From contig OY987245.1 in assembly GCA_963920765.1 (NCBI GenBank), positions 11,176,727-11,240,726 of the forward strand: a stretch of 64,000 bases of DNA. The letters run 5' to 3'. This document shows, in pieces, positions 1 to 64,000 of the stretch. The notes below the pieces were generated by a model, which saw only the letters and a list, made by a program, of their open reading frames with translations, was not told where the DNA came from and did not search any database. The number at the start of each line of letters is the position of its first letter. The stretch's first letter is position 1. This DNA comes from Ulota crispa. Its lineage: Eukaryota; Streptophyta; Bryopsida; Orthotrichales; Orthotrichaceae. The position numbers and the translations under genes were made by a program.

Positions 1-1365
1 CATGATTCTCATCAAATGCTTACAAACTTCCCATACTTTCATTGCAAAGTATTAGTTTCCAATTTGTCTTTTTGAAGCTTTACTTATACTACTTTAACTA
101 ACTTAAATGAATTTACTTTGAAGCGTGATTATGAATTTGGGTTCTCTTTGGCCTTTGGACAGCAACTAAGCTTGTCACTGCATCACGATTATTATCTTTG
201 TTGAAGGATGAACCAAATAAGTGTTGCACTACTATGGAAATAAGACTTGGTTCCAAGTGCATGATCAAATGCTAATCTTTTACTAAATCATGCGGGTGGA
301 TATTTCCATGAAAAATCAAAATTCATTTGGATTAAGAATCCAAATGCTAGGTCTTCAAATGACATAATTAATTAATTTTGAACTATTTATGTAACTTTGA
401 ACCACACAAAAATACTTGAAGATCATTCAATGTTTGGGAATAGACATAAGCTTCCTTGATGTTCTGCATAAATTTGACAATGATTTGCATAGATCTTACA
501 AACCTTTGTTTTTAAATTATTAAATCTAGTCTTTGAACAACCTAGAATTAGTTAATTATGCCATGTCAATCAACATTTGCCTTGGATGTCCCCTCACTTA
601 CGAGCTCACTTAGGAGACAATATCTCTTCCAATGTGGCTATAAATTCTTTCAAACTTTTAAGGTTTTCTTTACCTTGTGTGGCTTTTGTACCCAAAGAAT
701 TTCAAGTGTTTTGAAAGCCCCTTTGAGAGGATTTTATACTTACAGAGCAATGTTTTTTTTTGGGCCTCATGAGGCCACTTTGTCAAAAATTGGACCAATG
801 CTCCTCTCAAAATTCTCCATTCTTGAGAGGGCATGTGGCATATGGTAGGTGAAAAAAAACACTGTTACAGAGTTACAATCCATTGATCCATTTTGAATAA
901 ACTTACAATTTACAATTTTGGATCAACCTTGCTTGTTGTAACCTCAAAACCACAACATTGGTATATTGAAACTTTGCAAAAAAAAATGCATACTTCAAAT
1001 TCAAGATGCCATGGTCTATGCTGATTTTGCTACATTATGAGACAACAATAGAATCTTCTTTGTGTTTTTTGAATTATTTTTTACCAAAGTTATTTTGTAA
1101 CAACAAAAAGCTACTTAAGTGAAAGCATCTCTAATGGTGTGTCAAACTGCTCTCCAAGCTTTTATAATGGCAATAGGAGGTAGAGAGAGCACCACAACAA
1201 TGCAACGTTTTTCACTGCAAAACCCTAAGAGCAACTTTCTCAACTTTTAAGATTGCCAAACATTCACTTTTTGTTGGAGTTCTATTTTGTCTCAGCTATT
1301 ATTGTGAAAAAAACTTGTAACTTTGATAGCTCAACAATTGCAACAATGATGCATAATATTTTTTT
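1..1365. other. AT-rich intergenic DNA
   Basis: No gene or clear repeat boundary is visible. The longest open frame (558-848, plus) has no recognisable domain, lies in AT-rich sequence and shows no coding bias, so I do not call it. Confidence 0.5.
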
Positions 1366-1671
1366 GGGAAAATTTCATGGATACCCTTGAAGTTTGCCAT
1401 ATTTTCATAGATACTCCTGCTTTTTCAGAAATTTCACAAATACCCTTGGACCAAAATTTTCAGGTATTTGTTTTGTTGTTCATGCCCCACTTCCCTTCTT
1501 CCTTTGTTCGCATGCATAACAAGAAAGAAGTATTGTGCGCACAAAGGGAGAAGGGAGTGGCATGCACAACAAAACAAAAGCTTGAAAATTCTGGTCCAAG
1601 GGTATTTGAGAAATTTCTGAAGGTATCTATGAAAATATGGCAATCTTCAAGGGTGTCCATGAAATTTTCCC
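1366..1671. repeat. Foldback MITE, GGGAAAATTTCATGGATACC family, copy 1
   Basis: The two halves are near-perfect inverted copies: the left end reads GGGAAAATTTCATGGATACC and the right end is its complement. The whole unit of about 306 bases would fold into one hairpin. Related copies lie at 13632-13952, 44756-45067 and 57399-57730. Open frames on both strands here encode similar peptides because the DNA is palindromic; they are not genes. Confidence 0.8.
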
Positions 1672-1913
1672 TATTTTTTAATGTTGGTTACCATATAAAC
1701 ATTCATCTCATCATTGCTTGATCTTTGGCAACGTACTAGCAAAGAATACCAATTGAAAATGCTCGGGAAAGTTACCGACTATAGTGTTTGCTATTGACCA
1801 AGTGGCGTGACAATCAAGGTGTCACTAGAAAAAACTTGTGTTTTTTTGGACGCATTTTTTTGGATGTCCACTTTTCTTTATGTTACAATTGATTTTAAAA
1901 CTAACATCATAAA

Positions 1914-2158
1914 CGCAATATTCGTTAATTTGGAAAAAAAATGCAATTTTGGGACTTTTGGATTTTACGTTCTTAAGAGATTTTTGATGATTTAATAAGT
2001 TTTATGATGATTTCTTCAAGACATTACATGAGTGATGAAATATCATAAAAGATTTATAAAAAAATCTCACTTTAAATCACCTAAAAATTCTCTCAAATGC
2101 AAAATTCAATATCCAAAAAATGTTATGGAAAGACTTTTTCCCAAATTAACAAATATAG
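1914..2158. repeat. MITE, CAC(C/G)ATATTCGTTAATTTGGG family, copy 1
   Basis: The left end reads CAATATTCGTTAATTTGG followed by an A run. The right end reads CCCAAATTAACAAATAT after a T run, so the termini are inverted. About ten copies of this family occur in the window. Non-coding. Confidence 0.65.
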
Positions 2159-2425
2159 ATTATTAGTCTAAAGTATGAAAAAGCAACGTATTGGTTCTGG
2201 GACTCGTTTGGCTGTTGATAAAAGAGACTTCCTGTGAGCAGTTGAATTTGTACATGGAGCTCACGATGAGTAGTGTTGTTGGCAAAGGAGCTGTTTTTCT
2301 GGAGGCACGTGAAGAGAGAGAGAGGGAAATGTTGTGCATAATAATGCTGCTGTGGCTGGCAGTCATGATCAACAGGAGGTTCGTTTTTGCAAAAGCCATG
2401 CATGGTGAGGCCTTCTTGCCAGTGA

Positions 2426-2707
2426 GTTTTTTTATGTTTTTGTCAAGGTAGAGCGACTCGTACCATAGAAAGCACGCAAGTAAGGAAAATTTGGCTAATA
2501 TTGGAAAGAATGAATGATGTGTGCACATTCATCTAATAGGTTTACTAATCTAAGCTATTTTCATTCAAAAGCTGACAAATTGTATGTTTGTTCAAGAAAA
2601 CATCTGGTAATTTCATCCATTTTTTGAGCCTAATTTTGCAGTATAGTGGTAGCCACAAGAATTTTGAGGTAAGTTATAGGCAAAAATTTGCCAATAAAAA
2701 AAACGCT
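2426..2707. repeat. Dispersed repeat with GTAAGGAAAAATTGGCTAAA core, copy 1
   Basis: A unit of roughly 280 bases beginning with a T-rich stretch, then GCAAGTAAGGAAAATTTGGC, and ending in CAAAAATTTGCCAATAAAAA. It recurs at 14413-14698, about 45070-45350 and 60338-60655, and in part near 12795-12940. The ends look like AGGGTTTT and its complement, suggesting a short terminal-repeat element. The exact limits are approximate. Confidence 0.6.
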
Positions 2708-2865
2708 ACTTCTTGCTCATGCCTTTTGATAGGGGCTGTTGCATTGACAACTCAAGAGATTTTTGATGACAAACACACTAGAAAAATTCCGTGTTTTTCT
2801 TAACGCATTTTTTTGGATGTCCATTTTTTTTGTGTTAACAATAACATCAAAGATAACATTATGAA

Positions 2866-3141
2866 TGCCATATTCATTAGATTGGGAAAAACAGATTCCC
2901 AAGTTGTGTTTTACCTGAGCCCCATTTTTTCTCCTTAAACTGTTTAAACGCCAGGTTCAAAAGTATCAGATTTGGTTTGAGCCATTGAGATTTCGTCCCT
3001 TGCAAATTCCTCCTCTCAAGCGAGGGCACATGTACCTAAAAAAAAATGCTGCTGAAACCTAAAGCTCAGTTTAAGGTGATCACTTTAAATCTAGTTTATT
3101 CCCAAAATGGACATTTCTTCCCAAATTAATAAATATGACGT
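2866..3141. repeat. MITE, CAC(C/G)ATATT family, copy 2
   Basis: Left end GCCATATTCATTAGATTGGG and right end CCCAAATTAATAAATATGAC are inverted. The interior carries an AAGGTGATCACTTTAAA palindrome shared with copies at 6643 and 10456. Confidence 0.6.
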
Positions 3142-3144
3142 TAT

Positions 3145-3380
3145 ATGAATTCTTTCTGTATTAAGCAATATTATACAAAACAAAACTTAGGGAACTATGT
3201 TGTAACAGGGAAATGTGAGAGAGAGGAAAAAATCATAGAAGAAATAGACAGAATTAAAATGTTTAATAGTTCCTTGGACGTGAACATTAGAACGCAGGGA
3301 AAACCACAGATTTGTATTTACTCACAGGGAAATGTAAAGAATTCCTGAAACTGACAGAGGGAAAATAAAAAAAGTTTGCT
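3145..3380 (+). repeat. Segment duplicated in the UPF0643-gene intron
   Basis: This stretch reads closely like 8110-8320, inside the intron of the UPF0643-like gene. Shared words include AGGGAAATGTGA, AAAAATCATAGA, AGGGAAAACCACA and ATTCCTGAAACT, in the same order. It is either the interior of a transposon present at both places or a local duplication. The open frame across it (3145-3348) is probably fortuitous. Confidence 0.6.
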
Positions 3381-3467
3381 GCTGAGGAACAGGCGAATCG
3401 CTGTGGTGAAGTTCCTTGGGCTGGTGGTAACGGACCTGTTCACCGACGCGGCCGTCTTCGAGAAATA
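3366..3467 (+). other. GC-rich, coding-like island, unidentified
   Basis: About 100 bases stand out from the AT-rich surroundings and stay open on the plus strand, ending at TAA 3465-3467. The peptide contains VVKFLGLVVTDLFTDAAVFE. I recognise no family. It may be the tail of a captured or broken gene; the opposite strand is also partly open. It directly follows the segment shared with the UPF0643-gene intron. Confidence 0.25.
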
Positions 3468-3626
3468 AATGCTGTTATTTTGGCATGTGAAAATATCTAT
3501 AGCTACTGTGACACCTGAGATGAGCGTGAGTACTTAAACTGGTGTGCAGTACTTGCCAACAAAATGAGGGGACCATATTGTCTCTCTGACAAGTTGATGC
3601 ATGGTGTACGTGAGATACTGTTCTAA

Positions 3627-4229
3627 CACGATATTCGTTAATTTGGGAAATAATCCAGATTTTGGGACTTTTCCATTTTTCATTTTTAAAAGATTTCAGA
3701 TGCTTTAGAATGAATTTTATGATGATTTTTTGAAGACCTTAAAGTAGGCGCACCCATAGTCAATTGTCTTACCTACTCCAAAACCCTTATTGTAAATTAG
3801 GAAGTGGAAATCAAAAATATTGGCATCAATTTCAAGGTTCCAATCGCAAGCATTTGTTCACAAAGATTTTTCAAAATCCAAAATCACTGAAATTGTAAGA
3901 ACCATGTGGAAGAGATGCTAAAAACAAGGCTTGTTGGTTCTTAAATAGTGAGATGGGTACTTAAAACCATCATGCAAATCACCCACAATCATCACTTTGT
4001 CACTCATAATTATCACTTAATTACCCAAAACCATTTGATTTACATTTGTTAATCCCTGACAATATCAGGTAACGCCCACAAGGACATGACAAGGATGGCT
4101 GCGCCTACCTTACATCAATGATGAAATGTCTTGAAGGAATTATAAAAAAAAAAATCACTTTAGATCACCAAAAGCAAAATTTAACGTCCCAAAATAGAAT
4201 GTGTTTTTCCCAAATTAACGAGTATGGCA
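3627..4229. repeat. MITE, CAC(C/G)ATATT family, copy 3, split by a nested element
   Basis: Starts CACGATATTCGTTAATTTGG and ends CCCAAATTAACGAGTATGG. The interior is interrupted at 3742-4110 by an AGGTAGG-family element; removing it restores a unit of about 230 bases resembling the copies at 7166 and 50970. Confidence 0.75.
3742..4110 (+). repeat. AGGTAGG(C)GCACCCATA element, copy 1 (nested)
   Basis: Ends AAGTAGGCGCACCCATA and GGCTGCGCCTACCT are inverted and flanked by TA (3740-3741 and 4111-4112), a Tc1/mariner- or Stowaway-like two-base target duplication. Full relatives lie at 15333-15725, 35753-36150 (minus) and 61529-61922. Non-coding. Confidence 0.8.
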
Positions 4230-5100
4230 TATTATGCAGTTGAAAGAGATTGGTTCAAAGAACTGCAGTTCATCACATTTCTCTACGAACTTGTCTATTG
4301 TTTGCCAGAGTACGCACATGGGCTGGATTCATAGACATTCTGTCTTCTTGTTTGATACTCTGGTGATAAGCTTAGCCATAAAAGATCAGCATGGGAAACC
4401 TCCCAAGTCCCAATTGGACGCTGACACGGACAGAGAATGAAGTTGGCGATATTAGAGCCAAGCTGTCAAAACGTTCTTGGGGTCATTTGGGAACCTTGAT
4501 AAAAATAATACTCGTACGTTAATCTGACACTGGACCAGATATGTAGCTAATGACAACCACAGATTCCACATGGACTGACTTACACTGGCATGGGTGCAAA
4601 AAAGTGGTTGATGGAGTTGCTGAAGAGCAAGGTTTTTTTTTTTGGTTTTCCGACCAATGCTTGTGTGGCATTCTTTGAAAATGGTTTGTAGATTGTAGGC
4701 TCCATCATATTTTTGGTTGGAGTTGAAAGTGGCTCCTATGCATAAATTTTTGTAGCATCATGGGATTTTTCTTATAGGCAAAAAATATTCATTAAATTTT
4801 TTTTGAAAATATCCAAATAATCATTGGCTTTACTTCATTATTGCATGTTTTGCATGGAATTGGATTAGACAATACCTCAAATAATTTTAAAGTGACAACA
4901 TCAATTTTCAATTTGACAAGAATTTTATGGAAGCCTAGACTACAGTGCAATTTTCATTATTGCAATCTGGCATTTATTGAAAAAAATTCCCCCTTTTTTT
5001 CTATAAGCTTGAAGCTCAATTTTTTTTTTTGAGGCAATTGGGCCTTAAATTGCCCAAAATAAAAACACTGCTGAAGAGTACTATGCACTATTGCACTGAG
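4230..5100. other. Intergenic, nothing recognised
   Basis: AT-rich with long A and T runs. The 68-codon frame at 4234-4440 has no recognisable motif. No repeat shared with the rest of the window was spotted. Confidence 0.4.
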
Positions 5101-5104
5101 AATA

Positions 5105-5390
5105 TCACATGCTCAAGGAATGTCCTGTCTGCAAAGCTGCAAAAGCCCCTGAATAAGCTGCAACAGCTCCGGGATAATCTTCAACAGATAAAGATTTTGT
5201 GCACTTTTTGAAGAAGAATCTGTGCTGTTCATTGAACTCCACGACATATCCGACATTCAAACCTGCGACCAATTATATCGATTCAGGCGAATAGCATCTT
5301 CGAACTCCTGCAGATGGCTAAACATGTCCTGCTTGCTAATCCTTTTGAACTTTGAAGAGAAATGATGATGATTGCGGGTATCAGAGCTGT
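5105..5390 (-). pseudogene. Unidentified gene fragment in two reading frames
   Basis: On the minus strand 5390-5263 is open with a coding-like peptide (includes SKQDMFSHLQEFEDAIRLN) between a possible acceptor (TTCTGAAG) and a CAG/GTTTGA junction. Directly after it another frame is open from 5260 to the stop at 5105-5107 (includes LSVEDYPGAVAAYSGAF, faintly TPR-like). Two adjoining open frames offset from each other suggest either a frameshifted relic or an unrecognised splice. Other minus-strand pieces with coding character lie at 6160-6260 and 6935-7120. I could not name the family. Confidence 0.35.
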
Positions 5391-5609
5391 CTTCAGAAAG
5401 AAGTGATTTTCAAATATTCATTCCAAAATCCTATGAAATGGCTAAGTTGGGACTTCTGTGAAATGAAGAAATATTGCACTATTTTAACATGAGTCCAAGT
5501 TGTTATCAATTCTTGTAATTGTGGAGAGGAAGGTCTGGCATCTCTTAATGTGTGCGTTTGTTGGGCTTGGGGTACACTCAGTCCAGCGGTTTTGCAGTTG
5601 GGTAATAAT

Positions 5610-5836
5610 AACACGATATTCATTAAAATGGGAAAAACATGTGTACCATTTTGTATTTCACCTGAATCCAAAATAGACATCTTAATTGAATTAAGGAGGT
5701 CACCTGAAACCTACTTAATGAACTTTTGTTCAAAATTCCAGACTTTTTGTCCAAAAAAAGTGTATTTCTAGATGATATATATCTCATTTCATTGGAAAAC
5801 AGTCAACGGATTCCCAATTCAATGAATATGGCAGTC
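5610..5836. repeat. MITE, CAC(C/G)ATATT family, copy 4
   Basis: Begins CACGATATTCATTAAAATGG and ends with CCCAATTCAATGAATATGGC. A further half-end, TTTTCAATGAACATGACG, follows at about 5875-5900 and may be a second, overlapping relic. Confidence 0.55.
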
Positions 5837-6278
5837 TCAGAAGAAAAACACCAAAAGTCCCAATTTGTAAGATTTTTCCCTTTTCAATGAACATGACGTT
5901 TAATACTATTGGATAAATCTAGGGCAACAAATTGCTAACTGGCCCTTACGCGATTGTTACCTTTCTTTGCATGGAAAAATTAAAAAAACAACAATTTTTT
6001 CAGGAGATGAAAGTGTAAAATGCACAATTATAATTCAAAGGTCCTATGTACACAGTCATGGGTGAAATTTAATAAACTCACAAAAAATCCAGGCTCACAA
6101 CTCTCAAAAAGTCCAGCCTCACAACTCACGAAACACCGCTCACGGTATAGCATTCCAGTAGAAGAAGCTGGCTCGGACAACAGTGCTGACTGCTTGTACC
6201 AGCCCTCAAATGACGGTGCCTTTCGAACTTTTCATATGACTGGACAATTGAAGCATTGATAGGATCTACAATGTAGAG

Positions 6279-6528
6279 CCATATTAGGTAAATTGGGAAA
6301 AATGGAGGTACCATTTTGTACTTCACCTTAATTATACAAGGAATTGTAGGCATAGCTATAGCTTAAAGTTGAAAATTATTTGATTAAATTCTTGTAGGCA
6401 ATCACTAAGATTCCAATATTGTACAAGAAATTGCATGTTTTTTTGTTATAATATGCGGAATTTTACATGATGACAGAAATAGTGAAAGTTTCAAAATGTA
6501 CTCTTTTTCCCAATTTACTTAATATGGT
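6279..6528. repeat. MITE, CAC(C/G)ATATT family, copy 5
   Basis: Ends CCATATTAGGTAAATTGGG and CCCAATTTACTTAATATGG are good inverted repeats with a non-coding interior. The phrase GAGGTACCATTTTGTACTTC is shared with the copies at 5610 and 10456. Confidence 0.65.
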
Positions 6529-6642
6529 ATTTCATTCATATGATTCTTGTTGTCCTCTATGACGTGTCCCCTCCAAAGCTGGGTCAATTTAGATTCTACT
6601 CTACTTCTCTTCAATAATGTTCTCTACCATAAACCCATCAAA

Positions 6643-6853
6643 CACAATATTCATCAAATTGGGAAAAACAGTACATTTTGGGATTTTTCAAGGTCTAAGG
6701 TGATCACCTTAAACCGAGTTCAACATTTTTTGATACATGTGCCCTCACCTAAGAGGAGGAATTTGCAAGGAAAAAAATCTTAGTTGCTTAAACTGAATTT
6801 GATATTTTCAAATTTGGTTTAAGATGACAATTTTGGATTTAATGAATATCGTG
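6643..6853. repeat. MITE, CAC(C/G)ATATT family, copy 6
   Basis: Ends CACAATATTCATCAAATTGG and TTTAATGAATATCGTG. The interior closely matches the element at 10456-10718, including GGTGATCACCTTAAA and GTGCCCTCACCTAAGAGGAG. Confidence 0.65.
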
Positions 6854-6934
6854 TTATCATCTCAGAAAGACAAGTTAATTTCCATTCAAAGCTTGCAGCG
6901 TACCTAAAGAATGTTAAGTAGGATTCGTCTCATT

Positions 6935-7120
6935 TCAATGCAATGAATTCTCGAACCCCAGCTGTTTCATAAAAAAAGACAGACACTGCACAACTTTGTG
7001 ACCTAAATTTTCCGGTTCTACGAAATTATGGCAAACTTGGGTGATTGCCTGTTCAATAGCTGTTCTGAAGGGGATGTCGAGTAGAATTTGAAATGCAGGT
7101 TTCGAGGTGTGTAGATTCAT
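6935..7120 (-). other. Possible coding fragment, minus strand
   Basis: A short open stretch with a protein-like composition (contains FQILLDIPFRTAIEQAITQV). No ATG in good context, no clear splice partners and no family recognised. It may belong to the same broken gene as 5105-5390. Confidence 0.2.
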
Positions 7121-7165
7121 ATATAGGGTAGAGAATAATAATTAGTGCCGCAGCAACAAACTTCA

Positions 7166-7379
7166 ACGCAATGTTCGTTAATTTGGGGACTTCTGAATTT
7201 CCATTTTTAAGAGTTCTTAGGTGATTTAGAATGAGTTTTACAAGAAGTGAATTATCTTGAAGGAATTATAAAAGAAGTTTCACTTTAAGTCAACAAAAAC
7301 ATATCCTTATAAATGCAAAATTCATCGTCCCAAAACGCCGTTTTGGGAAAGTGTTTTTCCCAAATTAACGAACATGGGG
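7166..7379. repeat. MITE, CAC(C/G)ATATT family, copy 7
   Basis: Left end CAATGTTCGTTAATTTGGGG and right end CCCAAATTAACGAACATGG are strongly inverted. The middle (ATTATAAAAGAAGTTTCACT) matches copy 3 and the copy in the MATE intron. Confidence 0.7.
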
Positions 7380-7625
7380 TTCTTTACCCTAAAACCAAAA
7401 GCTTAAGGAATCAACCCCAATACGATAGAGCCGCGGAACCGGACAGTATCGACAGAGAAGGAGAAAAAATCGAATGTCACAGAAACGCTGTGGATATTCA
7501 AATTGATTCATTGTCAAAACAACATGCCACGTGGCGTGACATGATAGAATGAGTTTTTCCTCCTCAATGAATACTAGAGTAAGAATCTATACAAAAATAA
7601 TGGGGGTCCTTCGACAGAAAATCAC

Positions 7626-8778
7626 TTAGGAAGACATGGTTCCCAGGAGAGTGAAAGTGGGCACGAGATTGTCATCAATGGTGAGCGAGTATCTCTCTAA
7701 ATCATACATTTCATACATGGCATGAGCCAGCTTCATGGCCACCATGTGTGCCGGCTTGTGAATGGCCTTCACTGCGTCTTCCCGGCTCGCCCATATGCAC
7801 ATCGCCAGACACTCACGCCGCTCATTCAAAATCCCATACCAGTACTGCAACACAGCACACAAAATCCCACAACAACAACACTCAGAAAAACACAAATCCT
7901 TTACAAAACTGGCACTTTTCCAAGTGACTTTCCCGCAGATCTGACGACACTGGAAGTGTTTGCAAAGTCTCAAGTCTCTGTCAATTTAAGAGGAAAAAAC
8001 TGGGGGAAAGTAAACAGTGTTTACTTATTAAGTAAATTGGGAAAAAATGCAATTTTGGTACTCTTGGATTTTGTGTTTTTCACAGCAAACTCTTTTCAAT
8101 TTCCCTTTATGGACTTACATATAAGTTTCTTGTGTATTATACAAAACGCAGGGAAATGTGACAGAGGGAAAAATCATAGATGAAGAAATACACGGAAATG
8201 TTGAACCATTCATTCAAGGTGAATAGTAACACGTAGGGAAAACCACAAATTCGTGAATACTCACAAGAAAAATGTGAAAAATTCCTGAAACTAACAGAGG
8301 GAAATTCACAAAAATTTGTTGTGTTTTTGAAGAAGATTCACTAAATGCACTTTAATAAACACAAAATCCAAAAGTCCCAAAATTGCATTTTTTCCCTATT
8401 TACTTGCTATGGTGTTAGTTAGACCGGACGTAATAGTACCTTGAGCAATCCGCCGCTGAGGCGCGCTTCTTCTTGGGCATTGGCATCGGCGTTGTACAGA
8501 GACTCACTGTCGGCGGAGACCTTGCGAACGGAGCGGAACACCACCAAATAAAACTCCCTCCCGTACAACGCCGCCAACTCCTTTAACTCCCGGTCCCAGT
8601 CGAAAAGCTCCTCCACTGGTGTCGTTAGTGGATCCGTGTACGCATACTGATTTGCTGCAAGCTCCTTCACCGAGTACACTGGTGCCTCTATCACCTTTCC
8701 AGCTTTAAGAACGAATCTCTCTCCTCCTACCTCCTCCGGCATCTTGAGCACAGTACTCCCCCGAACTAATACACACAT
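7626..8778 (-). CDS. UPF0643 family protein, two exons
   Basis: Exon 1 is 8778-8440 and exon 2 is 7844-7626 (stop 7628-7626). The 595-base intron has AG/GTAC and TTGCAG/T junctions and splices in phase 0 to give 185 residues. Family hallmarks are FYLVVFRSVRK near residue 87, SGGLLK-YWYG spanning the splice, CIWASREDAVKAIHKP, and MYEMYDLERYSL near the C-terminus. This order is that of the UPF0643 family (fission yeast PB2B2.08), whose function is unknown to me. A start at the second ATG (8742) would remove 12 residues and has a slightly better context. The exons are clearly GC-richer than the flanks. The intron holds a MITE. I know this family mainly from fungi, so its origin in a plant is notable. 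Confidence 0.75.
8018..8414. repeat. MITE inside the UPF0643-gene intron
   Basis: The inner ends AAGTAAATTGGGAAAAAATG and TTTTTTCCCTATTTACTTGC are inverted, and the outer right end reads CTATGGTG. This CAC(C/G)ATATT-family element makes up about two thirds of the intron. Its interior shares sequence with 3145-3380. Confidence 0.65.
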
Positions 8779-8791
8779 TTTTACAACATAT

Positions 8792-9485
8792 CAATCGCCA
8801 ATGATACTCACACGACTACCCACCAAGACATCCATCATGGTTAATATTCTCACTAGCTAACATCTTTTCAACGTTTTTCTATCAACACAGCTAACAGCTC
8901 CAGAGAGCGCAGGATGTTGAAAAAAAGCAAACAGCAGCAGAAAACTACAAAGGCCCAAAGCTATTTATCAAAGACCCAGTACCAAAATCTCTAATGCGAA
9001 CAACCATAACAACAACGACACAATCTAGTACGGTGTGCAAGAATCGAAATAATAAGCAAAACATAACCCATGCCAAAGTTGTCGACAGTACTGAGGAATC
9101 AACGTACATTGGCAAAGCGCGAGAGCTTTTTTTGTACAGCCAGCCAACAAATCAATCCCCAACACTCACACGACTACCCACCAAGAAATCCATCATGGGT
9201 AACATTCTCTTTAACATCTTTTCAACGTGTTTCTATCAACACAGCTCCAGAGAGCGCAGGATGTTGAAAAAAAGCAAACAGCAACAGAAAACCGCGGCAA
9301 AGCTAGTTACCAAAGACCCAGTACCAAAAACTCTAATCCGGGACTCTAGTGCGAACTGTTCTTTCATAACAACAAAAGCACAATCTATCACGGTGTGCAA
9401 GAATCGAAATGTAAAGCAAAACATAGCTCAAAGTTGTCGACAGTAGGGAGGAATCAACTTACATTGCCAGAGGGCTTCAGCTGGC
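8792..9485. repeat. Two-copy tandem duplication upstream of the UPF0643 gene
   Basis: Copy A starts near 8792 and copy B near 9153, a period of about 361 bases. Both contain CACACGACTACCCACCAAGA, CTCCAGAGAGCGCAGGATGT, AAAGACCCAGTACCAAAA and GGTGTGCAAGAATCGAAAT in the same order. The duplication begins immediately 5' of the minus-strand gene's first ATG, so it likely covers its leader or promoter. Open frames in it are not supported as genes. Confidence 0.8.
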
Positions 9486-9892
9486 AAAAGCTGGCAAAGA
9501 GCTAGAGCGTTCCTTGCAAATTAGATCGAAAAGCAGCAGCAACAACAGGTGAACTTGAAAAAGCCGATCTTCGGTTCCACCGACGTGTATTCTAAAGAGA
9601 AGAACTGCGATGTTGAATCTGAGCAATGTAGTTATAAAGAGAGACAGAGAGAGGAAGAGAATGTGTGGATTTTTCATATGAAGAAGGCGAGCATGACTCC
9701 CGCAGGAGGACACTCGGACAAAACGGGACTGTCAAGTCACGCCCCGGCTGCTGCTGGTGCTGCTGCATGAGGCAAAGCTGGAAGCTTGGCAAGGAGTCCT
9801 CGTGGGGCCAGTGAGTGAGAGATTAGATTTTCTCTCGTTTTTCTTATTCATTCTTCTGGAAGAAGCCAAGGGCAGAGCCGGAGCCGGAGATC
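9486..9892. other. GC-richer intergenic stretch
   Basis: Composition resembles the duplicated leader region rather than AT-rich spacer, with a GAGAGACAGAGAGAGG purine tract near 9640. Frames are open on both strands (9549-9770 plus, 9477-9713 minus) but show no domain or splice support. It may be distal promoter sequence of the UPF0643 gene. Confidence 0.3.
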
Positions 9893-10047
9893 AGGGTCAG
9901 GATTGGCCAACGGACGAGTCGAACGAATCTGGACGAATCTGGACGACATTCTGGTCCACGTTCAGATTCTCCGAGATTCCGTCCCGGTACAGTGAACCTG
10001 GGAGCATGGGACTTGGACTCTGTCATGTCTCTGCCTTCACTTCACTG

Positions 10048-10182
10048 AAGGTGTGTTCACACTTGGTGTTAAGAGTGGTAGTAGAGAAGGAAAAATAGAT
10101 GTATTTGGACACACTTTTAGATTGCATTCATATTATTTATAGTCTAATACCTCTTCTAATATCAAGTATGAACATATCCTTA
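10048..10182. repeat. TGTTCACACTTGGTGTTA element, copy 1 (no insertion)
   Basis: Inverted ends: GTGTGTTCACACTTGGTGTT on the left and AATATCAAGTATGAACATATCC on the right, about 135 bases. It supplies the empty site CTAATACCTCTTCTAA for the insertion seen in copy 2. Confidence 0.7.
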
Positions 10183-10348
10183 CAGCCAAAGATTAGAGTC
10201 AAGATTGGCCGACAAATGAGACAGACGAATTTAGATGAATTTGGACAACATTCTGGTCCATGTTTAGATTCTTCGAGATTCCATCCCGGTACAATGCACC
10301 TAGGACTTGGACTCTGTCATGTCTCTGCCTTTGCTTAACGTTCATTCT

Positions 10349-10754
10349 AAGGGTTTGTTCACACTTGATGTTAAGAGTGGTAATAGCGAAGGAAAATTAG
10401 ATGCATTTGGACACACTTTTAGATTGCATTCATATTACTAATAGTCTAATACCAACACCATGCTATGTAATCTAAGTAAAAAGGTACTTTTTGGAACTTT
10501 TGAAGGTTCTAGATGATCACCTAAATCCGAGCTCTAGCATATTTTTTGGTACCCGTGCCCTCACCTAAGAGGAGAAATTTGAGAGGGAAAAATCTTGGTG
10601 GCTCAAACTGAATTTGATACCTTCAAATATGATTTAAGATAACTTTTTGGATTTAAGGTGGAGTACAAAATGGTACCTCCCTTTTTCCCGCCTTTTTCCC
10701 ATATTACATAATATGGTGTTTACCTCTTCTAACACCAAGTGTGAACATATCCTA
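10349..10754. repeat. TGTTCACACTTGGTGTTA element, copy 2, interrupted
   Basis: Left end GGGTTTGTTCACACTTGATG and right end AACACCAAGTGTGAACATATCC flank a nested element at 10456-10718. Without it the unit is about 140 bases, as in copy 1. Confidence 0.75.
10456..10718. repeat. MITE, CAC(C/G)ATATT family, nested, with 3-base duplication
   Basis: Compared with the uninterrupted copy 1 (CTAATACCTCTTCT), the filled site reads CTAATAC, element, TACCTCTTCT. This gives a TAC target duplication (10450-10452 side and 10720-10722 side). The ends are CAACACCAT and ATGGTGTT. This is the best evidence in the window for the insertion mode of this family. Confidence 0.75.
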
Positions 10755-11391
10755 AAATTCACACCTTTTTCATGTGCCTAAATTTCCACTTTGCAAAGTA
10801 CTTATGTGAGCTGTACGCAAAGTGACTTTTGACACGGTTGGTGTTTCAATGTAAAAAATGCAAACATTTTAGGATGCACGACTTTTATTTAGGGCACCTT
10901 GTATTTCAACTTCTAATAGTAGGATTACTTGTTGTAGAGAACTAATTTTTAAACAATTGCCAACGTCTTGAATGATTGTAATTGCGTTATTTATAAGTCA
11001 TGACCGTGGACATTTACAATTGTTGTGAACTAATTGTCTGCACACCTTCTTCTTTTTTTATTAGTGTGTATAAATGTAAGAATATGTCGTATTTCATTAG
11101 ATATGGGTTGTTCATGTAATTATAAATTATGCAAATATTTGAAAATCTCTTGATGTTCAAGCAAAATATGAGGAGATCTCTTAATGCTTTGCATACATAT
11201 TTGTTGAAGAATAATAATTTTGGGTGATTATGTATGGACTTTGAAAAGTTTGTGATTAATTGAGTATAGCATATATGAACTGTAGTGTCTTTTATTCTAC
11301 CATCAACATATCTTGGTTAATATTAACCTTTTATTACAAGTTCAAAAAGTGCTTGTCATAATTTAAAATAAACATGGCATCTATCAAAGGT
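10755..11391. other. AT-rich intergenic DNA
   Basis: No open frame of interest, no named repeat and no coding composition seen. Confidence 0.4.
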
Positions 11392-12331
11392 TTAACCTTT
11401 AAAACCCCAAGTGTTCCTTTGAAAGACAAATCAATTTTGGGCATGTACCTATAGCTAAATTAGTTTGTGTGGTTTTTTGAAAATTTTATTGAAGGTGAGG
11501 AATTCAAAGACTTACACGAACATCTAATTTTTTCTTCATTCAGACATTTGGCAAAAAAATTATCAAGAAATTTTTGAAATTAGGGAAGAAGGGGCAATTT
11601 AGGCAAGGCCTCTCCTTTGTAAGTGGGTGTTTGACTCCAAAAAGGGTCAACCCTTATGGGCACAAGGTATGGACACTTAAGCAAAGGAGAGTGGAGAAGA
11701 GGAGGCCTATATCAGGGAACTCCCAACTCTCCATTCTTTTTGCCTTGTGTATGTAAAATTTAGTACTTTAACTTTTTAAGCGATTTGTGTATTTGATTTT
11801 TAGTTCTTTTTTTCCAAGTTGTAGTGAGCTAATATTCCTTGATTCATGTTGGCATTTGGATCCGTGCAATTCAAATTTCTAAATTTTACGTAAAACTTCC
11901 AAATTTGCCTAGTGTATTTGCAATTTCATGAGCTTCCAACATTAAAAGATTGTTTGAAGTATGTTATACACCTCTATTTCATTTGAAAATTCTCCCACAC
12001 ATACCAAACTTGGTCTTCTACATGGCACAACTAAACTTCAACTTTGTATAAATCAATTTATTACTGTAAGAGTTGTCAAAGGCTTCTGAAATTTCTAGGT
12101 ACGTAGGAAGGAAAACAAGCTATCTTCTTCACTTCAAATGTCATTATCTCACCCCTCTCCATTTGAAATGAGCTAAAAAAATTCCACAAGTACCTCCCAT
12201 AGTCTAGGGCAAAATTTTTTGGTTGGATTTTCAAAAAAAGTTTTTTTACACACCTTTCTACTCATTCCCTAGAAGTGGTAGTTTATAGTGACTTTTACAC
12301 ACAAAAAAAGGCTTGGGCCTTTAGGGGTTAA
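11392..12331 (+). mobile_element. TTAA-bounded piggyBac-like element, long type, copy 1
   Basis: Bounded by TTAA at 11392-11395 and 12328-12331. The right end reads GGGCCTTTAGGGG before TTAA. The left end has decayed but its following text (GGGCATGTACCTATAGCT) parallels GGGCAAGGTACCTATGGCTT in the copy at 56025. About 940 bases, no transposase frame. The open frame at 11574-11756 inside it has no recognisable domain. Confidence 0.6.
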
Positions 12332-12388
12332 AGAACTCACCTCCAAATTGTCTCTAATGCATGACCCCATCAAGAATTAAAATATCCT

Positions 12389-13434
12389 TTAACCCCTAAA
12401 GGACCAAAGTCCCCTTGGGAGACTTTTGAGATTTTGAGTAGGCTCGTGTGACCTCAATTTTTGTCATGATTTTTTGAAACTTTTTACAAGTGTGTAGGAA
12501 TGTATAAGATTTGGGGGATACAAAAAATTATGTAATTATGTCACACGGTGCACAAATTACAGGTATTTTTTGACCAAAAGCAATTCGAGGAGCAGCTTAG
12601 GCAAGAGAGAAAATATTGACTTTGGGAGGGGGCAGGGAAGGGGCTGCTCCGAGTTCTCTAAGTAGGGCAGCGGGTGAGAGCAAGGAAACCTATATGGGTG
12701 GGAGCCACCCATGGTGAGAATGGTGGGGCCATATTTTATAGCATCCCAGTCAGCCCGTGACACTGCTGCACTTTTGCGGCCAAATCATGAGCAGCCAGGG
12801 TTTTATTTTGGTTTATTGTTGGTAGACTAATGGGCACCCAGAAATATAAGAAAGTAAGGAAAAAATGGACAATATAGGATAGAATAGTCAACATGTGGAC
12901 ATGCATGCATAAATTAGACTTTTTTTTTCCTCTGACATCTGAAGTACATGTTTATCTTTGTACATATCGTTTGGATTTTTCATATCTAAAAACATGTGGT
13001 GGGAAACTTCATTCAAAAATGTCATAGTGTATTGGCAAAAGTTGTTATATAATGGCATTGCAGTATTTTTTAGGATGTGTTACGTATCTTTGATTGCCTT
13101 GAAAATTGGTGTACATATGTCTAACTTGATCACCTCTAAGATAAAATTATAACTTCAATGTCTGTAGTGCAAAAAAAATCAGCAAATGGCGGTCAAAGCC
13201 ATCTGAAACTTTTGGGCACCATAAAAAAAAATGTTTCTCTTCAAATGCTCATAACTTTCAATCCGTACTATCAAATGTCACAAAATTTTCAAGACTTCTT
13301 CTACAAGTGCATTACAAGATCCTATGGTTAGATTTCCAAGAAAAGCATCTTGGTGAAATTTTTGATGAACGCAATAGTAGGGGCAATTTTGAGCGGTTTT
13401 TGACAGAAATTGGCCTTGGTATTTTACGGGTTAA
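12389..13434 (+). mobile_element. TTAA-bounded piggyBac-like element, long type, copy 2
   Basis: Starts TTAACCCCTAAAGGACCAAA and ends TTTTACGGGTTAA. The last 200 bases (for example ATAACTTTCAATCC, CTATGGTTAGATTTCCAAGA) correspond to the same part of the copy at 56025-56955. A GC-rich patch at about 12560-12790 and a partial GTAAGGAAAAA repeat at about 12795-12940 look inserted. It lies only 57 bases after copy 1, in the same orientation. Confidence 0.65.
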
Positions 13435-13631
13435 GGATCAAGTTACAATGTAACCATCTATGACGGCATAACTAACAAAGCCACCAAGCAATTCAACCGA
13501 ATGTGCAAGGAGAATTGGCATTTAGTGTACACCCAATTCAAATTGCGAAAAAGGTGGTTGAATTTGAACTTTCTGCTTTAAAACTGGTCCAATCTTACCA
13601 AAAAAAATTATAATATATTATTATTTAAGTA

Positions 13632-13952
13632 TATAAATTTTATAATTCACAGATACACTTGAAGTTTGCGCAATATTTGTATGGATACACTTGGTTTTTC
13701 AAAAATGGCACAAAGATCCTTGAACCATAATTTTTAAGCATTTTTTTATTGTACACATCACTTCCTTCTCCTTTATGCTCAAGCTGCTTATTTTTTCTCA
13801 CTCCTTGTTTTGATGTTGATCATAAAGAAAATAATGTGCATAACAAAATAAGTGCCTAATTTTTATGATACAAGGATATTTGTGCAATTCCTGAAAACAA
13901 GGGATATCTATACAAATAATGCAAACTTCAAGAGTGTCCATAAAATTTTCCC
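13632..13952. repeat. Foldback MITE, GGGAAAATTT family, copy 2
   Basis: Left arm contains AGATACACTTGAAGTTTGCG, right arm GCAAACTTCAAGAGTGTCCA and the end AAAATTTTCCC. More diverged than the copies at 1366 and 44756. Confidence 0.65.
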
Positions 13953-14021
13953 TATGAAAAATATCTGGGTGCAATCTAGCTAAAAACCAATTGAAAATGC
14001 AAAAAGGTTGGATTTTAGCTG

Positions 14022-14280
14022 GTGAACTCAAAACTTCTCCCCGAACGCTGGTTTGACCAGTTTTCTAGTACATGTCAGCTCCGAGTTCCCTGTGCTTCCC
14101 TAGCAACAACAGTACTCATCCAGCCATCCACCGCCCAAACATGTGATGTTTGGGTTTCTTCAGCTTTACTTTTGCTGCTGACACAAGCGACTCGTTCAGC
14201 ACTAGAATAATATTCAGTAGCGCTACCAGGCGCTGCCTCCCTCCAGATGAAATGATGTGGAATATTTCACAATTCACACC
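14022..14280. other. GC-richer fragment, unidentified
   Basis: A patch of about 200 bases with higher GC and a plus-strand open frame (14022-14210) stands out between two repeats. No domain, ATG context or splice sites support a gene. It may be a captured genic fragment. Confidence 0.2.
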
Positions 14281-14412
14281 CATCTTTAGTTATGGGAACA
14301 CTTGGATGAATTTGTCAGAGAGTTTATGAAAGAGAGGCTCAATTTAGTGCACACATCGACAAAGCTATTGAATGTTATGAGTCGGATTGACTGGCTCATG
14401 TTGGGTATGGCA

Positions 14413-14698
14413 GCAAGGTTTTTTTGTTTGTTTTTTCTTTGGTAGGCCGACAGGCACCCAATAATATAAGCAAGTAAGGAAAAGCGGATAAAATTGGATA
14501 GAATCATTGACAAGTGCATATTCATCCATAAATTATACTAATATTAGTAAATTTCATCCAAAATTTGATAAATTTGATGTTTGTCTAGGAAGGGAATTGA
14601 CGATTTCATGGACTCTTCCATCAATTTTCTGTATTGTTACAATTACCAGTGAAGAATTGAGGTAGGGCTTTGGCAAATTTTTGCCAAATAAAAACCTG
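14413..14698. repeat. Dispersed repeat with GTAAGGAAAA core, copy 2
   Basis: Begins with AGGTTTTTTTGTTTG and TTTGGTAGGCCGAC, then AAGCAAGTAAGGAAAAGCGG, and ends GGCAAATTTTTGCCAAATAA. Same order of words as 2426-2707. Confidence 0.65.
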
Positions 14699-14845
14699 CA
14701 TACAGCTAGGTTGATGTGGGGCCAGGGTGAAAAATCTCAACTCTTTTTACAAGCGAGGTAAAAGTAATAATTTGCCCCCTTACTGTGGCGTTTCTCAGAG
14801 GTATCCTGGTCTCTGAATCCAAATACGCAATAAAAAAATTCAAAT

Positions 14846-15220
14846 TCAAATTTTCATTGATAAATTGACAAACTTGTACATTTTTTTTGCAGGTGGAAGA
14901 TTTATTTTATTTTTTCCACCCTGGCCCACAAACACGTGAGTGCAGTGTGCACTGTGCAGTAACAAAAAGCCCTCATATTGTTGAGAGAATGAAACAGTTT
15001 GGCGTAGTTCCTTATTCTTTGGTTTTGTCGTTTCTGAACTCATTGACAGAATGTCGGACAGCGACCATAGTTCTTTTTCAGTGACCTGTATTCGACTGTA
15101 GAGTGGAGACTGTTGAGGCACAGGTGTCAGGGCATGTCTTTCCCATACACTGAGAGCCGCTTTACAGTAGGAGTCAAGGCCATGAGGATTTAGGGCCTTT
15201 TTGAACAAAATTTCACCCAA
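14846..15220 (-). pseudogene. Coding-like minus-strand fragment, unidentified
   Basis: A 124-codon open stretch whose N-terminal two thirds look protein-like (ALNPHGLDSYCKAALSVWER, then VTEKELWSLSDILS) and whose tail runs into AT-rich filler. No family is recognised and no splice partners were found. It is most simply a gene fragment, possibly carried by a transposon. Confidence 0.3.
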
Positions 15221-15275
15221 ATGGCCTCAAGCACGGCTCCAAGTGCCCATTATAATATGATTATGTTGGGATTAC

Positions 15276-15911
15276 TTAACACCTGAGCGCCCAGGTCATA
15301 TTCATCAAACCTATTCACACTCAATCCAACTAAGGTAGGCGCACCCATAAGCGTGGAAATAAGGGTTTTGGAGTAAGTAAAATAATTGACTAATTTTGAA
15401 AAAATTATTGTAAGTTAGGAAATGGAAATAAAAAATATTGGCATCAATTTCAAGGTTCCAACTGCAAGCATTTGTTCACAAAGATTTTTCAAAGTCCAAA
15501 ATCACTGAAATTGTAGGAACCATGTATAAGAGATGCTAATCACAAGGCTTGTTGGTCTTAAATAGTGAGATGGGTACTCAAAACCTCATGCTAGTCACCC
15601 ACAACCATCACTTCATCACCCATAACCATCACTTAGTCACCCACAACCATTTGTTTTTTATTAATTAGCCCTGCCACTGTCAGGTGACGAGCATGGGGAC
15701 ACAACACTTATGGATGCTGCTACCTTAATCTGTCATGACAAATGAGATTCATTAAATCTAACCGTATTGATTGGTAGGAGACATAGGCCCAAAAGTATAG
15801 AAAAAAAGGACACATGATTTATCTTTATTGATGAAAAGATTATAATAATCAAACATGGAACTTTTTCAACTGTGAGAGGCAATATGTGGGGTTGGGGGCG
15901 CTCAGGCTTAA
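15276..15911 (+). mobile_element. TTAA-bounded element with GAGCGCCCAGG ends, interrupted
   Basis: Left end TTAACACCTGAGCGCCCAGG, right end GGGGGCGCTCAGGCTTAA: inverted ends that begin with C-rich sequence and are bounded by TTAA. An AGGTAGG-family element occupies 15333-15725; without it the element is about 240 bases. Its right TTAA (15908-15911) doubles as the left TTAA of the next element. Confidence 0.7.
15333..15725 (+). repeat. AGGTAGG(C)GCACCCATAAGC element, copy 2 (nested)
   Basis: Starts AGGTAGGCGCACCCATAAGC and ends ACTTATGGATGCTGCTACCT, flanked by TA on both sides (15331-15332, 15726-15727). 393 bases. The interior has a short imperfect repeat of TCACCCA(C/T)AACCATCACTT. It is nearly identical in layout to 61529-61922. 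Confidence 0.85.
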
Positions 15912-16142
15912 CCCTGAACGGCTTGAAGGTCCTTTCTGGCTATATGATAGTATTTTCCATCTACGTATTGCAAGAGAGTGGGCTTATCAAAATTTGCACG
16001 CACCCACCGGCCACCATCATACAACATTTCAATCTATATAGTTGTAACCCTTGATTTGCAGCTGTTTTGAACTTCTGGTTGCTACAATACTTGAGAAGTT
16101 TGGTGCCGTAGCTCCAAAGCCCAAGCGTTGTTTAGGGGTTAG
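15908..16142 (+). mobile_element. TTAA-bounded short element
   Basis: Starts TTAACCCTGAACGGCTTGAA and ends GCCCAAGCGTTGTTTAGGGG then TTAG. Its body matches 23878-24109 along its length (CACCCAC..CACCATCATACAAC, TTTGGTGCCGTAGCTCCA), so the two are copies of one 230-235 base element. Confidence 0.65.
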
Positions 16143-16900
16143 CTCTTGTGTGTGTAAAGGCTTTGAGGCCAAAAAATTGAGGACACTAGAGCAAACTCTA
16201 AAAATTTCAGGAGAAATGGGATAAAAAAAGAAACCAAGGATAACCATTGATATTATTACTCCATCCTATGGTGTTGGATATCTCAAAAGAATATTTTTTA
16301 TTCAAAAATATAAAATTTTATAAAATTTGACAACAACCTTAGACCCAAAAATTGGTTTCACATTTTTGGAAGACCAGATTTTTGGAGTTAGGGCCGTATC
16401 AAATCTTGTTTTTTAAATATATTAAAATATGCGTTGTGAGAAATTAGCCTTGACTTGTAATGTAAAGGCCATGAGGTCATTTCCAGAGTATGAACCTATC
16501 AGACTCCAATATTGGAAGTGTCGGAGGCTAGAAACCAGCCTTGACTTGTAGTGTAAAGTGGCCTTGATTATTGCATTTAGGTTGCCCCACACTAATGTAT
16601 TGACATTTAACAATATATAAATACTTACTACTGTTAGAGGAAGTTTTATCCATAATTATTACAACGAACAATTTTCAAAAAGCCTTGTAACAATAACAAA
16701 GATGCTGAAAAAAACTATTGGATTTCAAGTCCCAAACCATGTGGAATTTTAACATCTAAACAATTGCACGCGCCTCCAAGTGGCCCACCAATGAGTCATG
16801 AGGTAACTTTCTAGGGTAAGGCAACCTAATTGTTAAGGCTATTTGGATGCAATATTTAGTGTAGTGTTTTTGGTATAGTAGGCCCTCAATATATCTATTA
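16143..16900. other. AT-rich intergenic with a short direct repeat
   Basis: No gene. CCTTGACTTGTAATGTAAAG at about 16448 recurs as CCTTGACTTGTAGTGTAAAG at about 16539, about 91 bases apart. Confidence 0.4.
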
Positions 16901-17609
16901 AGGGCATCCTCAATCCATAGTTGGCATATTAGTCTTGCAATGCATTACAAAGGACTTGGGCCCAAGAAAGGGCTGTGAGTTTGGATGTTCCCAATGCTAG
17001 AACCAACCACTACTAGTCGTTAGAAAAAATAATTTAAAAAAATTTAAAAAAAAAGTCAAAAAAAGTTTTTTTTCCAAAAATAATAATTAAATAATAACAT
17101 CTGACATGGTGGCCCTAATGTCATGTCATATTGCTGCAAATTGCCTATGAGGAAGTGTTGTGGAAGTGTTCCCAAAGTTCCCATAGTTTTGGGGGAAGGG
17201 GCCCATTCTCGGATCCAAATCCTTGCAACAATAAGTAGAGGACTTGATCAAGGGGCCCTCAATTATGCAGACCAAACACCAAGCAATGTGACGCAATCCA
17301 AATGGGTATTTAGAACTCTAAACATAGTTTCTATAGGGTATCCTTCTCCACTCCACACCAAAACTTGTCTTTGCGCACATTTTGCAACAAGGCTGTAACC
17401 ATCGTGACGTTGACCAGCAGAAACATAGAGCCATGAAGAATTTGTCAGAGCCGCTAGAATTACCAAGTGTGAGCAATTTTTTGCTATCCCTTCACTCATC
17501 TTAAAATCCCACATGCCAGCTGCATTAGATCATGGTTACATTTGCAATCTAGGACCCAGTGTGAGAGTACAGTTGGAAGGCTGATATGCCAAGTGGACCG
17601 AGGATGCTC
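16901..17609. mobile_element. TTA-flanked element with GGGCATCCTC ends
   Basis: Left end AGGGCATCCTCAATCCATAG TTGGCATAT and right end ATATGCCAAGTGGACCGAGG ATGCTC are inverted, with TTA on each side (16898-16900, 17610-17612). The ends resemble the PIF/Harbinger-like GAGCATC(C/T) families at 24221 and 62110. About 709 bases; frames at 17123-17514 lie inside it and encode nothing recognisable. Confidence 0.65.
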
Positions 17610-19580
17610 TTACATAAGATTTTATCCTGCAAGGCTGCAATTGTCGCTTTTCATCCCTTCACATTTATGACCGGTGATTGCAAGTGGTAGCAGGTTTATC
17701 TTATTTTGTAAATAGTTTAGGCTGTCAAGTAAAACCAGCCGCGGTCTAGGTCAAGCAAACTGGAATGTAAACAAATTAATGGAATTTGATCAATTATTGG
17801 GATCTTTTACCTAGAAAAGCTTTCATTCATTATGTGTATACTAGCTAGAAAGAATATCTTGTTAGAGTATACATCTATTGAGTTATTTAAGGATATGGAA
17901 GATTTTTGGCTAGATGGGTAAAGATGAATTTGATATGGTTTTATCAATTATTTGAGTCCAATGCAAAACCGCAATGATTCAGTGTCAATTTTGCCTTGGC
18001 ATGTACTAAATTTTGTTATCGTGGGTTACTTTTGCTGTGGCTATACTCAATTTTATTGTATTTTATCTTCTTTGATATCTTGCTATAAAATGTATATTTA
18101 TTGATTTGAAATTGATTCAAAGACTCAATGGGGGTGAATTATGAATGGTTGGATATATAATTAGTACTCCCTCTGTCCCAATATAAAGCTCCATATTAGG
18201 CATAGTTCTTGCTTGGGGGTCAGTGTGTAAAAAAATAAGGGGATAGGTGCAAACACCAAGTACTTTTTAAGGGGGCATTAGTCTTTTTTTTTATAAAAAG
18301 ACCCTATCATTATGTAATTTTCTACTTTGCGTTATTATAGAACGGGCTTGCATTACTTATAATTCTAAACTGATATGAATAAATGATATGGTAAATTAAA
18401 TAAAATAAAAAATTCTACTACAATTTTTTTTAGACACTAAACTTCTTTCAAACTTTTTTCCCCTACTAATGACTATATTCAAGTTTCAACTATACATTAA
18501 CAAAAAAGTGTACTCAATACCACTATTGTACCTTCCATAAAAATTGTCAATGATGCTTGTTTACTAGGAAGGTATCATATTATTGAATGCTATATAAATT
18601 GAACTTTAGGTTTAGGTCCTTTTTACATGATTAATGTGAATGATATAGAGATCATTTTTTGATATTAACTTTACTTTAACCTACATTGTTTGATTCAACA
18701 TACTGTACATGTCTTTACAATATGCAAAATAATATGCTCCACTAAATTGTGGTACACAACAAGAAATTGTCAAATATAATTTATATTATGCAAACTTTTT
18801 GATTGGCAAAAACATGCGGTACATATGTTTGCTTCAAATTGTTGTACATGTCTTTAGTGTATGCCAAATAATATGTAAGAAATAATTTTTGAATAGCAGC
18901 CAAAAAATGGAGACAGTGGAAAAGACAAATTGAGCAATTCCCAAATCCCAAGTTGGACCTTGAACCTTGAACAGCAAACAACAAATAGAGGGCTCAAAGC
19001 AAGAACTGCCAATTTCCAAAATTAAATGACAACCACCTAAAGGCATCCAACGTCTATTGTAGAAATTAGTAAAGTCTATAAAATTATTGAACACTTTGAA
19101 TATGCCATCCACCTAAAGCCATCCAACGTCTATTATAAAAATTAGTAAAGTTTAAAAAATTATTGAACACTTTGAATATGCCATACACAAGGCAGTAAGA
19201 TTTACAACTTTTAGCCGAAAAAAAGAATAAAACGGGGGGTATCCTAGGTCTAGCTTATTTCTAATTGGACCTAATTTTCTATACCCTATAGTAGTTTGAA
19301 GACATCTCATGATATTTTTGTATCCTATAGTATAAAAAATCAAATTATAATTTTTATCTCAAATATTTTTTAGGCACCCTATCATTTGTTCGCATGTAGT
19401 TTCTATTGCTACCTCTCACTGCACCCCCCAAGAGTCCTTGTCCCACTAAAAAGCTCCCTTTTACTACTTTCAATTGTTGAGAAAGCGTTTGTCATGTTCA
19501 ATGGTCTCATGGGGGCTAAGAAAAGATGAAAATGCTTGCTATGGCTGATTCTTTTTTTGTTCTCTTTTTTCTTTTTTCAG
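17610..19580. other. AT-rich intergenic with solo MITE end and a tandem duplication
   Basis: No gene. At 18175 TA is followed by CTCCCTCTGTCCCAATATAA, a Stowaway-type left end, but no matching right end was found, so it is probably truncated. The tandem duplication at 19033-19184 is listed separately. Confidence 0.4.
19033..19184. repeat. Two-copy 76-base tandem repeat
   Basis: Units starting at 19033 and 19109 share CCACCTAAAG, CATCCAACGTCTATT, AAATTAGTAAAGT and ATTATTGAACACTTTGAATA in the same order. Confidence 0.85.
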
Positions 19581-19948
19581 GGCAAAGCGATGACAACCAA
19601 TCGTTGTAGTCCTAGCGGTTTGATGCGGCGGAAACAAGAAATCCAGCAAGCCAAGGCAAATGAGAAGCTACGTCGTAGTAGCAAGCAAGTTAAGGCAACG
19701 CTCGCTCTCATGGAACAAAGTCGATTCAAGTATGAGCTCTCCCAAGAAATGTTAGGCTCATCCCAAAGCAAGCCAAGGAGGTAGGCACTTGCGCTTGAAC
19801 ATAGGTACGAGAAAGTGCTCCTAAAAATCCGTGAGGGTTGTGGGACCAGCGTCAAAAACTCCAGCAAGAGCTTACTCTGCAGCGTACAAAGGCTAGAGTA
19901 ATTAGAGCAATGAAACTTGCTTGCATTGGCAATGCCAATTGGGAATAA
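19581..19948 (+). pseudogene. Decayed coding region, charged helical protein
   Basis: A long pyrimidine tract ending TTTTTTCAG (19580) precedes an open frame to TAG 19782-19784 rich in K, R, E and Q (contains KANEKLRRSSKQVKATLALM). Beyond that stop, coding character continues in a second frame (LALEHRYEKVLLKIREG) and then a third (QRQKLQQELTLQRTKARVIR) up to TAA 19946-19948. The three pieces in order read like one protein broken by two frameshifts. Such charged helices occur in Myb/NAM-associated proteins linked to PIF/Harbinger elements, but I cannot assign a family. Confidence 0.4.
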
Positions 19949-20029
19949 TAGATCTGGCTTTTGTTAATAATAAACATGTCTGTTGGTCAAGCAAGCTTAG
20001 CTACAAAACACATTGTGTGGATAAATAAA

Positions 20030-20470
20030 AATAGCATGCATAAAAAAATGTATGGGTAAATACGCTGCCTAGGTAAATAAAAATAGCATGCTTAAAAAAT
20101 GTATGGGTAAAAAACACAAAATAAAATAAAACATTTTGAATGGATTACTACATGGGTAAATATTTGTGTAGGTAAAAATAAATAACACTTTTATGCGTAT
20201 ATATAATAGATTGGGTTGTTTTTTGGTTTGTAATAGTTGCAGCATAATGGAAATTTATGGGTCTAAAAACTTGCTGCATGGGTTAAAAATTGCATAAATA
20301 AAAAATGGCATGAGTAAAAAATGGCATGTGTAAAAAAATTGCTTGGGTAGAAAACTAAAAATATAAAAAATTGCGTGAATGATTTCTATGTGGGTAAAAA
20401 ATTTGTGTAGGTAAAAAATAAGTAATATTTTTATGCGTGAGAAAACAATGACGTTCCTTTTATTATGTGG
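20030..20470. repeat. Degenerate GGGTAAAAA tandem array
   Basis: The word GGGTAAA or GGTAAAAA recurs about every 18-25 bases, mixed with ATAAAAATAGCATGC and AAAATTGC(A/G)TG. Two longer units (near 20020 and 20075) repeat TAGCATGC then AAAAAATGTATGGGTAAA. Non-coding. Confidence 0.6.
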
Positions 20471-20618
20471 GTTAAAATCTCTATGGATACAAAACAAAAA
20501 ATGCTTTAATACAAGGGAATGTTTGTTAAACAAAGACAAATATTAGACTGCATGGTGCCTGTCAGTATGTATTAGTGTGTTAAGCAATTTTAGTTATGAG
20601 CATGGTTGAGCATGGATT

Positions 20619-20707
20619 GAGAGCCCAAGTCTTGAAATCAAGAGCTCAAGTCTTGAAATTGAGAGCTCAAGTTGTGAAATTGGGAGCTCAAGTCCTAAAT
20701 TTGAGAG
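20619..20707. repeat. Four-copy tandem repeat of about 23 bases
   Basis: Units of the form GAGAGCTCAAGTCTTGAAAT repeat about four times with single-base changes. Confidence 0.85.
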
Positions 20708-23700
20708 TGTCTATAGCATGGCCATTATTTTCATTTTTGGTTTTTATCTTTACCTGCCAAAGACGTGGGTTGTAGGTTGAATTTTTTGCAACCTACATTG
20801 AATTTTAGTAGTAGTCAAATTGCAATACTTTCTTGTTTAGTTTAGTATTTTGTCTACAAGTTTTTTATTGCCTAAGAACTTTTAGCTACATGCGTAGCAA
20901 CTTATTAGGATATAAATGGCAACTTTTAAGTTTAGTTCATATATGTTTCAATTATGTGAATTGGTGATGTCTAACATCAATCTTCAATAGTTGCTTTATT
21001 TTGTTAGTTATAATACTAAACTTGGACATTTGCAAAGTGTACACTAACAATTTTGTCAAGAAGCCACTAAAAGACTATTTAGTATATTTGTACAAGTGCC
21101 AAACCTTACCATGACACAATAACTACAAGCAAAAGTTGATTTATACTCATTGAATTTTTTGACTGGAAGCTTTCTTTGGTGCATCCTCAAGTAGAGTGCC
21201 AAAAGTCTTCTCTTAACTAAATCATATACTTGTCTAAGAATGGAAGTTGATTTATTCACTTTCTGCGCAAAATTCTGCCTTAGACGGCACTCAACGGTGG
21301 GTGCACTATCTAAATTGGGCATTTCAAAGTCAATTCCAATTTTCCTTAGATTGGAAGGTAAAATAAAAACTATAGAAAATCCAAAAAATATCCAATGTTT
21401 CCCCAAATTTGCAAGTGGATGTGTAGTATAGTAAAAATCAACAAAAGTATCGCATGTGGACTGCACCCAAAGTAGTGCATCCAGTTTGGATGCAATATCA
21501 GATGTGACTTTTTTGGATGCCTTCTTTTATGATTAGAATACTCCAGTGGGTTGAGTGCACCTAGAGTTGGGTGCAGGCATGCAGCTTGTAGTGAACAAGA
21601 GTGGAAGGGAGGAGATTATTGAAAAATGAGAATCTATATGATTTAGTTTTTAATGAAATAGGATTTGTAGGATGTACCTATTTTGCTCATCAAAAACAAC
21701 AATGTCATTCTATAATATATGTTATTCCTTGTGAATTTACATTTGAAAACTCAAATTTTTGGAAAATATTTAATAATGACATAATACTAGATTGTATTTT
21801 TCTATTCATAGTTTTTGAAATGTACATCAAAAAAGTAATATGAGGTAGAGACACTTCACGAAATTTTGAGTTTTTTTCACCTCCTATTATTTTAATTAAG
21901 ACACTTTTACTTTGACTTTTCATCCAATACAAAATAACTTTTTAAATATCTAGCTGCATGTACAAATCCATATTAAACACAGTCTTATGCATACGACAGC
22001 TCCAAGTCTTGTGCATCATAGTTCATCTACCGATGAATGCAGTCCAAAGTTGAGACTCCACCATTTAGTGCAGTCCAGAGACAATAGTGCACCCACTGTT
22101 GGGTGCAATCCAGAGTCCATAGTGGACCCACCGGTGGGTGTAGGCACTCACTGTCTATAGCTTTTCATCTATGAATATGGTCATTTCTTTTTTGCCGATC
22201 TTGCAAGTAATATTTTGTTGTTGTTTCCATTGTCATTGGTGGGGTCTCTTTGAGTTGTTTGAGGGAGAGCATGTGAATAAATAGTGCATTTACACTTTGC
22301 ATTATAGTTAGGTGGGGGGAAATCAAATATGATTAATGGCTACTCAAGTTGTCTTAATCCAAGATTCCATTAGCTATAGGGCAGCACGTCAGATTGCACC
22401 TCATCTCAAAGGCAATTTTGCATCTTGAAACTTTGGCTGCTTTTTAAAATTTCCTTTTTGTTTTTACAATACAATTTTAGTGCAACCAAATTTGAGATAG
22501 AAATTTTGCTAAATTTAGCCAGATTTATTTCCATTGGTCTATAAGACACAAAACATACTAGTAAAATATAAATACTCTAGAATTATAAAATTTAACATTT
22601 GTAAGCATGTGGCCACAAATATAATACATCATACATAAGAATCAATTCTCTAAATGAATACTTTCATAATTTAATATCATGATGTACATTGATATCATTG
22701 ACTTCACATAATTGATGATAATGATTAAATCACTTATCTACAAGAATTTGAAAAATGAATGTTGTTGCTTGTTTTCATATACAAATAAACTCTATACATA
22801 AGCAAGCTCTTAACATTCTTTTAAACCTCTCAAACGTAATTTAACTATTTGATTTAATACAATCATTTTAAAAACTTCACTTAAGCATTGCGATAGATAA
22901 ACAACAATTGTTAGCAAAAAGAATTGGAATTGCCGGAAAATGGAACTTTGTAATCACTTGGTTTTTTAAATCACAAAATTGTTGGTTTTTTAAGTCACAA
23001 AATTGTCGGAGGCTAGTTCAATTTTTGATGGTGTATATTGAAATTTAGTTTAGGATATGTGGTTTTGTTGGTGGAAAATAAAAATAAAAAGAAAGAGTTC
23101 TTTTGATATTTAATTTGTTTGTGAATAGACAAAATACACTAAAATGGATATAATTTGGTAACCACCACACAATTTACTCTAAATTCTTTGTATTGCATTA
23201 ATATTATAACCTTGCATAAATTCAAGAAATAAGTGAATTTTTGCGCTACATCAATATTTTAATTCCAAATTTAGGCAAATTTTAGTATACTGTGTGTTAC
23301 AATATTTGAATATTATTTCAAGCACTATAACTAAAGTAGTCAAAATCTTAAAAAGACTTTGTGAATACTCACCTCAATGAAAGAGTGCATGAAGGATGCT
23401 GCATTGCTGGAGCAGCTAAGTTGGAACATGAGGGCGACAAATAATTGTAGTTAAAACCTTATTTTGAAAATGAAGGTAAAAAACATGTCATGCCTTTGCA
23501 CTAATTAAGGAAAATTCATCTAAATCAATGTGATAGAGTTGTTCTCTATTCAAACTCTTGCACTATTAGAATTAGATTGTAAACTTCAAATTTTAAGAAA
23601 TAAAAAAACAAGAATTCAAAGTACATGATTATTTGTAATTGGTTATTGTAAATTTGCAAAACCCAAAGAACCAACAAACAAAATGCATCTTGCACATATG

Positions 23701-23877
23701 GGCCACTACAACTATCCAAGACCCTCAAAATTTGAAAACTCCACTAAAGCTTCCTTGTAATAGGTTGCCAAGCTACAAACTCAATTAGAAAAACATTCTC
23801 CAAAAAGTCAAGGCTGCATAATGCAACCAACCAACATATATTTTAATTATGCATTCTCATTATGCCCTTATGGAGAT
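20708..23877. other. AT-rich intergenic DNA with TGGGTGCA clusters
   Basis: No gene. Between 21290-21580 and 22030-22150 the words GTGGGTGCA, TGCACCCA and GCAGTCCA recur many times in both orientations, a decayed short repeat. The frame at 21056-21466 (minus) crosses one cluster and shows no domain. The remainder to 23877 is very AT-rich with nothing recognised. Confidence 0.4.
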
Positions 23878-24109
23878 TTAACCCTTGATTGGCCCAAAAG
23901 CCCTTTGCGGCCATATGTACGATTGTATGTACAAACGTATTTGAGTTGCTTTGAGGGCTTTCCAAATTTTTTTATGCACCCACCATCATACAACCCTTTA
24001 ATATGTACAATTGTAACACTTAATTTCCAGCTGATTCAAACTTCTGAATATTGATTGCGACCGTATTTGGTACCGTATCTCCAGAGCCCAAGGGCCCTTC
24101 AGGGGTTAA
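23878..24109 (+). mobile_element. TTAA-bounded short element
   Basis: TTAACCCTTGATTGGCCCAA at the left and GGGCCCTTCAGGGGTTAA at the right, 232 bases. The ends are inverted, begin CCC next to TTAA, and the body is a copy of 15908-16142. Confidence 0.7.
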
Positions 24110-24220
24110 GATAGCTTGCAATTGTGGTGATCCTCATGCCCATCTACATGGACCAAATTTAACCTTAGACTGGAATCATTTTTGAAAATTTCCCAAGAGA
24201 CCCTACCCCAAATGGTCTTA

Positions 24221-24524
24221 GAGCATCTCCACCAGTCTGGACTCTTTGAAAGTTTTTCAATTTGTTTTTGGTTGGCCCCCAAGCCCCTTGATCTCCACCC
24301 ATGCTCTTCAAAAAGGTGGCCTTGCACTCCAACACACCCCATAAATAATTAGTTGACCACTTATAAAGGAAAGTAGTGGATAAAATCCACTAAACTTAGG
24401 ATGAATAGTGGCTTGAAGTGCCCTTCCTAGACATAGTAGGACAAAATGCCTTAAGAGGGTTTTGAGAGGGGCATCAACACTTTCATCCACTTTGAGTGTG
24501 TTCGAGCCACCAATGGCGATGCCC
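24221..24524. repeat. TTA-flanked GAGCATCTCCACC MITE, copy 1
   Basis: Left end GAGCATCTCCACCAGTCTGG, right end CCACCAATGGCGATGCCC, with TTA at 24218-24220 and 24525-24527: a PIF/Harbinger-like three-base duplication. The middle has ACACCCCATAAATAATTAGT, which is the empty site for the insertion in the copy at 61409. Confidence 0.8.
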
Positions 24525-25175
24525 TTAACACCTAAATGCCCAAGCGACCAGATTTGGGTCTCTACAAAACTTTGAAGATGAATAAAACCTTATCAAATCA
24601 TTATTTTTAGTGTTTTTTTTTTTTTTTTCAATATGAGTTATTTTTGAATTCTACTTTCAACATCAAAAATTTTATTTTGTAAATGAAAGTTGATGATTTT
24701 TCTACTCAAGATTTTGTACAAGGATGTCCACTGCAATCTTGAGTTTTCTAGTGTTGGAAGATCTTGAAAGTGAGCCTCAAATACACTAGAGCTTGGAGAA
24801 ATATCTGTATTAGAAATCCATTTCAAAAAATGTAGGAGTAGATTTTTAAAACTGTAAATTGATTAGAGTTAGACATGTAATGATCTTAAACCTCATATGT
24901 TTTTGGTGACCAACTTTTTAGATTTGACATATGAAATGAGGATTAGAAGACTTTAATTCACTTTTGTAATTTTAACACCCTCATGTTCAAACATTATAAT
25001 CTTTCAAACTATAAGTGATATTGTTGTGTTTTCTTTTTCCATGTAATTTCTAACATGTCTAGTTTAAATTTGTACGGTAACAATTGAAAAAAACTTGATG
25101 GAATTTATGAAAAGGTTGATTGATTGTTCAGTTTCATAAAAAATCCAAGAAGCTCAGATAGGGCTTGGGCATTTA
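24525..25175 (+). mobile_element. TTAA-bounded element, TTAACACCTAAATGCCCAAG end
   Basis: The left end TTAACACCTAAATGCCCAAG matches the start of 45353-46801, and both continue into a (C/A)GATTTGGG-like phrase and CTAAACTTTGA-like text. The right end GCTTGGGCATTTA is the inverted counterpart but is cut by the element at 25176. It abuts the preceding MITE with no gap. Confidence 0.55.
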
Positions 25176-25536
25176 GGTAGAAGCACCCAAAAGTGACACT
25201 AGCCGTTTACTGACATTTATAAATAAACCTAAAGCTAAGCACTCCTGCACCCAAACCAGACACACAAGTTGACATAAGGAAAAGAAATCATGTAGATGGC
25301 GGTTTGTGATTGAATGTGACATGATCTTTTTGCTGTTGCTTTTTTAGAGATCTAGTGTCCACAATAGGTCAATTTAGGAAGTAACTTCCAACCATTCATA
25401 ATTTATTTATACAATCTTAGAAAATTCCAAAAACAATTTTCCTTGCATTTGTACCCATTTCCTAACTAGCCCATGCCATTAGATTCTCAGAAGACCCTCC
25501 AAGTTACCGCATCGGAGGTGGGTGCTTCTACTTTAC
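25176..25536. repeat. GGTAGAAGCACCC element
   Basis: Ends GGTAGAAGCACCCAAAAG and GGTGGGTGCTTCTACTTTACC are inverted, with TA on either side. It resembles the AGGTAGG group and appears to have entered the right end of the previous element. Confidence 0.55.
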
Positions 25537-25957
25537 CTAACACCAAAGCTCAAAAGGGTCCCCAAACACTTTCGTGGACAGCTACGATGCTAATAATACC
25601 GCCACGCTGTCAAGCTGACTACGAAGGGACGCCGTCCGTAGGGTAACTTATGTCGAATACCGTCACTCACTCCGTCCGACACACGCTCACAGCTTTTCTT
25701 CGTATCAATCAAAGTCTTCACGCGAAAGCCGCTTTGACGATGCTGCAAATTGCCAAATCCAGTAACATACACGAGAAGATCGAGGACTCGTTCACAATGG
25801 AACGTTAGCGCCAGATTCCGCAAGATGCGCACCCGATAATCCCGGCGGACGAGAGGAGCGCATCGGAAGAACCCTGTTGTGACGCCATTGCGATCGATCA
25901 AGAGAGCCAGGGTTTCGAGAGATCGTTGTAAGCTTTAGTTTGGGAGGAAATCATGCT

Positions 25958-27708
25958 ATGGCGATTTGCGGATGGACGGAGTGCCGTTGCTTCGTTCTCG
26001 TGCTCTTGTTGTGTTCGTTTATTATTGTGAGTCATGGTGCGATGGAGGAGAACTCGTTTGTGGTGAGCCGGCACCACGCGGGCGGGGAGAGTGTGAGTAT
26101 CGTCGGCCATGATGCCGCTCCTTGTGGTTCTTCTTCGGCTGCTGAGGTATGTTTGGAGTTCAAATTTTGAAGGTCTGAGGAGCGTGGATGGTGTTTTGTA
26201 GGGTTTGGAAAGATTGTGTGGTTTGGTACAAGATTTATTGGAGCCTATGTTCTCGAAGAAGCCAGTTTTTGATCGTTAGGGTTGGAGATTCTTGCAATGA
26301 TTCTTTTCTGCCTTGATGTCTAAAGTGCATATGTGATTGTGGATTTTATACTTTCATACTTGCGAGGTTCAAATTTGAAGTGAATTGGTGGAGTGAGCAG
26401 TGTGGACCGGTGTATTTAGGGTTAGGACAGATTTTGTGGTTTGGTATTAGGATAGACGATTCCATGGTCTTCATGCCACAATCAAGGAGGCGTATGTTTC
26501 TTACCGTTAGGGTTTCAGATTCATTCAAAGGACTCTGCTCTTAATTTGTTGTCAGAACTTGCAAATATGGATTTTATACTTTCACACTTCTTCTGATGTG
26601 TATTGTTTGAGGGAAAAGAAGTGGTCTGTTCGAAAACAGAATCGAAAATACGCAGATTAATGGCAGTCAGAACTGCTGTTAATGCACGCAAATATTCTGA
26701 AGCTTTTGTTTAGTTGTAACTCTTGTAGTAGGATTTCAACTTAAATTTTGAGCAAGGTGTTTTGTGTGTATGCAGGTACGGCCAGAAGGATACCTGATGC
26801 AGAAAGTAGCATCGATGGCTTCTGTCGATGGTGCAGGTAATTCTAGTGCCAGTCCAGTTCAACCCGACGTGTTGTGGTATTTCTTTGAATATTTACGTAG
26901 AGGCTTTATTCCCGCCTTTTTGTTGTCGAATAATTTCACCTTTCTTTTCCGTGTCAGTTGCGAGTTGATTTATTTCAAGTTAGCGACGTTATTCTGATTA
27001 TGCGCACTTTTTGACCTAATTTCTCTTATTCTGATCCAGGGCCATGCGTTCGTCGAACAACGAAGTCCTGTCCTGTAAAATGCTTCAGAGCTGATCCGTA
27101 TGTGTTCATTCTCATCTTTTTTGTTCTTTATGTTATTGGCATTGGGGAAGATGAATGCTTTATTCATTGTAGATTACTTGTCCTCTTCCGTTTTATCTCA
27201 TTCATACCACAATTGTTTTGTCAATCTCTTCTCTGCTATTCGACAAGACTCTGGATTATTACTGAATGTGCGTATTGCGTTTTGCTGTGTAGGGTTTGCG
27301 GGACGGATAAGGTTACGTACTGGTAAGCCCCGGCACAGAGCTTTTATATCCACCATGAGATAGAGCCTTTGTATGGATTATTGCTTTTAATCTTGTCATG
27401 CGCTAAAACTGTAGCATGATTGTTTTCACACCCTACGCATTCCTTAGATTGTTTTGATGTTTGACTGTGCTAGTTTATGCTTCTGTTATTTTAATCAGTG
27501 TTCTAATTGCACATATATGAACAGGTGTGGAGCTGCCGATGCAAACTGTGCTGGAGTAGAAGTAGCTCATGATGGATATTGTAACCTATGGGAGATGGAT
27601 ACTAATATTGGTTCGACAACTGCGCTGCATGCTGTGCAATCTTTGCAATTGGTTCACATGCTCTGGCTAGTGGTTGCAGGATTCTTTATTGTATTGGGTT
27701 TGCTATGA
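25958..27708 (+). CDS. Kazal-type serine protease inhibitor-like protein
   Basis: Five exons: 25958-26146, 26776-26836, 27040-27097, 27293-27322 and 27525-27708 (stop TGA). All junctions are GT-AG with matching phases, giving 173 residues. The first ATG (25958) opens a hydrophobic signal peptide (FVLVLLLCSFIIVSHGA). Residues about 90-132 form a Kazal domain: SCPVKCFRADPVCGTDKVTY, then WCGAADANC and GYC, with the spacing of plant Kazal inhibitors. A C-terminal hydrophobic segment (LWLVVAGFFIVLGLL) ends the protein, so it is probably secreted and membrane- or GPI-anchored. The likely role is inhibition of serine proteases outside the cell; the target is unknown. It converges with the RING gene at 29430. 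Confidence 0.85.
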
Positions 27709-29429
27709 GTTTTCAACAAAAGTATTCATTCTCTTTTAGACCATAGCTTAGAACCATTCATTTTGTCTCCAGAGTTTTGGAAGACCATTCATTGTGCATT
27801 AGCAGGTATAGGCTCGGATATTAGAAACAGCAGACCATTTTTTTTCATTTTCATCTGTTGATGTCGTTCTGAACGAAAGGAGCTGTTTTCGTTGTACGAT
27901 TTATAAGAAAAAAAGTGTTTCGCTGTTTACATCGTATTTTTTGTGAAGAGATTTACCTCTCATGTCCATTGTATGTTTCTTCATTCATGACCAGTTCACT
28001 GTTATGATTAGGCGTTGCAGGTGAGTTGTTTATGTCATCGTCCCGACGTTTATGTCAATGTGGTATATATGTAGCCCTTGGTAGCCCTTTTGAGAAGACT
28101 TTAGTAGACAGCTAGATGCTCTGCAGAGATATCAAGGAGATTCCGCTTTGACCTTTAGACAGCAATATATTTGGAGCATAACAGAAATCGGCAGGGTATA
28201 CGGGTTGAACAGGACATTACATCATCTGTATTTGGTCATCTGACTTATGCGGGTCGGGAACTCGGGTTACACTAAATAGGTTACTGGTTAGGCTGCAACT
28301 TACGTGATTAGAATAACGAATTTACTTAGGAACAGCATAAAATTACATATCGGTTGGAGATGTTTTTTCCTGTTTGGGTCACGGTGAGTTTATATTTGCT
28401 TTTTCTCTGAAACTGCTTCTGCTTTCATTAAGTCTGTTTTGAGATTAAGCTGTTAGCATTACGTTGCAACGCCGTTAGATTTTGTTGTCTAGGCAGTAGT
28501 ATCTAGATGTTCCATCGGTTCTGTTGTGGAGATTTGCATCTGCCTCGTATCAAGGCTTGGTTCTCCATCCTTCCATCATTTGGATTTTCATCGAGGTGCG
28601 TTTGTGTACCTCACCTTTTTCTTCAGTTCCTGAGTACCTTTTTTCATGGTGCTTTGATGATGGTACGCGCAAATATGGTACTTTGTGCTTTGCTATCTCT
28701 AGTTAAATTGCTTCAAGCACTGGTTTTTTTAACTGTAGAACTACGATGATATTTTGATGACGTGTGTCGCAAAGACGGAACTGAAAACAAGCCAGTGGTT
28801 CACAGAAAGGGCCAATAATTTGACCTGGACAGGCCCATAGCATTAACGTTCTGGATCCACTCTTCCCTGCTTTATGCCACTGGAGAGGTCATAGATTGTC
28901 ACATTGCTCATCAATCCGTGAATTGATCGTGTGCAGAGAAAAATCCTTCAACCTATTTGACGCTGGTTGTATCTGTGTTAAAATCTCTGAAGAACGATGT
29001 GCTTCAGGTATGTCAACTGACCATACGGATCAGAAATTTTCATTACAACAATGAGGCAGGAGTTCAACTTCATGTATTTATCCTGTTTAGGTTGCAAAAA
29101 TCAGATTAGCTTTCAGACAGGTTGTACATAAACCGGTGAAAAACCTCCAGGATGACTAAACACGTGTGATCTCGACTTTACCTTCTTTCATACACACCTT
29201 TTTCCACCTCCAGTGTTCCACATAGATAACCTTCTGATCAAATTCTAACTAGATTGCATCACATTCTCCAACAGAAAGTGAAGGTTTGGAGCTTGGCTTG
29301 TCGACATGACCACGCCACAGATTTGAAGGATCTGTCTGATTTCTGATGCTGGAATAAGTTTTTCCTGAAATGGAAGGTATGGGAATTTTAGGCGAATATT
29401 CCGCTGGAGTTTTGAAGATTCACAAAACG
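27709..29429. other. Region between convergent genes
   Basis: Presumed 3' untranslated sequence of the Kazal gene and, on the other strand, of the RING gene. Open frames near 28507-28749 have no domain, good start or splice support. No repeat family from the rest of the window is present here. Confidence 0.4.
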
Positions 29430-32196
29430 TCAATCCAACCGCCTTCTTCGTTTGCGGGTCACTTGCACCTGGTCTTCATGTGGTGTCTCAACCCCATCCT
29501 CTTGGGCAACCACATGTGAAGCCTCTTCGCCATGCTCCCTCCTCCTCCTCGACCTTCGAACCACGTGACCCTCGGGCACAATCCTCTCAGGGCCAGTCTG
29601 ATTTTCGACGTTCTGTGATGCAACATGATCAGGGCTACGCTCCGGACTTCTTTCTGAACCAGAGGCGATTTCCTGTGGCGCTGCTGTGGCGTTGAGCTCA
29701 ACATGGAACTCATTAGGGTTCATGTCCTCAGTGTCAGCAAGCTGGATGAGATCCGGGTTGCCCAAGTCAGGAGTGTTGATGGACGGTGGCATGTGATTGG
29801 GACGCTCCAAGTTCTGCATGATCTGTTCAATATTGTTCAGGCGGGTGCGCATCGTCGTAATCCAGTCTGAAACTTGAGCAGGGTGGACTGCCAAGCGACT
29901 GACCGAGTCCTCTTGTGGTTGAGAAAGCTGAGAGACAGCCGACGTTATCATATGCCGCCTTTGCTGTGCAGCATCCAGAGTCGGTTCGACATTGCCTTCC
30001 ATGTTTGCGAGCCGTGCATGCATTGATGCCAACCATGCCGCGGCCTGCAAAAGACTCAAGTAAGTTGCATCCAGTTTTCAAGAATGCATTTTGCAAATGA
30101 CTCTATTCTTGTACTTTCAGGTGTATTTGCGTCTTTACGCTGTTGTTGAAAACATTACATTTACTCTCTGGAGAAGAGATGATTTACGAGAGAGAACATT
30201 GTCTGCTCATGCTTCCAACTCTCTATGTTGAGTTTGATTAACAACATCATATAGATACAATTTTAGATGACGGTGGGTGACTGATATTTTCCTAAGTAAC
30301 TATTACTAAGCTGGCAACAAACAAGAGGTAACCGAATACTTTGGGGCAACTGGAATAATATCAGCGAACTAAAATAGACTACAGCTAAAGCCACTGGAGT
30401 TGCTGATGTCATAGGATCTTTACAGTTGTGGGCGGATATTTTAACAGTTGTATGGTTGTTTGTTTACCTGTGCAGGATCCACCACAAGACGGCTGCCATT
30501 AATTATATGCTCCCACTCTTGTGACAGGAGTGCAGTGGCTGCCAGCATTTGTTGTCTGTCGGTGCCTCTTGACCCTGCATTCTGATTGATAGATGCGCTG
30601 TAGCGAGAGTTTGCTAAAGCTTGCCTGAGCTGCTCTCGTCTGAAAGCTAGTCTTCGTTGCAAGTAGCTGCTTTGTGAGTGTTCAGTCGGATCACCTGCCT
30701 CCCTACCCAACTGATTCACATCGTCTTGCAATCTTGATGCTGCTGCTTCAGCGCCTTCATGTGCTAAATCGTCCCCTCTTTGGGATGTAACATCAAAAGT
30801 CGGAGGCGCTTCAGCACCAGGTGCTCGTGGCTCACCCTCTTCTTCAACTTCGGTAGCTGCTTGCTCAATTTCTGTAACTTGCACATGGTCTTGGTTCGTC
30901 CGCTCCCTGGCTTCTGCATCTCGAATTTCACGCTCCCGCTCTCGCTCCTCCCTCTCTCTCTGTTGCCTGACGCTCTCTATCCTCCTCGCTGGAGGCCGTG
31001 GCGGTATTCTCTCAGACCCTAGCGCGCCCTGCATTCGGGCTGAGGCGAGAGCATTCTCACGTCCATAAATCGGTGTAATGCTGTACTCGGCTATGGCGCC
31101 TTTGCAAACTGGGCACTCTTTGTGGTACGAATGCACATGTAACCATCGGTACAGGCATGGCCAACAGAACAGATGGCCGCAGCACGTAACCACTGCTTCG
31201 TTTGCCTTTTGAAAGCAAATATTGCACTCGAAATTCTCTCCAATGCCTGTCGACTCCTCCATCGCCGTTACGGCTGAAGTCAAGCGAGACAGTCTCTCTT
31301 GACTTCCTTCGATTTCCAAAGGAGTTTGCATGATAGGTCCACTCGTCACTGACCCTGGAACATTTTTGCCAATCAGGTACGATGATATCAGGGCGCACCA
31401 TTTTTTTTATCAACAACTCTGTACCTGAATATAGTGGCCAGTACTTGATGGTAGGGTGTGCTGAAGCTTAAAGAATCAGCACTGGTTTAAGATAGTAGAC
31501 TGCCAAACGCTTGTGTGATTGTTGAGAAGAGTTGTATGAATTGAAAATTTTGTAATTGTAAGTCATAGAAGTACCTGTTATGCTGGTAGCAGTGCTATGT
31601 TCTCGGGTGTTGTACGTCATATCTGCAGCGACTGAATGGATATGAGAAACATGCCCCCTGTTCGTCCTGTTCCGCCTCCTGATTCTCTGCCTCACATGTG
31701 GTAACCTTCTGGGTAACATTCTTTGCATAGGCCGATTTTCGAACGTGGTGTGGGTGCCCTGAACGTAATCCTCTGGTTGCATGTAAGTTTGTTGCTGAAG
31801 TTCAGTGTATTCTTGCATCTGTTCTTGCACAGGTTGATGGTATCCTTGGTAACCATAGTGCACCTCTTGCGGCGCTGTGTACAAATTGGCTCCGTGTATG
31901 CTGCCAGGTACGTAGCCTTGTTGGTCGTAGTGCTGTGTGGGGTCTGAAATTGGGTAGGAAGGGTAGCTTTGTGGCCCCACTTGTTGCATCAGCAGAAACG
32001 GATTGTAGGTTGGATTTGGTCCTGAAAGGTTGAGGTTCAAATCAACATGCCTCGACACAGATGTTTCTGACTCGGGACCAGAGATTTGGGGGCCTTGGTC
32101 TGTGGTGCTCTGATTATTGTTGTCAGCCCCAGCAGGCACTTGCGTTGCCATGCCTGGAACTCTCACCTCTCCCACCACTCTGGTTATTGCATGCAA
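29430..32196 (-). CDS. RING-type E3 ubiquitin ligase, MUSE1/MUSE2-like
   Basis: Three exons: 32196-31575, 31354-30468 and 30044-29430 (stop TGA), GT-AG junctions in phases 1 and 0, 707 residues. An in-frame ATG at 32151 (MATQVPAG) has a better context and would give 692; the frame is closed upstream of 32196. A C3HC4 RING lies at about residues 236-276 counting from 32151: CNIC, CCGHLFCWPCLYRWLHVHS and CPVCK. This signature, followed by ITPIYGRE, is that of the Arabidopsis MUSE1/MUSE2 RING proteins, which act with chaperones in turnover of immune receptors. The N-terminus is Q/Y-rich with a DLNLNL stretch, the middle has an E/R-rich helix, and the C-terminus is basic (TRKRRRRLD). It is longer than I recall for the Arabidopsis proteins. 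Confidence 0.85.
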
Positions 32197-32199
32197 ATT

Positions 32200-32950
32200 C
32201 TCCTTTCGTAATACTCAAACTTTTACAAAGCCAACCAATCTTGTGCCTGGGCATACCAGAATGTGATGCTGATTCTGATTCAGGGCTAAAGAACGATATG
32301 TGACTTCTTCGATGATGGTGCTCTGCGCAGGATCAATTCTCTGAAGATTGCTTGAATACTGCAATCATTACTGAAACAAAATCGGCCATTTTGCTTTTCT
32401 TCAATTCCACTTGGATCGACATGCCCTGCTGCATGTTGCCTGCTGCTGCTGCAGCAAGAGCATGTCCGCATGACAAGGGTGGCACAGATGCTGTCGCTTG
32501 AGAGCAGGTTCGTTCTGTGGAGGAGCCCAGCAATTGGAGACAGAGGGGTGTGGGCATAAACCCCTTGGGAAGAAGCATGCCAATGGTGTTCTTATCCAAG
32601 CCTCCCCTATCTCTGCTTGCCATGTCAGATTGGCAGAATGTGGACTCCACTAGGAGCTGCCATTTGGAAAAAGCGCAGATTGCATAGAGAAAGAAAAGGC
32701 TACCTGGGCTAACTCTTGGGCTGCTGACCCACTTTGTGACTCTTCGTCACCCTCCACGCCATGAACGAATATATCACATCTCCTTAACAATGGACCATGA
32801 CCCTGCCCTTCGCCAAAGCTTTTCTCAAAGATAATCAAGGGCAACAACGTAGATCTCATCATACCCCTCACTCGATGGACGTTACCAGTTGAGTCGAACC
32901 GGTTGCTCAGAATATCAAACCCTAAAGTTTGTCCTTCGACCACGGATGAC
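32200..32950 (-). other. Probable leader region of the RING gene, with open frames
   Basis: Minus-strand frames are open from 32943 to 32704 and, in another frame, from 32656 to 32333. They could be joined by a 47-base GT-AG interval, unusually short for a plant intron. The first frame has no ATG before codon 28. I recognise no domain. It most likely is 5' untranslated sequence with upstream open frames; a separate small gene is possible but weak. Confidence 0.3.
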
Positions 32951-34253
32951 GTCCATCACGATCACCTCAACTCCTCCATGTCAGAGTTTGGCATGGCCCA
33001 AGTGGAAGAGACTTATTCCAACGCAAGATATTGAAACTCCACGACATGGACGAAACCCTAGTAATCCACCTACCCGAGCAGCATTGGAGTGTTCTTTTCC
33101 TCAGACGTAATCAACACAGGTATGGACTTTTCTTTACATTTAAGTGTTTGGTTTCGTTGATGCAGGTTTTGAATTCTGCAGATTTTCTGACAATGCCTCA
33201 GGGAATGTTTAGTATCAGGACGTTTTCTTTTTAGGTTACCACTGGCTGCAGAGTTCTCATGGTGAGCATGCTTGTTGTCTCAATCTTTGCAGCGTTGCAG
33301 AGAAACTGATGGTCTTCCTCACCACGTGTGGTTCGGCTGTGTAATAGACGACCTGGTTGTTGGAGGGCTTTTCTTCTTCGTGTGCTGACGAACAATGCCA
33401 GGTCCAGTTAATTTCCAACTTGTAGCAATGAATGTAATTTTCAGTCACGTGCTGTGTTGTTTGAAGGTGAAAATTTAGCTTCAAACAAAAAGGTTGTGGA
33501 CATGCACAATATTGTGGTAAAAGGCTTGTGATAGGCGGTGAGTACACCTAATCTAGCCATACTCATTTCTGAGGCGTTTGTGCTCCTTAGCTTGATATGC
33601 ATTAGTTGAAATACAATATGATGTATTTATAGTCCTGCGTGATGAGTTTTGAAAACTATGCCCCAATTTTGGTGTATGTAGATGTTACATCCTCAAATAA
33701 ACGTTTATTTTTGCTTTTGGAATTTTTAGTGGCATTTGCGGATAGGCGCTCATGAATAGGTGGGTGTACACCAAGTTTGTTTAACTTAGTGTATTCTTGG
33801 TGGATCAATTCTTTGAACTTTTGGGCACAGTTGAGTACTTGTAGTGGTTTCATCTCATTACATGCTATAATTTCTTTTTCTAATATAGGGCTTTATAGTA
33901 CTTACACATCTTGTCCTGTTTTGTTAGGAGTGGCAAGAAGGAATGTGAAGTCCTCAATGATTGCTTCTATTGTTCATCTTTCTTTTCTTTCGTTCAAAAT
34001 GTCACTTTAAGTAGAGGAGTAGAAAATATGCTTATATTTACGGTTGTATTGATTTGGAACTTTATCTCTGTTTTGTCTTAATGAATGTTTGAGAGGGAAG
34101 GTATTTCGAAAGGTTCTTGGACAATAGCATCACATGAGTTTATTTTCACATCAATTGTTTCATGGATATCAAAATGAATGTTGTGAAAATGTTGGTTGAA
34201 GAGGTTTGGTAGCATCTATTGTATTTGAGGATGTAAATGTGATCGCAATGCAG
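32951..34253. other. Space between divergent RING and Mic10-like genes
   Basis: It should contain the Mic10-like gene's promoter and first exon on the plus strand. A tempting plus-strand start at 33046 (MDETLVIHLPEQ) reaches a GTATGG donor, but its phase does not fit the exon at 34254. No repeat was recognised. Confidence 0.35.
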
Positions 34254-34537
34254 ATGGTCCTAGAAATGGTGCAGACGTTGGTGCAAGGTCAAAGCGGTTG
34301 TCTCAAATGGCTGTGCAAGAGCAATATGATTTGTGCATGGATTTGACTTTGCGACGATTTGTGTTTGGCTCCTTGGCGGGATTAGCCTCAGCGCTTCTTA
34401 TGTTTCGAAGTCCCACCAAAAGGTGGTCAGCTGTTGCTTTTGGTGCAGGGGTGGGTTTGGGATCTGCTTATGCTGACTCCATGCGTGTGCTTGGTGACAA
34501 AAGCTTTTCTACCTTCTCCAACCGGCCTCCCACATAG
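34254..34537 (+). CDS. Mic10-like MICOS subunit, last exon (partial)
   Basis: The exon starts after an AATGCAG acceptor and ends at TAG 34535-34537. It needs one base from an unseen upstream exon. The peptide contains the Mic10 (DUF543) features: LDLTLRRFVFGSLAGLA-like first membrane segment (here MDLTLRRFVFGSLAGLASAL), a short FRSPTKRW loop, and a second segment with the glycine motif FGAGVGLGSAYADS. Mic10 bends the inner mitochondrial membrane at cristae junctions as part of MICOS. An internal ATG at 34307 would give 76 residues, close to a minimal Mic10, but the reading frame stays open to the splice site, so a first exon is likely between 33 and 34.2 kb. Confidence 0.75.
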
Positions 34538-35354
34538 ATTCTCTTTGAATTTGCTTTATTGTGAGTTTGGCACTCGATACAAACTTGTAACACGATCAAT
34601 ACATATTATCAAGTATGAGCCCCTCTTGTTGATTTTGAATATATCTACAAATTTTTCAGAGGTTTTCTAATATACAACAAATTCTTTTTGGAGTTGTAAT
34701 AAAACATAAAGGAAGAACACATAATATCAAAATAGAAACCATACTTGAATGCTTAATTGAATGTTAATAACTATTGTTACCTTGCAATTTACTCCTCAAA
34801 TTGATGTCAATTTAGCTCACAAAACTTTGGAGGCGTTAAACCATGCTGTTACATTCCATTGCCAACATGTATAGTATTCAAGGTTTGGGGCAAATTGCCT
34901 TTGAATTAAATTTTAAGCATTTACTCTTTTACAATTTTTGTGCCAAAATGGACCCCACTCCGTTATACTCTCCACCATCCACTTCAAAAGTTACATGTCA
35001 ACCCCTGAGTGCCTAGACCATTTTCACCAAAATTGGGATTTTGGGAGACCTACAACTTTGATGCATCCTATCTTAGGCAACTAGATGATCCACAAAAATT
35101 GACCATTGAAAATAGTGGAACACCTACTTAGAAAATGGCTTACAAATTTTGGAAACAATTGATTGTGGGGGATGGGAGATTATAACATATGATCAAACAT
35201 GTGATGGCAAAATCTCATTTTTGAAAAGTAGTTGCTATTTAATGATTTTTTACAAAATTCTATAAGCCCTTGATTCATCTTAAATTTTGCGAGTACCAAA
35301 ATTAGATGTGAATGCACACACTTGCAAATTATTGAAGATTTTACTTCTAATGTA
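34538..35354. other. AT-rich intergenic DNA
   Basis: No gene. CAACCCCTGAGTGCCTAGAC at about 35001 resembles the TTAA-element left ends (CCCCTGAGCGCCCAG), but the flank is TCAA and no right end was found. Confidence 0.4.
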
Positions 35355-35663
35355 AGAATGCCCATAAGTGTTAGTTTAAGGGTTTTGAACATGATGACTA
35401 TTAATAAAGATCTAGCAAATTATAGGATCTTGTTGCAACAGACAAATAATGAGTTTGCACTTTTGAATGTATTATTTGGATATAGTGAGAATAAGTTGTG
35501 AATTTTTAAAGAGCAAATTGCCATTGCACCCATAACCACTTTCAAGATTTCATGTTCACATGTTGTACATCCTTATCATTACATCTATCCACTTCCATAG
35601 ATTTTCCAAGATTTTCAGAGGTGATGGTTATGGGGACACTAACGCTTATGGGTGTTCCTACCT
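35355..35663 (-). repeat. AGGTAtG/ACACCCATAAGC element, subtype 2, copy 1
   Basis: Right end AACGCTTATGGGTGTTCCTACCT and a decayed left end AGAATGCCCATAAG, with TA on both sides. The body is the reverse complement of 45624-45936 (for example TACATCCTTATCATTACATC). Confidence 0.75.
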
Positions 35664-35752
35664 TATGTAGGTTAAGCTTTAGGGCTTCAATTTGCTATTG
35701 CACGGAAAACAATGATTGGCACAATTGGTGAGGTAGCCCCAACAAGGGTTTA

Positions 35753-36150
35753 AGGTAGCAGCACCCATAAGGGCCGTGTCCCCATGGGCATCACCTGGCA
35801 CAGTCAAGGACTACTAAATACAAAATCAAATGATTATGGGAGAGAAAGTGATGGTTATGAGTGATGAAGTGATGGTTGTGGGTGACTCGCATGACGGTTT
35901 TGAGTACCTATCTCACTATTTAAGAACCAATGAGCCTTGTTTTTAGCATCTCTTACACATGGTTCCTACAATTTTAGTGATTTTGGACTTTGAAAAATCT
36001 TTGTGAACAAATGTTTGCAATTGGAACCTTGAAATTGATGCCAATATTTTTGGTTTCCACTTCCTAAGTTACAGTATTTTTTTCAAAGTTAGTTAATTGT
36101 TTTACGTACTCCAAAACCCTTATTTCCATGCTTATGGGGTGCACCTACCT
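35753..36150 (-). repeat. AGGTAGG(C)GCACCCATAAGC element, copy 3
   Basis: Reverse-oriented relative of 15333-15725: starts AGGTAGCAGCACCCATAAGG, ends GCTTATGGGGTGCACCTACCT, flanked by TA (35751-35752 and 36151-36152). 398 bases. Confidence 0.85.
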
Positions 36151-36497
36151 TAGAACATGCTTGAACCCTTGCTCATGAACTTCCCACTACCAGAAAACCC
36201 ATGCAAAGAAGCTTGCAATGAGTATTGATCAATTGTAACTTGTAAGACATTGTTTCACCATGTCTTGTATGGTATTTTACCCAATTAAGACTCTTGAGGC
36301 TATTGTATAACATTTGGCTTGCTTTGCCATTACTCCACTTGCATGGACCACTTGAATACCTTGATAATTATAGTTTATAGCAAGGTCAAAAAAGTAGATC
36401 CAATACCTCAAACATGCATGTGAAATCTTGTAAGGACCATTTTGGTCCCCTGGGATGTTCAGGGTTACAAATTGAACTTCTATCATGACAGAGAACC

Positions 36498-37281
36498 TTA
36501 ACCCATGAGCGCCCAAAGTGAAAACAAGAAAATGAGGCCAGGAGTGACCATGCTCAAAAACATTGTACGCCCCAAGCTGGGAACTTAGATCGGAGAGGAT
36601 TCACCGTTGAAATAGCAAAAAGGGTGCTTGATGCACCCAACCAAAAATTTGCAAAACTTTTGACCTCACCATTTTGTAAATTACAATAGTCAAAGTATAG
36701 TTGACTATTTGGCAATTGGTTAATTTGGGGGGGGGGGGTTGTGGCTTTGGACACAAAAATTCATGCCTCGAGGAGGCTCTTTTTGATGAAATTTAGGCAA
36801 GGGGTGCGATGTACAAGTACCTCACTTGTTACCAAATTTGGCAATGTTCTAACATCCACAAGGTGCTTTTTGAGAGGCTTGAAGTTGCAAGGCTCACACA
36901 ACAATAGACAGGGATAGGTACAACCTTGACCTCCACAAGGGCACGGCTCTTGGCAATATAGTTACAAAACCCTTCTTTAGTCTGATGCATTTGTGCCAAA
37001 ACACCCCTTACGGTATGGAACCAACAATATTTGGTGGTCTCTATCCTCACACCCAAACCCTAAATAACACAAAATAACATTTGAACATATTATTGTCATA
37101 CTTAACTTGCACAATTCGTGCTTGTACAGTACAAGTAGCAAAATCTCATCCACTTTGTGGCAGTATTGTACCCTAAACACAAGTACAATTCCCGGCCAAG
37201 TACCCCTGACGTGGACAAGATTCTTTACAAAGTCTGATTTTGGGCGCCCCAATTTGAGGCGCTGGGGCGCTCAGGGGTTAA
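36498..37281 (+). mobile_element. TTAA-bounded element with GAGCGCCCA ends, 784 bases
   Basis: Starts TTAACCCATGAGCGCCCAAA and ends TGGGGCGCTCAGGGGTTAA: well-preserved inverted ends next to TTAA. No transposase frame. It includes a run of twelve G (about 36726-36737). Confidence 0.75.
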
Positions 37282-37770
37282 ACATCCGGAGGTGACATGT
37301 TAATTGGAAAGTTTTCACGCCTTTTGATGAGTACATATGTGAGCGCACTTTCAAGGCTATTTGTCATCCCAGAATTAGTACAAGTTCAGTGAATTACCAA
37401 TACATTGGCAAGTCAATAGATACTATCAATCCCTACAGTAACTTGCAATTCAGCAGAGACAAATCAATCTCATAGATAATCCTCAAAATGAAAGCATTTG
37501 AGACAAGGATTTTAGACAAATAAAAATGACATAAACAAGTAAACATGCTCACAGAGATAGCACTGCACTCATGATAATTTCACATATATTATAATCTTTT
37601 GCACTCAACAAAAGAATTGACAAAAACAGCTTAGCATCAGTGTCTCAGCTCCGAGGCACTTCACAAGTATCAACAATAGCCGCACCTGTAAGGCAAGAAG
37701 CCCTACCAAGCTCTCCACATTCCCTTGCAGGAGAAGGGACTCAAACTACATACATATAAGTGCCAACCTC
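37282..37770. other. 3' flank of the leucine-pathway gene
   Basis: Presumed downstream untranslated sequence of the minus-strand gene ending at 37771. Nothing else seen. Confidence 0.4.
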
Positions 37771-40700
37771 TTACAAAAATTCACGAGGATCAGTGACAAA
37801 TCCTGTGAGAGCAGAGGCAGCAGCCGTATATGGCGAAGCCAGATATATTTGCCCCTCTTTGTGTCCCATTCGCCCTGGGAAGTTGCGATTGGTAGTTGAG
37901 ACACAAACCTGAAACAGAGCATCAAAAGATTAACAGCCCCTCTTTTGAATGTTTTAGACCATTCCAGACCATATTATATGTTCGCCAATTAAAAAAGGCA
38001 TATGATCGTTCCTGTATGAAAACTCCTTGCAACAAGTTGTCCAGGCTAAAGACAAAAAAGTCTCGTTGAAGCAAGCAATCGATTACAGGAACTCCAAAGA
38101 TATGTGTCTCTTGTCCAAAATGTGAGATGTGAGTTCTTTTTTCTGTTGGTGAATTCTCTTACGTTCCTAAAACATCCACTTCTGACCATTCGGGCAGGTT
38201 TAAGGTTAAGAACTGATAGGTTACTCCATAAATATATGGGCTATTTGCGTGAGTAGAAACACAGATTACTATAACACTCGTGTAGTAATGTTAAACAAGC
38301 ACCAAACAAAAAAGAACTTTACCTCAGAAAAAGTATTTACCTGAGGGTCATTCATGCGTGCATAGGTGTCACGAGGGCCACCCAGACAAGCAGCACACGA
38401 GGGAGACGTAGGAGTATCACAACCTGCTTGCTCAAAGATTTCCGCACATGTCTTGCCATCAGCTCCAGGAACTGGCAGGGAGTACAAGTCCATCCACACC
38501 TTCTGTGTGGCAGGGACAAGAAATGTTGGCACCTTCACTTTTTGGCCCTGTCATAGCCACAGCGAATCAGTACTTCCATAACAAAATTATGTAAAAAGTG
38601 ATCTGTAAAATATGGAGACCGAAATTAGCACGAAGTTGGTATCTCACCGAAATTGCCATAAGTTCTGCAGCAGCAAAGAAATCTTCGGTCTTTCCACCAG
38701 TGCATGATCCAATATATACCCGGTCGATCTTCACATCCTTGCACTCTCGAGCCAAACCCCTATTGTCTGGAGAATGTGGCTGTCACAGTAGCAACCGACA
38801 TCTTATCAGACACCAGCATTGGTTTACTCATCACTGAAAAATTGCCTACCATAAGTGAACTGTAAGAGTCGTAAATTGTACTTACACGCGTTCAGGGAAA
38901 AGGGAAACTAACTCCTAAATCAATAATTGATTCGAAACCACAACAATTAAGATCTTGTACATACCTTAGCAACAACAGGTTCCAGCTTGGAAACGTCAAA
39001 TCTGTACTCCTGGAGGAAGCTGCGCATCACCAATCAAATATTCAGCAAAAAAGTTCACAGAAAGTAAATAGAGTCCAATGAACTCATATAATATCTATCC
39101 TAATATCTTCAGCAGGATGTAAGCCTATTCAAAATACCATATTCAAAGAGCAGGAAAGAGATTATGTCATTCATAATACGTGCACAATGCCAAGATCTTG
39201 AGCCAAAAAACGATCATCGTCCTACACAGAATAAAGCAAAAAATATATAGGAGTATTGACATACTTGGCGTTCCCATCACTCGCAAATTCTTGATACGGT
39301 TTCGATGTCCTTCCCTCCAAGTACTTGGCGGTAGTGGCATCGGCAGGAACAACACCATTCTTGCCACCAGCTTCAACAACCATGTTGCACAGGGTCATTC
39401 TGTCCTCCATCTACATAGCCCACCACCATCAGATCGTAAGTATTGAGTTCTACCTTAGAAAAGCACGTTACCCAGCATCCCGTGAAAAACTGATAAACAA
39501 AGGTGGTCCATACAGTCCCAGTTCCATAAAAGAAAATTAGCTGTCAAATCGATTGCACCGAAAGGAGTATCACGTGATAGCCATGACGATCACTTGCCAT
39601 TACTATAATTAACGTAGTAAGCTTTTTATCATAATATATGCCCAACATCAAAGCGATAGTGTAATCTAAGCTTGAGTTGCTACTAACCGTCATGGCGTCA
39701 ATAGCTGTGCCAACAAACTCCATCGACCTATAAGTAGCTCCCGCCACTGAGATTTCACCAATAATCTGCAAGTACAAAATCACATGATTTAAGAGAATGA
39801 ACATGGTAACTGTCGTAATATACCATACCGCAAAGTTTATCCTACAGAATACACAAGTGAATTTAAAACATAAAAATACCTGCAATATGAGATCCTTGGC
39901 TAACAAGTGCTTCGGCATTTCCCCATCCAGCACAAACCTAAGGGTTGGCGGGACCTGCAAAAGACAATACAAATCATTGTTTTCATCAGTGAACACGATT
40001 TCCAATTTTCCAATAAGTGTTCTTCCTGTGACAAATAATACACACTTACATGGTAATCACACTTGGAAATTTCAGGCACTGTTGCCACAAAATGATCTTA
40101 TATAGACCTTCACAAAAATCACAGATCCGAGAAACCAAGTGCACCTTGAGGAGAAGTTTTCCGGTGCCCATAATAAAGCCTGCATCAGTATTACCGATAC
40201 CCGTTGCGAACTGACCGAACGCTCCAGCGTTGCAAGTATGGGAATCCGTGCCAAATAGAACCTACATCAAATGGACCCACTATCAAATTTGACTTATTGG
40301 AAGTCCACCATGAACGACACAAATCTTAGAGGCATGGGAATGATTAGTTGGGAGGCAATAATATATGTTATCGCATTATCAAAACGAGGCCATAAATAAT
40401 CAATTATTACCTCTCCTGGGCGGCAATGACCTTCCTGCGCTAGAGCCACGTGGCAAACTCCCTTGTAATCTGGATTAGCCTGCACGATATCAATAAATTT
40501 CGTACCAGACCTGCTTTAGAAGTCTGCCTACATTGTACTATGGAAATTTCAAAATCCACACATTTTCATCTGTGGCATAAGCTTTCAAAATGAAAGCCAT
40601 AATACCCTCCATGAAGATAAATATCAAACGTTATCTTGCACACTGGTTGAAATGCTGTAATGCACATATCATAACCTTGTAACATTCTTTACCAAGTAAA

Positions 40701-42696
40701 CTGAGCGGTGTGGCAAACATACCCGAAAGTTACTCCTGTCGGTAATATCATAGAAATACTTTATGTCTTGCTCATGAGCAAAATCACGCAGAATATCTAC
40801 ATTACGATTGGCCCGTTCATCGGATGTAAAGATGTAATGATCGGGAATAAGTACTATCTTTTCACGATCCCAAACCTGCGCATCAAAAAGAATATCTATT
40901 ATGTCCATTCAATAAGTCGGATTCAAGGGATGGCTTCAACAAATTTCAACGTGGCCCATGCCCACCAAGTTCATCCTTGATTCGCCAGTCAGTGTCTTTC
41001 TTCAGAGCCTTACAATTGATCTCCAAGTTAGAATTTGCGTGAGTTAAGGTTGAGATCCTGACATCGTGTTTTGTCTAAATCGAATTTCGCGTAGAATGAA
41101 CAAACTGGAACGCAATAGGTTCTTCAATGGTATTGACTGCTCGAAGCCAGATCAAACTATAAATCGAACATTTTCAAATCCAGGTTGCACACCTTGGCAT
41201 TTTGACCAAACTCCTTCTTGAAAATACCGATCGTTCCAGGGCCGCATACATCATGAGTCATCAGAACATCTGCCTTTACCCACACATTCTCTCCTGGTGA
41301 GAGCTTAGATTTTTCAGACGCATTCGCCAGAATCTTTTCAGTAGCTGTCATGGCGTGCTTCACCTGGAGCACATAAGGGTAAATCAGAGGTGCAATAGAA
41401 GAAGAGCGTTTAGTTCAAAAAATAATTTGATAAATTCTACACGGCAAGAAAGAAAAATGACCGATTCTGACAACAGCTGGCCATATGCTACTATAAGCAG
41501 AAAAGAGAAAATATTGTCTACACCATCTTCGTCATCACTCAAGCCTATAAACAGTCTCACTAATATAAGCTGAAACTGCGCAGCTGGCCAACTCAGGTTA
41601 TACGAACTGTGATACGCTGCATAATCCCCTGATGGCAAATATTGAAGGCATAATTCTAATTTCACCAGTAACGAGACTGCTTTTCAATTCCTACACAAGC
41701 CATCACAACCTCAAAATGAATTGAGATTACTGGAGCGTGTATAGTCATTCTTCCAATGATTAGAAGCACCAAATTGCGACGAGATTTAAAGGAGTATATT
41801 TCCACAATGCTGAGGCAGAGACACACAATTCCATTGCTCTACCCTCTTATATAATAAAAAAGCTTTTTAGAATACTAAAGATATGAGGTAAAACCATCAT
41901 ATAGATATCTTCAACTATACAAATGCGACAACATGTCGTAAGATACGAAAGGCCTCTACTAGACAGTTTTGGATCTTTTTGAGGATTCAAACGAGTAAGA
42001 TTTACACTATAAGGACATCTACAAATTCCAACTCTAGAAATTCACAATACTTACAAAAGCGCTTTCAACAAAATGATCTGCTTTACCAGAATTTCATCTT
42101 TCAAACTGCTTAATAGGAAAGAAATAGAAAATGATTCAGGATTTTTTACTATAAATATGGAAGACGACTAAAACAGAAATGAATATCTCTCGGTTCCTAC
42201 AACTCCATCCCTCTCAACAACACTACTCCAACATCCGGTGATAATTTTCAAAACTCACAGCTCCAGTAGAGGCAGGAGAGCGCTCGAGACGCTGCGGAGG
42301 AGCCGCCACCGCTCGCACTCGCATGTCCCGTTGCACAGGCACGACGGAAGTTTTCGAAACACCAGCGACGGAGACGCGGCTGCCGCAGAACCCTGAACCT
42401 GATGTCAAAAAGCCTCCATCTCTCTGCAACAGCACAATCTCTCTCAATCATTCAGCTCTTATGCCACTTACCACAACTCATTCCTCAATTCCACATATGC
42501 TTCCAATTCACCGCCTCACGCCAAAATAAACATCCAAAGTATCCAGATAACAGACCAGCAACGTCCGCTTAAGTTTATATTCCACGTTACTTGGCGTAAG
42601 ACCCTAGCGTGAGGAATGCACACAACGAGCGGCGAAACATACTAGCGAGGAGCAGAAGGCAGGGTGATGTGCCACAGACGCAGCGGTGGTCGCCAT
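37771..42696 (-). CDS. 3-isopropylmalate dehydratase large subunit, plastidial
   Basis: Thirteen exons: 42696-42643, 42423-42259, 41363-41193, 40875-40723, 40479-40411, 40261-40145, 39954-39880, 39765-39688, 39410-39265, 39019-38965, 38779-38648, 38547-38341, 37908-37771. All joins are GT-AG and in phase, giving 519 residues, close to Arabidopsis IIL1. The start lies in an 18-codon first exon ([18 protein letters not shown]); with exon 2 it forms a Ser/Arg-rich transit peptide. Key blocks: [45 protein letters not shown] and PSCAACLGG (iron-sulfur cysteines), then [20 protein letters not shown]. It isomerises 2- and 3-isopropylmalate with a small subunit in chloroplast leucine synthesis; in some plants the same subunit serves Met chain elongation. 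Confidence 0.97.
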
Positions 42697-42699
42697 TGC

Positions 42700-43516
42700 A
42701 ACCAAAACCGCGGCTGGAATGAGAACGCTCTCAGTAACGGCAACGGCAACGGCAACAGCAACAACGAGATGGAGCGAGAGATTGAGGGAACGAGGGCTTT
42801 GAGGAATCTGAGAGCTTGATGCAACAAAAGCAGAATGCGGAATGCCACACAAGTGCCGCAGGGAAAAGGCGAGAGGGAGAATGCCCAAGGAGGAACTTCT
42901 TCGTTCGTTGGATGGACGATGAAGAACAGAACTTCGTCGGCCAGGTAGACGCGAGAGGGCGAAGCTCCGTTCGTTCCGGTGAAGCTTCGAAAGTCGGCAG
43001 GAGCTGATTAGGGGTTGAGGAGCCTCTTTTGTCAGTTCGTTGGCTTTTGATCGTTGGGGCAGGGCGTGCCCGCCACGCCCCCTCCCTGCCGGCTGGGGTT
43101 AAGGTAACCGCACCCATACCTGAGCGTTTAAGGGCGTTTAAAGGTTTAGGGTATTTCAGAGTCTCGGAAAATTCAGGATTTTTTTGGTAGGGTTTGTCTT
43201 TCAATAAGCTATCATGGAACGTAATTTTTGTGGAAAAAAGTATTGTAGATTATTCTATATTAAAGGGCAAATTGTAGATCATAGGTCCCTATTAGCAACT
43301 CTAGACTATTCTTGAAGTTGTTTTGATGTGTTCCTATACATGTGCTTGACAGTCCCAATCCCAACCATCTCACAGCAACTTAGCAATTGACATGTGGCAA
43401 GATTTTCTTGTGCAAGGGACATTCACTACTCCACTTTGGGTTCACAATGAGTGGTGAACACCTCAAAAGTAGGGCTCCACTTTGGGGACTGCTCATGTAC
43501 GGGTGCTATTACCTTA
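42700..43516. other. Promoter and leader region of the leucine-pathway gene
   Basis: GC-rich from 42700 to about 43090, matching a 5' untranslated region and promoter on the minus strand. A hexanucleotide repeat (CAACGG)n lies at about 42735-42765. At 43097-43150 short relics of element ends (AAGGTAACCGCACCCATA, CCTGAGCG) appear. Open frames here lack support. Confidence 0.4.
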
Positions 43517-43829
43517 GGGCATTTCCACCGGTCCAGGCTCGCTCACAATTTTCCATCTGGTTTGGCGAGGTCCGAAGGCTCTCAATTTCCACACATGCTC
43601 TTTGAAAAAGTGCCTTTCACTTCAACACACCCCATAAATAAGCAGTCGACCACTTATCTAGGGAAGTATAGGATAAAGCTCACTAAACTTAAGGTGAATA
43701 GTGCATGAATAGTGGTTTGGAGAGTGGCTTCCTAGACTTGCCAAATAAGAGAGTTTGAGAGGGTTTTGAGAGGGGCCTGGACACTTTTCATCCGCTTTGA
43801 GTGAGCCTAAGCCACCAATGGAGATGCCC
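43517..43829. repeat. TTA-flanked GAGCATCTCCACC MITE, copy 2
   Basis: Left GGGCATTTCCACCGGTCC, right GCCACCAATGGAGATGCCC, with TTA at 43514-43516 and 43830-43832. It is uninterrupted and contains the empty site CACCCCATAAATAAGCAG. Confidence 0.85.
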
Positions 43830-43832
43830 TTA

Positions 43833-44284
43833 GATGGCATGCCATTTTGGCTAGGACCCACAGCATTTTATCTTCAACCCTTGCTTGGCCCTACTGCTCG
43901 ACCCCTTCCCTCCAACTGTGCATAGAGTTTTAGAACTGTGCGTGGAACCCCAACCTCGCTTTCGATGTTGCTTGCTTGGGCTGTCACTCGCTTTTGGTGT
44001 CGCTTGCTTCTTGTCACAAGTGAATGCTCCTCGCTCACTTCTTTCTTTGCAAGTGAAGGATTTGCTTGACTTCAATAGTACCTTGAAGTGCTTATTTTTG
44101 CGACACCAGAAGCGAGCAATACCAAAAGTGAGCAACATCCTAAGCGAGCAATACCGGAAGCGAGGCTGGAGTTCCACGCACAGTTTTGAAACTTTGCACG
44201 TAGTTGGGGAAGGGGTCGGGTGGTGGAGCCAGGCAAGGGTTGAAGATAAAATGATGCGGGCCCCAGCCAAAATAGCATGCCATC
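43833..44284. repeat. Large foldback element, GATGGCATGCCATTTTGGCT ends
   Basis: Left arm GATGGCATGCCATTTTGGCT through TTTTATCTTCAACCCTTGCT; right arm AGCCAAAATAGCATGCCATC preceded by AGGGTTGAAGATAAAAT. The arms are long and pair across most of the 452 bases, with GCGAGCAATACC-type and GGTGTCGCTTGC-type text facing each other. It directly adjoins the preceding MITE. Open frames on both strands are mirror images. Confidence 0.75.
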
Positions 44285-44357
44285 TAACCCCAGCCCTCCC
44301 TGCCTCGCTGACGTCATCTTCTCCTGCTCAATGCGTCCTAAACCTAGGGTTAATTTT

Positions 44358-44746
44358 GGGAATTGATATGCACACCCAAGCTTGATATATGCACACCCCC
44401 GCTGGGTAAATTTTAGATTTTTGCCATCAAAAAGTTGAATTTGAAGATTTTGAATTCAGATTTGGACTTAAAGACCTTGATTTTAGTCTAAAACCATGAA
44501 GGAGGTTACAATTGAACATTACCTAATGAAAAAGTTTAGTTTTTTTTACAAACAAAAGTAAAAGTAATAGTTTGCACTCTACCTAAGCTTTTTCATTGGA
44601 TGTAATTCAATTGTAACTTCCTTTATGGTTCTAAACTAAAGCAAGGTCTCTTTGGTCCAAATCTGAATTCAAAAATTTCAAATTCAACTTTTTGATGGTA
44701 AAAATCTAAAATTTATTCCGCATGGGGTGTGCACATATCAATTCCC
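44358..44746. repeat. Foldback element, GGGAATTGATATGCACACC ends
   Basis: Arms of about 190 bases: GGGAATTGATATGCACACC and later TTTTAGATTTTTGCCATCAA on the left, TTGATGGTAAAAATCTAAAA and TGTGCACATATCAATTCCC on the right. Flanks TTAATTTT and TTAATTTA suggest a 7-base duplication. Confidence 0.75.
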
Positions 44747-44755
44747 TTAATTTAA

Positions 44756-45067
44756 GGAAGATTTTATGGATACCCTTGAAGTTTGTAATATTTTCATAGA
44801 CACCCTTGTTTTTTCAAAAATTTCACAAATATTGTCAAACCAAAATTCTTAGGAGTTTTTCTTGTTGTGCATGTCACTTCCCTTCTTCCTTTGTGCGCAA
44901 GCATAACAAGAAAGAAGTACTGTGCACACAAAGGGAGAAGGAAGTGACATGCACAACAAAATAAACGCCTGAATTTTTTTGGTAAAAGGATATTTGTGAA
45001 ATTTTTGAAAAAGCAAGGATATTTATGAAAATATTGCAAACTTCAGGGGTATCTATGAAATTTTCCC
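44756..45067. repeat. Foldback MITE, GGGAAAATTT family, copy 3
   Basis: Left arm GATTTTATGGATACCCTTGA, right arm GGTATCTATGAAATTTTCCC. It keeps the central GTGCGCAAGCATAACAAGAA / CTTTGTGCG-type motif of copy 1. Confidence 0.8.
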
Positions 45068-45069
45068 TT

Positions 45070-45350
45070 AAATTTTTGGTTTGGGCAAGGTAGTGCAAAT
45101 GGCACCTCTAGAATGTATGCATGTAAGGAAAAATTGGCTAAAATTGGAATGAATGAACTACTTATGCATGTTCATTCAATAAGTTTACTAATATAAGCTA
45201 TTTTCATTCAAAATCTGGCAAATAGGGTGCTTGCAAAAAGAGGGAGATGACAATTTCATCCATTTTTTCACCTAAATTTCTTAGTATACTGTTTTCAGGG
45301 TCAACTTGAGGTAAGGTTTAAGCAAAAAATTGCCAAGAAAGAAAACCCTA
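45070..45350. repeat. Dispersed repeat with GTAAGGAAAAATTGGCTAAA core, copy 3
   Basis: Contains GTAAGGAAAAATTGGCTAAA, ATTGGAATGAATGAAC and ends GCCAAGAAAGAAAACCCTA. Limits approximate. It abuts the next TTAA element. Confidence 0.65.
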
Positions 45351-45623
45351 CCTTAACCCCTAAATGCCCAAGGCACCAAATTTGGGTGTTCACTAAACTT
45401 TGAGACCTTGTTGGAGGCAGAGATCTTCACTTCATTTTTTATTTTTTTGGAGAAGTTGGGGGCTGAAGTTAGCTTCAATGATCAATTTGAATTTCCTCCA
45501 TACCACATTCTAAGTGCTTTTGATGAAAGCTAAATTGCAAGCATGTCTCTTGTGCATCAAAAAATGTGATGAATCCTATCACTAAAGAGCTTATGACAAG
45601 TTGACACATTGGAAAGACATGTA

Positions 45624-45936
45624 AGGTATGTACACCCATAAGCACAACTGTCCCCATAATCATCACCTCTGATATCTTGGAAATCTGTGGAAGTGAATAG
45701 ATGTAATGACAAGGATGTACAACACATGAACATGAAATCTTAATAGTGGTTATGGATGCAATGGCAGTTTGCTCTTTATAAATTCACAACTTATTCTCAA
45801 AGTATCCAAATAATACATTTGAAAGTGCAAATTCATTATTTTTCTGTTCCTAATAAGATCCTATAATTTGCTAGCTGTTTATTGATACTCATCATGTTCA
45901 AAACCCTTGGTTTGAAGCTTATGGGTGTACATACCT
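45624..45936 (+). repeat. AGGTATG/ACACCCATAAGC element, subtype 2, copy 2 (nested)
   Basis: Starts AGGTATGTACACCCATAAGC, ends GCTTATGGGTGTACATACCT: nearly perfect inverted ends with TA on both sides (45622-45623, 45937-45938). 313 bases. Confidence 0.88.
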
Positions 45937-46462
45937 TAGCAAGTTGATCATAAAGTCAAGATTTCCCTTGGGCACTCCCTTGGGTAGTGAGGGCTCTTTT
46001 ATTGAAATTTCATCATCTAACATAAGTTGATTGTGTTTTTGCTCTAGTTCACTTGGAATGTTTTAGTTGTTCATTCACAATTGAAAATTCTTTCAATCAA
46101 ACTATTTTTAGGTCAACAATTGGAGCTAAACATTTCCTTTGTAGTAGGTGATAGCTCTTTGACAATTGCATTGTAAGCTTGTTTGTAAAATTGTGATCAT
46201 GAATTTGGAAAAAGAGTCATTAGTTTTGAAATAACAACAAGCACTAAATCATCATAATTGGTGGTTTCCCAATTTTGTACTCAAAAATTACCAATTTGCA
46301 TAACAAGTTTTGGTTAGCTCCAAAAAAACAAAAAGAATTGTACTCACCCACAATCAATTACAAGTATCTTAACATCTGCATGACTTTTTTAGAAGTTTTT
46401 TGTCAACTCCATTTGAAAGCCTTGAAGTTCAAGATCCTATGGTTACAATTTTTTGTCAAGAT

Positions 46463-46718
46463 TTAACCCTTGAGCGCCCAGAGTTATTTCACTAAAATCC
46501 ATACCCTTGTATACTTAATCCAATAAAAGTATTACCTAAGTAGAGTCAAATAGTTTGAATTTTTTTGAATGGTAGTAGACACGTGCCTGGAGGTACATGA
46601 AAAAGTACACGTCCTTTGACTTTACTATTAAGAAAAGGATAAGAGTCAAACATGCACATTTTTAAAAACTGAGCGACCGAGCGACCACATTTGGGCTCCT
46701 AGGGCGCTCAGGGGTTAA
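46463..46718 (+). mobile_element. TTAA-bounded short element with GAGCGCCCAG ends
   Basis: TTAACCCTTGAGCGCCCAGA at the left and CTAGGGCGCTCAGGGGTTAA at the right, 256 bases. This is the cleanest example of the family: inverted ends beginning CCC directly after TTAA. It is nested in 45353-46801. Confidence 0.85.
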
Positions 46719-46801
46719 CAATGATCTCATCACTGCAGTTCAAAAACTTCCAAAATGCCTTCTTGAACTGAGAAAAGTACCCTCAGGCATTGAGGGGTTA
46801 A

Positions 46802-47279
46802 AGCAACATAATTTGACGAATGTGACCATTTTATGCTTACTATAATCTTCAAATTCCATTGTAGAAACTTCGTAAAACTTAGTGCAATTGGATAGTCTTC
46901 GGAATTCTCCATTCATGTCGGATTAACAGTCAACAAGAAAATTGACTATATTTTTGTACAAGGGTCACTGTCTGATCACTAATGACCACGGACCACCCAC
47001 CCCAAAACAACTAAAGATAAATATTTCCCCAAATTGCTCATCACACCACTACAGCTGCTCTAAATGAAAAATCTGTTGGAGATAAATTCTAGACAACATG
47101 AATACTACCCTTGAAACAGCGCCAAAGTTCAAATTACACGAGTTCCCATTTAATAATATAATGAACAAAATGGTTATTTATATACAATTGTCTGATATAT
47201 TCATAAGCCCCCTATTTGCTGGGCAAACATAAATGGTCTCTCACCCCCTATCTTCAAAATTGCACTATTGTATTCCAAC
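46802..47279. other. 3' flank of the MATE gene
   Basis: Presumed downstream sequence of the minus-strand MATE gene. No repeat or gene recognised. Confidence 0.4.
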
Positions 47280-50200
47280 TTATGCATCAGTAGAGACTTT
47301 TTGAAGGTCTTCACGCGAATCCTCATCTTCTAGAAGAGGCTGCAACAACAACAAAGCATATTCATCAGTCCAAGAAATCTTCCAATTTTTATTTCCATTT
47401 GGACATTTTGAAGGCTAAGATTATCCCTCATAAAATAAGATTATAAACTGTTTACCATACCAGCATCCAGGTCATTTTAACATCAAAAAACAAAATACTT
47501 TCCACATGACCATCCAGATAAAGTGAAGACCCTTAAAAAATATAACTTTCTAATCATCGATAGAACACAACAATATGATTGAAATCTCGTCCTCACAAAA
47601 CATAACCCAACTCTCGTCTAAAAAGTAAGTCTTTATGTGATGCAGAAAAAAAAGGCAAATTTTTTTGCAAAACGAACCTTTGTTAAAGGTGTTACCACTG
47701 TCGGTAGCCGTGTATTGAATGAGACTGTTCTCAACAGAGCTTCCCGTGCCTGCAACCATAATCAATCACAAAATATCAAACCTTTGCCCATACTTGCTCT
47801 AGCAACGCTTCATAAAAATATAAAAAGAATTCCACAACTGCTGGTTTGTTCAATTGGAGTAGAGATAAGGTAGGAAGCTTTACCACATTATCCCAGTTTG
47901 TGAAGAGAATGATGCAGATGAGGCCTACAGTTTGAGTAGCAAGTCCAGAACCCATACCCAGCCACAACCCCTGCAAAATTGCATACCAATAACACAAAAT
48001 CACAAACACACTTCCCAAAGTTCTAGTGTCAATATTAAATCCCGACATACTTTTACCGAAATGCCAAATATAACAACAAATGGCGAATTTATGTACACAG
48101 GACTAAAGAAGAGATTAGGATCTGGGTAAGGGGTTTTGAGTTTATTACCCTTCCATCAAAGTGGAACACAAAGACTGAAACGAGAGCTACTGGTAATCCA
48201 ACGGCGTAATACGCTCCCAAATTTGCAAAAGCACCCGCTCGTTGCCGTCCAATGCCTCTCACCACACCTGCAAAATCATGAAAACCATATCTCATTAGCT
48301 CGTTGCAAACAGCATCTCTACAACAACAAAGCTCCAGAAAAAAAAATACATAAAAAATTATATATAAGCTGATATTACAAACCTGCTAAAAAGTAGCTTG
48401 GGGATGCCACTCTTTACAAATGCAAGGTAAACCTTGAGAGACAAGGACATTTGATTGGACCCTGTATATATTATTTATTTAATATTTAAATCCACCCTAT
48501 CAAACTCTATTTTCTTCTTGTGGTGAATGAAAGCCATCTTATAGTGTTCATGTAGACTCAAAAACCATTTTAACTACCCTGTCATAAATCGTACAATTTC
48601 TGAAAAGTATAATCCACCCTAGAGTGTCTCAGTCTTACATAGTTTTCAAATTTTATGCTAGTAGTCTTCTCAAGAATGTAGCATACAGCTTGCTTGGTAG
48701 CGTTTTTCGTTGCATAGCCTCCTTCCTTACTGTTTTTAGGACTAGTGTTAAAATTACTCAAGTTCAAAAAACTAGACCAAGACTGAGAATGTGTTGACGT
48801 TAGGGCATATACCTGAGAGAATAGATTGAGCACAGTAAAGAATGGCGAGTACTGCAAGGTAAGGAGCAGTGTAAGCGACGACCTCCACCACGTCAGCGTC
48901 GTTACTAAACCCCCATCCCCACACATCCCTGAGGGAGTAGATGAGGCTGGCCATAATGGTACCGTTCACCAGCCCAATTGCCAGAGACACAAAAACCACG
49001 GAGCGAGCTGCATGGACTTTCCCTGCTCCCAATTCATTTGACACTCGAACGCTGCAAAAAAACCAGGTTTCACAATTATGCAGGAGCTTGGGTATTGCAC
49101 ATCTCAACCTTCATTTTGTTTTCCTTGCTAAAATCTAGCTACTTCATAAAAGCTTAGTCCATCAAATAGCCATTGACTCCAGGGTAGTTAAAGTGGTATT
49201 TGTCGACTAACGATCTAAATGGTATATTAGTAGCTCAAGAGGTGAAGAACACAAAACTTCAGCATATATCTCAACATCTATTCTGAATAGCTAGTTGGAT
49301 GGTAGACTACACTCTCACTTTGATACAGTTTCCATGATTAATTTCATGACTCTCACTAATTTGCTAGGCGTTGTTCAAAAATGCTGATTCAACTAACCTG
49401 GTTGCAATGCCGAGAGCAAGCGAAGTCATGTTGGATAATGATAGTAGCCCCATGCTGCAGTTATCAGAACCGTAGCTTTGTTAGGTCAAAACTAGATTCA
49501 CTTTAAACCTCCGAGGTTATTAGCATAAAAATGTAGAAACTACATGAGAGACACGAAAAGATGAATTTTGATTTTCAAAGATACAAGGTACAAAATGCAT
49601 AGATATATGATGGGGCAGTTGAAATGTTTTGAGTCAAAATAAATATTATAGTGTTTTTTATTCACCACAATAGGAAATGAATACTTTAAGGTGGATGTAA
49701 ATGCCAAACAAAAAACACATAGGGTCCAATAAAGTACACTTGTTTCTCAAGAGGTACCTTAAATTTTCAACGAGTGACCTCCAATCTTTAAAAAGACTTA
49801 AAGCTCTATAGTGTTTTGTTCAAATCCCAACTCAAGAAGGATAATACCTCATCTATTCGTGCACTCAGCTAGCATTTAGCAGCTTCCAAGGAGGTGTAAG
49901 CATGATTTAAGAGTTATCTTAAGCCTCCATCTTTGCGTGATTTCAAATGAAATTTATACATATTGAATAAAAATTGATCTACAAAGTTTGCTCTTGTGTG
50001 CACAAAGTGATCTCTCCAAAGCTCTATAATGATCTCTTCGTGACAAAATACTCTTACAAATTGGTTGAAAGCAAAAAGTCATGCTCAGCCTCACTTCAAA
50101 AGTGCAATCAAAGACCAAGCTAAAATGAGGATGAGTGCAATAGGGAGGTAATTATACTAACCAGATGGCAAAAGCCGAGAGACTGAGTCTGGAGTTAGGC

Positions 50201-52197
50201 AGCAATCCTGCCAACAAGGTGAGAACTTCATACGACCACTGCTCCAAACTGCAGCAACAGCAACAAGAAACATCATCAGCAAACTATATTTAAACGTTCA
50301 ACACAATTGAAATAGGCACATTTCAGTAAAGAACCGTTCCCTGTTCCCTTCACTGTAATCACAACATTCCTCGGAAGAAAGAATACTCAAAACAAAAATA
50401 ATAAACATGCCATTAACCACATACGCCAAAATCCCAAATAGGTTATAGCAGATTCACGTTAGTGTTAACCTTCTGACTTCAACCTCCTCACATCCATTAT
50501 AGATTAAGACTACACCTTTCCTAAAGGGAAATGCTTCAAAGACCATCCATTCTCAAAAACTGTATAAAGTTTCTCATTTAGTAGTTAATGGTAAATAGCG
50601 AGTCTACCTTGTATAGAAACTATTAGAGAGCGTCAAAGTTGGAACTTCTGCTAGAAGATGGGAAGCCAGATATGTAACAGTAAGGCCTAAAATTTTGGAT
50701 AACTAACCATGTAGTTGCGTATTCCGTCTTCTAGACTTTCTGAAAAACCGAGAGGGGTGGATTTTGAGAGAGTCTTCATTTGTGTTTAGAGTGCCTTTTA
50801 TTAGGCCTATCAGCTTATCACTAAAATCAACACAAAATTATATGTAACAAAAATACGGGCATGAACGTTCTGTGCTCTTTTGGTTTTTTGTTTCTACATA
50901 TGACACGTGTACCATCCAAGAGTTCCATCCTCCAACAGAACTTGTAAATGTGGAACCCACTACTGATAACACGATATTCAGTAATTTGGGAAAAAACAAC
51001 CAATTTTGAGACTTTATCATCTTTCATTTCTAAAGAATTTCTTGCTGATTCAAGGTGAATTTTATGATGATTTCGTCAAAACCTTACATCAATAATGAAA
51101 TACCTTACAGGAATTATGAAAAAACCTCACCAAAATATTCTCACAAATACAGAATTCAGTAACTATCTCAAAATTAGTTTCAAGAAAACGACTTTCTCCC
51201 AAACCAACAAATATTGTGATTTACCAGGTAATACAAATTACAAAGCAGTATAAAATGAAGCCTCCTTTTCAAGGGAATGTGAGCATCATTACCACGTCAT
51301 AATGGCGGACGGGATGGCGAGCCGGAAGAAGCTGCCAAAGTCTTCAAAAGCTTCCCAGGAGAACGAAATGAAAGTCTTCTCAAACCGTGACGAAAACCTC
51401 ACAAACCCAAACAGAAGGGCGAGATTAACAAGAACAGAGATGTTGATAGCAAGAGCAGCACCTTTGTACCCCACATCCAGTTTATCAATGATAAACCATA
51501 AGAGTGGCACATGAAAGAGCGTCGTGATACCCGAGCACAACAAGAGTGGAAACACGGCCTTCTGCATCTGGAAAAACTTCACAAGTGGAAGCATAATAGA
51601 ATACGTGATCAAAATGGGGGATAACCAATAAGTATAACTCTGTGCAGCTTCAGCAATGACTGGATCTTCACCCAAGGCTATCAAAATCCGAGCCATGTTC
51701 ATCCAAATGAGTCCCACGGGAAGAGCTGCCACGAGCAGGATGAACGTTGCTCGTTGGAGATATATTCCAAGCATGTGGTATTGCTTGGCACCGTAAGCTT
51801 GGCCGCAGAGCGTCTCCAGAGCGCTTGCGAGTCCTGCGAGTAACGTGAATCCCGTCATGCCGCCGAAGGAATTGGACAAACTGACGGCCGCGAGCGGCAG
51901 GGAGCCTAGGTGGCCGAGAAAGATGATCCCTGCCAAAGCCATCATGTATTGGAGCATGTACATGCCCATGATGGGTCCGGCTAGCCAGCACTGCTCTCGC
52001 ACCTCCCCCCATACCCACCTCGACCTGCTCTTCTCCTCGGGATCGTGAGATACCGGGTTGTCTGCGTGGCCATCGGCTAATCGACGTGTCACTGCGATGT
52101 AATTCTCTGCCACTGCGAACATGGTTGTTGTTATGGGTGGCGGGGTTATCTCGCCGTTGATCAACGGCTCCGCAAATTCTTCCCCCATCGCCTCCAT
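47280..52197 (-). CDS. MATE efflux transporter (DETOXIFICATION-type)
   Basis: Eight exons: 52197-51293, 50248-50162, 49454-49398, 49051-48813, 48267-48149, 47970-47884, 47749-47678, 47339-47280. GT-AG joins are all in phase; 541 residues. A hydrophilic N-terminus of about 75 residues precedes two MatE repeats with about twelve membrane segments. Signatures of plant DTX proteins are FLGHLGSLPLAAVSLSNSFG, ALETLCGQAYGAKQYHMLG, then RVSNELGAGK and SGVVRGIGRQRAGAFANLGA. Such proteins export organic molecules in exchange for H+ or Na+ at the plasma membrane or tonoplast; the substrate cannot be inferred. Intron 1 (1,044 bases) holds a MITE. Tandem repeats lie just upstream of the start. Confidence 0.95.
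50970..51228. repeat. MITE, CAC(C/G)ATATT family, in MATE intron 1
   Basis: Left end CACGATATTCAGTAATTTGGG, right end CCCAAACCAACAAATATTGTG. The interior TTATGATGATTTCGTCAAAA matches copies at 1914 and 3627. Confidence 0.75.
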
Positions 52198-52271
52198 TGT
52201 GCTGTCACAGAGTTCCTCACCAGTCAGTGAAACGTTTTATCCTGCATCAAGACAACGTGCACGAGGATCAG

Positions 52272-52807
52272 CTCGAGATAAAAGCACACATCGGCAAAAT
52301 CCAATTCATGAGTACAAGGATATGCAAGGTTTTGAGAGGCTTATGAGTCAAGCTCTCTCGTCAAGATGCTTATCACTTTTCGAACAACAGCCACACACTG
52401 CTGAGCTCGAGAAAGCACACACCAGCAAAATCCAATGAATGAGTACAAGGATATGCAAGATTTTGAGAGGCTTATGAGGTAGGCTCCCTCGTCGAAATGC
52501 TTATCACTTTTCGAACAACAGCCACACAATGATGAGCTCGAGAAAGCACATATCGGTAACATCCAGTTCATAAGTACAAAAAAATTTGCAAGACTTTGAG
52601 AGGCTTATAAGTCAAGCTCCCTCCTTATCACTTTTCGAACAACAGCCACACACTGCTGAGCTAGCTAGGCTCAACTCAAGAAAGCACACATCGGCAAAAT
52701 CCGGTTCATGAGTACAAAAGTATGCAAGATTTTGAGAGGCTTATAAGTCAAGCTTCCTCGTTTATCATTTTTCGAACAACAGCCACAGACTGCTGAGCTC
52801 GCTAGCG
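52272..52807. repeat. Four-copy 131-137-base tandem repeat upstream of the MATE gene
   Basis: Units begin at about 52272, 52406, 52537 and 52670. Each has AAAGCACA, a CGGCAAAATCC-like word, TTTGAGAGGCTTAT, TCAAGCT, and TTTTCGAACAACAGCCACA ending in TGAGCT. The array starts 75 bases from the ATG on the 5' side, so it occupies the leader or core promoter. Confidence 0.9.
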
Positions 52808-53027
52808 AGGGTTTCATTCAAGGAAGAGTTCGTAATGATTCGACATCGATGGATGTCGGTGACAAAGTCTTGGTTCTCATGGAACCACGAGAATTTGTTA
52901 GCAAGAATTGGAATTCGTAAGGGAGGTGAAAAGGTGTGCGAAGAAAGATATACTATCACCAATCACATGCAAATTGGTGAATTCTACAAAATTGCATGTG
53001 GGATGTGCAAAGGAGTGAAAGTTGGGT

Positions 53028-53530
53028 GAAGAATCCCATCAGCACGGAATCACACTGGAACTCACGTCTGACGAGAAAAACACGACCTTGCAGCTCACCG
53101 CAAAAAATCAAGATTCAAGCAACACTAAAGATTGCGAATGGGTCGCAAAACTGAATCAAGAAAGAGAAAAAGTTGGGTTCAAAGGAGAGTAAGTAAGGGT
53201 GCGAAGAAGGAGCTACAACAGTTATATGCCATGAAATCATCACCGACCCTTACACACAAGAAATTCGTGACGAAAAGATGGCTAGAGTTTCATCAGCATG
53301 GAATATCACACTGGAACTCACGGAACACGACCTTGCAGCAGCTGAAAACTTCACCTTCCGCAACAAAAAAAATCAAGATTCAAGCAACAGTCAAAGATTG
53401 CAAATAGCTCACAAAAACTGAATCAAGAAAGAGCAAGAGTTAGGGTGCACAAAGAAGGAGCTACATGCCATAGAATTGTCACCGACCTTCACATCACACA
53501 TAAGAAATTCGTGAAGAAAAAGATGGTTCA
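53028..53530. repeat. Two-copy tandem duplication of about 255 bases
   Basis: Copy 1 from about 53036 and copy 2 from about 53290 share CACACTGGAACTCACG, ACACGACCTTGCAGC, AATCAAGATTCAAGCAACA, AACTGAATCAAGAAAGAG, GAAGAAGGAGCTACA-like and AAGAAATTCGTGA, in order. Also upstream of the MATE gene. Confidence 0.85.
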
Positions 53531-54436
53531 GTTAGCTACGGCATCATCAACAACAACCAGAAAAAAGATTGAGATAAAAGTACCGCTCCGTATATCTGGA
53601 GGGATGGACGGTAGTGACGGTATACACACTCACTCCACTACGTCAGATTGCTCAAAGACTCTTCCACAATGCCGTCCAGCAGCAAACGTCCTCTCGGCAA
53701 GAAAATCAATCCCAAAAATTGCATGTCCGAAGTACACCGTTCGATGCGGCTCAAACCAACGCTGGTGAAGGAGCCATCCTGACAAGCATCGCCATTGCGT
53801 AGATTGCTCCGCACCTTGGATTCGGTGGAACACAGGAACAGAGGAGCATGGGAAAGGGAAAAAGGTGCCTTTTTGTATTGTGGGTCGTCGTCGCCGATGA
53901 TGATGTGGGATTGTGGGAGAGAGAGAGAGAGGGCAAGAATGGAGCCCACCGGTTATGATGCGTAATCACCGCCACTGGAGTAACCGTTTTTTTTTCTCAA
54001 AAAGCAACAAGGCAAGGAGGTGGAGCTGTGAGTCATCCTTGGCTCCCCTGCTGCTTTGCTTTTGTGTGTCCTGGTAGCCAGCAATCCCAGCATGCACAGG
54101 ACTTCCCCCAAATTCCCAATTTCCCATCATGACAGCGCCGGAATCCCCGGCGAAAGGCGTTTCGCACTTTTTTTCCTGGTTTCTACAGTTCAGTCCAGTA
54201 ATCTAACTGCCAAAACTCGAAGTTTTTCTTTTTTTTTTGATGGAAAAGGCTGTGGTTTGGTTCTGTGGGAGCTTCTTACCGAGGTGAGGACTCTCTCGGG
54301 GTCTGTGGGAGTGTGGGAGTGTGGGGTTGTGGACTGTGGCCACGAAGTCGCGTCGTGACCTGCCAAGTGGACTGGACTGGCCACGTGGCGGGGGGTAGTT
54401 CTGGACCATCTGTGTTTCTGGTGAGTTCCGAGCGAT
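53531..54436. other. GC-richer region, no gene identified
   Basis: Balanced base composition unlike the AT-rich spacers, with open frames on both strands (53445-53768 plus, 53638-53949 minus, 54056-54358 plus) but no domain or supported splicing. It holds GAGAGAGAGAGAGAG near 53920 and a GTGTGGGAGTGTGGG tract near 54310. It may be distal promoter of the MATE gene. Confidence 0.3.
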
Positions 54437-55409
54437 TTAACGGCCCTGAGCGCCCAGGTCAGAATCAGTGCAATGCAGGTTTAAGGTAGGAGGCTCATAA
54501 ATGGAGCATCTAAGGGCTGAAACTGAATTTTGGGTAGGTGAAACTCTTTGAAATGATTTTCAGTAAATTCCTCAAAAGACAAGAAGAATCCGCATCTAAC
54601 CCAAGTTGTTTTGTATTTTTTGGAATTTTGTGGAATCAATTATGAATATTTGAAGTGGAAAGGCCATAGGGCTCTAAAATGGAGCACCTCCTCAAATATA
54701 CATGAGTTGTACATTGTTGAAGGGTTATGAAAAACAAGATGTACAAAATGAGTACATTTGAGGAGGTCTTCCGAATTTGAGCCTCCTACCTTATAGGACT
54801 TTGAGGCAATCCAATCCCACTGGTTTGTGCAAAAATAGAATCCATGGATATGAACCTTTGAAAGGGGTGGTAACCTTGAGCGCGGAGACCATTTGAAAAT
54901 TTGGAGAACTTTGATTGTCCTATTTCCATTATTATAATGGTCAAAGGCAAGTTGAAAACTAGCTATTTGCCCAAATTTATGGACGTGTAACACAATTCTC
55001 ACCTTATTTTGTCCCAATCAAGTGAATTTACATTATGAAATTTTGTACCATGGTTTGAGAATAGGACATTTGCCTACCCTCCAATTTTCAAAATTTTTTG
55101 GCAAGATTTAGGGTGCTAAAGCGGACCACAAAAGCACACAACTCACGTGCATTTGTCAATGGTTCTAGTGTAGTCTTAGTATTTTTTGTTGCACTAAACT
55201 GCTCCAAAAGCCACTTTTCCCCATCCACAAGTCATCTTTGACACAGCATGAGACCTTCATAACTACATACCCCACTCACTTTAGTAGTACATGCACTAAT
55301 TGTACCATTGGTACATTTGGACTAGAAGTACCACCCAATCTGGCTGATTGGAACCCTAAATTAAATCGAGAAAGGCCATATTTCATGCGCTGGGGCACTT
55401 AGGTGTTAA
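54437..55409 (+). mobile_element. TTAA-bounded element with GAGCGCCCAGG end, interrupted
   Basis: Left TTAACGGCCCTGAGCGCCCA, right GCTGGGGCACTTAGGTGTTAA, with a nested AGGTAGGAGGCTCA element at 54484-54791. The remaining body is about 660 bases, similar in scale to 36498-37281. Confidence 0.6.
54484..54791 (+). repeat. AGGTAGGAGGCTCA element, copy 1 (nested)
   Basis: Starts AGGTAGGAGGCTCATAAATG, ends GAGCCTCCTACCT, TA on each side. The body contains GGGCTGAAACTGAATTTTGG and AAAAGACAAGAAGAAT, shared with copies at 55416 and 59732. Confidence 0.85.
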
Positions 55410-55415
55410 AGCATA

Positions 55416-55610
55416 AGGTAATGTGCTCATTAACCGTCCATCTAAAAGTTGAAATTGAATTTTGGGGAGGTGAAACTTCTTAAACTATTTTTTAGTAGAT
55501 TTTCCACAAAAGACAAGAAGAATGGACATCTAACCCAAGTTATTTCATATTTTTTAGAGTTTTGTGGAATTAGGTATGAAATTTTGAAATGGAAAGGCCA
55601 TAGGTCTAAT
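55416..55610 (+). repeat. AGGTAGGAGGCTCA-type element, truncated copy
   Basis: Starts AGGTAATGTGCTCATTAACC after TA and continues with TGAATTTTGGGGAGGTGAAA and AAAGACAAGAAGAATGGACA. The right end was not found. Confidence 0.65.
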
Positions 55611-56024
55611 TTGCACCTTGTTTCATGGTTTTCATGGAAGCTAAAGTAATTTTTTACAAGAAAACATGACGCACTCGTTATTGAAAAGAAATACGAAGTA
55701 CAAAAAACATGATGCACTAGTCAATGGAGACGTGCAGAATGGGCTCTCCATTTTTGCTATCACAGTGGTAGCAACTGAAATTCCAACCCCCTTGTCTTCC
55801 ATGAATTTTATTACTAAATATAATTTATTACTTCAGAGAGTTCCTGGCAGCGCCTCTTGATTTGCCCAGCTGGGTGTTTCAAATGTGGTTAAGGACGAGG
55901 TTTTGTTCGTGTTGACAATGTCTGGTACCCACTGCCCAGCACTTTTGGGAAGTGACACGAGAAAATGGTGGTCCATTAGAGTAGTAATGTAGAAATACCC
56001 TAAACGGTTATTGTCCGCGTGTTC
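55611..56024. other. Intergenic, nothing recognised
   Basis: No gene or repeat boundary seen. Confidence 0.35.
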
Positions 56025-56955
56025 TTAACCCCCAAAGGACCATTGTCCCTTTGGGGGACAAATGGGATTTCGGGCAAGGTACCTATGGCTTCAATTTTTG
56101 TCTTAATTTTTTGAAACTTTTTTTGAAGATAGAAAAACGCATTAGCTTTTGGGGAATATAATTTTTATTTCAATTGATGCCAGGGAGCAAAAGTTATGCC
56201 CAAATAAGCATAAATTTGGGGATTAGGGGTAGCAAAAAAATTCTTATAAAAACTTGAATTTTTTTTTTTTTTTTTTTTTTTTCTCATAGATTATATCTTT
56301 ATCTACTTTTGGAGTTTTGATTCATTCCATTTGGACTAGTTATGAGAAAGTCATGGACAATCTTGTTTTTGGGCAACTCAAGCATCTTCTTGAAAAAATA
56401 ACTTATAAACTTCATTTTTGAATACAGATTTAACATTTTTTCAAAAAAATTGTTGGAGATGGTGAAGTTTGCTTTCTAGAACAATCTCACCATTGGGATT
56501 ATTGCGTTTCAATTCCATTGCAGGGTTATTAGCAATTTAAGTTTTTCTTCAATCTCATACCTTCCTCTACCTAATGTTTTTTTAATGAATGAAAATTAAG
56601 TATTCTTTTTTGAAATTTTTTCCCAAGATTCCCAACTCAACTTCCCACCATGCAAAAATAGATTTCCAAACTCTAGGGTGCAAAAATTTTAAGTTGGAAA
56701 TGTTCAAAGTTAAAAAATCTAATCAAGCAAGGTGCAAAAAAAGTTGTCTTTTACTTTTTAAATGCAAATATCTTCCAATCTGTGCAATCAAAGTTCTTGA
56801 GTTTTGTATGACACATTCTTGTAATAGTCTTGCACAAGACTCTACGGTCAGATATGCAAAATGTCTGATTTTCAAACTTTTTTACTCTTTGCCATAGAAG
56901 TGGCAGTTTTGAGTGTCTTTTGACAAAATAAAAGCCATGGTCCTTTAGGGGTTAA
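56025..56955 (+). mobile_element. TTAA-bounded piggyBac-like element, long type, copy 3
   Basis: Starts TTAACCCCCAAAGGACCATT and ends CATGGTCCTTTAGGGGTTAA, strongly inverted ends of about 18 bases beginning CCC. 931 bases with no transposase. It carries a run of at least twenty T (ending 56282). Best-preserved ends of the long type. Confidence 0.75.
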
Positions 56956-57398
56956 ACCAACAAGAGCTGGTTTTGAGAGAGATTTCAGAAAGATGTTTTT
57001 TTGCTCGTATTTGATTGGTTCAAACTTATTTTGAAACAAAGTTCTAGAGGTAGCCGTTTAAGGTGCACTTATGAAACCAGAATCAGTTCAAACCCTAAAT
57101 CCACATTTATAATGCATAAAATATTCATTTTTGAATTTTTTTTTTTTTTTTTTTTTTTCACTCTTCCTTATCCTTGTTTCTCCACAGATTGAGCTTAATT
57201 TCTCAAGAAATTCCCCATATCTTTAGGCTAAAGTGCCTTATTTTAATCTTTTATGGTATTTCTAGTTTTAAGCATGACAAATGCTTTCTATTAACTTAAT
57301 TTGGAATGTCAATTGAAAGCGACCTAAGGTTGTCCTAATCATGGTAGACATCATAAATAGTGTTCTTTGGCCAAGTCTGCTTTCATCCATTATATATT
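56956..57398. other. AT-rich intergenic with poly-T run
   Basis: No gene. A run of about 23 T lies at 57136-57158. Confidence 0.4.
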
Positions 57399-57730
57399 GG
57401 GGAAATTTTTATGGATATCCTTGAACCTAGCAATATTTGAATAGATATCCCTACTCCCAAGTTTTTCAAGAAATGCACAAATACCCTTGTATCAAAAGTT
57501 TAAGTGTTTGTTTTGTTGTGCACACTAATTTCTTCATGACCAATGTCATAGCAAGGAGTGCAATAAAATAAAACAAAAATAACATGCGCACAAAGGAGAA
57601 AGAAGTGACATATATGCACAACAAACATATGCTAGAAAATCATGGTCCAAGGATATTTGTGCAAGTTTTGATAACCAAAAATATCTATACAAATATAGCA
57701 AACTTCAAGGGTAACTATAAAACATTCCCC
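57399..57730. repeat. Foldback MITE, GGGAAAATTT family, copy 4
   Basis: Left GGGGAAATTTTTATGGATAT, right AACTATAAAACATTCCCC, with GTGCACACTAATTTCTTC facing GAAGTGACATATATGCAC in the middle. Confidence 0.7.
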
Positions 57731-57755
57731 AAATATCATTAAGATTCTTATGTTA

Positions 57756-58015
57756 GAATAGAACTCCTCTAAATTGATATCCTCTAAACTGATATCCTCT
57801 ATAATCTAATATATAACACAAATCTCAATATCACACCATATGTCAATCACAAACCAAAGCAATCAATCCAACAGTAGTAATGCTCCTTGGTACTATCCAG
57901 GCACTAACCTCAAGGTCACTTCACTTACACTTCCACAAAATTAACTAATAACTTATTTAAATTAATTTAGTTCTTGGGGTCCCAACCATATCAGTTTAGA
58001 GAAGTTCTATTATAG
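57756..58015. repeat. MITE with CTCTAAA(C/T)TGATAT ends
   Basis: Left AATAGAACTCCTCTAAATTG ATATCC (also repeated as CTCTAAACTGATATCC), right GGTCCCAACCATATCAGTTT AGAGAAGTTCTATT. The inverted ends, the internal CTCTAAA repeat and the GGTCCCAAC phrase are those of a MITE type I recall from many plant genomes. Confidence 0.6.
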
Positions 58016-59047
58016 ATTTTTGACATTTGTACAATGTAGGTACTCAAGATTCTTCTTTGCAAATATTCTGTACTTTTAGGAAAGCGTAAGCGTATTTCAT
58101 CTTTGGAGTTGGTTGTTTTCAACTCCAAAAATTATCATTCAAATGTAACTCCAATTAACAAGTAACACAAAAAGTCTTAAAATTTGCCACGATTAGAATT
58201 TTCATTATAAGGTTCATAAACTTTGTAAAATTGTTAAAGAAATATTCAATTCACAATCGACTTTACAAGTTGTTTACCAATGTTTTTAATTGACTTGTAC
58301 TACCGGTAATGACTATTGGACAATACCTTGGTAGGCCCAATTCTATGAATATAGTTAAGCAATCACAATTCACAATTTTTGCTTGAACAATACCACCATT
58401 CCATTTTTTGCAATTGCATTTTATTATATACCAAGACATGTTTGGGTATTTGGATTATCTTAAGAACACCTAGAAAGATTGGTGTGGATTACGATTCACT
58501 AAATTTTGAAACGGATGTTCACTTTGCATACAAGAGTTGTTCAAACTTACATAATGTTATTGGAACAATTATGAGCAAGAGGGAGCAAACATTCACACTC
58601 AAGCTATGCTACAATGGGTGACACCACAAACTAGTTAACTCACATTTGGTGCCCAAATTCTTGGGAAAGGTTTTTATTCTTTGCTTTTTATCTTGATTTG
58701 TCCCAAACTCCATATGACATCTCTTGATTTGGCATGATGGACATAAATGCCCCAATCAATAGCATGATTCTTTTTGGATCTCTGTAAATTTAGTGCATGA
58801 GTTAGTTATTTAATCTAAACTAATTATTAATATTGGGGCAACCAGTGCTAGTGCTAGGGTGGCCAATTATTTGCCTTCTTGGTGTACTATGTCAAATAGT
58901 TGCCTATTTTGAATGTTGATAATTGTTTCTTGACAAACCGTTATTCCAATATGTTTTTGTAACTTTTTCCCTAAGATCTCGTTGCTTATAATCATGGAGA
59001 GTTTTAATTAATTGAGGAGTGTTATGGATAGTTAATATGATTATTAC
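58016..59047. other. AT-rich intergenic DNA
   Basis: No gene; the 80-codon frame at 58379-58621 lacks any recognisable domain. No shared repeat seen. Confidence 0.4.
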
Positions 59048-59402
59048 TCCCTCCGTCCCAAAATGATCTTCTTGTTGACCCTTATTTAGTGTCCCAAAAT
59101 GATCTTCTTGTTGGAGGAGGAAGGGAGCTAGTGACACTTGCACATAGTCCAAAAGCGTGAGCATGCTAACCAATCCCATGCAGTCAAGTGAGTGGCCACC
59201 GGTGCTCTGCAAAAATGCCTCAAAAATTCCTTTCAAGCACTTTGAAACCACACCTTGAAAACTAATTTGAAACTCAAAACTTCAGAACAATAGGAGGACA
59301 TCAGACTCTAAATAGAGGTCTAATTTTTTTTTTAAATTGGTTCTTTTTAAGCTTGATCTATAACATTTTGTGTAACAGGAAGATCATTTGGAACAGAGGG
59401 AG
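59048..59402. repeat. Stowaway MITE
   Basis: Left CTCCCTCCGTCCCAAAATGA, right GATCATTTGGAACAGAGGGAG, flanked by TA (59046-59047, 59403-59404). This is the standard Stowaway terminus of plant Tc1/mariner MITEs. Unusually the phrase GTCCCAAAATGATCTTCTTG occurs twice near the left end. Confidence 0.9.
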
Positions 59403-59731
59403 TATATCTTTGTTGGTATATGTTATCTTGCACTATAGCAAAGTTTTCTACACATTTGCCAAAGTTGATAAAGAATCTTCCCATATTAACAAACCAAAGT
59501 CTTACCAATCCCTTTTATTGGCTCAAAAAAAAACATGTGACATGTTCTTGTAGTTGAAAAAGTATTTCTTGAATTGGTCAATTTGCAAGGGGGTGTAGTT
59601 TCCATTTTCTACATGGGACTCCTATAAATTGTACCGACCAAACATCCCAAATTCTGGTGCCCGTACATTCCACAGTTCCATGACTTCCATCGCTTCCATG
59701 CAAATCTGCCATGAGTAGTGAGTAGTGACTA

Positions 59732-60064
59732 AGGTAGGAGGCTCAAGAACCGGGCATGTAAGGGCTGAAACTGAATTTTGGGGAGGTGAAACTTCTTGAA
59801 ATATTTTTCAGTAAATTTTTCTTGAAAGACAAGAAGAATTGACATCTAACCCAATTTGTTATAAATTTTTTGGAACTTCATGAAATTTCTTATAAAATTT
59901 TGAAGTGAAAAGATCATAAGACTCTAAAACTATGCACCTTCTTAAATGTACATTGATTGTATATTACTGAAAGGTCTGAAAAACAACATGTACATATGAG
60001 AAACGAGAAACGTTTATGAAGATGCACGGTTTTAGTGCCTGCACGGTTTATGAGCCGACTACCT
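59732..60064 (+). repeat. AGGTAGGAGGCTCA element, copy 2
   Basis: Starts AGGTAGGAGGCTCAAGAACC, ends TTATGAGCCGACTACCT, TA on each side (59730-59731, 60065-60066). 333 bases. Confidence 0.85.
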
Positions 60065-60337
60065 TAGTAAGAGTAAGAAATTCAGCTGCTCCCCCAGATT
60101 ACGGACCCTAGAAAGGACCGAGCGCCATGGGCATGCATGACCACCAACTCACTGAGAGAAAGATATGTTAATTTACCACAAGACACCTGCACTAGAAGCT
60201 TCCCTCTTTGCATTTTCTCTGGACCCAGACGAGGACTCTAGAAGACTAGAAGTCTAGAACCATGGACCCAAAGAACTTCTCTCCCAAAAGTCCGGAAATG
60301 TGGCTGACCGGCCAGTTTGACATGGGAAGTAGGGACG

Positions 60338-60655
60338 GTCAGGGTTTTTTTTTGTTTAGTATTTGTCAGGGTATTTGTTTGTTTAGTATTTGTCAGGGTA
60401 GACCAACTCGCACCCCAGAATACACACAGGTAAGGAAAAATTGGCTAAAATTGGAATGAATGAACAATTTGCACAGGTTCATCTCATAAGTTTATTAATA
60501 TAAGTTCCTTTCATCCAAAATATGGTGAACATGGTATTTGAGTAATGAGGAATGTGGCAATTTCATTGACTTTTTCACATAAATTTCCTATTGTATTTTT
60601 TGCTAGAGGCAATCTGAGATAAGATTTAGGCAAAAATTTGTCAAAAAAAAGAATC
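60338..60655. repeat. Dispersed repeat with GTAAGGAAAAATTGGCTAAA core, copy 4
   Basis: Begins CAGGGTTTTTTTTTG. GTTTAGTATTTGTCAGGGTA is duplicated at its start. Then GTAAGGAAAAATTGGCTAAA, ending in AGGCAAAAATTTGTCAAAAA. Confidence 0.65.
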
Positions 60656-61408
60656 CAAGGGGCACTACACCCGAAACAATGTCTGGAAAGAACCGACCGT
60701 TAGTTCAAAACTAGCCAGTTGGATTAAGAAAAAATTATTTGGAATTTACAAACAGCAGTTAAAACAATAAATAAACATTTGCAATATGAAATAGAAAAAA
60801 TAATCGAAACAGTTCCTTCATAAATCGGTTCAATGCTGGAATTCAGTTGCAGGAAATCAACCAGCCAAACTCAAATATTTCCCGGACTGTATTCTGGGTT
60901 AGGGAAAGATCAATAGAAGATTCATACCCAGATGAACGTGCCTCCTCTTTCCCATGAAAACATGCCGGATAGGAAAGTTCTACATTGAGAAAGGAATTTA
61001 TTCATCCTTCAGTTCCTGTTCCTCCTCCGGTCCTCCCTCACAGAAAACCTGGCTTCAGGGGCAGTAACTTATAATGAAAAAGCCCCCAGCCAAGGTTATT
61101 TTAGGAGTTGAAATCTAACTGCCCTTACATATAAAGCCACGTGGTCTCATAACATGTCGACTTGCCATTTCAGATCTTCAAGGATCTAGACGCTTCACCA
61201 GTTGGTAGCCGGGTAGGCCGGTAGGGAGTTGATTGGTAGGGACCGAAGTCATCGGACTGTAGCCAACAAACTTTTCCAAGGTTTGGGACTTAATTATAGC
61301 GTGAGCCATTTGGAAGCTGGCACTATTCAAGCAAGAGAATTTTCTATGGTTTCTCAGGCGTTGCAGGAATTTTCTATGCTTTTCCACGGGTCTAGTGCGA
61401 ACACCTTA
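60656..61408. other. Intergenic, nothing recognised
   Basis: Moderate GC with no gene or known repeat. The open frame at 61229-61504 runs into the next MITE. Confidence 0.35.
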
Positions 61409-62106
61409 GAGCATCTCCACTGGTCTAGACTCACTCAAAGTTTCCATCTGGTTTGGCGAGGCCTGGAGGCTCCCAATCTCCACCCATGCTCTTTGGAAAG
61501 ATGACCTTACACTCAAACACACCCCATAGGTAGGTGCACCCATAAGCGTGGAAATAAGGGTTTTGGAGTAGGTAAAACAATTGACTAACTTTGAAAAAAA
61601 AAATTGTAAATTAGGAAATGGAAACCAAAAATATTGGCATCAATTTCAAAGTTCCAACTGCAAGCATTTGTTCACAAAGATTTTTCAAAGTCCAAAATCA
61701 CTGAAATTGTAGGAACTATGTGTAAGAGATGCTAATCACAAGGCTTGTTGGTCTTAAATAGTGAGATGGGTACTCAAAACCTCATGCTAGTCACCCACAA
61801 CCATCACTTCATCATCCATAGCCATCACTCATTCACCCACAACCATTTGTTTTTTTATTGATTAGCCCTACCACTGTTAGGTGACGGGCATGGGAACGCA
61901 ACGCTTATGGATGCTGCTACCTTAAATAAGCAATTGACCACTTATTTAGGGAAGTAGAGAATAAAGCTCACTAAACTTAAGGTGAATAGTGCATGAATAG
62001 TGATTTGGAGAGTGGCTTGCTAGACTCACCAAATAAGAGAGTTTGAGAGGGACCTGGCTACTTTTCATTCACTTTGAGCAAGCCAGAGCCACCGGTGGAG
62101 ATGCTC
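61409..62106. repeat. TTA-flanked GAGCATCTCCACC MITE, copy 3, interrupted
   Basis: Left GAGCATCTCCACTGGTCTAG, right GCCACCGGTGGAGATGCTC, TTA at 61406-61408 and 62107-62109. The site CACCCCATAAATAAGC, intact in copies at 24221 and 43517, is split here by the element at 61529-61922. Without it the unit is about 303 bases. Confidence 0.88.
61529..61922 (+). repeat. AGGTAGG(T)GCACCCATAAGC element, copy 4 (nested)
   Basis: Starts GGTAGGTGCACCCATAAGC and ends GCTTATGGATGCTGCTACCT. The filled site reads CCCCATA, element, TAAATAAGC, against the empty CCCCATAAATAAGC, which demonstrates a TA target duplication. Confidence 0.9.
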
Positions 62107-62109
62107 TTA

Positions 62110-62614
62110 GAGCATCCTTAGTCCACCCCGACATAAAAGCCGCTATACCAATCCTAATTTATTAAAAGCATATAGTTAATCACACAAAAATTATATGATT
62201 TGAAGAGCATGAAAAATCTCATTCTAAAAGTGCAATAAAATTTTGGTTTGGACATTGCATGGTTTAGATATATCACATCAAATGTTAGCTAACTTCCAAA
62301 AAATTTAGAGGCCTCACCAAACCAAACCTAAATAAGGAAATTTTCCTAGAGGGGTTGTTACATTTGCCGTTCACTTTCCTAATATTTTCTTATTTAGGCT
62401 TGATTTGGTGAGGTCTCTAAGTTTTTTGGAAGCTAGCTAACGTTTGATGTGATATATCTAAATCATGCAATGTACAAACAAAAAATTTATTGCACTTTTA
62501 GAATGAAAACTTTCATGCTCTTCAAATCATATAATTTTTGTGTGATTAACTATATGCTTTTAATAGATCAGGATTGATATAGTGGCTTTTATGTTGAAGT
62601 GGACTAAAAATGCC
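62110..62614. repeat. Long hairpin MITE, GAGCATCCTTAGTCCA ends
   Basis: Left arm GAGCATCCTTAGTCCACC through GCATATAGTTAATCACACAA; right arm TTGTGTGATTAACTATATGC through GTGGACTAAAAATGCCC. The arms, about 240 bases each, pair almost completely. It shares the TTA at 62107-62109 with the preceding MITE. Confidence 0.85.
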
Positions 62615-64000
62615 CTTTGGGCGATTTGGAGAATGCTATACCATGAGCCAAGAGTTGTGAGTTGTAAGCAGTGATTTCTTAGAATACTAAATTCACCTAT
62701 AACCGTGAATAAAGAATGCATTTTAGATTTTCATCTCTTGAAAAAACTTGTGATTTCTTTGATTTTCCCATTGATTTTGAGCTTATAATTTTTCCTTGCT
62801 CATGACTCACCACTCACCATTTTAAGCTTGCAGCTCACCAAATAGCATTGTCCTCCTTGTTAATAGATCCAAAAGCCATGCAAACTCTTATGAAATAAAT
62901 AACTCAACAAATAATTGTGGTGTTCAATGTATTCACATATTGGAAAGGTATTTTTGAATCATTTATAATAAACCGTTTCTAAATAGCTTTTTGTTTACTT
63001 AATTATGATGTAAGGACAATATGAATCTAGGACCCAAGGACGAGAAGCATTTTCAAATCATGATGACAATATTTACCACTCTTGGATTTTATATTCATTC
63101 ATTTCTATTTCAACTAGTTTAGGATTTCAACACGGAGACTAAAACCTTGGACTTGTGAATTGGGAGCAGTGCAGTTATGATTTTGAGCAAATGAAAAATC
63201 ATCCACTTGCACTTTATTCTAAAAGTCCAAAATCAAATATGATTTCATAATAAAGAATTTCTTGCTATATTATATTCATTCAAAAAACAGTACAACTTAG
63301 TTGAACGCATTTTGTATTTGACATTTACATTATAAAATGGTATAAAGATATTGCTTTTGTTCTAAACTTGTCAACAAACAATAAAGTGAAGATTCATTAG
63401 AGATATGTTTCTACTTTTTAACAATCAAAAGAACTTTTGTAGCAAGAATTTCATACCAATTGTGAAAATGTATCTATCAAATCCTTAAGCAAATATGAAC
63501 AACTTATTTAAACACCATAGATGTTAGTATAAAATAGTTAAGGATGAAAATCCTTACTATCAACAACACATTGTTTGATTTATGTAGTGAATGCTGGTTG
63601 ACATTTCCTAATCTTCGCAAAAATTACATTTTGGATTATTTTCCTTGGTTCGGTTTTGTATACTTTTCAATATTACTGAATTTGTTTGCTTATGTTCTTG
63701 AGAAACTAGTATTTTCTTGTCTTAAGTTCTTAATCCAATTAAAAGGCATTCAATTTTATCTTGCATTTAACACATCCACAAGAATTATGGCTCATCGATT
63801 GTTACCTAAAATAAGTTATAATAAACTCAACACATGTGAAATGTTGAAAGAACATGGATCATGGAAATCTTCCCTTTGACTTCAAAATTTTATTGACTAT
63901 AAAAGTATTGAAATTTTAGAGGAAATTTCAAATAGAAATTGTGAAGGTAAATTTCCACAAATAAAAAATACAATATAATGTTAAAATTTTTTTCAGTATG
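62615..64000. other. AT-rich intergenic DNA
   Basis: No gene or repeat recognised. The 111-codon plus-strand frame at 63544-63879 is in very AT-rich sequence and shows no domain. Confidence 0.4.

Follow-up and report, generated by a model that had tools for sequence, protein, structure and literature searches.

According to the accessible part of an animal survey, insects, fungi and plants have all yielded transposons of the piggyBac superfamily, and the same source gives CACTA, CCCTC, CCCTT and CCCAT as published 5' motifs (PMC10813416). The initial annotation of the locus described here knew of no well-described piggyBac MITEs in land plants, a view that holds insofar as the available parts of land-plant surveys and reviews offer bare mentions only. 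A 2024 review, in its accessible text, counts PiggyBac, with reference to Wicker et al., among the class II superfamilies of plants (PMC10794571), the available portion of a 2025 piggyBac paper describes the superfamily as occasional in plant genomes and names red algae (PMC12732532), and a table in the accessible part of the C-fern genome paper has a PiggyBac row with the entries 1,230 and 122,417, which we read as copies and bases (PMC6890710). The accessible sections of a 2022 review of land-plant transposons distinguish six TIR superfamilies, and the word 'piggybac' was not found in them (PMC9033089); nor was it found in the available sections of a 2025 MITE survey that covers 207 plant genomes, with four bryophytes among them, and sorts these elements into five superfamilies plus a special group (PMC12550479). 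In a paper on the moss Niphotrichum the sole related word is 'piggybacking', and an account of piggyBac in mosses was not found in the open-access literature, among the matches listed. Thus, the superfamily is known, and its moss host lineage and its scale there appear to be without description in the open-access literature searched.

Here we analyse a short TTAA-bounded unit in the window, that is, the whole stretch of 64,000 nucleotides under study (C4:11176727-11240726), together with the genome of 274.8 Mb in 157 contigs to which it belongs. With high confidence we interpret this focal unit as a non-autonomous transposon (MITE) of the piggyBac superfamily residing in a moss.

Results

The focal element and related units in the window

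An inverted-repeat finder places the arms of the focal element at 46463-46479 and 46702-46718, 17 nt each and 94% complementary, with TTAA at each outer edge, so that the limits originally proposed for the element are exact. Both termini carry CCC (5'-CCC...GGG-3'), as expected of piggyBac termini, which begin with CCY. No gene lies within the element. Its full-length relatives L054 and L058 (L and C numbers denote loci and contigs) are each 84% identical to it over 258-259 aligned columns and 91% identical to each other.

Eight related TTAA-bounded units had been proposed for the window, and they fared unequally. The focal element and the 784-bp element possess 17-nt arms, and a recognisable TTAACCC is found at both ends of the element hosting the focal MITE and of the 232-bp element. 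The case is weaker for the unit at 15276-15911, whose right end is shortened, and for the 973-bp element, as neither has arms at its ends in the output of the repeat finder; it is likewise weaker for the degenerate element at 15908-16142 with its altered right end, which has one TTAA in common with 15276-15911. The unit at 24525-25175 is confirmed at its left end only, the first 51 bp being 84% identical to the 45353 element, and has no TTAA at the right boundary. The units therefore stand as a group and not as a single family, as they belong to several sub-families of differing length and internal sequence.

Table 1. Coordinates of TTAA/CCC elements and their parts in the window
Feature	Positions	Strand	Details
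Focal MITE, in all probability of piggyBac type	46463..46718	+	256 bp including both TTAA; 17-nt inverted ends
TTAA target-site copy, left	46463..46466	.	single exact TTAA at 13/20 empty sites
Left terminal inverted repeat CCCTTGAGCGCCC	46467..46479	+	inverted-repeat finder; TTAACCCNTGAGCGCCC 2,255 times in genome
Right terminal inverted repeat, CCCCTGAGCGCCC on - strand	46702..46714	-	inverted-repeat finder
TTAA target-site copy, right	46715..46718	.	single exact TTAA at 13/20 empty sites
Older TTAA/CCC element hosting the focal MITE	45353..46801	+	ends TTAACCCCTAAATGCCC / TTAACCCCTCAATGCCT; ~1.19 kb without the focal MITE
784-bp element with focal-type 17-nt ends	36498..37281	+	arms 36498-36514 / 37265-37281, 94%
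~250-bp MITE broken by ~390-bp insert	15276..15911	+	L057 matches positions 636-451 (88%) and 58-1 (80%)
Degenerate TTAA/CCC element	15908..16142	+	right end TTAG; 72% to 23878-24109 over 134 bp
232-bp TTAA/CCC element of a different sub-family	23878..24109	+	TTAACCCTTGATTGGCCC / TTAACCCCTGAAGGGCCC
Partial TTAA/CCC element	24525..25175	+	clear left end only, TTAACACCTAAATGCCC; right boundary without TTAA
973-bp element	54437..55409	+	TTAACGGCCCTGAGCGCCCAG / TTAACACCTAAGTGCCCC; two extra bases in left end

Comparison of 30 elements delineates a sub-family of about 250 bp around the focal element (84-91% identity, full-length), one of about 780 bp (L001, L004, L008, L050 and L060; 81-86%, in the case of L001 over part of its length) and a pair of about 910 bp (L041 517-1429 and L043 1229-2137; 87.5%). 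Internal sequences differ much, with a mean pairwise identity of 54% among 13 short units, and the divergence of the compared copies suggests that they are not very recent. In both L041 and L043 the ~910-bp element, of the form TTAACCCTT.., lies upstream of a piggyBac transposase. The ~390-bp insert that breaks the ~250-bp MITE relative to L057 (window ~15334-15725) has GGTAG...CTACC ends with TAA on each side and resembles a PIF/Harbinger-type MITE.

Frequency and arrangement of the ends

In the window, TGAGCGCCCAG occurs four times with at most one mismatch, compared to 0.36 expected occurrences, and a count of four was reached in none of 100 shuffles. The 17-base end, with up to four mismatches allowed, is found 19 times versus 0-6 times (mean 2.5) in 20 Markov simulations, and two scrambled versions of it gave 2 and 1 window matches. 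The genome-wide search with the ends, as proposed at the outset, yielded 2,255 copies of TTAACCCNTGAGCGCCC (1,145 forward, 1,110 reverse; about one per 122 kb) and none of the reversed control; TTAACCCNTGAGCGCCCAG occurs 669 times, its reversed control again not at all. Across the genome, TTAA directly precedes 669 of the 750 exact copies of CCCNTGAGCGCCCAG (89%). Neighbouring ends less than 1.5 kb apart, counted among the first 100 listed of the 2,255 ends, these 100 all being on C1, face each other in 11 pairs, face away in none and point in the same direction in two. The window also contains ends of type TTAACCCCTAAAGGCCC / AAAGGACC at 12331 (-), 12389 (+) and 56955 (-), and the 17 bases of the one at 12331 are identical to the right end of transposase region L048.

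The shorter word GGGGTTAA is present 53,617 times in the genome compared to 9,944 times for the reversed word, and nine of its ten occurrences in the window can be interpreted, by our reading of the flanks, as TTAA/CCC element edges. If this excess consists mostly of ends, the genome would harbour tens of thousands of element ends.

Elements of this kind can adjoin with one common TTAA, as is observed for 15276-15911 and 15908-16142 and among L049-L060. GGGG, the apparent edge of another such element, directly precedes 149 of the 2,255 focal-type ends; 41-76 such cases are expected when 0.8-1.47 million TTAA sites are assumed from the DNA retrieved, corresponding to a two- to fourfold enrichment. 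Among 12 of these cases, L049-L060, a clear upstream TTAACCC end matching the GGGG edge was identified in four (L053, L055, L057 and L059), seven have weaker matches only and L050 has none. The excess could also stem from common insertion hotspots or from the copying of already stacked pairs.

Empty sites of the focal insertion

The focal MITE interrupts a second, older element with TTAA/CCC ends (45353-46801). Its flanks were joined at a single TTAA and compared with the genome, 40 of 1,749 candidates being scored; the joined-flank query also carried two further insertions (36498-37281 and L004). Of the 42 resulting rows, 36 cross the focal junction at 80-85% identity and six derive from the three source sites themselves, each split in two. 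Most junction-crossing rows end near query position 198, which is the right edge of the 45353-46801 element. In the best 20 of the 36 rows the junction reads as one exact TTAA in 13, is substituted in seven (TTGA twice, TTCA, TCAA, TTAC, GTAA and GTGG) and is doubled in none. The single TTAA of the empty sites thus indicates that the target had one TTAA before the insertion, which contributed the element together with a second TTAA, and the TTAA duplication originally proposed is borne out for the focal insertion. Since TTAA is palindromic, one site would show the same pattern if TA, within an invariant T..A context, had been duplicated. The joined-flank genome search found no empty site for 36498-37281 and L004, nor for L008_1501, L042 and L039, and none of 16 joined flanks searched locally gave a convincing one.

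piggyBac transposases in the genome

A profile search of the genome (116 of 528 candidates scored) gave 120 matches to PF13843 over the cut-off, a few of which are two pieces of one gene, with a best E value of 1.3e-73. We take PF13843 (DDE_Tnp_1_7; Pfam description 'Transposase IS4') to be the piggyBac model, which is supported by the protein of L043, a 436-aa open frame with a TTG start that matches 6x67 (Transposase; 3.6e-20), presumably the Trichoplusia ni enzyme, and piggyBat 9c0f (1.4e-16). In 14 named control genomes PF13843 had no matches, a weak control as this set is apparently prokaryotic. Most of the listed matches contain stops. With the L043 frame as query, Asp is found at three aligned positions in 27, 22 and 25 of the 30 loci L009-L038, the commonest change being Asn, and we assume that these positions are the catalytic Asp of the DDD triad. 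Judged from these alignments, the triad characteristic of piggyBac is mostly kept in copies that mostly contain stops. The initial annotation had proposed a search for such a DDD transposase, and the genome evidently contains many candidates. Long, foldback-like inverted repeats are present in two transposase regions, namely L039 (53-734; 338 nt at 98%, spacer 6) and L043 (150-1034; 388 nt at 97%, spacer 109).

Ends around the transposase genes

The transposase with the same ends that had been sought was encountered once, in L042 (C1:6984500-6993400), where TTAACCCCTGAGCGCCCAG at 661 and TTAACCCCTGAGCACCCAG inverted at 8364 form a 23-nt inverted repeat of 91% identity that spans 7.7 kb (7,704 bp) around a PF13843 domain (5360-6469). 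This transposase is decayed, with seven in-frame stops in the domain, and no intact transposase gene was seen between exact focal-type ends, L042 being the sole case for the focal ends. The locus was found by comparing 93 listed C1 ends with 15 C1 transposase places, for which we estimate that about 0.34 ends would lie within 5 kb of a transposase by chance; the decisive part is therefore the second, matched and inward-facing end of L042.

A scan of 30 transposase loci with 1.5-kb flanks had seemed contrary to this, since it revealed the exact focal end in none and the end with 3-4 mismatches in five of the 30. In these 30 best loci TTAACCC occurs within the flanks in four (L009, L014, L018 and L030), always downstream and facing inward. 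Related ends turned up further out, in wider regions. When all TTAA sites of ten such regions were searched, the best pair around the domain was an inward TTAACCC pair in six, i.e. L039 (5,027 bp), L041 (5,102), L042 (7,704), L044 (7,495), L045 (6,621) and L047 (5,230), so that five regions besides L042 have related pairs. No good TTAACCC pair was found in L040, L043, L046 and L048; in L040, L043 and L048 this type is present at the right end alone. An end had guided the choice of four of the ten regions (L039-L041 by a right end seen earlier, L042 by a nearby end); of the six chosen without end knowledge, for long or little-broken frames or a high score, three are paired (L044, L045 and L047). 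Ends combined across regions agree at 11-14 of 14 in 12 of 90 combinations, eight of which pair TTAACCC with TTAACCC. With cross-region matching that good, end matching by itself is a weak argument, which is instead carried by L042 and the inward orientation.

The host

The host, initially taken for a plant, is judged to be a moss by its light-harvesting proteins, including an Lhcb9-type gene on C1. PF00504 (light-harvesting) has 56 matches in the genome and, among the 14 control genomes, matched only Synechococcus. An LHCII protein from C1 scores 444.1 bits against 8htu_U and 443.9 bits against 7xqp_a compared to 430.3 bits for the next single-LHC chain, 1vcr_A; the multi-LHC fusion 9vfj is higher in summed score. 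A 250-aa protein from C1, the Lhcb9-type one, reaches 449.8 bits with 8htu_9 and 424.6 bits with 7xqp_9 versus 347.4 bits for the best fusion chain (9vfj_2) and 208.7 bits for the next ordinary LHC chain. Both 8htu and 7xqp are presumably Physcomitrium patens photosystem I with Lhcb9, a protein that to our knowledge is found in mosses only. As L042, L044 and the Lhcb9-type gene are located on one contig of 41.4 Mb (C1), contamination is unlikely. Eight listed LHC gene matches, on both strands, are grouped within 0.4 Mb at C4:21391382-21771811.

Discussion

The assignment to piggyBac, at first drawn from TTAA and CCC termini, is now supported by the single-TTAA empty sites, by the DDD transposases and by the L042 transposase between focal-type ends. 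That this moss has piggyBac-type MITEs together with coding relatives is hence well supported. In the mechanism we propose, the short CCC...GGG ends would be bound by a DDD transposase of piggyBac type produced from another locus, which would excise the MITE at TTAA and reinsert it at a different TTAA, so that the inserted MITE would be flanked by TTAA on both sides. A transposase of the L042 type presumably moved the focal copy, and by analogy with known piggyBac elements its excision would be seamless.

Sola3 uses TTAA as well, and the ends could in principle belong to this or another TTAA- or TA-targeting group, with the piggyBac genes inside or near them by chance. Such an origin would fit the fact that TA targeting within TTAA is indistinguishable at a single site, that L042 is the sole region with focal-type ends and that four of the ten regions are without a good pair. 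Nevertheless, focal-type ends are so sparse, at the genome-wide spacing given above, that the matched inward pair bracketing the L042 transposase is hard to reconcile with it, as are the inward TTAACCC pairs in half of the regions picked without end knowledge and the full TTAA at 89% of the exact CCCNTGAGCGCCCAG copies; we consider this origin improbable. Kolobok elements also make TTAA duplications, according to the accessible part of the source (PMC9587614), but their ends are of the 5'-RR...YY-3' type in contrast to the 5'-CCC...GGG-3' found here, and the transposase between such ends is a PF13843 piggyBac enzyme. Kolobok was thus rejected on its termini, and we regard it as a still more remote candidate than Sola3. 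That the units are not mobile at all, and represent a chance or satellite-like short inverted motif, might be suspected from the 54% mean identity of the short units, yet the three full-length sub-families and the empty sites of the focal insertion speak against it so clearly that the probability is negligible.

Beyond the piggyBac reading of the focal element, we put forward a broader scenario that we hold only tentatively and think somewhat less likely to be right than wrong. Here, piggyBac would be a major, long-resident and diversified component of this moss genome, with tens of thousands of ends, and its elements would favour the TTAA edges of other piggyBac elements, thereby building stacks with common TTAA that could move as larger units.

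By these findings, land plants would be added to the animals, fungi and protists from which the superfamily is mainly known, and its occurrence in a moss raises the question of inheritance versus horizontal transfer. The findings further suggest that annotation pipelines working with five plant MITE classes will misname such repeats. A plant-native piggyBac system may, moreover, allow comparison with its animal counterpart employed in genome engineering.

In animals, for example corals, piggyBac-related MITEs reportedly occur as short non-coding units with TTAA; the elements described here differ from these in their plant host and in forming several sub-families of ~250, 780 and 910 bp. With the five plant MITE superfamilies they have in common short length, high copy number, inverted ends and a flanking duplication, but we know of none among the five that is defined by TTAA together with CCC ends. 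Kolobok resembles the focal MITE in its TTAA duplication and differs in termini of the opposite type and in its transposase. A Tc1/mariner origin, with a TA duplication and a transposase of its own, appears less likely in view of the full TTAA at 669/750 ends and the piggyBac transposase between ends seen here. The closest likeness is to the piggyBac superfamily (6x67, 9c0f), with PF13843 and its three Asp, a TTAA target and short CCC ends. The coding elements, at 5.0-7.7 kb, also fall inside the 1.23-9.51 kb given for piggyBac of small animal genomes in the accessible part of PMC10813416. They are longer than the intact beetle piggyBac elements of 2.1-3.5 kb in that of PMC12732532, and are further set apart from known piggyBac by their moss host and an end motif of their own, CCCNTGAGCGCCC.
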